Assembly: GCA_020746105.1 (NCBI GenBank)
Contig: CM036619.1
Coordinates: 54,606,635-54,670,634, forward strand
Direction of reading: 5' to 3'
Source of the DNA: Trogon surrucura
Taxonomy: Eukaryota > Chordata > Aves > Trogoniformes > Trogonidae
DNA: 64,000 nt
Part shown: piece after piece, positions 1 through 64,000 of the stretch
Numbering within the stretch: position 1 is the first letter of the stretch
How the letters are laid out: each line of letters begins with the position of its first letter
Program-made: the position numbers and the translations under genes
Notes under the pieces: generated by a model
The model's input: only the letters and a program-made list of their open reading frames with translations
Databases searched by the model: none
Told to the model about the DNA's origin: nothing

Positions 1-3000
1 TTCCAAATAGGAAAAAAAATAAAAAATTAATGACATAAATATAAACAAATCAGGAAAACTGCATAGTAAGATGCATTTGTGGCCTTTTTTTAATAATTAC
101 AGACAATGCCCTGGAGGGCAGTCACACAGGAGTAAATACACTTTTGTATGTCATATGGGTTATATGTTGCCAGCTGGGATGAGAGCAGCAGTCTAAGATG
201 AAAATCAGTACAGAACAACTTAAGATTTTTAAGTTATTTTTTCACATATACTTGAGCTGTATATAATCAGGGACATACATCTTAGAAAAACATTCTTCCA
301 ACACACTAGTATTGCTGCTGCCTGGAAATTTTTTCAATCCCATTTCACTCAGAGCTTCTGACAATGTTAGTGACAGCCATGTCACAGAGCATTAGATAAA
401 ATTGTGCAAATTAATTACGTGTTATTTGTTTAACTTGTCATCTGTCTCTGCTCCTTCTATTTGAAAATTCACTGGCTCACCTAAATCATCTTCCCCTCAC
501 TCACACTGTGTGTTACCCAGCCCGATAGTTGCATTAAACACATATTTTCTTCAGGAAAGGAAAAAATTTAAACAAATAGAAAACCCTTAAAGTGTTTATG
601 CTCCATTAAAACTTAATTCTGCTTTTAATTCCAGAGCAGAGTGTTGATAGATTCATTCATAATAAATAGAACTTGAGTTTCTGTAGTCTCTGGGACAGAG
701 GATGCTACTCATTGTGAGCAGGGGTACTGCTTCTTGGTCCCACTATTTAATTCTACTTTGTTACAGGTGTTCAAAGCTGTGATTTATCCTACAGCTCCCT
801 TTTCAACTCTCATTAGCTACATTGTCACAGTTCACAATTAGAATGGAACAGAGAAATAACTATGAGTGACACAGTTATTTGGGAGGGGAGAGAGAGCTGA
901 GTGCTATTGTCCTTGGCTGTTAAAACAGTTGTTTAGCTCAAGTAGCACTTTTGCCATGCCAGACTACTTCTAGACCCCACATACAAGTCTAACAGTTACC
1001 TTAAAACAAGCTCCAATGCTGGCGTGCCTGACAATATCCCCAAGTGTGATTCCCTCAAAAAAACCTGAAGCGGAACATTATCGAAATGTTGTCAATACAC
1101 AGGTGCCTGTTATCCAAATAAAAACAAAAAACAACTCAACTACCTACCAGCACATTTCAGTTCCACTAGTTCTGTTTCTACCTCTCACGAAGAAATCCAG
1201 TCCCAATGAGACCAGAGAAGCAACAAATATTCAGCCAAGTCATATAATTTTCAGAATTACACATAACATTTAATACCTTTATGCACCAGGTCATCTTTTT
1301 AAATCAATTGAGTTCTGTGTTTGAAGGAACGATATTACTTTGCAGTAAGCCTTGTTCTCTAAAGCCCTGCAATGCCAAACACTTTCCTTCCTACTTGTTA
1401 GTCATGGAGGGGAGTCACCAGGGAGTGGATCTCTCTCTGTCATATCAAAGCTGTACTCAAAGTAACCCCACATTTGAAAAATCACTCACTTTCTGGGCTC
1501 AGCTCCCTGCTGTGTTTGCTCTGGGGTCACTGATGAGCGCGGCCTCGCTGCCATCTCTGCGGCAGGCAGCAACACAGCCAGCTGCCCAGGGCACGGCCAG
1601 ACGAGTGCTGTCCTCTTCCCACAGTTTGCTGCCATTCAGATATAAAATAAGTTGCTTTTCTTGTTAACGGCACTGTACTGACAATGAGGACAGCATCTTG
1701 CCTGTGAGTCAGGCAGCTGCTCCCGCTCCTGCAGGAGCCACACGTCAGCAGAGCCTTGCCTGTCCCTGTGACCCCAGCCCTGCGCTGCTGGCACGGCTTG
1801 CTCCCCACAGGGCAGTGTTGCCTGGCTCCTGCAAAGACCCCTTAGCTTTGCGCATGCCTTAGGCTGTGTGGGTGGAGGGGCTGATTTTTGCATCTTGGTC
1901 ACCCTGCATTTGCATCAGGCGTCTGACAGCTGCCTTACGGTATTTCCTCCTGCAGTAGGTTTCGCCAAGAGAAGTATGTGACAGGCCAGATGTCCTGCTG
2001 AGGACAAAGGGGGTATGGGTTTACCAGACCTTGATTGACACAAAGCTTTTCTTTCCATAAGGCTTTTCCAAGAAAAGCATGAGGTGTTTTTAGTGGAGCA
2101 GCTCAGACTAGCAGAGGCCTGATCAAGGCAGCAACTCAAGCACCTTGTGATGGTACGAGTTTCTGCTACACTGTCTCATGCCAGCTAAGTTACTGGGCAG
2201 GATTTGGCTGTGCTGTGTTACCCAGCAGATGTGTGAGAAACAGGTACTTCAGCTGTCCCATGAGGGTGAACCCTGATGGCAATTTGAAGCATTTAAGGCT
2301 TCTCTGAAATATTTAGTGAAGAAAGGGTTCACCTTAACATGGAAACACAAAGTGCTGCTTTCCCTGTGGGCAGGAGGTGGCAAAAGCAAGGGGAAAGAAA
2401 GGTAAAAAAATATAAAAAATAGATTAACTGCGATGTTGCCAGTGGAAAGGTACCTGGATTTAAGCCCCATCACTCCTGCCTATTCTGTAACTTACAAGCT
2501 TACAACTGTTCCTGAAGGATGCAAATAGAAGTAGAAGCATACCTTCACGCAGGGAAGAGCCTGCAGGTTCCAGGATGTTAGGAGTGAACAGTAGGAACTA
2601 ATGATAGGATAACACATGAACAAGTTGAAATTAGTCCATAAATAGACACCTCAGGCACACCCTCAAAGACACTGAGATCCAGGTCCACAACTCCCACCTC
2701 TACAATTAGATCATATAATACAGATCCCATTGACTGCTGTAGCAATATCCACAAAACAGCTTGCTTTTCTACATAAAGAATCATTACTGAGCCTGTAATT
2801 GCTTATTGCTCCACACTAACCCTGAAGAGGGATGAAAAGATCAGTCAGGTGTGTTCAGCAGTAATGGAACATGTGCAGAAGGAAAGCCAGCTGCACTGTT
2901 GTTGGCTGTGGACCACACCATCTGTAACTCCTGAGTTACAGGTAACAAATAAAACAAGGACAGAAGTATCCAGAGTAACTCAGAAACCCACTAAAAATAA

Positions 3001-6000
3001 AAAAGGTCACATTATTATCTGATGGAAGCAATGAATTGTCTAGCTTGGGTCATGGTAATTTAAGTAATAATTACATTTTGAGCAAATTCTGCCAAGCGAT
3101 AAATGTAAACCATAAATCATAACCAACTGAACTTGTTCAACAGCGCCAAGAAAGTTCCCTCTTGGAGAAGGAAGAAAGGAGAAAGCTTCATTCTCTAATA
3201 AAGACAAATTGGAAATCTTTATTTTAGTCAGGTCAAAATGTTACACTTCTTGAAAAGAGCATTTTGCAAACTTTCTGTAAACACATTTTCTTTTAAATTC
3301 ATCTATCTTCTTAAAAGCCCTTCTCCTCTCTCTTCTTCGCAGGGGAAACCTCCACTTCCTTCTACTCTAATTTCTAGACACACCTGCAGCCAGTATTACA
3401 CCAGACACCAAGCAGCTCCCTGCCTTTAATTGCTGTCAGCAGCTATCAGGACAGGGAAGACGGGTATGTGAATATTCAACAAGCTGCAGGCAGCAACACA
3501 GGGTGGGTAACTGCTCACTGGCCAGTTTGCAGGTAGAAGTCCCCACACATTTCCTCCTTCCCCTTGCTAGGCTCTCAGAGACACACTTAGATGAGAACCC
3601 TGGCATTTTCTTAAGCAGCACAAAGTCGGTCTCAGCATGCCTGCACTCTGAATTGCATGGCATTAATTTTTCTTCACAAAACAGAGGTATTCAGCCACGT
3701 CTCTAGTGGGAAGGGAGGAAGCAGTGTTCCTTCTCTCAGAGGGTCAGGCTGTGAGTTATCAGGTACATTTCAACAGCTCAAACACTAATCTGGAAAGGTT
3801 TACAGAGAGGTGAGTTGCTGCAACCGCATACAGAGAAGCTGAAGGGATTTCAGTGTGACATATACTTTGCTTTTGGTTACCTTAATGATTGAACTCTCTA
3901 TTTGAATACAAACTCAAGAGTTAATCCACAGACAAATCCCCAGTGTGATATTTAAAGGCAGTTGGTGTAAATAATGCACAAGAATAACAGATGGAGCCTC
4001 CGGCCAGTGTAGGGCAATTCAAGTTACACATCCTCAGACTCTGGTTTCATCGTGGCATGCAGAATCCAATAGCAATTTCTGCACTGAAATATATGTGACA
4101 CTTCACTGCCACCAAGAGCTTCAAAAGCCATATTGTGCCATTTATTTTTTGAAACAGGCCTTTCTCCCAACTTCAGGGGAGAAGACACCGAAAAACAAAG
4201 AGAAAATGATATTTTAATTGGAGCCATTCTTTTTCTTTGCCACTGCAAGTTTCCCCTCTCTCAGCCTGTTATGACATTTCATTACACAAGGACACAATTG
4301 TTTCACTTCTAGGCCTTCCTCAGCTCCTGTTTAATGTCAATGGCTTACTTTTGGTGCAGAGATTGTTACGATTAAAGTGAATGATTAAAGTGAATTAGAA
4401 CTTCAAGAAACAGGCAGCAAGTACATGTTATTTTTTTCAGGAGCAGAGATATCATTACTAAGTATTGATTGTAGTAATAAGAAAAAGACAAAGGTTCAGC
4501 TAAATTATATCAAGATGTTTGGTATGAAGTCCTACACAAATTCAGTAGGAGCTTTATGAAAAGGATGTGTGAACCTTTACAATATGCAGTAGGAGGAACT
4601 CTCATCCTAAACACACATCCAACAGGTTTTGCAAGACACATCTTTTACCTGCAGGCATAACAGGCTGCAGCAGGATGCACTCTTACATTCCCGCCCATCG
4701 CTCAGGTCTGTCCTTTTGTCTCACTCGTCTATGTCAGCTGAGGGAGCTGAAGTTGCCTCAGTAGGCCTGGCCTGGTGTGTGTCCCCCAGCACTAGCTCCA
4801 AGTCATTACATAGACCTCCTAAAAGGCAAACAGGCAACAAACTTCAGCTGCCTAAAACCCAAACTCTTCTCAGCTGCTGATAGTCTCACTTTCCAAAAAG
4901 TGAGTAGCCAGTACTTAATAAGTGTAAATATATAAAACTTGCAGAAAGTACCAATTCTCAGTTTGATGCTGTCTGGGTTTTTTCATCATTTAAAAAAAAA
5001 AAAAAAGCAAGCTAAACCAATTACAACCCAAAACCATAACACAGAACTTCTGTTTCTTTCTAATACTTCACTTAAATATATGACCAGTGATATCTCAAAT
5101 AGATGTTTTATTAGAAAACATTGCACTCTGGAACTTTAGAAATAAATTTAACATTTATTTCTGTAATGATCTATCACACAGAAAAACTAAAATTCTGTTC
5201 TGTTGCAAGTACCATTGTTTCCTGTGAGGATTTCCAACGTGTTTTTGAAACTTTTTAGTGCAGAACAGAATAAATCACTTAACGAGAGACCCTAATTATG
5301 CATTTCCAGAACAAGTAACAATTATGTAGATGTCAATTTCCTTCTACGATTTTTTCCTTATTCAATATAAAAACTGCATCTGAGGATTTCTTCCTTACTT
5401 AAGTTAGATACGAGTCCTATTTCTACAGTCTAGGGTTTGGAATAATTCATATGATTCCACATTTCTGTTGTTTTAAAAACACAGCAAGAGGAAACAACTT
5501 TTTATGTTACTTAGTTAGCCACAGATCAAGTAGCTGCAGAAGCGACAACAGCAATAAGTCACAAAGTACATAAAATAACATCATCAGTTGCACATGTTAG
5601 AACTATGATTGAGGACAAGCATCTAACAGAAAGCCACTGCTCTAGCAACACTCAAACAACTCAGCCCTTATTCTTGAGGAGCTGTTAGGTTTTGAATACA
5701 CGACACCAGCAGAGGACACGGGTAAGAATGTAGGACAGAAGCAAAACAAGCAGAGCTACTACACTCAAGTATCAGATTTATTTTCTTTTTCTTTTCATTT
5801 TAAACCTTTCACCCAGGACTTACTTAGAAAAGCAGCATCTAAAGAAGGGAGAAAGCCAAAACAAGGGCAGAAAAGCAAGGGGAGTAACCAGAAGAGCGGA
5901 GTCAGCCCAGGTCAAAGGAAGGAAGAAGTGCTTCTCAAAAAGCCATCCAGCCCCACAGGGCACAACAACCTCCACAGATGCTCCAAGCCCACTACCAGCA

Positions 6001-8998
6001 ACAACAGTACCTTTTCCTGTCAGTCTCTGCTTCCTAGTCCTCAGGAGGTAGCTGCTCCCTGGAGTACCCCTGAACTATGAAAACCAACACAGTTAAGATA
6101 TCTCAACAGGGCTGCATCCTACTCTCTTGTAGGTGAGGGTTGGTAGGGAGATGAGTGGTCCCACCTGAAGCTCGTTGGCCCACCAAAGGTACACCTTTGT
6201 GCCCATCCTTCACAGATATAGAATTCTTCATGCCTAGTAAGACAAACATCCTGAATAATTCAGTATAGACCTATTGTAGAAATGTTGCAACAAGAAATTC
6301 ATGTGATTAAAATCTTAATTAGTATAAACACATAGAACATCCTTGTGATGCTCTTTATCTTTTTGTTCCTTGCTTTCCTGGTTGATAAGCTGGTGCAGCA
6401 CAAGTCTACCAGGGGTTACTAGGTGTTGCAAAAGAGGCAAATAAGAGTAGGCATGTACACACATCGAGAGATTGATAGCACAGTAAATGCAGTAATAGCT
6501 AGACTGCGATGCTGAAAACACTATGGGGAAAACAAACGTGAGTCTTAAGCTCTGAAGTGTGATTTTCTCACTTTCCAACTAGGAATAGAAAGCAATTCAG
6601 TGAGATTTGCTGCTCTAATAAAAAAGAGGTTTTGTAACAAAGCTTTAGCTGCAGCACATCTAGCCACTTGGCTTACAGGTAAGGTAGAGCTAAAATCTGT
6701 CAGATTGGGGTACCACCAAGCTGTTAAGTAGCATGAAATCTTCAGGCTGACTCAGTACCCAAAGGCTATAATGTGTGGTGTGCTTGTGACTTTTGCTGGT
6801 ACTCAAGGGACAGTTCTGTGTGCTGCTGTCGAACTTCAGATGGTCCCTTCAAAAACAGGAGAGAGAGTCTGTGGGAAAGAGGGTTGGCAGCACTGTGTCC
6901 ACAACTGGAAAAAAGCAATAGTGGAAGCATGACGGGAAAAAATCAGAGCTGAGAGGAAAAAGTGCACAAGGTGGTAGCAATAACAGTTCAGGCAGGGCTG
7001 TGGGTCTGGGAGGGAGGTGCAATGTAATGTACATTATGTGAGAGGGAAATGAGGCTTCATGTGGCCATCATTCTCCTAAGGAAAGCTCTAATTGTCACAT
7101 AAACCACTTGGGCTTTTCTCTAGCTTAAATTACAACCTCAGAAGGTGGTTACTTGTGGATAATGGGCTGTACCTTCAGCTGTAGTAAATCTGCACGACTT
7201 CTTGAGCACAAGAGCTTTTGCGCTGATTTAAACCAGCTAAATACTTGGCCCTGCACACCACATAAACACTGACAAAAGAGGTATCCTCTGTCTGGTGGAT
7301 TTATGGGCACGCTCTGTTAGCAGGGATGGTCTCCTCCTTATAATTCACCCTTTTATGAGGTTGTGATGTTTTGAGTCTGGAGCCAGCTTGGCCATGCCTG
7401 TACCATACAGCTGGTGTGCTTAGTCCACAACAGAGTGCCCTGCTTGTTTATGTGCCATGCACAGAGGTAGGAACAATTCATCCTGGATGCCCCACCAGGA
7501 TGCAGCAGAGATAAGTGCTCAGTCTTAGTGCTGGGAAACTCCCTAGCTGCCTCCATGACACTCTTCACCCCAGACAGAAGAGCTTCCCTGCCCAGCCTGG
7601 GTTTCACTGCTGCTTGAGTGGAAGGCAAAAGGCTCACAGGGCTACTGTGCAGCACTTCATGATACACCCATCCCAGCCCTGTCTGGCCATTAGAAAGTAT
7701 AAGAGAAGGCACTAGAAGCTGCTTGATAAACTACAGTTTCCCCAGCTATTTTTGTCTCAGGGTTCTCTACATAAAGCCTCTTTGGCACCATGTCTCTACG
7801 ATGTCTATCTGCATAACTAAAGAGTGGCTTCTGCTCTAACCCACAACCTAGACTTTTCCTCATAGTCAAAGGAGGTTGAAATATGCATATTGCTTTTAAA
7901 ATTAGCCTGAACATTTCTTTTAGCAGCAACCACAGATCACATCATAAACAGTCACATTTTTCAATACAAGTTTCACATTTGTTAGTTCTAATGTAATTAT
8001 TTGTAGAAATACCCTTTACCTATGATCCATAATCTTCTCAAACCTTGATGGTTTCTTGCTGTGAAAAATGATTCACATCGGGCTGAATGTATCATGGTAG
8101 CTCCGTATTTGTTCATTGCCATGCATTTTCTGATCCAGAACACTGACTACAGAAACAGTTCTGGGGGAAGTGCTCTCATAAAGAGCACTGCCAGAGAGCT
8201 AATCCAGTCCCCAAATGTTCAGGATGCTCCTGAAATTAACTGGAAGTGCACACAAATCTATCAAATGTTTATAGCATCCATTTTCTCATTGACAGATTTT
8301 GTAACACATGTTTTAAGGCTTTTACCCTCATGGATAATTAGCTCTTTTAATTTACAAAGTTAATTCTAGTGGTTGGAGGGACTCACACAGGTTTAAGCTG
8401 ACAGTCAAAATAAGAACTGGAAAGTTCAAATGTTTTTGTGAACATCTACCAAACCCATCTGGTCCTTGAAACCAGACACAAACTAAGTTGCCCAGGGTAC
8501 TGGGATTAAAGTCCTTCTAAGACAGAATGTAAGTGCAAAGAAAAATAAGTTCTCAGGAAGGAAATTGACCCCAATTTTGGTGAGCTCAAAGAGCTTCATT
8601 CAAAGCTGGGTTAGTGCAGGGCCACACCAGTCTGCAGACAGAAAAAGATGGGTAGCATTCAGACTGCCCTCTTCCCCTTTCACATGCACTTGTTTTGGGA
8701 CCAAAAGGCAGTTGCTCTTCTCAGGGGCTGAGCAAACGCAGACACACAGTGGATGTCAGGGATATGTCATATCTCCCACCAGCAGGGTGTTTTGCAGGGC
8801 CCTGCTCTCATCAAGCACATTCCTGTCCTGTAGCTGCAGAGCAAAACCTCGCTCTCAGTGGTGCTGAGGTTGCTCATTGCTTCCACAGATCTCAGGAAGG
8901 CTGCAAGAAGCTCAGTGTGCCTCAGTGACAAGGGGAGCTTTCCTGCCACCCACTTTACATATGCTTCCCATGCTCCTCTAAAATTCTCTATAGCATAT
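1..8998. other. Intergenic, no gene or repeat family recognised
   Basis: AT-rich single-copy-looking sequence with short open frames only, none recognised. A stretch at about 3030-3130 with several homeodomain-type cores (GGTAATTTAAGTAATAATTAC, CATAAATCATAA) may be a conserved element. A14 lies near 4991-5004. By mammalian synteny this should be downstream of AKAIN1, toward DLGAP1. Confidence 0.6.
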
Positions 8999-9693
8999 TG
9001 TCAGAGTTTAAGGCCGGGCCAACCACTAAACTTTGACAGATGTTGTGATCCCTGCACCAGCCTTCCAGGGGAGGATAACAGGGGAACCAGAGAAAGAGGC
9101 TTTGAGGTTGAAAAAACCCTTGAACCAGTTTAATGAAATACTAACATTAAAAATGAAGATGTTAAACTGTGTACAGATATATACAAATATGCAAATATGC
9201 TTAAAGACACAAGAGAATATGTTAATATGAGACCCATACCTTCCAGATGACAACAATATCCCAAGCAAAAGAAAAAAGTCCCAGACAGGACTTGGCAGCA
9301 GACAGGAGTGTCCAAGCCCAGAGCCCCAATGACAGTCCAAAAAACAGAAAAGGAGCTGTGCTGCTCCCACCTGGACAGGCAGGGTGCCTGCTCCACCGAA
9401 CAGTCCTCCTCTGCAGTGTGGAAACACTGCAGGTGGGAACACCAGAAGCACAGGAAGATATGACAAACAGCCAGTTGCAATCCTTCTAGCACAGCAAGCA
9501 CTAAAGGCATTACGACTTTCTTAGGGGCCTATATTGAGCACCATGGGAAGGAATACTGTGATTGGTCCATTTGGTTCACCTGAACCATCCTGTCCTCCCC
9601 ACAGGCACAGCTCCTCTTCCTACCCTGCTGTCGTTGTCTCCTGTGCCAGGCAGCCCCACAAAACTTTTATCCTGGTGCTCTCAAACCAGGACA
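8999..9693 (-). mobile_element. Solo LTR of an avian endogenous retrovirus (copy A of a family with two copies here)
   Basis: Read on the minus strand it begins TGTCCTGGTTTGAGAGCACC and ends in GACA, giving TGTC...GACA termini. It aligns along its whole length with 20564-21297, which defines both edges. A TATA-like ATATAG lies near 9528-9535 on the LTR strand. The flanking bases (CATAT and TGTGT) do not form a clear target duplication, so it is old or its edges have been altered. No gag, pol or env frame adjoins it. Confidence 0.8.
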
Positions 9694-9705
9694 TGTGTTT
9701 CTAAC

Positions 9706-9925
9706 AGAATCATAGAATGTGTTGGGTTGGAAGGGACCTTTAAAGGTCATCTAGTCCAACCCCTCTCCTGTGAGCAGGGACATCTTTAACTAGATCAGGT
9801 TACTCAGAGCCCCATTAAGCCTGACCCTGAATGTCTCCAGAGATCTGGGCAACCTGTTCTACTGTTTCACCATCCTCATTGTAAAAACCTTCTTACAATT
9901 GCTTCTGTTCCCCTTTAAGATAATT
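9706..9925 (-). mobile_element. CR1 LINE, 3' end fragment
   Basis: The plus strand begins with the inverted octamer tail AGAATCATAGAATG, then 'GGTTGGAAGGGACC' and 'TCATCTAGTCCAACCCC', the hallmark CR1 3' end in reverse. Homology fades into AT-rich sequence near 9925. The tail lies 12 bp from the edge of the LTR at 8999-9693. Confidence 0.9.
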
Positions 9926-10149
9926 TTTTCTTTCTAGATTGAAAAAAGAGGTAGAGTTTTTCATCACTGAGAAAGACCCCACCCTATTTCAAAGGATGGA
10001 ATTATTTGTTATACAAAATCACTCAGGAAATCCATATTAACATATTAATTATGATTCAACAAGTTTTTCACAGCAGCCTAAAATTAATGTTAATTAGTTT
10101 GACTAAGTTTTGTTAAGAGTATCATAGCATAGTAAATGGAAAACAGATC

Positions 10150-10510
10150 ATTGCCAGAAGGGTTTGCTTTGTTAAGGGTCAGCTTAATTGGTGATAAATG
10201 CAGCCATTAGACATGTCAGGCTGGGAGCAGGGGGAGGTTTTCTCTTTGCACCTGAGCTGGGTTATACAATCCCACTGTCCTGCAAACTGCAAAAGTGAGT
10301 GTTGTAAGCTGGCTGTGTTTCTATCGATAATTGAACTTATTAGCGTCGCATGGTGACTTGGCCTCCTGTTTACCTCAGTACCTATGGAATACGGAATTTT
10401 ATTTCTCCCTTCTGTGTCACAACTGCTCGATGTAGATAGCTTTTCACAGGCAATTAAAATACCTAAGATGGGAGCAGAAGTAAGAGGGAAGAGACTGTGT
10501 ATCAATTACA
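10150..10510. promoter_or_regulatory. Candidate conserved noncoding element
   Basis: Unique sequence that keeps CpGs (ATTAGCGTCGCATGGTGAC) and carries CTATCGATAATTG, a Onecut/CUX-type core, with homeodomain cores ATTA and CAATTAAAA. Nothing repetitive or coding was recognised. Composition-based guess. Confidence 0.28.
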
Positions 10511-11905
10511 TTTTGTGCAAGTAATTAACTCAGTCATGCAAAAGGAATATCTGAGAATTGTTGCTGTTACTTATTTTCACCATCCACAGATCTGAAGTAG
10601 TTTTACACTGAGTTGACCTAAAGCCTATACCAGACATGCAGATTTTCAGAAATGAAAGGTTTTGTTCTTTGGGGATTTTGAGGTGGAAAAAATTATATAC
10701 TTCTCAACCACACCTGAACTATCTAAAAAATTCTGCACCAAACCAATACTAACATTGTTTTCTATAATTAAAAATGTGAACCTGTATATAAATATAAAAG
10801 CTGTTTTCACAATGAATCAAACACATTTAATGTTCTGATATTTTTACCCCAATAATTCATTAGTAAAATTTTTTTTTAAGAATGTGAACAGAAATATTCT
10901 CTCAGTTAGAATATGAATTACCCTTATATCTTTTTATAAAATTTGTGAAGAATACTAACAAAAATAATAGCTACTTTCTTAAATGAAACTAGATTTGTGC
11001 TATCAAACCATGTGTGTATTTGCTCCACTCCCTTCTTCCTCAGCCTTGGAATGCTGCTGAACAGTTTCAAGTAGGCAAAGAGTAGAGATGCATCACTGAT
11101 GCTCTGAAACATAGAACAAGATGCCTAACAGAAGACAAATCTTGTTGAAGTCCTTGTTGAAAAAATCCATAAAAGAAACCACAATGGGAAAAAAAAAAAA
11201 GAAAAGTTGCAGAAGAACAGATTTCTTGACTTCTACATGCAGCAGTAGGTGCTATACTCACTCCAGTGGGCTCTATGCTTCAGAGCCGAGCTGCTCGAGT
11301 CTCCGGGTGAAATCAGGACTATTAATGATATAAGAAATAAACACAGAAGAAGTATTGAAGTATGTCTAAAAGAGGAGGGGAAATAAAAAAAGAATTAAAA
11401 AAAAAATATTACATTTGTGTTGTGCTTAGTTTCCCTAATTTAGTCTCCTAGGTGGGACTTTGTGGCTAAATCTTGCTCACTACCCAATCTCTCAAGGTTT
11501 ACAGAGGCACTGCATGTTTAAACATGCTAGAAATCTGGACTTAGATGTATATGGTCTTCTTTAACACACATACAGGATTTATCTCAACAGCAGAACATCT
11601 ATCTTTTGTCCAAGTCCCACACTGATACACTTCCTCCATGCCATGCCTCTAAATACCACCATTATCCGGACAGCCATTAATTCTCACTGTGCCCAGGATA
11701 ATGTGACTTCTGCCCTGGCAGTAAGGCTCTTCCATGAGTACAAGGGGGAACAGCTTTGTGTTAGCAGCCAGTGTGAGCAGAGAGGCTGGAGAATTAACAT
11801 GCAGAATTAGTGGGTTTGCCAGCAGCTATTTAGATTAGATTAGAAAAGGTGTTAGGAGAGATTAGCTCAGAATGGGTTCCGAGATAGTGATAGGGGTCAG
11901 TGGGG

Positions 11906-11919
11906 ACAGTAGAGGGCAC
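11906..11919 (+). promoter_or_regulatory. CTCF-like motif
   Basis: ACAGTAGAGGGCAC fits the CTCF core (CCASYAGRKGGCRS) at 13 of 14 positions, missing only the first C. It lies in unique sequence about 1.9 kb from a second site in the same orientation. Confidence 0.45.
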
Positions 11920-13639
11920 TCAGGGACGACACTTTCTGCACCACGGCATCCCCAAGCTCAGGGGAAAGCCTTGTGTCAGGTAACACTCAGTGCCTGGGTA
12001 AAGGGGGTAGGTGGAACCACATCCCATGGCCTCTGAGTGAACACTGCTATATGCTCCTGTCCCAAACTGTAAGTGGTTCATCTTTCCCTAGAAATCATCT
12101 GATCTGATGCTTCAGGTTCCTGGGGAAATTCACAGCAGGGCTGTGAAAACATGAGTGTTGAGTACTTCCCTGGTGGACCTGGGTTCCCCAAACCTGACCA
12201 TGAGTTGTTTTTACAGAGCTGGCAGCTTTCTAAGGGCAACATAGTGTCTGATGGGACCTATGTGAACTGGAAATCCTGACCTTTCCAAGTAGCACTCTCT
12301 TCATCGTCCAACAACAGGCCTTCACTATGAACATTGCCTGATGTGTCACTAGCACCTGCTCTGTATTGATGGGAGTCTGTCCCTTCTGCTGTGCTCTGGT
12401 TGCAATCCTACTCCATCTCCGACTTTGTCCAGATACGGCTGCCCTTTTCTTCCCTGTGCTTCTCTTCCATCTCTCACCCAGAGGAAATGAGTTTGGAAGG
12501 GACACACCTGGCTTTTTTTTTTTCTTGGTCTCTGTAGACAGATGACTACTGAAAAATGCCTTCTTCCATATTGCTTGCTTCCCTCAAAGTAATACGCTCA
12601 TATTTCTCGCCTCTGGATTGTGCCTTGCTCCCCATCCCCTCTTTCAAGCACTTCACACCCTTCCCAAAATTACAATAACATGCATCAGCATAGGGTGAGA
12701 CAGAAACCTTGACAGTTTGCAGTTTTCCCTGCTGACATCTGCAGTGTCTTGGGAGGCCTTCTGATAGACTTGGGAAGGGTGAGCAATTTATTTGTTATCA
12801 TCCTTCCTCTGCATAATACACCTCTGTCTCAAAACACACCGTTCCTAGAGGAGTCATGTAATGTGGAGGAGGTGAGCATCAGCAGAGGCCACGATGTGAG
12901 TGGGGTGGTCTTCAAATCCAGAGTCCAGGGTCAGTCAAGTCACCCCTAGCATGGGAAGGACAGTAGGTGGACAAAGGGCCCTCTGCATGGAGAGGAACCC
13001 CCTGGAGCTGTAGTTCACATGGTCTGAAAAAAAGATGACCCACAATAGGCTGCTACGGGAAATGAAACTCAACAGAGATGGAAGGAAAAAGCTTTTAAGA
13101 GTTTAGAAAAAAAAGAAAATGGAGAGAACAATTTTTAATGGACTTGGCTCTGCCTTGGGCATGTACTGAGTATGAATTCCAAGGGGATAAAGATGATAAA
13201 CTTCACAGGAAATATCAAGGATGTGCCATATACCACATTTGTTCTTTCAAAGATGCAGATGCTGCAGTGAGCATTCACCAGGCTGTTGAGTCACACCGTG
13301 CAAGTATCTTCCCAAGACCAAGGGGTACACAGAGGTCAGCAGCTCTAGAGGGAATGCAGCCACACTGCAGCGGCACGGTGTCCCCACTGCCGCACATCAG
13401 ACTGCTGGTCTGAAATTGATTTCCTAGTCCTAAAGAGGAAACCAAACCAACCAAAAAAGGCAGTTATACAAAACAAACTTTTATCCCTGGGTGCAAACCA
13501 GTAATAGCACAAGTAAGGATAACAAGGAGGGAGTAGGGGGGGTCAGGAAGGGAATGAGTGTTTAGGGAAGTGAAGGTTAACATCTCCAAAGAAACAGAAA
13601 GGAAAGCTTGAAATGGAAGCATCTTTTGTATAATGAATC

Positions 13640-13930
13640 GTACTTTTTTTGTTAAACTGCTGGTTTTACCGTCGTAAATAATCTGTCACAGTTTCAGTAG
13701 CGGCGAATTTGTCCTGTGGCTTCCCCCGCCGGGCGGGGGCACGGAATGAGGCTGGATGCAGTGGCTGTGGGAGGCCGCTAGAGGGCGCCATCTCACCGCC
13801 CCAGCCAGATCCCTGGGCTCCCTTCGTGCAATTAGCGCAATTTATTAAATAAGTGCACTGCCTCCCGTTTTTAAAACCGATTAATTATTCGGGATGAGCA
13901 TTTAGTTAGGCTGTTTGTCTTCCCTCCTTC
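13640..13930. promoter_or_regulatory. Candidate conserved noncoding element
   Basis: A CpG-containing stretch with GTCGTAAA (posterior HOX/CDX-type site), a CCCCCGCCGGGCGGGGG near-palindrome, the CTCF-like core and a following AT block with homeodomain-type ATTA/TTAAT cores (AATTAGCGCAATTT, GATTAATTATTCGGG). No coding frame or repeat signature. This is a judgement from composition and motif density only. Confidence 0.35.
13775..13788 (+). promoter_or_regulatory. CTCF-like motif in a CpG-containing unique patch
   Basis: CCGCTAGAGGGCGC fits the CTCF core at 13 of 14 positions (G for A at position 3, a tolerated change). Its CpG-bearing surroundings in an AT-rich region suggest constraint or low methylation. 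Confidence 0.55.
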
Positions 13931-14681
13931 CCCTTTGGACAAGTTGTCTCCTATTTATCACCGGAGGGCTGGCACCGTTTCTGCGAAGAAATGCTTGAGG
14001 AGCAGGGTATGGGTTTGTGCTTCATGGGCAGGTTTTCTCGGGAAGTTGGACTTTTTATCTTCCAGAAGTAGGGGTAGGGTACGTGACACAATAGGTTTGT
14101 GTTGGAAAGTCGAAACCCATTTTGTTACCTAGTGTTTTTCAAGCAATGGGAATTCTTTGGCCTGTGGATTTCTACACAACCTTTATCTCAACACGCCCAC
14201 ATACACGAAGTGTGCAAAATAATCACTTTCTCCCTGAGAAAGTGTTTCTTACTGTTCCACTACAGACTCCAAAGAGTCTATAAAAGACCTGTTTCTGACT
14301 GAAAAATCCACCCCCAGATTAGGAAACAGTGGGATACTTCTGTCAGCAGTGCCCACAGAAGCTGGGGCACAAGGCTTCAGTGCTCACTGCATCTCATCTG
14401 GCCTTTCCACAACCTTGAGAGGCACTTCAAAAAGAAAAAAAAAAGTGAATTAGGAATTAAAATGTATCCAATAACTGACATATTTTGATGGCTTCTCTGT
14501 CAATTTGTTTCCTGTGCAAGTTAGGTATGTTTTTTCAACAGCTTTATGAAACACAATTAGTCAAAGGCACTTAGTGCCAGCCCTTCCACTTAAGAGAAAG
14601 ATTTTTGAAATGCTTCTCACTGTCACTGCGGAAAATCACTCTTCAGCAGAGGCTTGTGAAGATTTCCATACTACAGAAGCC

Positions 14682-15861
14682 TGTTTTGGTTTGGCCTGGC
14701 TGGATTTCGGCGGCAGGGGGGGAGCTGCAGGGTGGCTTCTGTAAGAAGCTGCTAGAAGCTCCCCAAGATTGATAGAGCCAATGCCAGCCGGCTCCAAAGA
14801 GGGACCCGCCGCTGGCCAAGGCTGAGCCTATCAGTAAGGTGATAGCAGAGGAACGCCTCTGTGAAAAACATATTTAAGAACGGGAAAAAGAACTGCGCCT
14901 TAACAGCTGGCACAGAGATGGAGGAGTGAGAATCTGTGCAGACACCAAGGTCAGTGAAGAAGGAGGAGGGGGGAGGATGGGCTCCAGGCGCCGGAGCAGA
15001 AGGAGTCCCCCGGGTCCGTGGTGAAGACCATGGTGAAGCGGGTTGTCCCCCTGCAGCCCATGGGCGAGGTGCAGAAGTCCACCGTGAGGATCACTGCGTA
15101 GATGTCCACCGAGGATTCCACGCCGTGTGGGTGGATGCCTGAAAGGGGACTGTAGCCCGTGGGAAGCCCACATCAGAGCAAGTTGCTGCCGGAACCTGTA
15201 GCCCGTGGAAGGGGGAATGCCCACGCTGGAGCAGGTTGGCCGGTGGGACTTTTGGGACGTTGTGGGTGGCTCACGCTGGAGCAGTTTCCCCAAAGGACTG
15301 CGCCTCAGACTCACGAGGGGTGGGCTGCCCCTCGTGAGGTGTCTCACTTTGGGCAGTTTGTGATGAATTGCCCTTCGTGGGACGACTCACGTGGAGAAGA
15401 GAGCGTGAAGCTTGTCTCCTGTGAGACGGACCCCACAGTGGCCCTGGGGAAGAGTGAAGAGTCCTCCCCCGGAGTGAAGAAGTGGTGGGACCAACATCGG
15501 ATGAACTGACCGCAGCCCCCATTCCCTGTCCCCCTGCGCCGCTCGGGGGGAGGAGGTGGAGAAACCGGGATTGATGTTAAGCCCGGGAAGAAGGGAGGGA
15601 TGGGGGGAAGGTGTTCTGTTTAAGATTTGTTTCTTTCTCACTTCTCACTACTCCTCTCTGATTAGTTCTTTTAATAAATGTACCGAATTTCCCCAAAACT
15701 GAGTCTGTTTTGCCCGGGACAGTAAATGAGGGTGATCTCCCTGTCCTTATCTCAAACTCTGAGCCCTTGGAGATATTTTCTCCCCCTGTTCAGTAGTGAA
15801 GGGGGGAGTGAGTGAGCAGCTGTGTGGGTACCTGGCGGCCGGCCAGGGTCAACCCACGACA
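14682..15861 (+). mobile_element. Solo LTR, about 1.2 kb, avian ERV, with perfect target duplication
   Basis: It begins TGTTTTGGTTTGGCCTGG and ends TCAACCCACGACA. A perfect 5-bp duplication, AAGCC, flanks it at 14677-14681 and 15862-15866. It contains TATTTAAG (14871-14878) and a polyadenylation signal AATAAA (15673-15678), so U3, R and U5 are all present, with a long R region. The middle (15040-15480) is GC-rich and made of diverged short repeats built around 'CCGTGGGA' and 'ACGCTGGAGCAG', which I recognise as typical of this avian LTR type. There is no internal proviral sequence, so it is a solo LTR left by recombination. Confidence 0.9.
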
Positions 15862-15912
15862 AAGCCATAGCAGCAACATCATCCTGCAACCTCTTGTTTG
15901 CATAAATACTAA

Positions 15913-15961
15913 ATTTCCAGAGGACCCTTTCCAACTTCAGCTATTCTGCAATGCTGTGAAA
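15913..15961 (+). mobile_element. CR1 LINE, short 3'-end remnant
   Basis: 'TTCCAGAGGACCCTTTCCAACTTCAG' followed by a degraded octamer tail resembles the last 50 bp of old CR1 subfamilies. The LTR that ends at 15861 may have inserted into this older element, but no upstream CR1 part could be recognised before 14677. Confidence 0.45.
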
Positions 15962-18900
15962 CAGCATCCCCTCTGCTAACCAGCTGTCCCCTTTCCATTG
16001 CTTTATTCTGCTGCTTCTGGAAAGTGCCACTTTTTCTCAGTGCCTACTAAAGTTTGTGGGAGTTGAATCATTCAGCACTGTCAGTTCTCAAACTGAGCCT
16101 CAAAAAAACTGTAACTAAGAATGCCTTCGAGAGTTATTTCCCAGGAACAGTTTTGTAAACATCAATCATTTCAACAGCTCTCAGACAGCCACAGCAATGA
16201 CCCTTCTCGGCAGGGCTGCCCAAAAATATGCACAGAACACAGCTGAAGTGTCTGTGCCCAACCCAGATAGACTCCCTGCAGGGGCCACACCCTGACACTT
16301 CACCACCTCACCAGGGGAAGGCAAAGCAAAGCAAGCTCTGTTTCAAAATAAGGTGAGCTGGCCCAGCTTTATGACTGTTAAGAAATAAATAACCAGTGTC
16401 AACCTCATTTATGCAGTATGCATCTCCTCAATGGAAGTTAAATGCATTCACTAGGTTGCTAAAGGGAGATCAGCAAAGATTGATTCTTTCTTTTAAACAC
16501 ATAGCAGAATGGTCTTGTTATTTGTATAACCAGTAAGCCATAAAACCTTAAGGAGAATTTGTATCCCAAAAACTCAGTTCTGTCCCCACTGATTTAGTAG
16601 TAAAACTATGATGAGTCTTGGGACACATGGGATTATCAAAAAAAAAAATTACACGGTTTTCAACCAGACACAGTCTCTTAAAATACTTGGAGAAAAAAAA
16701 AAAAAAAAGACTAGAATCCTTTGAAGTGGCTTTCAATTAAGCTTTTGAAAGAATTAGGATGTTATTTCTGTAAAACAGCTAGGCTATGAGTGTGGTTTAT
16801 AATTAAATACTGGGTGAAATCTTCAAGTCAAACATCACTTCTTGCAAATATATCCACTGACAGATTTGACGGAAGTTGCTTGGAGATATGTTCTTTCTTC
16901 CTTCTCCACAGGCACAGCAACTTACTTCTGGGAAAATAAAGGAGAATTGAAGGACTTGCCATTATGATATTTACATATAAACACCCCCCCACCATTAATT
17001 ATAATCACACAAGTCACAGAATTCTTCTGCAGTGCTGGTCAAAACCTCACTGGAATTTTGGTCAAAGTCCTCCATTCCTGTCTCTGGGCTCTGCAGGAAG
17101 CCACCAGTGCCTGGTGCCACATCAGTCCTCAAAGAGTTAATGAAATTAATTTTTACTGGACTATTTCAGTCATATCATACTTCAAGGCAAATATGAGCAA
17201 ATTTCACTATCTTGTCACAAAAGTTGAGGAGCAGGCAATGCTAAGTCGTACTGGCAGTATTATTGGGCAGTGCGTTTTTTAACAATTACGCAGTATTACA
17301 GGTACAACTATTTCTCTGAACATCAGGCCTGAACAGCTCTTTTGTTGCTGTTCCTTTATTCCTCTATCTCTATAAACATCGATTCTGTTTCTTCAGCTAA
17401 TTTAAATTAAAATCCTACCACATTTCTGGCTGTAAAAATAATCCCACCCTTTTCTCTCCTCTGTGATCCTCCATAATATCAGTTCAAATAAAAAGTTCTT
17501 GCATGCTTGAACCTTATTGACTACACTTCTGCCATCTTTGTACCCAAGGGCAATTCTTTTCTGTCATGATATTTACCACTCACTCGGGTATGCAATTCTC
17601 ACTAATTGCAGGGTAGTCTTCCTCAAGCTTATCCCTTCCCCTTCTTCCTGCATGCTTTTACCAATCCAGCTTCTTTGTTTTTCAAGGAAAAAAACCTCTC
17701 TCTCATCTTTGATGTGAGTTATAGATCAGAATTAGAAAAGAGCATCACTCAGAAGGATTAGTCCAATAGTGTAAAAATCATCAAAATATTTTAATGTTCT
17801 TTTTGGAAAACATTTTCAGCTAGAAGTTTGATGATTTTTTTTTAATCTGCAGAAGGCTTTAAAAATAAATATTCAGAATTGCGATAAATCTGCAAAAGGA
17901 AAATAGTGATTTGAAATATCCTGTGATATTTCAATATGCAATGGCAAGAAGTGGAAAAGGTGTGCTGATGTGGAAAATTCTTAATTAACATTTGAGTAAG
18001 TATTCTCTACCTTCTCCCTCCTCAGCTCACTGTGCAAGACTTTAATATCCTTGAATATTACCAGTGCTATAAATCCTCAGTTCTACATCAGAGAGTGGCA
18101 TGTATGACCAACAGTTTCTCATTATAAATTATGATGGGCACCATTGATCTGCCTTCCAACAGGATACTTACCACTAACTTGAAATGAATATTAATTAGGC
18201 TGTTAGTCCGTAAAAAAAAAAAAACAACCCAAAACAAAAAAACCAAGTGGGTTCTCAGTCTCAGTAACTGAGCACAGTAATTTTCATCAGTATCCCAAAA
18301 TGTCACTTGCATTATTTCACCTCTGGAGCCATTGCCTCAAAAAGCAATAGAACATAGTTCCCAGACATCACAATTATTTAATTTTATATTGAGAGAACTT
18401 GCAAACATCTTCTCTATTTGTCAAGTAATGAGCCAGTTCTTCTGTTTTAACAGTGAAGAAATGGTGCATCAAACATCACTGAAAAATCTGTTTGTGATTC
18501 CTTCTTAACCAGTACCAAATAGAGAGATGGATCACCTTGTGAATACAGTTGCCTATGGTCAGTTGTCCTGTGCCAAATATAGGGTTTCTGGTTTTGGAGG
18601 AAGTTCTAAAATACCACTTGCTCTGAATTAGGTGGAGTGCTAAAAAATTTAGTCAAGCGCCATTTTCTTCAGGGTGCCCGGAATAATACACTCATTCGGA
18701 GAGAAAAATAGAAAAAGCTGATCTGCATTGCTGATTTGGAGGGGCACCTGGTTCACCTCTCATGGCCTGAAGATAATCTTGGGGCAGCCCTGCTGCCAAA
18801 AGGCAGGAAGCTTTGGATTACCATGCAAGAGTTTGAGGATACCCAGGCATTTTTACTGATCTAAAGTGTTCAGAGCTTGCAGGGCCTCATGTGATGCTGT

Positions 18901-20563
18901 AAAAACACGTGCAGTGAGGGTGAGTGGAAGAAAAGAAGCTTTACATGTTTGAAGCTCAGGGGAAGGCGTTCACAACACAATTGATCTTCAGGGATCTAAT
19001 TAAGGACCAGTTAACATGTATATTGGGCTCCAAGAAACTATACCCTTTTTAAAACTTCAACTACTTCCTCATAGAGCCTCAAAAACCATTTAAAGGTTGA
19101 GAAAATAATTTTTAGTATTTGGTCTGACTGATACTGAAGCGAGGGCAGCTGAAAATAGCACAAGCCACCTGTAATGACTGAATTGTCAGATCAAGAAAGC
19201 ACTTGAGGTTGCAACCATGACCTTGCACCCTTTTTCATAGTGCTGTTTTTATCCCAGGAAATGGTTCGGAAACTGCCAAGACTGCGAGAGAAGCAGAGAG
19301 CTTCAGGGATCCCCAAGGCAACTGAAGAACAAGAGCTCAGAGCCTCTCCAACCAAATGTGCCAACCAAGCCAGGTAGTGACACTCTCCACAGTGTGTAAA
19401 CATCCATCCCACAGCCCCTGCTCCTGGTGGGGTGAATCAGAGTGCAGGCAGCAGCAGCCTTTCACCATCCATTTAACTGGTGCAATAATTACCTCACTTT
19501 AAACAGTTCTAAAATATAGCAGACTGCAGTCAACATCGAAAAAAAAATATTTAAATAGTTGGCTGTGTCCGAATCCTGACTACAAACTAATTTTTTTGAC
19601 AGGTTGCCCATTACAGATATCACAAGAAACAGCTCTGCAGCATCAGAGATTGATTCCAATTCCCCTCTTTTATCAGGGAATAACCTTAGCAAAACTTTCA
19701 AACTTATGGCAATCCACTAGTTTCAAATTGCAGACAAAATAAATCTTTAATAAAGAGGTTTGCTCAAAGACAGAACTGCCAGTTTAAAGACCTTACAGCT
19801 CCAAATCATGAGCCTGCATGCTCTCTGTAATTTAATACTGGAGGATCTTGGCTAACTTCATTAAGAGGATGACAGTGAAATTGAGATAAATCATACCATA
19901 GTGAGGGAGTAACCAATACAGAGAAAATTATAACCAGCAGGACAAATAAATTATATTATCACACAGATAACTCACTTCCACATTAGCATTAAACTGAGTT
20001 TCAGTAACACAAACTATATATTTTACATCAGAGCCCATGTTATTGTGAAATTAAACATGTACGATTCATGTAAATGCCTCTGTAATTGCTGGACCTGTCT
20101 TAGGTTTAGTTCTTGATTATTTTCAGCTCGTTCATTAAAAGTGAATTTTCTTTATTTTATAGCAATGTCTCATCAGAAAAAAAAATGACTGTTTTGATTT
20201 TTACATCTTCATCAACTAGTATCTCTGAAGTATCTTCAGTTAGTAAAGACAGACTCCAGCAATCTGAGAGACTTTTTTCTGGTGCTACCTTGTGTAAATT
20301 CAAAAAAATATTTTTCACTCTGTGAAAACTTTCCCCATCCTGTACCATCTTTTAGTGGTCACAGTAAGCAAATACTTACTAAAACTCCACACATGGTTCA
20401 CAGTAGCCAGAAAAAAAAGTTATAAGATGGTGACCTGACTGCACAGAGCCTTGGTTCTGTCTTGTAACTGCTAGTTCACTTTTTCTTCCCTGCACAGAGT
20501 ATCAATGATTTGTGTAAAGACTTTTCCTTCAGAAAGCCGAGTTACAAGTTTTATTAAACATAT
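15962..20563. other. Intergenic, nothing recognised
   Basis: AT-rich unique sequence with A runs (A16 near 16692-16707). No coding signal, no recognised transposon. Confidence 0.55.
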
Positions 20564-21297
20564 TGTCAAAGTTGTAAGACTGAATCAGTGACTAAGTTTT
20601 GGCAGATGCTCTCTGTGATCCCCTCACCATCATCCAGGGGAGTGTAACAGGAGAATCAGGGAAAGAGGCTTCAAGGTTGAAAAAGCCTTGAAATAGTTTA
20701 ATTAAAAAAAAAATTAAAAAAAAAGATAATATCAGTAACAATGAAGATGTCAAACTGTATACATACAAGAATGCAAAGATGCTCAAAGATACAAGAAAAT
20801 CTGCTGACACATGACCCACATCTTCCAGATGACAACAAGGTCCTGAGGATGAGCAAAAAATAAAAAAAAAATAAAAAAAAAATCCCACCCCAAGTCTCAG
20901 ACCAGACCCGGCAGCAGATGGTAGAGCCTGAGTACAGAGTCCAGATAACAGTCCAAAAGAAACAGAAAAGAAGCTGTGCTGTTCCTACCTAGGGTGCAGT
21001 GGAAGATAACCTGTTCCGTTGAAGGTCACCCTTCTGCAGTGTGGAAACAGGAACACCAGCAGCACAGGGAGAGATGATGACCACCTGGTATCAACCCTCC
21101 CAGCACAGCAGCACTAAAAGCCACAGTGCTCTTCTTGGGGACCCTTAAATACTGAGCATCATGAGAAGGAATGATATGACTGGTCCATTTGGGTCACCTG
21201 ACCCATCCTCTCCTCCCCACAGACACAGCTGCCCCTCCTCCCCCACTGTGCCAGGAGCCCCAGAGAACTTTTATCTTGGTGCTCTTAAACCAGAACA
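20564..21297 (-). mobile_element. Solo LTR of an avian endogenous retrovirus (copy B)
   Basis: Same family and orientation as 8999-9693, alignable from end to end with scattered substitutions. A-rich expansions near 20703-20724 and 20856-20881 make it longer. It starts TGTTCTGGTTTAAGAGCACC on the minus strand and has TATTTAAG as a TATA-like box at 21144-21151. The flanks CATAT (20559-20563) and CACAT (21298-21302) fit a 5-bp target duplication with one mismatch. Confidence 0.8.
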
Positions 21298-23553
21298 CAC
21301 ATTCAGCATAAATTGTGCATTTCAGTAACATTATTTAGTGTTTTGACAAAAATTGCACTGAATAATATGCAGTTTTTCCTACTGAGTCAGCATCTGAGTT
21401 CAGAAACTGTGTTTCAGGCCTTGCAGTAAATGTTTCTCAACATCTCTCCTCTCTAGCACTTCTCTTGTTTGTATCTCTTCAGAGGAAGAGCACTGGATGC
21501 TGAAGGAAAGGCTGCCCTGTCTCGCCATTCTCTTACCTCATCTTTGGGCTGCTGGTGGTACACATCTACAGGACTGTTTTCATTCTGTGTTTTGAAGGTA
21601 GTGATCTGGGAGGAATAGGTGTGGGTTGTGACTCCACTTTTGGCTGAGTCCTGCCCCTTTGCTTTCACGTTCTCACCTTTGCACTCCCCATGGGCCACTT
21701 GATCCCTTAGGATGGGACATGGGAGTACTATTTTTCACTGTGGATAAACACTGAGCATCATAGGAAAATGCCCCATCAGCTGTTTCCAAGCGCATCGTGC
21801 AATGCTGTGTTTTACGTGGCAGATGCCGATCACCCTGCGCTTACAGACTACAGACACATCTTTAGCAAGTAAAGGATTTGAGTCAGGACAACTAAGAAGG
21901 ACAAACACCAAAACGAGTTCTGTGCTATTCTTTGGTCAGTTCTACCTCTAGACTCTGTGACTGTGAATATATTAATTTCCCAAAACAAAGTCCATACTTT
22001 GGCATAGAATACTGTAGTGTAAGAGTGAATGAAACCCAAGAGCCTTGACTGGAACAGGAAATCTCTTTTTAATAGTTTTATGCTATTTACATTGAGTTAG
22101 AATACATTTCCTTAGTACAGGGCACAGGAAAATAGTCTTCTTATAATTGATTGATTTAAAAGACTTCTGGTCTACATCAGCAAAGGGGAACAATACAGAC
22201 CTGTGGGGGCAGACAACCTGATTTTGAAGTAACAGCTCTAAACATTAACAACTGCAATAACTGACCAGTCACATCATCTTGGAAAACCTGAAGATTCTCT
22301 ACTGCTTAAACTCCTTTTTATATCTCCTCCCCTGCAATTTTAACCCATCCATTTCTTCATCTCTTAGAAAGAATTGTTCTTCCCCTTTCTCTTGCAAAAG
22401 CCTTTTATTGTATTTGAGGCAACCGTTGATTAAATTTTACATTCAGTATAGAAGGCAAGCCTGACAACCAAATCCTCTAAGAAAACATACAATAAAGTTC
22501 AAAATTCTCAGTTTTTATTGGCTGAATTAAAAATACTTGAACAAAAATCATTAACACAATCCCATAAGAAATTGCCTGTCGTATTACATTTCCCAGGCAG
22601 TTTTAGCAAATACAATCCTGCTTAAAAAAAAAATACACAAATAAGCAAATTTCTCAGAAGTTGGCTTTGAAAACATCAAGACTTTGGCACATGCTAAATT
22701 CAGTATGTTTTCTTGCAAATCTTCAGTGAAGAGGTTAAGATGCTCTGGAGAAGTCTAGCAGTTTCTAGGGGGGCATCACCACCAGAGCTCCCTGAGGTTC
22801 CCACGCAGAGTTACCAGCCATGCAAAGGTGCGTGAGCCAGCTCAGGAGGTTTCTGTGGTGTGGCATGGCAGAGCAGGGTGCAGTGGTGTCTGCGTGGATG
22901 AGGAAGACGCAGGCTCTGTGATGGAAAGTGGAAGGTGCTGCTTTGGATGTTAAAGCAATGTTTAAAAAGAGAAGTAAACAGAAAACTTTTACAAGAAAAA
23001 TAACCCTCTGAAACATTGACTGGTTTTGGACAGCTTGCCTTGTTTTCTAGCATCTGCACACAATCAGGGATATATATATCTGGATAAGATAAAACTTCTT
23101 GTATTGCTGGGATCTCTATGTAGAAAAGAATCAAAGACTTCTTTAGGAAGGACTTGCTTTTCCTCTGATGCCACAATTCATGGAAATATCAATTATTCCT
23201 AGGAGTTATTCAAATATTCCTAAGAGTTACTGCTCATTAGCCTGGTAGGAGAATTCTCCATCATCTGAAATTCTCAGATTTCAGTAAGGGGAATTGGGAA
23301 TATTTACAATGTAGGGATTGAATACAGTGATATAACAGGCAAACGCCACATTGGTGTCTAATAATACAGGAAAGCATTGTCATGGAAAACTATACCGTCA
23401 TCATTTAAATTTTCTGTCATTTTTCAAGTGTTTCAGACTGCAAGGGATATTTCACTTAAATGTTCAGAATCACTGAGGCATATCTTCAACAAGTGGTTCA
23501 TTTTGTATTTGCAGTTGAAAGGAGCTTAAAATATTTTGTATGTTCTGTGGATG

Positions 23554-23580
23554 TCTTTCTTTCTTTCTTTCTTTCTTTCT

Positions 23581-23636
<56 letters not shown>

Positions 23637-23665
23637 TTCTTTCTTTCTTTTCTTTCTTTCTTTCT
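23554..23665. repeat. (TTTC)n microsatellite
   Basis: About 112 bp of TTTC repeats with a few single-base interruptions (for example near 23580, 23636 and 23650). One strand is pure pyrimidine. The reading frames here made of Phe, Ser and Leu are repeat artefacts. Confidence 0.97.
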
Positions 23666-26600
23666 GTCTATACACAAGGTGAAGACTGTATAGCTGCAAC
23701 TTCTATTTTGTACATTAAAAGGAGTGAGAGAAACCTCCAGTGAACAAATACATAATGTTAATATTTCTTTTAGAATTCGAGGAGTTTCTTACGATATGGT
23801 TTGAATGTTAAGAGCAATCAGACCCTGTATTTGCTGCAGTTTATAATGTAACACATTCCTTGAAGAGTAAGCTTCAAATGACAAGTTCTTTGGTTGTAAA
23901 TGTGTCTTTTAGGTAAAAAGCATAACGTCAAAGGAAAAGAAATGGAAGAAAATTTCATCTGTTTGTGTATCTCAGTACTAAAGTACCTGTATTCAGAGTT
24001 TGATTCCCACATTTTTTTCTGATTTTAGTGCATGTCTGTCTTAGAAATTTTTAATAATTATCGAAGGTATGAAACTTGACAGAAGCTGAGTATACCATGT
24101 TTATATGAGAATATTGTGTGAATTAATTCCCATGTTTTAAAAACTCTTTGTTCTCTCCTTTTTGTAAAACGTGAATTGTTTTTATTCGCAGTCCTTTGCT
24201 GAATGTATCTATGTAGAGAGTATGCTCCCTTTGTAAACCGGCTTAGATAGCATAAGTCTGTCAAATACTGCTGTCTAGGTCGCAAACAAGGAGTGCTCCT
24301 GTAATTTATGTAAAGAATTTAAAACCTTCGAAACACTGACCCAAAACTCCAAAAGCCCAGCCCAGCCTGAAATGTTTTAAAATGAAGTAAAACCTATTAT
24401 AGATAATAAAATAAACCCTAGAGTAATTGATTTTTACATATATATGCATCTAAAAGAGTGTGCAGCTCAGACTCAGGGGAACTGTTTTTCCCTAAAGCAA
24501 TCCTCAAAATCAAGCCTTCCCCACTATTTTTCCCATCTTGCTCCATCTCCACACAGGAAGGGGTGTCACATCCTGAGACACTTCTGTCTGGTTTTGCTGC
24601 ATGGGCCAAGAGATACAAAAGCTGTCAGGAGGCACAAACACAGACAGCTTATGCGAACACATAAAGCTCACTTCCTTAGGAAGTCCGGCAAAGAAAACTC
24701 CAGCACTGACCTCAGACAGTCACACAGGAGGGTGACTGAGGTTCAGCTGAGCTCATTGCGCGTTGTGGCATATCGTTTGTTGCCAAGATATGGACTGCAA
24801 TTTGTGTAGTGTGTAAGCAGCAGCAGCTTTGAAGCCAGTGTTAGAAGTGTAATTGGGTGAAGTCCAGGCTGCTTTCAAGGTGGTGAGAATCCTGACAGGA
24901 AATTTTAGCAGCTCAGATTCATTAACTGCAACCAGGTTCAGAAAGAAAGGCAAACATGACTAGGAGTTTCTCATTTCCCATGAAAAAAAAAAACAAAACT
25001 ACACCTTTTTCAAAGGATTAATTTATTTACATCAAACTTCCAAAACAATAATAATTTAAAAAGTAGATGTAGTGCAGGTTTCAAAATAAGAATGAGCCAC
25101 AGCCAGTGCTCCTTCAGGTGCTGTTCTTACAGAAACACCATGTACCTTTAACACAATTAAAACAAGCATGTACAGTTTCTAAACCTCAGCTGGGGCTTTG
25201 GCTTTTTGTCTTGATTTGTCATGATGGGTATAGAGTGATGCATAATGGCTAACTTGGCAGGCTGCCTTCCTGCAAAGGGACAAGTAGAACTAGTCTGTGA
25301 AAAGGGATGACTTATAAGAATGTCTTACCCCACTTGCCAGAATACAATGGTTCTCTATCATTGATTTATCTCTAGGAGGTGCATTTGAGGTTATATATAA
25401 ACCCAGAAAACGCTCACATGAGATTTTAAGATCAATGTGGATGACAGAAAGTAAAAACATGAGGAGTTCAAGACAGGAAAGGTGCTTGTTGAAAATAAAG
25501 CCTTCTGAATATTTATTAACTACTCCTGCTCTAACTTGCTCCAGAAAACACCCTTGGAAATCTTTGTTTTCTGAAGTTACTAGTGGTTTCTGAATCTATC
25601 AGTGTACCAAATGTGAATGCAAAAGTGCAGCTGCTCCTTCATCCCTTGATTTCTTTCAGCTGCAGCCAGAACAATTTTTCTTCATTTCCAGGTATCAACC
25701 TCTCTCTCACACACATATACTCCCAAAAGCCTAATCAGCAAACCAGAAACTACCAGGAGTGGTGCGTAATACTTTTGTTATAGAGTTGCATTGGACTATG
25801 AAAACAGTGTTGATGGTCCAAAGTATCTGTTCATTTGTGTGCTTCACATCACATAGCATCACAGGCTTCCTGCTATCATGCACAGTCACTGGATTTCATC
25901 ACAGTGTTCACCCCAAAATTACTGTGTTTTTCGGGTGGTGATTTTTTTAGCTCAGAAAGCACACACAGCAGGTAATAAAGACCGAGCAGTGAGGATCTGC
26001 TCTGGTCTGGGCAAGTTTCTGTTGGTAAGTAATATATTTTCCCAGACGACTGCTGCTTCGTTTTACCCAATAGAATGTTCTCTGCAAAAACATACCATAA
26101 GTGATTTATGTGGTAAGGGGTCAAGATCTATAGGAAAAATCTATAGGAAAATTGCTTTCTCAGACCAGCCCTGTAGCTGTAGTATCATCTCAGAGTTTGG
26201 ACTGCTGCTTTCAACAGTCTTCAGAGCCCACTTTTGACCTTTTTTATCTCTTCCTTTCTGTGTTGGTTGTCCTGTGGGGTCCTCCTATACTTTGGTCAGG
26301 AAGGTCATGTAACGAAAGAGGCTAGGGTTCCCAGAGTTTATCACTTCAGCTGTTGCTCCATTATTGCATGCCAGAACACCTGGGAAGGGAACAGGGTTTT
26401 TAGCTCCGCTCTTTTCCTGCTAGGACAAAACCATGGCTTGTTCATGCCCCTTTACATCACCTGTTTTTCTCCTTACATCTCTGCTGTTGGAATTGCCGTC
26501 CAAGGTGGAGGCAAAACGACAGCGGGAGAGACACAGTACAGTCTAATACCCAAAGTGACAGTTGCAAAATGAAGAGGAGGTGTTCATCTCCCATAGGTGT

Positions 26601-26759
26601 CTGCAGACATACACTGAACACTCAAGCTGATGCATTGTTCCCCTAGAGAGGCATACTGAAAAGAAATCAGGTTTCTTTACCCTTCTGCAGAGCATTTGGC
26701 ATCTCCCTGAGTGATGACACATTTGTTGTCACCAACAACATGAAAATTCCTCCAGGGAA

Positions 26760-26777
26760 TTTTTTTTTTTTTTTTTT
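26760..26777. repeat. T18 homopolymer
   Basis: Eighteen uninterrupted T in unique intergenic sequence; no element recognised around it. Confidence 0.9.
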
Positions 26778-27464
26778 GCTTCTGTAAGTGTGGGTGCTTG
26801 GATGAAATTAATGGATCACAAAATAATAAGGAACTGGGCAATTACCAGCAAAACTTATTTGCTATCTGCTGCTGAGCCTCAGTGGTGGAGGGAACACAAT
26901 CGTCTGTGTGCCCTAATGAAATGTGACAGACATTTAGAGACTGAAGGCTGACATTTCCTGACAGCATCACCATCTGTACACTGAAAGCTGCTAGTATCCG
27001 GACATCATAATCTGTTAAGGGTTGTTTATTATTGTACCTCCAAATCGCAGGTCACGTACATCCTGGAGTTACATGCTATTAATTTTATATGCAGTCTCTT
27101 TACCTTAGGTAGGATTGTAGTTCCTAGTCTCTTACTGTGCACCCTAGCTGGACATCTAATTTTCAAAAAAAACAAGCCAATAGCTTAAGACATAGATATT
27201 TGAAAGGAAAAAGAAAAAAAAAAAAGGGAGAAAAGAAAAAGCCTTCTAGGCTGCCAGCAGGCAAAATACATATTAACCTAATTCTTACTAGGCCAGCTGG
27301 AGTTATATAATGTGATTTCTAAGAGTAAAGGATTTTTCAAGGAAGTAAGGATTTAGTATATATGATATACAGCATTTTTTGCAGCTTCAGAATCATAAAG
27401 TAGAAATAGTTTCTACAATCCTACTTCTACACACAATGGAGGTATAAAGAAACTGTTTGAAGAA

Positions 27465-27968
27465 CGAGACCCCATCTGGAATATTGTGTCCAGTTCTGGG
27501 CCCCTCAGTTCAAGAAAGACAGGGAACTGCTGGAGAGAGTCCAGCACAGGGCAACTAGGATGATTAAGGGAGTGGAGCATCTCCCTTATGAGGAAAGGCT
27601 GAGAGAGCTGGGGCTCTTTAGTTTGGAGAAGAGGAGACTGAGGGGTGACCTCATTAATGTTTACAAATATATCAAGGGTGAGTGTCACGAGGATGGAGCC
27701 AGGCTCTTCTCGGTGACAACCAATGATAGAACAAGGGGTTCCGCTTAAACTCGAGAAGAAACTTCTTCTCAGTGAGGATGACGGAACACTGGAACAGGCT
27801 GCCCAGAGAGGTTGTGGAGTCTCCTTCTCTGGAGACATTCAAGACCTGCCTGGACACGTTCCTGTGTAGCATAATCTAGGCATTCCTGCTCTGGCAGGGG
27901 GATTGGACTTGATGATCTTTCGAGGTCCCTTCCAATCCCTAACATTCTGTGATTCTGTGATTCTGTGA
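27465..27968 (+). mobile_element. CR1 LINE, 5'-truncated, same young subfamily as 45320-47053
   Basis: It follows 46530-47050 closely, with few substitutions. One block of about 28 bp, present near 46803-46831 in the longer copy, is missing here; this destroys the C-terminal ORF2 frame. It ends in three ATTCTGTG-type octamers. It encodes only the ORF2 tail downstream of the polymerase domain. Confidence 0.93.
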
Positions 27969-28257
27969 ACAAGAGATGCAATAACAAAAGGGGTTTTTAG
28001 CTAAATCAAGGAAAAATAGCCTCAGATATGCTGGAACACAGAGATTAAAATAAGACTACAGGACTGTTCCAAGATTCTTTTCTCAAGCATTTTTTTCAGA
28101 GCAAGAATAAAAGGCGATCTTGAGAGACAACAGTACAGGTTAATCAGAGTAAGAAAAAAAGTTGGCAAACCCTCCAAACCAACCAAACAGTGGAGATTAT
28201 CTTGCAGACTTCAGCACATTCTTGTATTATAAGGAAAAGGAGAAAAGGTTGAAGGCA

Positions 28258-28842
28258 TGTGCTGGTTTTGGCTGTGGTAGAGTTAATTCTCTTCACAGTA
28301 GCTGGCATGGACTAGGTTTAAATTTGTGCTGGAAACAGTGTTGATAGCACAGGGATGTCTCTGCTACTGCTGAGCAGCACTTACACATTGTCACGGCCTT
28401 TTCTGCTCTTCATACCACCCCACCTGTGAGGAAACCGGAGGTTCACAAAAAGTTGGGAGGAGACACATCAAGGACAGCTGACCCCAGGTGACCAAAGCAA
28501 TATCCCAGACGTATGATATCATGCTCAGCATATAAACCTGGGGGAAGAGGAAGAAAGGTGGGGGACACATGTTCACAGTGATGACTTCCCAAGTCACTGT
28601 TAGGTGTGATGGAGCCGTGCTCTTCCGGAGATGGCTGAACACCTGCCTGCCTATGGGAACTGGTGAATGGATTCCTTGTTTTGCTTTGCTTCTGTGTGTG
28701 GCTTTTGCTTTACCTACTGAACTGTCTTTATCTCAACTCATGAGTTTTCTCACTTTTCCAATTCTCTCACCCATCCCACCAACTGCAGAGTGAACGAGCA
28801 GTTGTGTCAGGCTGAGTTACTGGTTGGGGTTAAACCATAACA
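28258..28842 (+). mobile_element. Solo LTR, about 585 bp, avian ERVL-like
   Basis: Begins TGTGCTGGTTTTGGCTG and ends TTAAACCATAACA. This is a common avian LTR type that I recognise from its U3 ('GTTAATTCTCTTCACAGTAG') and its U5 ('TCTTTATCTCAACTC'). A TATAAA box lies at 28531-28536. The flanks AGGCA (28253-28257) and AGGTA (28843-28847) are a 5-bp target duplication with one mismatch. No internal retroviral region is present. Confidence 0.9.
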
Positions 28843-28847
28843 AGGTA

Positions 28848-29889
28848 CAAGTCAAGTTACAGAAGCAGAGGTGCCAATTTGGCCTTGAAGAAAATGTTTT
28901 TTTCTGAGACCAGATACCCCTAAGTGTGATCTTCAAATCCAAATTATTTTTTTTAGAGTAATGTGTTTGTTTTCCTGCCTGGTAGCGAACATCAAGCAAA
29001 GACTGGTCTGGTTTGTTTCCTTTTGGGGGTGGGGTGGGGTTGGTTGCTTTCATTTAATTAGGAAAAAAAAACCCAAACACTAACACAACTCCACCCAAGG
29101 AGGCACTTGTTTAGTGCTCCATCTGATGGAGGAATATTTCCACTCAGATAGAAGCCCTGTGTCTTCTGCAGAATTTTAGTCCTTGGATCCTGACTTGAGA
29201 CATGCTGCTTTCTCATCCATCAAGGTCTTTTGAGCACAGTGATGAGCAGGCTGTCATCTGTCTCAAACACAGATATTTGAAGCCAGCTTTAGCAAGCAGA
29301 AGGAAGAGTTTGTGTACGTTCTGAGCTGAAACAGCTCTTGACTTCCTGGCATCCCAGTGTCTCAAGTGCTGAAGAAATGCAAAAATTTGCAGTCTCATAC
29401 TCTTTCACTCAGTTACCAGAGGGAAACATGACACTGGGCTAATTTCTTTAAACCTAAGGATGATGCAAGGATGCACCAAGTCCCTTGCACCTCTGGTATC
29501 TCAGATATGTCTGTTTTGTGGATCTCGATTTGACTGCTGTCTGGAAGTGAATACACAAAAATAAACAAACGTATGAGGTCAAGAGAAGATCCACAAAAGC
29601 AGCACAGAACTGAGTGTTACTTTCCCAAGCAGTGTACCTTCCGTTGCTCCCTGTACATTTCAGTGATCTAGGCAGAAGAAGACAAGAAGGTTCCCTGTTC
29701 CTGCCTATAGATTTAAGTCTAACGCTCAGTAAAACAGAGTGGCTGTATAAATGTACCTATAATTCTGGGAAATACAACATGAGGAATTACAAGATCTGAC
29801 AACAGGTTTTACTTAAGGCTTACTTAAGGTTGTTGGACTGCACACACAGAAACTTCTTCAGCTGGTGGAGTACCAAATTCTTCGATCCT
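28848..29889. other. Intergenic, nothing recognised
   Basis: Includes a G-rich stretch at about 29023-29042 with only three long G runs, and otherwise plain unique sequence between the LTR and the next CR1. Confidence 0.5.
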
Positions 29890-30318
29890 ATTAGGGCCAT
29901 GAAGATGATCAGTCCACTGGAGCACCTCTCCTGTGAGGACAGGCTGAGAGAGTTGGGGTGGTTCAGCCTGGAGAAGGCTTAAAATCAAGGACTTAAAGTG
30001 GGTGACACAGGAAAGATGGGGAGGGACTCTTTATAAAGGAGTGCAGTAATAGGACAAGGGGTAATGATTTTAACCTGAAAGAGGGTAGATTTAGATTAGA
30101 TATTAGGAAGAAAATTTTTCCTGTGACGGTGGTGAGGCACTGGAACAGATTGCATAGAGAAGTTGTGCATGCCCTCTCCCTGAAAGTGTTCAAGGCCAGG
30201 ATGGACGGGCCTTTGAGCAACCTGATCTACTAGAAATTTTCCTTGCCCATGATGGGTGGGTTGGAACTACATGATCTTTAAGGTCCCTTCCAACTCAAAC
30301 CATTCCAGGATTCCATGG
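29890..30318 (+). mobile_element. CR1 LINE, 5'-truncated 3' fragment (older subfamily)
   Basis: Recognised from 'GGACAGGCTGAGAGAGTTGGGG', 'TTAGATTAGATATTAGGAAG', 'GGTGAGGCACTGGAACAG' and the terminal 'AAGGTCCCTTCCAACTCAAACCATTCC'. The octamer tail is badly eroded. About 40-50 bp after 29980 is replaced by unrelated sequence, so there was an internal deletion. Confidence 0.9.
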
Positions 30319-33300
30319 CTGTGTTCTTACCACCATAGTTATTCAGATAGGAAAGTCTGCTCTTCTAATACAGTGAGTAAAAACCAAACCAAATATGCAG
30401 TCTATCTGAAGTCAGCTGGACCTGATAATCTGTCTCAAGTCAGGAAAAGCCAGGTCCCAGGAACAGCTTTTGCCCTGGAGTGAAATATTAAAGATCACCT
30501 CTTTATGAGTAATCCCTCAGCAAGAAAGGGCAAGGAAGCACTGGCTAACACAGTTGTCCTCCTTGGAAATAAACACAACTGCAAGCTGTGGAAAAGGGTC
30601 AATATCCCACCAGTGAGGCAAAGAAGATGTATTATCTTCACTTTCCGTGTGCTGGAGGCAGATGGCCTTCATAGTTAATCTTGTAGCTGAGGATTTTCAG
30701 AATGATCTGTCTCATGTGAAAGAAATGAGGAGAAATAGCATTAGAAGGAAGTATGTTTTCTAAGCAAACACGTGTCAAGTGCATCCACTATAGCAACTGG
30801 AGACAGGGTCCTAACCTTCTGGGATGCCTGTGCACACAGGAACGAATGTGTGCAAAGAACAGCAGCTATTCCCTCCCTAGGGCAGGAGCAAACTGTGTCC
30901 CTGCCAAAGGACACAGTTCAAAGTCCATAGACATAAGGAGGTAACATTAAAATTTTCAGAACAATACAGTAGTTCTCATTATCCACCTCATTACAAAGCA
31001 AGCAATTACAGTCTTCCCTATCTGATGTTTCTAAATATGTTTTGACTCTGAAAACAGACATGGAACATATCCTTACAGCTACCAGGAGTGTCTTACTCTA
31101 ATATTTTAGAAACAGTTTAGGTGGGTTCAGTTTCTAGCTTGTGTAAGAATTGATTTTCTCTTTCTGTACAAGCTCTACATCCAGCTACCGTCACAATGCA
31201 TGTGAATGATGTATCTGCCCCATGTGGCCCCCTGCTGTATGCAACTGTGGGGGGGTAACAACACAAAGCACCACCACAACAAAAAAAATCCCACACTTCC
31301 TTTTCTTTAGAACATTATTTATTGTTGCTCCTCACCTTTAGTGAAAGAAAAGACAAAAGCCACAACACAATGGAATGTGTAATTCCACGGAGGTTCTAAC
31401 CAAGATCAAATTAAACATAAACTGTTGTTGTTTTACTGTTAAAAATATCAAGCTCATATAACAAAATTCAAGTAGCAAGTCACTGGAGGAAAAGTTATTA
31501 AAAAAAGAAAAGCTGCTTATGCTAATTAAACAGGGAAAATCTGCTTGGCAGAAAAGAATAGCTTAGATGCAAAAGCATTTAAAATATGTATCTATTTCTT
31601 GGTGTTTCCCAGAGTGCTCAAACACAGCTGGTATGTGTGTTTGTCCATTCAGTCTTAAAGATTAAAGAAATTAATTGTTGGTCATGTTGACTAAATCCAG
31701 AGAAGATACAGTGGTCTTTAAAAACAAAAGCCCATGTGCATCCACCAGGTTTCGTGAATGAAGCTCTAGAAACAAAGAAAATAGACCTTACTTCTGCTCC
31801 CTTTGAAGGGCAGGATGCAGCACAAATTAAAACCCTGTAAGGCCTCAGAGAACACCTTCATCCTGGAAAACCCAAAACAGGGGGAAAGATTCTGCCAGGG
31901 CTAATCATGAGGCATCAACAGCCAATGCATCCATTGGAAACTAGACTCTGTCAGTACTGCTGTTCATTCCTGATTGAATGTCAGGTGAGGAAGATATTAC
32001 CAACAGCTTGTTTTTTCCCCCTCCTACAAAGTCTTTTAACAAGTTGATCCCTGTGTTGTATGAACCCACTGAGAGAAATCAGGATATGCCAATATTTAGG
32101 TTTTTGTTAAATTAATTTCTTCTCAGACCTGAGTGGGTGACCAAGAGACTTAGAGTGAATCCCACAGTCTTTTATGAATTTATTCTACTTCCTCTTATCC
32201 TTTCCCTTTATTTAAACTTTCTAGAAAAGCTTTCATTAATGACACATTAACCTCTGTATTTGGACATATTTAAAGAACTGCAGCATATTTCATGGTAGTC
32301 ATGTTGAGAATAGCTACATATATACTTACTATGTTAGACATACTACATTCTGAGATACTTAGAAAAGTCACCAAAAAAAAATAGATACGAGTAGAGACTG
32401 TAAGATTTTTACATGCACTGTTTTCTATTAAGTAAATATTCAAGGATTTCCAACTCTTAAAAATAATATTATCACAGAATGCTTTTATTTTTCTGAAATT
32501 GAAAATTTAAGATGGCTTTTTCCAAGTTACTTTAATTTTATTCAGACCAGGGATTTTCAACATAACTGCACAGAACCAAAACCCCTATGAACAGTGGTAC
32601 CTAGTAACCTCTTACAACATCTTGCTGTGGCCACGTGAATTTCCATTTAAGTCTTGCTGCTTCATTACCTTACAAAGAACAGCACAAGTATGGTAATATG
32701 AATGTGATAATCAACCTGAAAGAAAACATAGCAAGCACAGTGCAGGATAGCCATAGACACTTGACTCTTCTTCATGAAAGGAGTTGTGATAAATATACTT
32801 CCTATGTTCGTGTATCCTTCTACTTAAAACTTGTAAGTGCTAAAAAGGTAGTTCATTTTAAATACATAGACACCATTCTGATTGTCTTGTATTTTTAAGA
32901 TACAAATTATTGTGCTGAATAATGCATTCATTCCTCCTTATCAGCACATTGCTTGGTTCATAAGATTTTCTAGTGAATCTGAAAATTGCTTCCCTTCCTT
33001 TGACAAGAAAGAAAAGAGACATGTAAGGTATTGAGATTTTCTTTAAGAGTTTTTTATTTGTAATCAGACCTGCATCACACCTGTATTAATTTCTATAGTC
33101 TGTACTTCCTCTAGAAAATATAATCTGACAGTGAAGATGCCAAAAATACCTGCTTTCACCATGTAGTAAGCATATAACAAGCCAAGGGTAAGGTTTTCTT
33201 TTGTGCAGTTCTCTCACATGCAGTACAGATCTCAACTACATATCCTGGATGCAAGTGGGGTGCAGAACACCCTTATTGACTAAGGAATATTAATTGCATG

Positions 33301-33636
33301 CCTAAATTTAGGGACATATATTATAGGTAGGAGACATATTATTTGGCTTTCAGGAAAAACTACACTATCTAAGCTACAGGATTTGTTTTCCCTTGATAGG
33401 AGACCATAGAAAACTTCCTCAAGGCTCTGTTAGGCTCTTCCTGCCACATTGTCTTTCCAAGATACTGGACTTCTGACAGCACTGAAAATGATGGGCATAA
33501 TTCAATGGTTGAGTAATACTGTGTCTAAAAGGGCTAGGTCAGTAAAGGGATATTGTAGAAGAGTGTAGTTGGACCATGAGTGGAATAGGGTCATAAGAAG
33601 CAGTGGCAAAAGCCTGGATTCACTGGCTGGCCTTTG

Positions 33637-33678
<42 letters not shown>

Positions 33679-35763
33679 TTGGACATGCAAGCAAGTTTTA
33701 GAACTACAGGAAGATTCTTTAAAATAATCCCCAAGAACATAAAAAAAGACATGTTGTAAATTTCTGGGGACAAAAAGCATTAAAAACTGTAGAAAAATCC
33801 CAAAGAAATTGGTATTTTACTGTTCTATAGCTCTTCTTCCTACAGCCACTGTAGGTGAGTCCATGGTAAACAATTTGCACCACAGATTCTCTCCAACAGG
33901 GCTGGTCTTCCTCATCCACTAGACTTGCCTTCCCATCTGGTTCAGAATTGAAATTTTACTTGTGATGAGTTTTCTTAGGCTCTCAGAAAGCAAAGGTGCA
34001 AAGAGTGATTAGAAAAAAGCTCCATCTGAACCAAAAGTCAGCTGATGAAAAAGCTAATGGTAAGAAAGTTGTTACTATGACACACACATGCTTCAAGACC
34101 AAACTTCTTTCACCTTCCAAAGTTTGCTTGGCTGAAGAAATTCACCCAGTGTCTATAGAAATGAATCGACTGTGTACTTGTAATTCAAGTCAGTTTTCAT
34201 TATTAGAGGATTTAGAACTGTAACCATGTTGAATTCTTCTTTGCATTTTTAAGTGAAAGAAGATTGAGCTTAATCATTAACTGGCATGAGTCAGTGTTCT
34301 TATTTTTGTATTTCTTTTTTTTGTTAAAAAAGGAACCAAGCAGATTTCAAAGGCTTAATACTACAGTATGTGGCTACTCATGACTAAGCCTCCAGTCATG
34401 GGAAAGAATTCTGAAATTGGTTAACACAAGCAGTAAGACAGAGTAAATAATAGCCAATTACTTCATCCAAAGTTTCTTTGAGAATCATCTGAGTAGAAAA
34501 GCAATTGCTAAAGTTTGTCTCCCTCTTTGCAGACCCTGTGCATCTGCTCCTCTGTATTTCTAGGTGTATTACTAAAGAATTCAGTTGAAGCAGAGCTACA
34601 AGCTATTTCTAGAATTAAATATACTGTTATTCATTACAGATGTATAATAGTGCAATCATCATTACAGTAAAGGCGCACAAAAGTGAAAGCTATATTTATT
34701 TAATTTGTATTTTCAGAAACATCATGGATTTCTTCAGCTATATAGAGAAGCTAAAGGATAAGTTCTATATTACCAGCTTAAAGCAGTGCTATTTCAAGGA
34801 AACCTATGGAACAAATGTAAATATCTAAAGTCATTTTACGCCCAGCAGGTGAGAAATATCTACCATGACAAAACTCAGACATGGTATATTTCCATCCTTC
34901 AAGATAGTAATAAATCCAAACTCTCTTTTTTTAAGCAACTCCAGTCTTCACTTTCTGTAGATCAAGCCCCAGCACAGTTGCAAAACTGAAGGAGAAGCTG
35001 GCAAACTCCGTATCAGTATCACAGTTTCTTTTCTTTTAATATTAAGAAAATTCAAATAGTTGAGGCACAAGTGATTCTTACACGGAAGTATAGAAGTAGG
35101 TCAAACACATAGACTAAAACTTCAGTTAAACTTAGGTTAAAAAAGACATAGATTGTAGGTCTATGATCACAGTCATAGATCACAGTCACTGCAGTCTTAC
35201 TGAATTGCTTCCCTCCCCTCCTCAAGATGAGAAAAAGAAAGCGGTTCACGGAGTTTACCAAATCCACTTTATACTTCCATTTCACACAGTCCATGTTTAA
35301 TCAAAGCAAAGTACAAACTCGTGCTTCAAGTCAGCCTGCAAGCATTCTGCTACACTCAACAGTAAACTGTTTCTTCGATGAAGATAGCCTCAGTGAACCC
35401 ATTCACTCAAAGGAGAGTTCATCCAGCTGAACTGACATAAACATTGCACGCAGAACTTACATGAAAGTGCACTGACAACAAGCTTTTGAGAATAAGTCCA
35501 TACCATAAGAGTTTGTGCTTCAAACTACTTTTATAGCTATGGTTACTGTTTCTGTTAAGAGGCACTGCATAAATATGAAGTTAGTCATCTAATGCACTTA
35601 ATATTTCTCAGCTGAGGACTATTGCAGCTTTACCCTATGTCTAGGTGTGATTATACTTTGGTTTGCTTTACAACAGTAACATTGCACTAGCAACACAGCT
35701 GATACTAAAGAGAAGGCTTGAAAATACTGCAGACTGTAGGGTTGAAAAAAGCAATCCACTCCT
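30319..35763. other. Downstream flank of AKAIN1, including its 3'UTR
   Basis: The AKAIN1 3'UTR must begin at 35763 and run to lower coordinates, but its end is not clear. The first polyadenylation-type hexamers on the gene strand are ATTAAA (35035-35040) and AATAAA (34695-34700). Farther down is unique AT-rich sequence with the A35 run. Confidence 0.5.
33642..33676. repeat. A35 homopolymer
   Basis: A run of 35 A on the plus strand, with no interruption and no recognised retroposon beside it. Such length is prone to slippage and assembly error. Confidence 0.95.
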
Positions 35764-35954
35764 TTACTTCTTTTCATGCTTCTTGGTTAATTTTCCTCTT
35801 TCTAGCTGGAGGCTTGTACTGCTGTTTGTTCGTTTTTCCTTTTGCTGGCTCTCCTGGGAAACTTGCTGCACTGCTCGGAGGATAGCAGTCTGCACAATCT
35901 GCTTGCTGGCGTTCTGCAACTTAACTTCATCTTGCTCCGACCCTGGCTTCTCAC
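35764..35954 (-). CDS. AKAIN1: AKAIN1 second and last coding exon
   Basis: The exon carries 188 coding bases plus a TAA stop at 35766-35764. The acceptor reads TTCTGGCAG|GTGAGAAG on the minus strand, after a pyrimidine-rich tract. An open frame continues upstream through the acceptor to about 36048, but that part is intron: it does not resemble AKAIN1, and exon 1 supplies the real N-terminus. The exon encodes the RII-binding helix and the basic tail. Confidence 0.93.
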
Positions 35955-38900
35955 CTGCCAGAACCAAATGACAAAGAAAGGGAACAAAGCATTTGCGGCT
36001 ACTGTGTGAATACTTGAAGGACAAGAAAAAAGGAGGGGAAAAAACCATCCCACAGACTACTTGGGAACAGTTTATTACATCGGAAACATGCTAATACAGA
36101 AGACAATGAAGTAGGGTGGAAAGTGCCTCCGTGTGCTTAGCACTACAGGACTGAATGAAAGGAGAGACTTTGAGTCATGCAGCTCGGTCACCCACTTCCC
36201 AGCTCTGGGGACAGCTGTGGCTTCACAGCTGAAACAATCTCAGCTGCATTTTGCATTGAGACAGGGAAGGAGGGTTTTTTCATCCAGCTGTGAATCATAT
36301 CCTTTTTGACTTGAGCTATGCTGCTGGATGGGGAATTGGACTTCATTTTGCAAGCTTGACATGTACTGCCTAACCATCCTACAGAGAAAAAAGCTGTTTC
36401 ATTAACATTTCTATTTACTTTTACTTCAGATTAAAAGCCCTCATCCATCAAATTCCAATTTGACTTTAAGGTACAAAATTTTGTAGGTATCACTTTGTTA
36501 ATCCTTAGCTGCATTTGCAAAAACATTTGCAAAAGCATTCCAAATGCTCAGATTGCTATAGGTAAAACAGAAAAAAACCCAACAAAACACATTGTCTATA
36601 GTAACCTGACAAACATGTATTTCTTATGTGACACTTCCTTGTTTTGCCAAAGCATTAAAATCCTGACAAAAACAAAGTAATGTAGTGTGTGTATTCACAT
36701 TTGATAATGAAGATTTGTTTATGTTAAAAGCTTTCTCTTTTTAACTATTTTGATTCCTAACACAGATGATGACTTGGAAGGACAATAAAGAATGCTGCAT
36801 AATGTTTGATCTTGATACAAAAAAAATAATTCTGAACTAAGGTGATGTAAAGCAATATATTGGCATTTAGGAAAATGTGGATTTGTTTGCTAATTGAAAT
36901 GCTTTAGGTTCTTATTTACTTCACTCTTCTATGAAGGAAGGCTGAGAGAGTTTGGGTTGTTGAGCCTGGAAAAGAGAAGTTTCTGTGGAGATCTTACTTC
37001 AGCCTTTCAGTGTATAAAGGAGGTTTATAAGAAAGACGGAGACATTTTACCAGGGCCTGGAGTGACAGGACAAGGGGCAAGGGTTTTAAACTGTAAGAGG
37101 GTAGATTTAGATTAGAGATAAGGATGAATTTTTTTACATTAAGTGTGGTGAGACACTGGAACAAGTTGCTCAGAGAAGCTGTTGATGCCCCTTCTGGAAG
37201 TGTTCAAGGCCAGGTTGGATGGGCCTTTGAGCAACTTGGTCTAATGGAAAGTGTCCCTGCCCACGGCAGGGGAGTTGGACTAGATCATCTCTGAAGGTCC
37301 TTTTTGACCTAAACCATTCTGTGATTCCATGATCTGTGAGACCAAAACAACCACTAGCAAAATTATAAAAGCTTACTCTGGGAGAAAGAAATAATTCATT
37401 ATCTTCTGTATTTCTTTGAAAAGACTTAAAAAACCATACTTGTTTCATGTTCATATTATACATTTTCTGGCTTAAGGTAAAATACAAATGTGTTTTTTTC
37501 AATGGAAAATTTTTTTAAAAACCCCAAACCCTGCAACTGTACTGAGATGACAAAGTCTGTCTACAATTAAGAGGTTAAAAACACAAAAATATCAAAAACA
37601 TGTTTTTAGCTGTAAAAGCTGACTGAATGGAATCACTTGAATTCTTGGCACAATCAGCTTCCCTGATTCAGTTTGTTCCACTCCTCAGCATTTGAAATGA
37701 AGTTTTTTTAGAGTAAAACTCAATGTTACTTAACAGTAAAGTGCAGTATTTCCTTCTTCTTCAGAAATGAACTCACTTTCTATTACACAATGAATTAGTC
37801 TTCTTGTTGGGCTGAAAAAGATCAGCCAACTTAGCTGATGTTCAAAAGATAATATATTAAGAAAAGCATGGATAAACATGAAACTGTAAATTCAAATGAG
37901 TATGTTGGATGGACTATGAGGTTATATGAAATGTGAAAAATTTGCCAACCTTTATAGCCATAAAAAATACAAGAATTTATTGTTAAAAAACATACCCTAC
38001 TGCCATTAAGCACATTGCTGTGGAAATTACTCAGTTTTCTTTCCTTAGGGATGTTTTATTATTTGCTTGATTCTTGCCACTTAATTTACAAAATCTGAAC
38101 TTTCAGTATTTTTACACAGGAAGGTCATCCACTACAATACCCAGTTGGATAAAAAGGATACTTTCCCAGTCATTTTCTACCTGAGTTTTTCAGCTGTTTA
38201 TTGTGGAGCAAAGTAGCCTAAAGCACCACTCTGATAAATAAAACCTAGATTACCTTTGCCCAACTTTATGTCATTAGATGATTCTTTTATTTGCTGTGAA
38301 AACAAACCATGAACAGAGAACCCAAAAAACTCTTAAGTACTTCTGCCCTGCCTCTGATGGTTTAGATATGCACAGAAAGGAAACAAGGCAGCTCAGACAC
38401 ACTCTTAACAATTTTACATCTGTGTAATACAGTTACGGTGGTAGTAACCCAGGTAACAACAGCTAATTGACTTTGGAAACAAAGAGAGTCAAAGATGCTG
38501 GCCTGGGGTGATGTGACCAGTGAGACCATTGCCAGCTTATGTTGACCACCCAAACCAGAAAGCAACAGTGAAACTAACACTGTGTAGAGGTCTGAGCCTG
38601 CATTGGGACCATTATGTGTAGGAGCTGGACTGCCAGGCAGGATTCAGACATGTTGAACAGTCAGACATGAACATCCAGCTTCCCTGGGTGTGTGATGTCC
38701 ATTACAGCTGGCCTACCTGGACGTGATCCTGGGCAAACGGTTCTCGGTTACCCTACCTGAGCAGGAGTTGGACAAGATGGCCTCCAGAGGTCCCTTCCAG
38801 CCTCAGACTTTCTATGTTCCTGTGGTTCTAGCTGGTGAGCCTGCCATAGAATCATAGAACGTTAGGGGTTGGAAGGGACCTCGAAAGATCATCTAGTTCA

Positions 38901-41900
38901 ACCCCCCTGCCATAAACCGCAATTCTTCCACTTCCTGAAGGAGTCAACAGCAGTCTCTGGAAGAGTATCCCCACTACATTCTTTTCTTCCAATTATTCAT
39001 TTCAAGGAAAGCAGTTAGCACAAAGCTGTTTTCTGAGCAACTCATTGATATGCTGGACCTACTCCAAGGAAGAAGAGTGGGATTGACTAAGGAAAGTAGA
39101 GATGACTCATGTCAGGATCCCAAAGGGGCTGAGCTGGAACATATCTATAATACTGCTCCACCTTGCTGAAATATAGGTTGCTGTGAACATAAACAATGGC
39201 TGAAATTTGAGAACCTATGGCATTTTAAGAACTGCATATTTTCAATTAGGTAAAACAGAGACAGCACTCCTGTTGTCCAAGTATTTGTTGTTCAGCTAAT
39301 CAAAGTAAAAGCTATTAATGTGACAAGATAAAAAAAAAATAGATAAAAATTAACTGTAAGATTTGAAGAATAACTAGTTTAATTAAAATTCCATGACAAA
39401 AAGTCACTTGAAGTGACACTGGGCAAAACTTGCAAGATAGTAGAAACAGCATTCTACCCACTAGTTATCCTTGTCTAATAACTACTTTTTTTTCTCTGGA
39501 TGTCAGAAAATCTTTTCTTCCTATTCTCTACGTTTAAGTGCTCACCTGATTTATACAGGAACCCAGCACTCTAATTATGAAAAATCTAGGTTAAATGATG
39601 TTAAATACAAAGTAGCAATTTTATCATTAAGACATAATAAATTCTCTTTAGCATGCTTGTATTCACTTATCTTTCACTTGTTAGGTTTTAAGCCAATCAA
39701 TAAAGCAGAAGAAAAGTAATTTGCGAACTCCAGCCTGCTTCTGCAACCTAGCATACAGTTTGAGAGATTTAAAAAAACTTCTAAATCCAGACTGACTGCA
39801 GGAATCAGTCACACATTCCACTGTCATCTAAAACTAGTGCCATTATCGGTACCTCAGAATTCCCTGGGCTCACTTGAAGGTATTCCCCATGCAGGAAAAT
39901 ATGCTAGCAGTTTTGAAAAAGAATAAAAGCATTTGATGTAGATTCCAAGTATTTATTTTAATTGATAGAACTAATATTAGTTTAAGTCCAAGAACATCTT
40001 GTATGGGAGACTTCACATTCTCTGTGATGTTTATGGACTATGCAACATGCCTAGAAAAGTAAAAAGAAAATGATAGCTATAGAGGAAGAGCATTCTGCAC
40101 AGATTAAATCTTGAAGAACTTCACTCTGATTGCACACGGACCTTTTCTCATTTACACACTTCAGTTTCTTTAAACCATCCTGAGTCACCTCCAGCTTGCA
40201 ATCAAAGTAGTGTCTGGCACTTTCTGTTGATATCTCTTGTGCCTCTTCCCTTTCTGCTTGCTGCAATTTAATATGCCTTATAAACATTCCTACTAAGTAA
40301 CACTCAGAAGGTCATTTGTTTAGATCAGAATTTCTCTACCACATCTTTTTATAGGATCAAGAGGCTAAATTACCACAGGCATGACCTTGCTTTTGCAAAG
40401 ATGCAAATCCATCCCAGATCCACTAATGCTAGCAATGAACTGGGGGGGAATGGGGCACCCTTCAGTGGGTGAGGAATCAGTGACTTAAAAGGAATCATGA
40501 GCAACATTTCTCACATGGAAAGGAAGCAGGAGCTAAATGGTGAATGAGATATGGTAGGAAGGAACTTTAGACTTTTGGAGAACATGGACTAGAAGTAATT
40601 TATCCCACACTTCTAGAGAAGACATTAGTCACATATGAGTATGAATGACCATGAATGTATATCCAGTCTCAGGAAACTTCTGTCCCTCAGTTATCCCTTT
40701 TGCTTCTTTACCTCTATGACATTATTATTATTCTCCTGGAAAAAGCAGTAATGTCTTTAATTTTAATTCAACTTTCCTCAAGGCACAAGACATTTATGCA
40801 GCTCATCACATCTTCCTGCAGGTTAGATCTCATTCTGTCTTGAAATACAATACAAACATGAAATTTGAAGAGAACAGCTTAGCTTATGCAGTTGCAAGAA
40901 AAAGTACGTGAACCTTTTGGAATTTCATGGTGTTCTACACTAATCCGTCGTAAAATGTGATCTAACTGTTATCTAAGTCAAGAGTATTGACAAATATAAT
41001 GTGCCTAAAATAACACAAAACCAATTCTGATCCTCCATGTTTTTAATGAACACACTTATTCAACACTCAAAATGCTAGTGGAAAAAGTAAATAAACTCTT
41101 GAGATGACCTCAAAAAAAGCTAATCAGAGTCAGGTTAATCTGAAGTCTTGTTAAGAAAATGAATTTGGAGGTGTGGACTAGAGCTGTGTTGACTGATAAA
41201 AAGCACTCAAACTTTTTGAGTTTGCTCTGCACAAGATGTATGCTTATGTGAGCCATGCCTTGCAAAAAGGAGCTTTCAGAGGATCTGTGATCAAGAATTG
41301 TTGATTTACACAAAGCTAGAAGGGGTTACAAAGTGATTTCAAACACCTTAGAAATTCAGCAGTCTATAGTTAGGCAAACCATCTACAAACAGAGGCACTT
41401 TGGGACTGTAGCTACTTTATCAAGAAGTGGACATGCAGTCAAAATGACCCCAAGAACACAACGAAGACTCATCACTGAGGTAAAGAAACGACCCTGAGTG
41501 ACAGCCCAAGAGCTGAAGGCATCATTGGAACTGGCTAACATCTGTGTTCATGAGTCTACAGTACGTAAAACATTGAAGCTAATCATTAAAACATTAGAAT
41601 TATTTTTCCATTATTAATTAAACCAAATAATAATTCAATGTAAAACCTGGTCTCTGGTTCAATTCTATCAAAACTTACTATTGCATATTTCATAATCCAA
41701 CTGACAGTACTGATAAATTTTTTTAATGAAATGGAAGTATAAGTAAGCCATACTATGACGATAAGACTTTGTCACAAGGTCCAGTATGGATGCATGAGAG
41801 CTGTATTTATGAAAAAAAGTTGCAGAATATTATCTAAATTGTGTTTATAAACTGTAGATTTTTCAACAAATTAAAGAATCTGTCAAGTTTGTGACTATAT

Positions 41901-44900
41901 AATGCATGTGTATATGTTGTATTTATTAGCAGTAACCCTCTTTGCATCAATACATAAACTCTTCTACAAGAACCAAAGTTCAGTTCTTTAACGTCCCATT
42001 GGCATTAGACAATGACATATCTCTCCATCTCTGCAGCTGCAACATGGAAGTTCTAGGTGAGCCTCTTCTGATGAATATTTTATCACCTGTGAATTGAAAT
42101 GGTCAAAGAAAAACATCTCCTTTGATCTGCTTTCTAGGTTGCTGCTAGGATTTCAGCACTAGAAGCCTAATTTGAAGAAAAGATATGAAATGAGGTTGCT
42201 CCATGATCAGGAAATGTTGATGAGTCATGTTAATTACATCCAGAATGAATGAGCATGGCAGTCAGCCAGGACTGAAGGCTTTCCAATACATGTGCACAAA
42301 CCCAACTTTATGCATGAGTGTCATTAAGCTATTTACAGGATTAAAGACCTGATTTGTCTCAATGTCAGCAATGATACCAGTTCAGAGACCTCATGAAAAG
42401 GTCCTACAATGAAGTTGTAAATTTAATCTTAAAAAAATTAAATAAGAAATGTATCCTTAACTGTATTAGACTTAATTCTGTCCAGTATTGTTTCTCATGC
42501 TCTAAAATGGAGCATTGTGATTTCAGGCATTGGAGGGCAATACTCAGCTGCCTTGATTCCTTGAGGAAGAAGGGAGGACACTGAAGGTATCAGAAATGCT
42601 AAAAGTACTTTCATGTAGAATTGCCGTGTTTCTCCAACGCCCTAACCTGCAGTGTGCTGGGGATTTAAACACTCACTTTTACTAGACAAGACACAGTTCA
42701 ATTCAGTTGCATTTTCCACCCTGATCTCACTCCTAACTTCTTCCACACAATCAGCACTGAAAAGGAACCCTATCAGGAAGGCGGCCAGCACAGACTACTT
42801 TGCTCTTCAAATCAGATTTTAAGACTGAAGCAGGAACAACCCTGCTCTAAACACAGACAGCAGATAAGCTATCTCAAAGAACACAGTAATATATCCAGAG
42901 TAATACTTAATGTATCTTTTTTAATCACACATTAGCTATGTCTGAACTGAATTTTTGTAAGTTTTTCCCCTGAATTTTGTTCTTTCTTAAAAGACTATCT
43001 GTAAATGTCTTTGGTTTGTTTGCTACACAGAAGTTATCTTTTAAAGACTCTAGTGAGTCTTTTTGAAATATGCCAGCCAAAATGAAACTTCCAAAGTTAT
43101 GTAGATGAAGAGGTTTTTGAGATCTACAGATACATTATCTATTCCTAGAGCATTTTCTCAACATGTTATGGTAAGATTTCTTGCCATACGTTAATAAGAC
43201 TAACTGAAAACCAGATTGTACACTTTGACCTATATATTTTCTAGGTATTTTCACATATAGCAATAAATTCACTCCTTAAGGACAGTCTTTTACAGACTGG
43301 ATGTACTACACAGTAGTAGCCACTAAAAATTCCGCCACACGCAAATCCGTAAATGTGATACTCAGATTTTGGTCCCAGAAGGAAAATTCTGAACCTAATA
43401 CTGTAAACTAGCATTAATTCATGAGGGTTTTAAACTCATAGGTTAGAGTTCAGTATATTAAAAATAAAATACTTTCTGAAGAGCATCTGAGACCTGCTAC
43501 TCCAAAGTTAATGAAGAACTCAAATTCTCTTCATGTGTACAGTTTTGGTCTACACTTCAAATACTGAAATAAGAAATCTCTGCATCAAATGCTGTGTTTC
43601 TTCCATGGAGGAAGAGGTCCAATGGCACAGATACTGGTGACCCATATGTCATCTAACTCCCCTTGCCTTTTACTTTCTACTGTTAAGGTGCTCAGAGATT
43701 CTTAGCCAAAAAGAAAACATTAAGGACAGAGAGCTAGATAACATTTAGACCTTCTGAATCTGTTCCAGAAATCTGACCGGTGGACGTGAACAGACCTCCA
43801 CTGAAATACCTAGCTTTGCTAGCTGTTAGAAGACTTTTGGCATCCACCACTGTGCAGCACAAGTGAAAGGCAAGTTTGCAATGAAGGTTTACTCTACGAC
43901 TAAAGATTTATTTTGCTAACTGTTATGCTTATATTTCTGCAATGCTTTGTGGGTTTTGGTCTTTAAGAACTACATACAGTTTAATTAAAATTTGCCATAT
44001 CTGAACCTGATTTTTTTCAAGTAAAGAAAATAAGGAAGAGGTTATGTAACCTGTCAAAAGCCAGTAAATCAGTGAAAACATCCTGGTACATTTCATTTTA
44101 TACCAGATTATTCAGAGTCTAATTTCAGAAATTGTCAAGTTAAACCTCAGCTGAAGCAGTATCCTTCCTTATCCCTAAAAAACCCACAAAACCCTATATG
44201 TGCACATGCAGAAAACAGCATAGAAAACCCTTCCTGTTTATTTTAGAATGTGAGTGAATATATATGTGTACAAATACACACAAACTCACAAGAGAAAGTG
44301 AATCAAAGATTTACATAAATTTAAAGTGCACCTTGAAAAGGTAGAAACCAGAGTTTGCAATAGGATGCCATAACATGGTGTTTTCCCCTCTTGGAGCTAA
44401 TCCTCTACCTTCCCAGAAAAATATTTTCAGGTCTTTTTAGAAAATCTACTTCAAGACAACGTCATGTCAATCTGTGGGTATTTAACAGAAGTAGTAATGG
44501 ATATGTAGCCCCTCCTACTGACAAATGGTGAGTGGATTCACTGATCAAAGTAAGAAAATAGTGTCACTATACCAAATATGCATACTACAAAGTGAAGTAA
44601 ATGTAAATAATCCACAGAGGATTATATTTGCCTTACCATTAGAGAAATATTTGAGTAGAATATGTCTCAATGTAGTTCTTTAAGCAGAAGATCTCAGATT
44701 CTTGAAGAAGGAAGATAGCATCTTCTGATAACACGACCACACGCATTTGCAGGGTCGGACGACAGCAGCAGAGAGTTTACCTGCCTTGATTTCCACGGTA
44801 AGGCACTCTAAAGGAACCTGAAGCATTTCATGGCTATTCAGGTCAGCTTTTCATTTCTGCTGACATCTATCAGAATTCTGTTCGAATCGCAATCCCTTAA

Positions 44901-47900
44901 AAAGGAATAAATCTTGTTCTTTAGGAGCTTCCAAATTATTATGGAAAGAACAAATAGATAATGAGTACTCAGATAATTATTTTGAAACAATACAATAGAC
45001 TATGTACTTAACAAAATCCTTAATATACGAGATTGAAGGTATAGGAATAAATCTACCTTTCACTGTATTTTACAGTAAGTGCATTTAATTTCCATTATCA
45101 TGATAAGCTTATAAGGTAGGAATCATATTATTTATGTCTATAACAAGTACAACAGAGCAATTCATCTAGAAGAATAATGATTTGGAGGGACGAACTTTAG
45201 AGGTCAGCATAACTCATTCCTTTTGTACACTCACAGTTTAACTTTCCTGCTCAATATATGCATCCCATACACAGTGCCAGTAAGGCTGTTAGTAATGACT
45301 GTATCACATATTACCACATGAGGTGGGTGCCTTGGTGACAGAAGATACAGAGAAGGCAGAGTTACTGAATGCCTTCTTTGTCTCTGTCTACTCTGCCAGA
45401 GGCTGTCCTGAGGAGCCCCGTTCCCCTGAGGCCCCAGAGGAAGTCAGGGCAGTGGAGGAGTTTGCTTTAGTCGAAGAGGACGGGGTTAGGGACCAATTAA
45501 GCAATCTGGACATCCATAAATCCATGGGGTCAGACGGGATGCATCCACAGGTGCTGAGGGAGCTGGCTGATGTCATTGCTAGACCACTCTCCATCATCTT
45601 TGCCAAGTCTTGGGAGACGGGAGAGGTGCCTGAGGATTGGAGGGAAGCAAATGTCACTCCAGTCTTCAAAAAGGGCAAGAAGGAGGACCCGGGTAACTAT
45701 AGACCGGTCAGCCTCACCTCCATCCCTGGGAAAGTGATGGAACGACTTATCCTTGGTGCCATCTCAAGGCACATCAAGGATAAGAGGGTCATTAGAGACA
45801 GTCAACATGGCTTCACCAAGGGGAAGTCGTGCTTGACTAACCTCATAGCCTTTTACGAGGATATAACAAGGTGGATAGATGATGGCAGAGCGGTGGATGT
45901 GGTCTACCTTGACTTCAGTAAAGCACCTGACACAGTCTCCCACAGCATCCTTGCTGCTAAACTGAGGAACTGTGGTCTAGACTCTCGGGTAGTGAGGTGG
46001 ACTGTGAACTGGCTAAGGGGAAGAAGCCAAAGAGTTGTGGTCAATGGGGCGGAGTCTGGTTGGAGGCCTGTATCCAGTGGAGTCCCTCAACGGTTGGTAC
46101 TGGGACCAGTATTATTCAATATATTCATCGATGACTTGGATGAGGGACTAGAGAGTACTATCAGCAAGTTTGCTGATGACACCAAGGTGGGAGGAGTGGC
46201 TGACACACCAGAAGGCTGTGCTGCCATTCAGCGAGACCTGGAAAGGCTGGAGCGTTGGGCGGGGAAAAATTTAATGAAGTATAACAAGGGTAAGTGTAGA
46301 GTCTTGCATCTGGGTAGGAACAACCCCAGGTTCCAGTATAAGTTGGGGAATGACTTATTAGAGAGTAGTGTAGGGGAAAGGGACCTGGGAGTCTTGGTGG
46401 ACAGCAGGATGACCACGAGCCAGCACTGTGCCCTTGTGGCCAGGAAGGCCAATGGCATCCTGGGGTGTATTAGAAGAGGGGTGGTTAGTAGGTCAAGAGA
46501 GGTTCTCCTTCCCCTCTACTCTGCCCTGGTGAGACTCCATCTGGAATATTGTGTCCAGTTCTGGGCCCCTCACTTTAAGAAAGACAGGGAACTGCTGGAG
46601 AGAGTCCAGCACAGGGCGACTAGGATGATTAAGGGAGTGGAGCATCTCCCTTATGAGAAAAGACTGAGGGAGCTGGGGCTCTTTAGTTTGGAGAAGAGGA
46701 GTCTGAGGGGTGACCTCATTAATGTTTACAAATATATCAAGGGTGAGTGTCACGAGGATGGAGCCAGGCTCTTCTCGGTGACAACCAATGATAGGACAAG
46801 GGGTAATGGGCTGAAACTGGAACATAAGAGGTTCCGCTTAAACTCGAGAAGAAACTTCTTCTCAGTGAGGGTGACGGAACACTGGAACGGGCTGCCCAGA
46901 GAGGTTGTGGAGTCTCCTTCTCTGGAGACATTCAAGACCAGCCTGGACACGTTCCTGTGTAGCATAATCTAGGCATTCCTGCTCTGGCAGGGGGATTGGA
47001 CTTGATGATTTTTCGAGGTCCCTTCCAATCCCTAACATTCTATGATTCTATGATCCCCTCAATACAGGCCACTATGCAGCCACCCTGAAGACACAACTCT
47101 TTTCAATGCTAATTTGAATAGAATTCAACCCAGTGATATGGAAGTGAAAGGTGTCAGCCTCATTTGTTTAAGCCTTCAGTTCTGTGAAAAATAATTTGGA
47201 GAAGTAAATTCTGTGCCAGTTTTTAACACTATGTTGACTCATACTTTAGAGAAATATTGCATCTAGAGCTGTTGACTACTTTTCAAGCTTGCTACTTTCA
47301 CTGCATTTTTTGAATATCTATGAACTAACTTTCTTTCACCTCATTAAAGAGAGTTTCACAGCAGGGGACAGATCAATGTGTCATTGGGCAGAGGTCAGCA
47401 CAAGAAATGGTTTTTACTCAGCAAAAAAAAGAACAAGAGATTTCCTCCAAAATGATTTCATCCTACCAGGCAGCAAACACTTTGAAATACTGTTGAGAAC
47501 TCTTAGCTGCAAGCACATTCAGACAGACACTTGGAGGGGAGCAACCATCACAAATTCTGGACAAGAAAACCAATATCAGACTGCATGAGGTCTGCAAAAT
47601 AGTCTTGCCTGTAGCCTCCGAGTCATGTCTGTGACATGGTCTTCGTCAACACTAAGCTCATGAGAAAGAACCCTACATGTATATATTATTACACCTTTAT
47701 ACTTGGGGTGGAGGGATGGTGGTGGTGGTACTGCAGAGTTTAGAGTATTAACAGAATGTAGCACAGCAGTTAACAGGGACAAGGACCGTGCCCTGCCTTA
47801 CTCCAGCTGTATTCACAGGTGAAAGGCACTTCATAACAGAGTGCTGGAGTACCACACTCAGCACAAACATTGGAGATATTCCACAACAGGTTATCCTCAG

Positions 47901-50900
47901 AAAAGTAAAATTACTGGCAGCAATTTTTCCAGTTATTAACATGTCCCTCCATAGCATCTTGATCTGTGCATTATGGACAGGGTTCTCCACAGTACTTGCA
48001 ACTTTGTAATAAAATAAAAAAAAAAAGAAAAAAGCTATCAACAGATTGCATGTCTTCATCTCACAGAACAACAAGTTTGTTGTTTTCCAACTTTCCCACC
48101 AGAGAAGATCAAAACTATTCAGATTAGTAAGTACATCTGTTTCAGAGTGCAGCTGCTATGTCTTCAATTGCAGTTTAATGAGATTCCTACAATGTTTGAT
48201 ACAGGATGCACTTCTGATCTTCAGTGTCATTATGCAAGTCTGCTATACTGCTCATAGCTTAAAAACATTAAGAACAGCTGTGCTGCCAAAAAGCTATTGG
48301 CGTTGCTGTTGCAAGAAAAAGATGCTTAGCAGGGAATATTCTGATTTCTTTAATGCCTACCTTCAAACTTTAAGTATGTTCACATATCTTTTTTTTTATG
48401 TAAAATGAGTTCTACCTCCTTCTTTTGGGATTGCAGGGTCACGAGTAAAGCCTGTGTATTCCTAGTTGTGGAGAAAACATCAGGTAAATTGGATTTTTTC
48501 AAATTACACTGAAAAATGACAAGACTCACCTGAAGGATGAAATCACACAATTCAAAGTAGATGTAAGCTTAAAGAATGGGATTGTTCAGACACCAAAACA
48601 AGCTTGATGTACTCAGATCAAACCTGATTCCTTTCTAAAAGATGTTATTTAGCTAAAAATATAAATTCCTATTCAAGCAAACACAGCTCTGTACAGTACT
48701 GACTGGGTAGTACTGATTTGGAATTATGAGATTCTGTAATTCAGTAATTTTTTAATGATCTCACATTATAGAGCAAAATTCTTAAAATATACTGAAATAA
48801 TAACTGAAATGATACTCTATTTAGAGTTGCCTAGAATACCCATTAGGTAGCTCAAATATCCTTAAGACATTTCTAACTTTTTTCCCAAGCTAGTTTTAAA
48901 AATGCAGGCCATCTTTGTACTATATCAGTACATACACATAAGGAAAAAGGTTTGAGACTTAAGTGTTTGTGTGACTTGTGTAAAAGAGTATAAAAAAAAA
49001 TAATCCTTGGAGCATGAAAATGTATTCTGCTTGTTCAGGCAAACCAGAATTAAATAGTATTACTGAGAATTTAATTTTACCTTTCCTCTTGAAAACATTT
49101 TATGACTGAAAATAAGCATGGCATACACCCAACACAATATTTTGAAAAGTAACTGAAAGCAATTTGCAAAGAAGTAGTATGATAATGATTAGCAACATTA
49201 AAATTACTGTTACACCTTACAGGTTTATTTAAAAACAAAAATAAGATTATTTCTGATCAGATAGCCTAATATTGGAAGTGATGGCTCCTTTGTAAATGAA
49301 TAATGTGAGAACAGAAGAAAGCTTGCTGTATTCTATATTTTTTCTTATACTTTGGAACAAAAAGATGTTTTAAAACAAGTATGGAAAACTGTACTTTTCT
49401 CAGATCCTTTTTCTGGAACATTCTCAAAGTTAATTAAAACTGGGTATGAAGAAAGATCCTATATGAATAGTAGTTTTTTTGTACCTGTAAATAACAACAT
49501 ACTGTCTAGAATGAGACAGAAAGTCCAGTTTTGAACAGGAAATAGTAACCCTTTTGTAACAATCTTGACCCATCTAGCCCAGTGGTATCCAAGCCTGTTT
49601 TGGGAGATTATGGTGTTTGTTTTGTGGAGTTTTGGTGGGAGGTGTTGGCGTGGGTTTTGTTTTTGTTCTTGACATAGTAGCTGGTTCTACAATTTAGCAA
49701 AAAGAGATGAAACTTAACAGAAAGTATCCAGTCAGTCAAATCACTTGGCTTCACCTTTTAAAAAGTATATTTAAACTTGGTAAGTTTCTTCTACTTAACT
49801 ACATTTCTTCTACTTTATAAACATAGAATGATAATACAGTGCTCTGCAATAATGTATCCGCTACTTTAAGTAAGAGAGCATCATCTTATTCATATGCAAA
49901 AATCTTATCTTTCTCTTCGGATAAAAAAAATCCATTTTTTTTTTTTCTAGAAGAGAGTTTCCTTTTGGTTGTTGTTTTCTTTCCTTTTTTTTTTTTCCAC
50001 CTCCCTCCTGAGAGGATGTTTATAATTCTGAATCTAACCCTCTATAGTTATACAAATTTTTTTCTTCCTCCTACCACCACCAAATAAATCAAACAGAAAA
50101 TAAGGTCATTCATCACAGTGAGATAAAATCAGAAAGTTGACTCAAGAAATTAAATCCAATTTCTTAGTGAACTTATAGAATTCCTGCATCATACAGCCTG
50201 AAGTACTATGAAGATGCTAAAGATGCCTCTTATTTATTTATTTAAGTATTTGGAGGGGAGATAATGCCAGGGCAGGGCTGATATACAGAAAAGAAAACCA
50301 AGAAAAAAACCAAACAGCCTATTCAGCCTTGCTCTGTCTGAATACAAGATATTGTCAAGCCGCTCTGATTGCTTTATCATCTCTTTTTTTTCAAATTTCC
50401 ACTTAGCTTCCCTAAGTATATTATGACAACATTTGCAAGGAAATGATGGGTTTTTCTTTGTGTAAAAGTAGACTGAAGAAACTGACTACACAAACCAGAT
50501 TTTTTTTCTTTGTGGATTAGACTTGTGAAGAGAATAATTCATGTAGTTATTAATGAGATTTGGTGTTTGTTCATTGTCAGCTTTTGAGGAAAATAAGCAT
50601 ACTTTCATTATTTTAGAGGTAATCTCCTTCTGCAGTATTCCCATTTCATGGTGCATTTAAAAAATAAGTATAGTTAATGGTGACAGACTATCACATAAAA
50701 GGAGTTATGAAAAGAGTCACTAATACTGTAAGGTATACTACAAAAAGCAGTGGTTGGTTCTATTAAGATAAATAACTTGGTCCCAACTACAGAATATAAT
50801 GTACAGGAAAGTGTCAAATTAGACAGCAACTAGGCACTTAAAGTGAAATAATTAACTTCTGATTGATGAGAAGGAATATTAATTTCTAAAAAAAAGCTAG

Positions 50901-51826
50901 ACTTTGTTATCAAAGTCAACCCCAAGACATTTTTTTTAATGAATGTATAAAGCTTCTGAATTCTTATCAATATAAAATTTCAAAGGAAGACAAAACAGTT
51001 ACTCATTGTCAAGTTGCAGCCTTTACTTTCCCTAGTCTACTGACTCACAATTTTCACTAACAATTATACATCTTTAAAGCAGTTAATTTCAAGTAATTTC
51101 ACTACAGAAGATATTATGCATGACTTACATTTATATCCTGGAGCTACTGGGCCTCTCATCCATTTCTGAACAACAAACTGCCTATTTCCAAGCAGAATGT
51201 ACCAAGTCCAATGTAGGTCCCCTTCTACTATGGTGTAGCACGTATATATACACTACACAGCAAAGATTCTGCACCCTTATAAAGTGAGGTCTTGCATTAG
51301 ACATGATCTCCCGCTGAAATCTTCAGTTTTGTTTCAGTAAAAATTGGACCGAACAAACTTTCTGTTCTTTTTCATTTAAATACTTGGTGGGCAGGGGGAT
51401 ATGGAAATTTGTGAAATCTCTCAAGTTCCAGAGATTGTCTCACTGACAGCCACCGCTGTGGGTGCTGTGGTGGAAACACACTCTCCAATCATTGCAAGGC
51501 CATGTCCCCCTTCCTGACCCTTTTGTGCAGTCTGACAAGCACAGTTCCCTGCACACTTTTATAGGACGCTCCTGTCCCTGATGGGAACAACATAGGCGAC
51601 CCTCATAACCTCCAGCTCCACAGCTAAACACATTCTAACCTAAGCCACCTTCCTTTACACCGCCTGTTGGTGGCTCTATTGAAATTGCCCATTGGCAGCT
51701 CTAGTTCAGCCGCAACTCCCTCCCCGCAGCCCCCTGGAGTAGCTCTCCGGCACGGCCGGGGCCTTCCTGCTGGGCTCCCCCGGCTGGGAACGGGAAGCGG
51801 CTGCCCTTACCTGGAGCGAACACCAT
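35764..51826 (-). CDS. AKAIN1: AKAIN1, A-kinase anchor inhibitor 1 (two coding exons, whole gene span)
   Basis: The coding sequence joins 51826-51811 to 35954-35764 on the minus strand. Exon 1 ends after one base of a codon and exon 2 begins with the other two, so a glycine is formed at the junction. The product is 68 residues, starting MVFAPGEKPG and ending LTKKHEKK, and it matches AKAIN1 (formerly C18orf42 in human) along its length as I remember it. Residues 23-39 ([17 protein letters not shown]) form an amphipathic helix with I25, V26, A29, I30, A33, V34 and V37 on one face, the pattern of PKA RII-binding helices. AKAIN1 is described as binding RII subunits and competing with AKAPs for them, so releasing PKA from anchoring sites. 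There is no signal peptide or membrane segment, and the C-terminus is basic. The 15.9-kb intron is full of transposon relics. The 3'UTR end is not determined: on the gene strand there is an ATTAAA at 35035-35040 and an AATAAA at 34695-34700, both untested. Confidence 0.93.
36928..37337 (+). mobile_element. CR1 LINE, 3' fragment, inside the window between AKAIN1 exons
   Basis: Recognised from 'GAAGGCTGAGAGAGTTTGGG', 'TAGATTTAGATTAGAGATAAGG', 'GAGACACTGGAACAAGTTGC' and 'GGAGTTGGACTAGATCATC', then a decayed tail (ATTCTGTGATTCCATGATC). It lies in the AKAIN1 intron, antisense to the gene. Confidence 0.92.
38712..38828 (+). mobile_element. CR1 LINE, short 3' fragment (old subfamily)
   Basis: 'CTACCTGGACGTGATCCTGGG', 'GAGCAGGAGTTGGAC' and 'CCAGAGGTCCCTTCCAGCC' match the last 110 bp of a CR1 subfamily with a 'CCTCAG' tail. 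The octamer end is eroded. It is followed within 17 bp by an opposite-facing CR1 tail. Confidence 0.82.
38845..38910 (-). mobile_element. CR1 LINE, 66-bp extreme 3' end (young subfamily)
   Basis: The inverted octamers CATAGAATCATAGAACG, then 'TTAGGGGTTGGAAGGGACC' and 'TCGAAAGATCATC', match the 3' end of the copies at 27465-27968 and 45320-47053. Only about 66 bp were copied before reverse transcription stopped. Confidence 0.85.
40889..41590 (+). mobile_element. Tc1/mariner-like DNA transposon relic, left end plus N-terminal transposase
   Basis: The left end begins CAGTTGCAAGAAAAAGTACG and continues 'TGAACCTTTTGGAATTTC', typical of Tc1 inverted repeats. A degenerate second copy of the 'GGAAAAAGTA...AA.CT.TTGAG' motif near 41079-41104 fits an IR/DR-type end with two direct repeats. 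From 41255 a single frame encodes a Tc1 transposase N-terminus: [48 protein letters not shown] and [10 protein letters not shown]. These are the paired-like HTH domains. The frame has two in-frame TGA stops, at 41288-41290 and near 41495. Homology ends near 41590, before the DDE catalytic domain, and I see no right inverted repeat. It is a dead, 3'-deleted copy in the AKAIN1 intron. Confidence 0.85.
45320..47053 (+). mobile_element. CR1 LINE, 5'-truncated, with open reverse-transcriptase frame
   Basis: This is the longest CR1 in the window: 1.73 kb, starting at the 'EVGALVTED' segment just upstream of the reverse transcriptase and ending in the tail ATTCTATGATTCTATGAT. 5' truncation and the absence of a clear target duplication are usual for CR1. 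It lies in the AKAIN1 intron, antisense to the gene. The complete openness of its frame and its clean octamer tail mark it as the youngest insertion here. Confidence 0.95.
45323..46972 (+). pseudogene. CR1 ORF2 C-terminal two thirds: reverse transcriptase, open but truncated
   Basis: The frame is open for 549 codons (stop TAG at 46970-46972), but it has no natural start: it enters mid-protein and lacks the whole endonuclease domain. Numbering from 45323, the reverse transcriptase spans roughly residues 100-370. It has YLDFSKA at 195-201 (catalytic D197), SGVPQ at 252-256 and FADD at 283-286 (catalytic D285, D286). Two changes hit normally invariant spots: proline at 202 (DFSKAPDTV) where non-LTR polymerases have phenylalanine, and Arg-Leu after SGVPQ where Gly-Ser is the rule. 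The C-terminal part (about 370-549) is the usual CR1 tail region. I judge it inactive in cis. Truncation at birth is shown by the sequence; loss of activity is inferred. Confidence 0.9.
51811..51826 (-). CDS. AKAIN1: AKAIN1 first coding exon (16 nt coding)
   Basis: On the minus strand the ATG at 51826-51824 sits in a strong Kozak context (GGCACCATGG). Four more codons (V F A P) and one base follow, then a donor reading CCAG|GTAAGG, with the GT at 51810-51809. The exon lies inside a CpG island. It is far too short to be found as an open reading frame. It was recognised from the conserved N-terminus, the donor site and the phase match to exon 2. Confidence 0.92.
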
Positions 51827-51849
51827 GGTGCCGCCGGCAAGCGGCGTGG

Positions 51850-51870
51850 ATCAGCACCTCGGACAGCGCC
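51850..51870 (+). promoter_or_regulatory. RE1/NRSE-like REST site 1
   Basis: Matches the canonical 21-bp RE1 at 19 of 21 positions, with differences at positions 1 and 10. Both half-sites (CAGCACC and GGACAGCGCC) are intact with the canonical 2-bp spacer between them. It lies 24-44 bp upstream of the AKAIN1 ATG, in antisense orientation to the gene. Confidence 0.82.
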
Positions 51871-51883
51871 CGTCCTTGACCGG

Positions 51884-51904
51884 CTCAGCACCTCGGACAG
51901 CGCC
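51884..51904 (+). promoter_or_regulatory. RE1/NRSE-like REST site 2
   Basis: Matches the canonical RE1 at 19 of 21 positions (differences at 1 and 10). Both half-sites are perfect and spacing is canonical. Confidence 0.82.
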
Positions 51905-51917
51905 CGTCCTTGTCTGG

Positions 51918-51938
51918 CTCAGTACCACGGACAGCGCT
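51918..51938 (+). promoter_or_regulatory. RE1/NRSE-like REST site 3 (most diverged unit)
   Basis: Matches the canonical RE1 at 18 of 21 positions (differences at 1, 6 and 21). The left half-site reads CAGTACC, a C-to-T change at a CpG-free position. The centre (CCACGGACAGCG) is canonical, including position 10, where the other three units differ. Confidence 0.72.
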
Positions 51939-51951
51939 CGTCCTCGCCCGG

Positions 51952-51972
51952 ATCAGCACCTCGGACAGCGCC
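51952..51972 (+). promoter_or_regulatory. RE1/NRSE-like REST site 4
   Basis: Matches the canonical RE1 at 19 of 21 positions (differences at 1 and 10), identical to site 1 over the 21 bp. It is the unit farthest from the AKAIN1 start codon. Confidence 0.82.
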
Positions 51973-52310
51973 CGGCCCGCACGGCGGCGGAGGCGGGCCG
52001 CGGTCCCTCCCTCCACACTGCGGCGGGGCGGGGAAGGGGCCGGAGCGCAGCGCGGCCCCGCGCCTCCACCACCCGCGCGGACACGCATACACGCTCTCCG
52101 GGAATCATCCCTGCCACAACTCGTTGCTCTGCAGCGGTAGCAGGGGGAAGTGCAAACACGAGAAAGGTAACAGCGATCTGCTCCGCAGGGAGACCGGCTA
52201 ATTGCTTCTAATCACCTCTCGGCAATAGTCCCGCCGTGTGACATTTCGGGGCGCACTGCTTTCACCACGAGCTAACAGCCCTATTAATAGGCTCCAGCGA
52301 CACCGGACTT

Positions 52311-53469
52311 TGTCACAGTATTTTAGTTTTCAAAGGTTCAGATGCTGAGGAATTTATAGTTTGATTTCACAGGCCTGTTGTGCCAGCTCTACCAAAGAAA
52401 AGCACTTTAGTTTAAGAGGGAAGATGAATGTGTCAGCACATAAAAGATGACATCAGGGCCAAAAGGTAAATAAGTTAATGAACAAGTAATAAAGAAGAGG
52501 AGGGGAAGCACAGAGAGAAGACAGAACTTAAAATTTTCCATCACTTTTTATATCTCATATTTAGTTTGCTTTTATCTCATATTTAGTTTGCTTTTATTTC
52601 TAAAGCCCATGTCAAGAGTTTCTTTGGGCTCTGCACTTCTACAACAGAAGTGAGAAGCACAACAGGCAGATGGGACACAATTTAGAGAACCCAGCTGTGC
52701 TGTGTAAGCCCACACCTGTGAGAGGTATTTGGAAAAATACTGAGTGATCAGTGTCCATTAGAGAAAGTACACTTAAAAGAAAACCATCAACAATACACTT
52801 TTACCATGAATGTTTGCATGTAAATTTTTGCAATGTGTAATACACTTTCCAATCATACGCTCATAACCTATGGATATTCCTATAAACCTACTTCATTCTT
52901 TTCATATTCAATCATTATATACACAATTTTAAGTCTTCAAATAAAGCCTTATTCTGAAAGTACAGATACAGAAACACATTGACTTGATTAAATAATTCTG
53001 TCTATATAGTTCAGTAAAAATTCAAGATTCGCACCACCATTAAACTAACCATCTAGTGACAGAGTTTTCAGGTTTTTGCAAACACTATAGAACATAATTT
53101 CTTCTTGGGAATTCCTTCCAGATTCATCCTCACACATACCATTTCTACTGTATGATTTCTGTATATTCCTTTTATCACAAGATCTTCACCTTACCAGTTT
53201 GAGCTTCTTTATTGCCATTTGTCTCCTGTCTTATATTTCAGAGATTCAATTTTAATTCAGTTGCCATCTGAGAGAAGTAACTAACCTAAACACTCTAACT
53301 CTGACTGCTCAGAAATGGGTGTTCCCTCTAAGAACGTTACTTCAAAAATCTTGGATTTATCCTTTTTTCATTTATCATCATTCTCATCCACCTTGTGTCT
53401 GAGAACTAACAGAATAACTATGAACCAGAATAATTACATGAATTAGAATATTTTCTAGTACAATAATCC
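52311..53469. other. AKAIN1 upstream flank, nothing recognised except a tandem duplication
   Basis: AT-rich sequence between the CpG island and the CR1 5' piece. No coding or repeat-family signal. Confidence 0.5.
52551..52594. repeat. 22-bp perfect tandem duplication
   Basis: A 22-bp AT-rich unit beginning TATCTCATATTTAGTTTGC occurs twice in direct contact (52551-52572 and 52573-52594) without mismatch. This is a recent slippage event upstream of the AKAIN1 CpG island. Confidence 0.92.
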
Positions 53470-54300
53470 CACATAAAATACTGGGTCTCTGGTGACCCAG
53501 TCTCTTTGGCTCTTCAGGCCTGGGCGAGTCATTCTCCTTCCCATCTGCTGGTGATTCCTGCAGAACGCCATACCTGTTCTGCAAGATCAGTTGGGATGAT
53601 GGGGGAGGCTGGGAGGCGATACGCCTGCTTCTCCGGGGAAGGACCTGTCTCCATTCCCCTCTATCTCCTAGGTCATCTTTTTCAGGGCAGCAAGAGGATG
53701 TGGGATCTCCCGACTTCTGAGCAACCTGCCCCCCTCTCATGGATGTCAGAGCCTGGCTCCACCAGTCTATTTCCCTTTCACACTCACTTATTGCCCTTAG
53801 CCTAGCAACTTCATCGTTTAGCTCAGCCACCATGCTGAGCAGGTCATTCACCTATTCACATCTGATACAGGTGTTGTCTCCACTACCCACTGTTTCAAAC
53901 ACTAGGCTCTGGCACTCTATGCAGCTGGAGGCCTGGATACCTACATGTTTGTGTGGGGCCTCTGTCTGGGTGCCCATGTTTTTTTCAATAACAGCCTTTG
54001 GCTGAGTAACAACCATGGCTGACAAGCAACTGACACTTCTCAAGACAAGTGTCAGCGTTTCGGTGAGTACTCCCCTCCCCCTCACTACGGTCGCGCCGCT
54101 CTACAAAGACTATGGCCGCTTTTGAGTTTCCCACAGCTCTGGGTTCCTCCCTGCTATGTCAGCCTTGCGCCTGCCTCATGAGATACCCTCTGGGTTCCAG
54201 GTCCCGCGCTCTCTCTCAGCTTCACTGGCAAAGCCCAGTCACACCTCAATCTCACTCAGCAATTTGGAACAAACAACCATCCTTACTGCTGCAGCTGTTG
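53470..54300 (-). mobile_element. CR1 LINE 5' piece: 5'UTR plus N-terminal ORF1, lacking the 3' half
   Basis: On the minus strand a GC-rich leader (about 54300-54017) precedes an ORF1 start at 54016. CR1 is normally 5'-truncated, so a copy keeping the 5' end and losing everything after mid-ORF1 is unusual. No ORF2 or octamer tail follows between 53470 and the AKAIN1 CpG island. The outer limit at 54300 is approximate. Confidence 0.75.
53475..54016 (-). pseudogene. CR1 ORF1 protein, N-terminal part, one in-frame stop
   Basis: The ATG at 54016-54014 opens MVVTQPKAVIEKNMGTQTE. Paired cysteine motifs follow (CIEC and CIRC, the zinc-binding region of CR1 ORF1), then a leucine-rich coiled segment (VNDLLSMVAELNDEVARLR) and a basic, proline-rich linker (LPRRSRRIASQPPPSSQ). 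A single TAG at 53852-53854 interrupts the frame directly after CIRCE, where related copies have a sense codon, probably CAG. Recognisable sequence ends near 53475, just before the esterase-like domain that completes CR1 ORF1. The remaining frame to 53384 is AT-rich and unrelated. This is a nonfunctional relic. Confidence 0.8.
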
Positions 54301-56800
54301 CTGGCCATGCAGTCAGGAATGATATATATATTTTAGAAAGACTAAAGGAAAACTTTCACTGGTATTTTTTATGATGCATATGTTACGTGGCCCCTATATA
54401 CTTGATTCATGTGTTCAATGGGGATTCAGCCATCAGGAAAAAAAAATAAATTAATCCACCATTTCCCTCCAAAAATGATGGGTTTTTTTAATGTATATCT
54501 ATTACATACATCTTCAAAAGAAATTAGGTGTATGTTTCTAAGGGAGTGGGATTTGAGATGGTGGAGCAGCTCATTAAAATATTTTCAAAACAGTAAATAT
54601 GACTCAGTGATTTGAAGGTCTGTAAGCAACCTGCAAAATTCTAGGTAGGTATCTTTTACTTGGTAAGAGAGACTACACCACCTCAGTGAAAGAATACAGG
54701 TCATAAGCTACAATGTTTAACATCTCTCTTAACATGCTATCTGTATTTAATCTAATAAATTACCCAAACCAGGCACATTTCATTTTAGAATGTTTAGTTT
54801 TCTTGCTCAAATTAAAAGCTATCAGCAATTAACATTTTCTGACAGAGGACAAACTGTCATTAAAAAGCTTTTTGGGCTTCTTCATATTTACTTCATTTTT
54901 GAACTTCAGATTTGGTCACAAGTTCAAATGCACGAAAATCACTGAAATAGTTGCACAGGACTGTTCTGTAGTAAACTGTCATCTCAAAAAAATGTGCAGT
55001 TAATGCAGTACAACAACCAAAACAAACATTGTGCCAATAATTATTCTCATTTAATTTCAGCAGAAAAAAATTATCAGTTATGCCCAGTTATCCAAAAAGA
55101 GTCCTTGAGAACAAAACACAGTGGTAAAAATGAGGTTAGATCATTAAAATACAATATGTGGCCTTGCTCTGTTCATTTAAAGATGTACTATCAACTTGTA
55201 TGAAACGGAAAATATGAAAGCACTTACAAAATTTCTGCGTATATTTTTATCAGCAATTATACAGTCCTCACATTATATATCATTTAAGTTCTTACTGTTT
55301 GAGGAATTACAAGCTTCTGTATAACATCAGGAGACCTGAAATTCTTGCATATATAGCTTTAAAGGTTTTTCTTGTAGAAGTCTTGACTTACTTAGAGGCT
55401 ACTTTAAGAACTTAACATTTTTAACAAGTTAACTTTAACATTTTTAGACAGTTACAAAAATCAAGTTGACTGATGTCACTTTAAATCATCCACTGCTACT
55501 TGCAATTCTGTGGGTTTACATTTGAAGTAAACCCTTTATTCTAATGGAGCTGAAAACAACTATTTGGTCACATAGATTCAGAAGCTTAGTAAACAAGTTT
55601 TAAGGAAGAAGCCATTTTTACCTGAAGATGTTCAAAGTTTCAATGGTTTCTTAACGAGAATGTACAGCTAACATTTTACAGGTAGGCATCTGAGTGTGTC
55701 TGGAAGAATCATTTGGAAGATATCATGTAAATATAAATGAAAGCATTTAATAATAAAATAATTTAAAAGAGATAATCAGGAAGATTTTGTTATGTCTCTA
55801 TCAAATACTAATGTTATACCTGATAAAAAGCTTTCTCCCCAACTCTGAGAATAAACTAGCTCCAAGCCACTTATTTTTTTTCATCACACATATCAACATT
55901 AATAATTCAAACTAGTTCTTTGGGAGGGAAGATTAATATGATCAGTAAACTGCTTGAACTACTTGGTGTCTTTTGCTGAAGTGGGTACTATCGTAATGGC
56001 CTTCAAAATGCAATTACAGTCACTGACTATCTTATGGTTAAACTTAAAAATAAAAAACTTTACTAGCCAAAGTGCAATACATTACATCTGAAACCACTTA
56101 AAAGTAATAATTGTTGCTGAGTGTCAGGAATAAATGTCTACAATTATTTAGGTGAATGTTTGAAGTGTCAAACTGCAATAGCAGGAATCATAATATTTAG
56201 TGTCTTAGACTAGAACAATTAATGACTTTGTGATTAATATAGCTCTAACAGATGTAGAGAATAAACACAGACGGAAAAAGAGAAAAACTGAAACTGGTAG
56301 GAGCATCATTCTTCTGAAAAAGGAAGTAAATGTAAAGCCAGTTACCTTTCCATGAGTGCTCCAGAAGAACAGCAATGCACAGGTTTTCAGTAGTGAAAGA
56401 CATGAGACCTTGCAAGAACATGCAATGTTTCCAGAGACAGTAAGAAGTGACTTCCATTAAAGATAAATGCAACTATTACAGTTTCAACACATAAGTCCAT
56501 TAATTTTTCTTAATTAATCTGATAAACTGCATGGTAGTCCAGAGTTGAGATTTACAAATGTGGATAAATTTTAGGTAGAGTCCAGGAGAAACAGCTTCAC
56601 AGGTTTTGAGATGTTTTGCTTTGTTTCTTAAATATCACAAAGATGAGTTCACCCCAGGACTTCTCACAGCATGCAAAAAGATCACAGAAGCCACACTTCC
56701 ATGTAGGGAACCTCTCTAGCCAATTACATTGCTGATCTTACAATATCCGAATGCCTTGCATGCATTAATGATTATCTTCCAACAGTCCCATAAGAAGTAA

Positions 56801-56874
56801 ATTGGTATCTTTATTTTTATATATATACAGATTTAAATATAAAAAGATACCAATATATATATTGGTATCTTTAT
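56801..56874. repeat. AT-rich inverted plus direct repeat
   Basis: ATTGGTATCTTTAT occurs at 56801-56814 and again at 56861-56874, with a near-exact inverted copy between them (56839-56854, one extra A pair). The first and middle copies can pair as a hairpin with TATA-rich arms, and the middle and last copies form a second, tighter palindrome. Confidence 0.88.
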
Positions 56875-57039
56875 GTTATGTAACAATTACAGAGAGGCTG
56901 AATCCAAAGCAAAAACCAAATAACAAGACCTCGACAAATTTAGGACATTTAAATACAGGACTGAATGATTCACCTAAAACATTACTATATGTACAATTGT
57001 GCAAAAAATCAGTGGAGCCAAAGTCATTGCTGCTCCCAC

Positions 57040-57198
57040 CTGCCACACCTCTGTAGACAGCCAGCTCCTTCACTGAGGCAGATGAAAAAGTGACGGTCCA
57101 AAATTCAGAGCCTTCGGAACACACAGGAATTCTTTTACATCGCAAGGAATTCAGCCCAGTCAAGTCCTTGGCTAACGACTCCAGATCTAGCAGAGACA
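57040..57198 (-). other. Candidate exon, 159 nt, phase 1-1, unrecognised product
   Basis: On the minus strand a good acceptor (TCTCTTCCTGTGTTTCACAG|TG) and donor (GTGGCAG|GTGGGA) bound a fully open 159-nt block of higher GC content than its surroundings. It encodes 53 residues (including LDLESLAKDLTGLNSLRC and ELAVYRGVAG). I do not recognise it. Its phase would be compatible with splicing onto AKAIN1 exon 2, but AKAIN1 has its own first exon. Chance occurrence is quite possible. Confidence 0.2.
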
Positions 57199-60100
57199 CT
57201 GTGAAACACAGGAAGAGACTTTAAAGGACCTCACGTACAACCACTGACAACACGGACAAGGCCATACCATTCTGCACCACACCAGACTCCTAGGACAGGT
57301 TGGGATACTCTCACAAAATTTTCACGTTCAAACCTTTTTTGTTCTACCATTGTGACAACATACTCATTAGACTAAAAATTAACATTTTTGCATGTGTTCT
57401 CCTCTTTTCTATAAAAAGTGTTTTGAGACCATGATCGTACCACAGCTTATTGGTGTGTGTAACTTGATTTTATGACTTGTGTCAAGTCCTCAAAGAACTT
57501 AAAAGGAACAAAGCAAAGAAGCATTTAAGACTCATGGCAAAACTGCTAGCCAATGAGTTAGGGAGAAGAAAACTCTTTAGAATTAATGAAGAAATCTCTG
57601 AACTTGCAAGAAAATACTATTTAATTAAAGTCCTCAATAAATTCAGTTATAAAAGTTTGGTAAATACAAACAACCTGAATATTAAACTACATCCCTAATT
57701 CAACAGTCAAAGAAGAGAACAAAGATATGTAAAATATAAATATCAAAACCATTAATTTAACAATAGATTAGACTGTTCAAGAGCTGAGAATGGGAAACTA
57801 TACTGAATTACATCAATATAAAATCAAACAGTAAATACACAAGGTGTTTTCCAAACTTGTGCTATAGAATCAAAAGGATGGGAATTTAGCCATCATGCAT
57901 AGCTAAAAATTAAACAACTTGGCCAAATAAATAAGATACATATATGAATTTAAAATTATGTTTGAAAATTTCAACTTTCTTATAAGGGAGGGGACTTAAA
58001 ACCGTAGAGTATCAAAACTCTAAATTGAGTTAGAAAGATTCGCAGAGCATAATCGATGTCCAACTGAAAAGTATCTATAATAGGGCATCCCTACCTCTAG
58101 CAGATTTTACCACATCCATCAAATTGGGGCTCCCCTCTGATGGCATTTAATCTGTCCTTGGAACAATGGGAGATGTATAAAAAAAAGTCATACAACTGGA
58201 TAAAATACATTAGTTACTAAAGTGGGAAATTAAACCAATGTTTCATATCAAAAACATTTACTAACACTCTTAAAATGGGTAATTGTTAACATTAACTAAA
58301 ACATTTCTGTCTAACATACCTGTATTTACAATGGCAGTTGTGACATTTTCAAGTATGAATTTCTGATGTACTTCAGGTTTTTTTTCCCAGACTGAATGGC
58401 AAAACTCTAGCAAACCCAAACTTGCCTATCACACATTTTAAAAAACAAGGTTTTAATTGTTACTGTGTGTATGGTTGTACATAACCGTTAGTCCAGTAAA
58501 CAGGCCCAGTTATCTTCAGAGCTGTAACTTATCAGAAGCGGCTGGCTGCTCCTTCCTACTTTCCAATTACACAGTTGAACTCTTTTCCCTAATTTTTTCC
58601 AATAGAAGCATTCAATGAAATCTTACTGCTTTTCAGGGGTGTAAGGTTCCACGTATAGTGCTCAAAAGTTAAAGATTAAAACCTTACACCAGCATTACAA
58701 AGTTTATGTCTCAAAATCCCAGTTAAGGCTCTAGTTTACACTTTGAGAGCAAGAATATGGTGGCTATGACTGTCATAATTCTTACTTGAAAACCTGTATG
58801 AATTAATAAAATACTATTGGGTAAAACAACAAAAATAATAATAGCTCTAATATAAAATCAGGTATCTTGTAAAAAGAAAATACTCAAATGTTGTTACTTC
58901 AGATGAGGAAAATATCTCATGTTAAAAGTGCAGAAAACAATGAGAAGTATCAGAGAACAGAACTTATTTGCAGGGAGTAACTTTCCACTCAAAGAAGGTA
59001 ACTTTCGACAATGTGTTCCACACCCTCAGCTTCACCATTTAAGAACTACATTAAAAACTCCTTTATCTGAAGTACCAAAGGGAAATGTGAAAATACCTAT
59101 GATTTTTATATCAGACCTTCAAAAGGGTTCATATTTATAACTGGAAAGAAATCAAAATCAATCATTTTTCTAAAACACAGAAAAAAACAGAAGTCTTAAC
59201 ATTAAATCACTCTAGCTGACATCATCTAATGAAATACAGAATTTGTCCCTGTACTTCAGACTTGCATTATTTGCAATAACTAAAAAGATTTTTTGATGAT
59301 TTTTACACAGTGATATAAAAGAGACCTAGTTAAGTATGAAGTGAACATTGTCTACTTCTAATACTTGTAAACATTAACCTATGATGTAAAATTGTAATTT
59401 TTTATCCTTTTGGGGTTATAGGTTTGTCCTTAAGTGAATATGTATTGTGTTTTATAACTATTCTTTTCTCCTCAACCTGAGCAATTTGTCACAGTTCAAG
59501 GCTTTGTACGATTGTTGGATGAGAGGCAAACAGGGTCAGATTAATATAGATAATTAAAAAGAATGAAAGGACACCCCCACAACTCCAACCCCCAAATTCT
59601 GTTCTGAAAAATCAGAAATGAGGCACACACGTCTTCTTCTTCAAAACCCCACAAGTCTACCATTGTAGTTTTTGCAAAAGAGTTACATCTGGTACTTTCT
59701 GTCACCTGACTGCTTCTCACAAACACTTTGCAACAAGAGCTGTGTTTCATCACCATGTAATTAATGTTATTCCAAAGTCAGGCAAGTCCTGCTCCATTCA
59801 TTCTCCTAAACTCTAGCTCTGTGCTCCTGCCACTTACCTTGGACTAAACCTAATGAATTGGTTCGGCGAGGTAGGTCAACCTAAAACGAGCTCACTGAAG
59901 CACTGAATTGCTTTGTTATAGAAACTCACTCAACTGGCTTACCCTAAAGCCACAAAAGCCATTAAATATGAGGCAAACAAGATGAAGGAAACGGGTGCAA
60001 AAGATAACAGAACGAGAAGAAAGTTGAGAAAGTGATTGCCTCTTTTAGCAATGATTTGCAGTTTTACTACGGCAGGCGAAAACAAAAGCAGCTGTCTCAG

Positions 60101-61567
60101 TAGGCAGCTCCACAATAGCCAATGTTGATCTAAATCGCAGCTGCTCTTACACCAACTCTAGCTCTGATGCAATCACATGGGGCTCCTAAGAGGGTTAAGG
60201 AAAAAATGCCTCAAAACCGTTACTAGTTTTCAGGTGCTTCAGCTCTCCATGGAGTGGTTCACTGAGGCATTGCATGAGTGGTACGGCACGGGAAGGACAA
60301 TACACCACAACATCCACAACTTTGGCTGTCCTAAATCACCATGGATCTGATCCCTGCTCCTGCCCAAGTACCTTCATCACTTACCTTCCATTGGCACAGA
60401 AGTTCACCAGACACCTGTGTAAGCAGGAAAGGAGAGGAGAAAGAACAACACTCATCCTTTCAGCTGAATTAAGCTTTACTATATAAAGTCTATTTCACTA
60501 TGCCTTTAGAAGACTGTATTCTCAAAACCCATGCTTTATAGCAAAACAGAAACAAACAAAAACCAATGCTTAGGTTTTGAAATAAACATAGAAAAACATT
60601 CCATTGTACACTATCTTTCCATTCAGAAGCCATCTTCTACTACACTTTACATCTTTGCAAAGTAATGAGATCAAATCCTATTGCCATCTGAGAAAACATT
60701 TCTAGTGTCCTAAGCAGATCTCATGAAAACTTCAATTATTTTGTAACAGGAAATGGAAAAATGTATCCCCAGGTGTAAAGAAAAAAAAAAGTATTAAATT
60801 CCACAGATAAACAGTTTATCTGTAAAAAAAAAAAAAAAGATTCTTACCTACAGATTATTAAAACAACCAACAGTAAGACTTCAAATGTCTATTTCTATTT
60901 TAAAAAGCTCTAGTGTTGATCATATTAGAACTGCTGAAGTTCATGAAGTTTCAGAGTTCCAAAAATATCTAAGGAAGCACTGCTGGCAAATAAAAAAAAA
61001 AAAATCATATAAAAGAACAGTGGAGAGAAATAAATTGAAAAACATATCAATATTGTATAAATCACTATTTTTAGCTATTCTATTATTCCTGATTTCTCAC
61101 ATTACATTTAAAAATAATTCCTGAGATGTCTTGACTCTTATGACACATATTTAACAAAATCTATTCATGGAAATCCTCCACCTGTTCCAAAATGAGTACA
61201 AATGTTACTATAATTGTTTTAGATCTATATGGAGATAAATGACAGACCAACTGCTGAAATGGAATTTTTAATGAAACATGCACGTTTCTGGCTGATTAGG
61301 CACAGTACTGTGATCTACAGACTAACTTCCTGAAAACAATGAAAATTCCTTCAATCTGTCTTTATCTTCTAGGTAAATCATTCCATTCTGTACAGTTCTG
61401 TTGATGTTTGCATTCAGAAAAGTCATGTGCTGTTAGTGGTAGATGTACTTTGCTTGAGAAATGCTTTGTCTCTTTTGTAAGACAAAGATGTGTCTAAGTT
61501 GATAAAAGAGTTAATAATAGATAATGTCCCTAAAAATGTACTCTTATCTTAGGGTAGACTTTCTGTT

Positions 61568-61722
61568 ATCATAGAATCATAGAATGGCCTAGGCTGGAAG
61601 GAACCTTAGAGATCATTTAATCCAACCTCCCTGTCATGGGCAGGGATGCTCTCAACTAGATCAGGCAACACATGAGGGCCAAACAGGAATCCAACCCGTG
61701 ACCTTCGGTGTTTCAGCACAAT
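61568..61722 (-). mobile_element. tRNA-Ile-headed SINE with CR1 tail (TguSINE1-like design), 5'-truncated
   Basis: Read on the minus strand, 61722-61673 resembles the 3' two thirds of tRNA-Ile: 'GTGCTGAAACACCGAAGGTC' (anticodon arm and variable region), a B box GGTTGGATTCC with one change, and an acceptor-like GGCC. It passes directly into about 105 bp of CR1 3' end ('GATCTAGTTGAGAGCATCCC', 'GGTTGGATTAAATGATC') and ends in two ATTCTATG octamers. The A box and D arm are missing. The tRNA head closely resembles that of TguSINE1 from memory, but the CR1 tail seems longer. Confidence 0.72.
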
Positions 61723-64000
61723 CATCTGTATTTAGTTATTCTATATCTTACCTAACTCTATTATTCAAATATTCTTACTCATGGGAATCTGGAAGACAAT
61801 CTCTAGATTAAACAGCCAGGGCCCAATCTTCAGAAGCACTATAGTTTAAGTACCTAAATGGCAATATTTTGAGGAGTATTTAGGATACTGTAGTTTAAAT
61901 GAACAAATAGAAGCTGAACTCAAATTTGTGCTACTGAAGTCAGCATGAAGCATTTGTAAAAAAATGAAAACACAAGTACTCCACTGTGAATTGCTTAATT
62001 TTCTATCATTTGTTTAAATATTGATAAGAAGGAGAGGCGGGGAGCAGAGAAAGGGTGGAAGGTATTCTTTCCCAAACTTATACAGTTTCCAACCTGAGTT
62101 GTGCCAAATAACCAGCAGCATAACTACAGCTAATGCAATTTGGATCAGAAACGAATTAGATACCAGAGTTCAAAATACGTTCTCATTGGGTTTTTTTCCC
62201 TTAACAGAAAACCCACATTATTTTTAAGAACACACTTAAGATAACAGAATAGAAAAGTTCTTAATTTGAATACTTCTTTTCACTCTTAAGTTATTTAGCC
62301 TTTTAACTCAATGGTGATATTTCCTTAGTATTTAGGTCTTCCTGTAACTGAGAAGACTTTGGTTTAGCATCTCAATTGGTGTTGACCTTACAGGTCCATT
62401 TGGGTCACCAAAAGGACCTCATTTAACATCAGGTGATACGTGGCTGCGTTATATACATGTAAGGCCTGGTCATGAAAACACCTGTTCACATACTTAATTC
62501 CAACACATGGAGAGTTCCCTGAAGCCACCTGGTCACCTAACATCATAACATGGACAGATATTCTGCATAAGTCAAAAAAGCCCAAGTTTTTGCTATCCTA
62601 TGTACATACAACATATAACTGACTCAAATCTTACAAAGCATCAAAAGAAATGTGTACGTTTAGGACTAATTTCATGCATGATATTTTTGCTGCTTACTTA
62701 TGAGAAAAACAATTCATATTTAATGTGATTTAGCCATCTATGTTTCCATAGCTTTCTGTGATTCCTGCAAGCACACCAATTAGCTAACTTGCCCACTGTT
62801 GGAAACCTTGTTAAGAATATTAGGCCAGTCTGGTCCCAACAATGTCACCAACAAAATTCCCATTAATTAGACAGGATCTCATCCACTGCCTCATAAACTC
62901 TGAAACTGTCAGCTTTGTAAAAGCAAAACCAAAAATTTGTCTATTCCTCGATCCACACAGCTCATAGCTTACAGTTTATCGTGCTGGAAAACCTCTGTGG
63001 CTTGGAGTTGACATACAGATGCTTCTGTTCATGGCATCTTCCGGCACAGACAGGAGAAAAGCTGGGTGCAGTAGTGTTTTAAGATGCAGACAAATTTACC
63101 TGAATTTCACAGACAGACTCTCATAACATAAACTAACATCCCTTCAGAATGTACAAAACAAACAGGATTTAGAACACACTAACAATAATGTTTAGGTAAG
63201 GTTACATCCATACTTCCTTTCTGAGACCTTTCCCAAAACCTTAAGTATTTGAGGTCCTATCCCTGACTTGAATAAAACCAATTGGGAAAGGAAGAACAAA
63301 ATCACCTATTGCTTTAAAAAAAAATAAAAGCACAAGTTCACATTGTTAAAATAGACAGCAGTAGTAGAAATTGCCAACAAAACTCATAACTTCACAAAAA
63401 TAACAGCCTTTTCCTTCTTGTCAGGGTCAGTCTCAGGAATGTACAGCAGTCTTCTAATTCTTAAGCAGCTAAAAACTAGTAAGAGGCTGAGGCCCCTGGC
63501 AAAACCTTTAACATGGGAATGATTCCATTTGTTTCACTGAATTTGTTCCCATAACAAGACAGTTAAGGCCAATTCTCATGTAAGTTGTTTAAGCCTATCC
63601 AAGGAATGCATGAAAATAACATTTGTTCCTCCCTCTGCACACTTTTGTATTAGAGCATGTATAGTATCAATTGGTCCCAATTTTAAAAAGCTACAAACGC
63701 CATGAAAACCTTATAGCTATACCTCATGTAACCTTACAGCTGTAAGCTTTAGCAACAGTAGAATTCACTCTGGTGTAAAGCACAGTTGTGTGTCTTTTAA
63801 TGCTAGCCTGCTTTTCTATCACAAATTCAAATTCACTGCCTGACTGCTTCCACTCAAATGTCAGAGGGAAATTTTCTTGGAAGTGTAAGCCCTGAGTTCT
63901 GTCTTTCATTCAAGCGCCTGCTGTCCCAGTGAGCTCCATTTTCTCCATTTTCATTTATTACTTTTCAAAAATTTATCCCTCAGTTTCAAGGTGGAAGTAA
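61723..64000. other. Intergenic, nothing recognised
   Basis: Unique AT-rich sequence to the window end, with no coding exon, RNA gene or repeat family that I can support. Confidence 0.5.

Follow-up and report, generated by a model that had tools for sequence, protein, structure and literature searches.

Four tandem RE1/NRSE motifs in a 34-bp array at the AKAIN1 start and their putative role in REST-dependent silencing

The AKAIN1 gene and its CpG island

A tblastn search of the 64-kb window (the whole stretch of DNA that was analysed) with human AKAIN1 gave an alignment of 64 residues, 70% of them identical, on the minus strand (35955-35767, E = 2.6e-24). The same query placed MVFAPG at 51826, a match that is not significant by itself (E = 4.9). 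Splice joints are present as CCAG/gtaag at 51811/51810 and cag/GTGAG at 35955/35954, and joining the exons at these GT/AG sites gives a 68-residue protein. This agrees with the two-exon AKAIN1 frame, which in human begins MVFAPGEKPG and includes a PKA-RI/RII-binding helix. The predicted protein scored above the cut-off for PF10470, the PKA-RI-RII binding domain of AKAPs (27.5 bits, cut-off 22.7), and matched AKAP7/AKAP18 chains in the PDB; AKAIN1 is predicted to be a small protein that binds protein kinase A via a helix. The tblastn match, the splice joints and the domain score all support the gene assignment made in an earlier note on this DNA, which had named AKAIN1. The gene is named in a transcriptome study of chick hippocampus (PMC8909157) and in human data from the entorhinal cortex (PMC9856101), and in neither case does this imply brain specificity.

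Exon 1 and the presumed promoter lie within a CpG island, and the island also holds a minisatellite with four RE1 motifs. The gene is encoded on the minus strand and the RE1s lie on the plus strand, the motifs thus pointing against the gene. Between the A of the AKAIN1 ATG (51826) and the first RE1 21-mer (51850) there are 23 bp; the earlier note was right in that the array adjoins the start codon, and its figure of 24 bp is corrected by one. The features of the locus are as follows.

35954-35764, minus strand: coding part of AKAIN1 exon 2 with the stop codon; cag acceptor at 35957-35955; 70% identity over 64 residues to human AKAIN1
51826-51811, minus strand: coding part of AKAIN1 exon 1, encoding MVFAP and the initial base of the G codon; a gtaag donor comes next
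51700-52260, no strand: CpG island spanning the presumed promoter and exon 1; GC 0.69, CpG observed/expected 0.92 (window 0.40 and 0.20)
51849-51974, plus strand: 34-bp minisatellite with four RE1s; Tandem Repeats Finder bounds 51851-51974
51850-51870, plus strand: RE1 unit 1, 19/21 consensus and 14/14 core positions; the unit closest to the AKAIN1 ATG
51884-51904, plus strand: RE1 unit 2, 19/21 consensus and 14/14 core positions
51918-51938, plus strand: RE1 unit 3, 18/21 consensus and 13/14 core positions; positions 1, 6 and 21 are mismatched, and spacer position 10 carries the consensus A
51952-51972, plus strand: RE1 unit 4, 19/21 consensus and 14/14 core positions; degenerate spacer after the unit

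The motifs of this array, their number, spacing, orientation and chance level, the identity of the gene, and the place next to the ATG in the CpG island were established directly from the DNA.

Motif match, repeat structure and chance level

Similarity to RE1 is expressed throughout as matches to the consensus, in place of a position-matrix score such as that of JASPAR MA0138. When compared with the 21-bp NRSE TTCAGCACCACGGACAGCGCC, termed canonical in a passage of PMC3529185, the four 34-bp direct repeats on the plus strand each contain a 21-mer that matches this RE1/NRSE consensus, at 19, 19, 18 and 19 of 21 positions, as anticipated by the earlier count of 18 or 19 per unit. All four units deviate at position 1; all but unit 3 also deviate at spacer position 10, and unit 3 deviates at positions 6 and 21. 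Each unit has the canonical half-site layout, with a left half-site (positions 1-9) and a right half-site (positions 12-21) in one orientation and separated by 2 bp. The left half-site carries one mismatch in three units and two in unit 3, while the right half-site is perfect in three units and has a single mismatch in unit 3. Wu and Xie (2006) derived an NRSE profile from 38 validated human sites, with a core formed by positions 2-9 and 12-17 according to the part of that article consulted (PMC1794552); at these 14 positions units 1, 2 and 4 are complete and unit 3 matches at 13. Three units fit the IUPAC pattern TYAGMRCCNNRGMSAG exactly and unit 3 fits it with one mismatch. Likewise, the 16-bp core TCAGCACCnnGGACAG, which a passage of PMC3531662 describes as having been used for finding zebrafish NRSEs, is present without mismatch in units 1, 2 and 4 and with one in unit 3. 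Of 13 papers listed by a text search, one (PMC4306199) contains TCAGCACCTCGGACAG, an RE1 word of the array, and none contains TCAGTACCACGGACAG, likewise an RE1 word of the array.

The RE1s follow each other head-to-tail with a constant period (spacing 34, 34 and 34 bp), and Tandem Repeats Finder reported a period of 34, 3.6 copies, 86% matches and 0 indels. At 10.5 bp per turn, this period rotates each unit by about 86 degrees around the helix relative to the one before. Four full 21-mers at this spacing, all with the 2-bp gap, bear out the description of four tandem RE1/NRSE sites with canonically spaced half-sites in a 34-bp array at the AKAIN1 start. The statement that there are four 34-bp units holds for the RE1s, four of which are complete, but not for the repeat itself, which amounts to about 3.6 units with a degenerate 13-bp spacer after RE1 unit 4.

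The next-best RE1 match on either strand of the 64 kb scored 16/21 (8848-8868, minus strand). In 200 dinucleotide shuffles of the whole window the best score was 17, obtained four times, and 0/200 reached 18. When the 561-bp CpG island was shuffled 20,000 times, no shuffle reached 19/21 and one reached 18/21; these shuffles are conservative in that they include the array's own composition. Assuming independent bases, the number of sites with at least 19/21 matches expected in the window is 1.1e-5 at window composition and 1.8e-4 at island composition. A single 19/21 site in the window is far above chance. All these figures are valid for one site only; the other copies are duplicates rather than independent events and therefore add nothing to the chance probability.

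With two mismatches allowed, the loose pattern TYAGMRCCNNRGMSAG was not enriched in the window (15 matches vs 10.8 expected; 12 of 100 shuffles had as many), and TCAGCACCnnGGACAG with up to two mismatches was found outside the array only at 8852 on the minus strand. The 21-mer at 8848-8868, which is RE1-like at 16/21 consensus and 12/14 core positions, is weak and probably due to chance. Exact pairs of RE1 cores were counted in collections without vertebrates: 0 pairs 18 bp apart among viral contigs, and 0 pairs 10-40 bp apart among bacterial and archaeal genomes.

Proposed REST-dependent silencing of AKAIN1

We consider it quite probable that REST represses AKAIN1 through the four-RE1 array and that the gene is off outside neurons. 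REST binding, repression, the place where transcription starts, the origin of the copies by duplication and any advantage of having several are what we infer, along the following lines. A homotypic cluster of four would have arisen when one ancestral RE1 was duplicated locally and in tandem, in the AKAIN1 promoter or 5'-UTR; each RE1 of the cluster would hold one REST molecule, with 13 bp between successive 21-mers. REST would then recruit its corepressors, the histone deacetylase-containing Sin3 and CoREST complexes, and the CpG-island promoter of AKAIN1 would be kept silent in non-neuronal and progenitor cells, to be released when REST drops in neurons. With several RE1s it would be more likely that REST occupies one or more of them, and silencing could last at lower REST levels, for which direct cooperativity would not be needed.

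Several published observations bear on these steps. In the parts of PMC8096226 drawn on here, fingers ZF3-5 of REST read the right half of the NRSE and ZF7-8 the left half, and EMSA with tandem probes from CELSR3 and PCDH-gamma-a yielded two shifted bands, indicating one REST per NRSE in one orientation; cooperativity of REST on tandem NRSEs is not reported in these parts. Since the gaps are 13 bp in the AKAIN1 array vs 9 bp in the CELSR3 NRSEs, simultaneous occupancy by REST is plausible. The cooperative or graded repression suggested before would be plausible. That REST brings in Sin3, CoREST and histone deacetylases as corepressors is described in a passage of PMC3902484.

Furthermore, excerpts of PMC2573930 associate proximity of REST sites to the TSS with the strongest rise in expression under dominant-negative REST, which makes the position of the array the usual one for responsive REST targets; Snap25 and Celsr3, which both carry tandem RE1s, belong to the most strongly induced genes. 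In zebrafish, whether a minimal promoter carried one, two or four NRSEs, expression was confined to the brain in at least 10% of the embryos; two NRSEs provided the best specificity (26.4%), and four repressed expression more in skin and notochord, and in the brain too (PMC3531662, in part). A genome-wide reporter assay, again according to excerpts (PMC9903721), found silencing by strong canonical RE1 motifs and not by weak ones, with strong repression at only 2,657 REST-bound canonical-motif sites (31%); this assay excluded sites up to 5 kb upstream of a TSS and bears on promoter sites only indirectly. On the basis of the literature on TSS-proximal and tandem RE1s, zebrafish NRSEs and strong-motif reporters, the array would be expected to silence AKAIN1 strongly in cells other than neurons. 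The 31% figure of the reporter assay runs counter to this expectation, as do two statements, each from a source seen in part: the majority of genes with an associated REST site showed no derepression under dominant-negative REST (PMC2573930), and loss of REST in mouse and chicken reportedly derepresses only few neural genes (PMC3902484, citing Chen 1998). AKAIN1 is likely a direct target of REST. It is not so named, and REST does not appear, in the titles and abstract openings of the 17 papers listed under the gene names AKAIN1 (11 papers) and C18orf42 (7 papers, one of them shared).

Multiple REST sites per gene and a REST-occupied promoter VNTR are already known; the AKAIN1 array is of this kind, in an unusually regular minisatellite form. 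The extracts of PMC1794552 list more than one NRSE for 75 of 566 predicted human REST target genes, and the earlier view that single RE1s are usual is to be qualified accordingly, and also in view of human NSF. NSF resembles the array in having four predicted NRSEs in less than 100 bp, with the REST sites packed into a similar length (PMC1794552, in part). However, the NSF sites were predicted by profile and mammalian conservation, whereas those of AKAIN1 are arranged head-to-tail with an exact 34-bp period. Snap25 and Celsr3/CELSR3 similarly carry tandem REST sites near the start of a neuronal gene (passages of PMC2573930 and PMC8096226), and both are strongly raised by dominant-negative REST (PMC2573930). 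PMC2573930 describes the RE1s of both genes as tandem and canonical, and PMC8096226 those of CELSR3 as four half-sites forming two noncanonical NRSEs 9 bp apart; a minisatellite of four canonical copies, as at AKAIN1, is described in neither of these passages.

The synthetic zebrafish silencers REx2, REx4 and 2xNRSE resemble the array in placing two or four NRSE cores at a promoter, and they restrict expression towards the nervous system (excerpts of PMC3531662 and PMC3529185). Unlike the AKAIN1 array they are engineered, and REx2 combines two different NRSEs 27 bp apart. The VNTR of the MIR137 internal promoter is, like the array, a promoter tandem repeat, and it shows REST occupancy and genotype-dependent reporter activity (PMC4393679, in part). 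Its 15-bp unit is, however, too short for a full 21-bp RE1, and a single potential REST site is mentioned in the passages concerned. In those portions of the open-licence PMC literature that the search covered, no regular minisatellite of four units, each with a canonical RE1, was found. 'Minisatellite' does not occur as a whole word in the main text of PMC3902484, and the one matching passage of PMC2687797 is unrelated to RE1 arrays. Regularly spaced and almost identical, the four canonical RE1s of the small AKAIN1 promoter offer a natural test of whether multiplicity alters the REST level required for silencing.

Added value of multiplicity and alternative readings

Two alternatives concern the added value of multiplicity and are compatible with REST repression. 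The stronger holds that a single ancestral RE1 is functional and that the extra copies are a neutral minisatellite expansion in GC-rich DNA with no regulatory effect. We lean against it, while granting it appreciable weight. The RE1 copies are tandem duplicates, and duplication carries the motif along regardless of its importance; unit 3 is changed at one core position; and in zebrafish one NRSE sufficed to restrict expression to the brain in 10% or more of the embryos (PMC3531662, in part). On the other hand, three of four copies are core-perfect and the spacers have diverged, a hint at the retention of two or more copies, though a weak one with p values between 0.017 and 0.55 depending on the definition.

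These values derive from the variation among units. Any two of the 34-bp units differ at between 3 and 10 positions, and 10 of the 34 columns vary among the four units. Within the 14-position core 1/14 columns varies vs 9/20 elsewhere (one-sided Fisher p = 0.019), and leaving out only positions 1, 10 and 11 gives 2/18 vs 8/16 variable columns (p = 0.017); both comparisons use later, redrawn core definitions, and the units are few and related. When all 21 RE1 positions are set against the spacer, 4/21 vs 6/13 columns vary (p = 0.098), and for the first three units alone 4/21 vs 3/13 (p = 0.55). The lower core variation is only a hint of selective upkeep of the RE1 copies.

According to the second alternative, which we regard as unlikely but worth stating, copy number is a tuning device: units gained or lost between individuals or species would determine at what REST level AKAIN1 escapes silencing, in the manner of promoter VNTRs. 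The minisatellite structure of the array fits such a role, as do the stronger repression in skin and notochord and the drop in brain expression with four NRSEs in zebrafish (PMC3531662, in part) and the REST occupancy and genotype-dependent reporter activity of the human MIR137 VNTR (PMC4393679, in part). The differences between units speak against it. Their extent indicates that the array is not freshly homogenised, and this suggests a rather old, slowly turning array; its copy number is known from one haplotype. In a broader and still less likely version, the copy number of a REST-site minisatellite would set the amount of REST needed to silence a PKA-anchoring gene, and gain and loss of units among birds would form an evolving rheostat on neuronal cAMP signalling.

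It is very improbable that the repeats act instead within the AKAIN1 5'-UTR through upstream-ORF control or RNA structure. The sense strand does carry TGAs at 51853, 51887, 51921 and 51955, with frame offsets 0, 1, 2 and 0, which together close all three frames just before the AKAIN1 ATG, and the frames opened by upstream ATGs (52088 and 52108) terminate within the array. However, the TGA is a mere complement of the RE1 TCA, and, with 34 not divisible by three, the TGAs of the four units fall into different frames. Moreover, folding of the 177-nt sense strand across the array was no better than that of its shuffles (z = 0.11; 112 of 200 were at least as good), which leaves a role of RNA structure unsupported. 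The weakest alternative, a GC-rich minisatellite resembling the RE1 consensus by chance, is rejected by the window and island shuffles and can practically be set aside: the island is indeed GC-rich and one of its 20,000 shuffles came to 18/21, but none came to 19/21, and three units are exact at the 14-position core with the correct 2-bp half-site gap.

Other repeats were noted in the window. A 22-bp tandem repeat lies about 600 bp upstream of the array (52546-52601, with 2.1 perfect copies at 52551-52597), and a TCTT microsatellite of 28.8 copies occupies 23554-23669. With up to two mismatches, an avian CR1 tail pattern has eight matches in the window vs 0.8 expected, in keeping with DNA of a bird or another sauropsid. 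One of the eight belongs to the segment 27801-27968, which resembles the 3' end of a CR1 retrotransposon and ends in three ATTCTGTG units (27944-27968).
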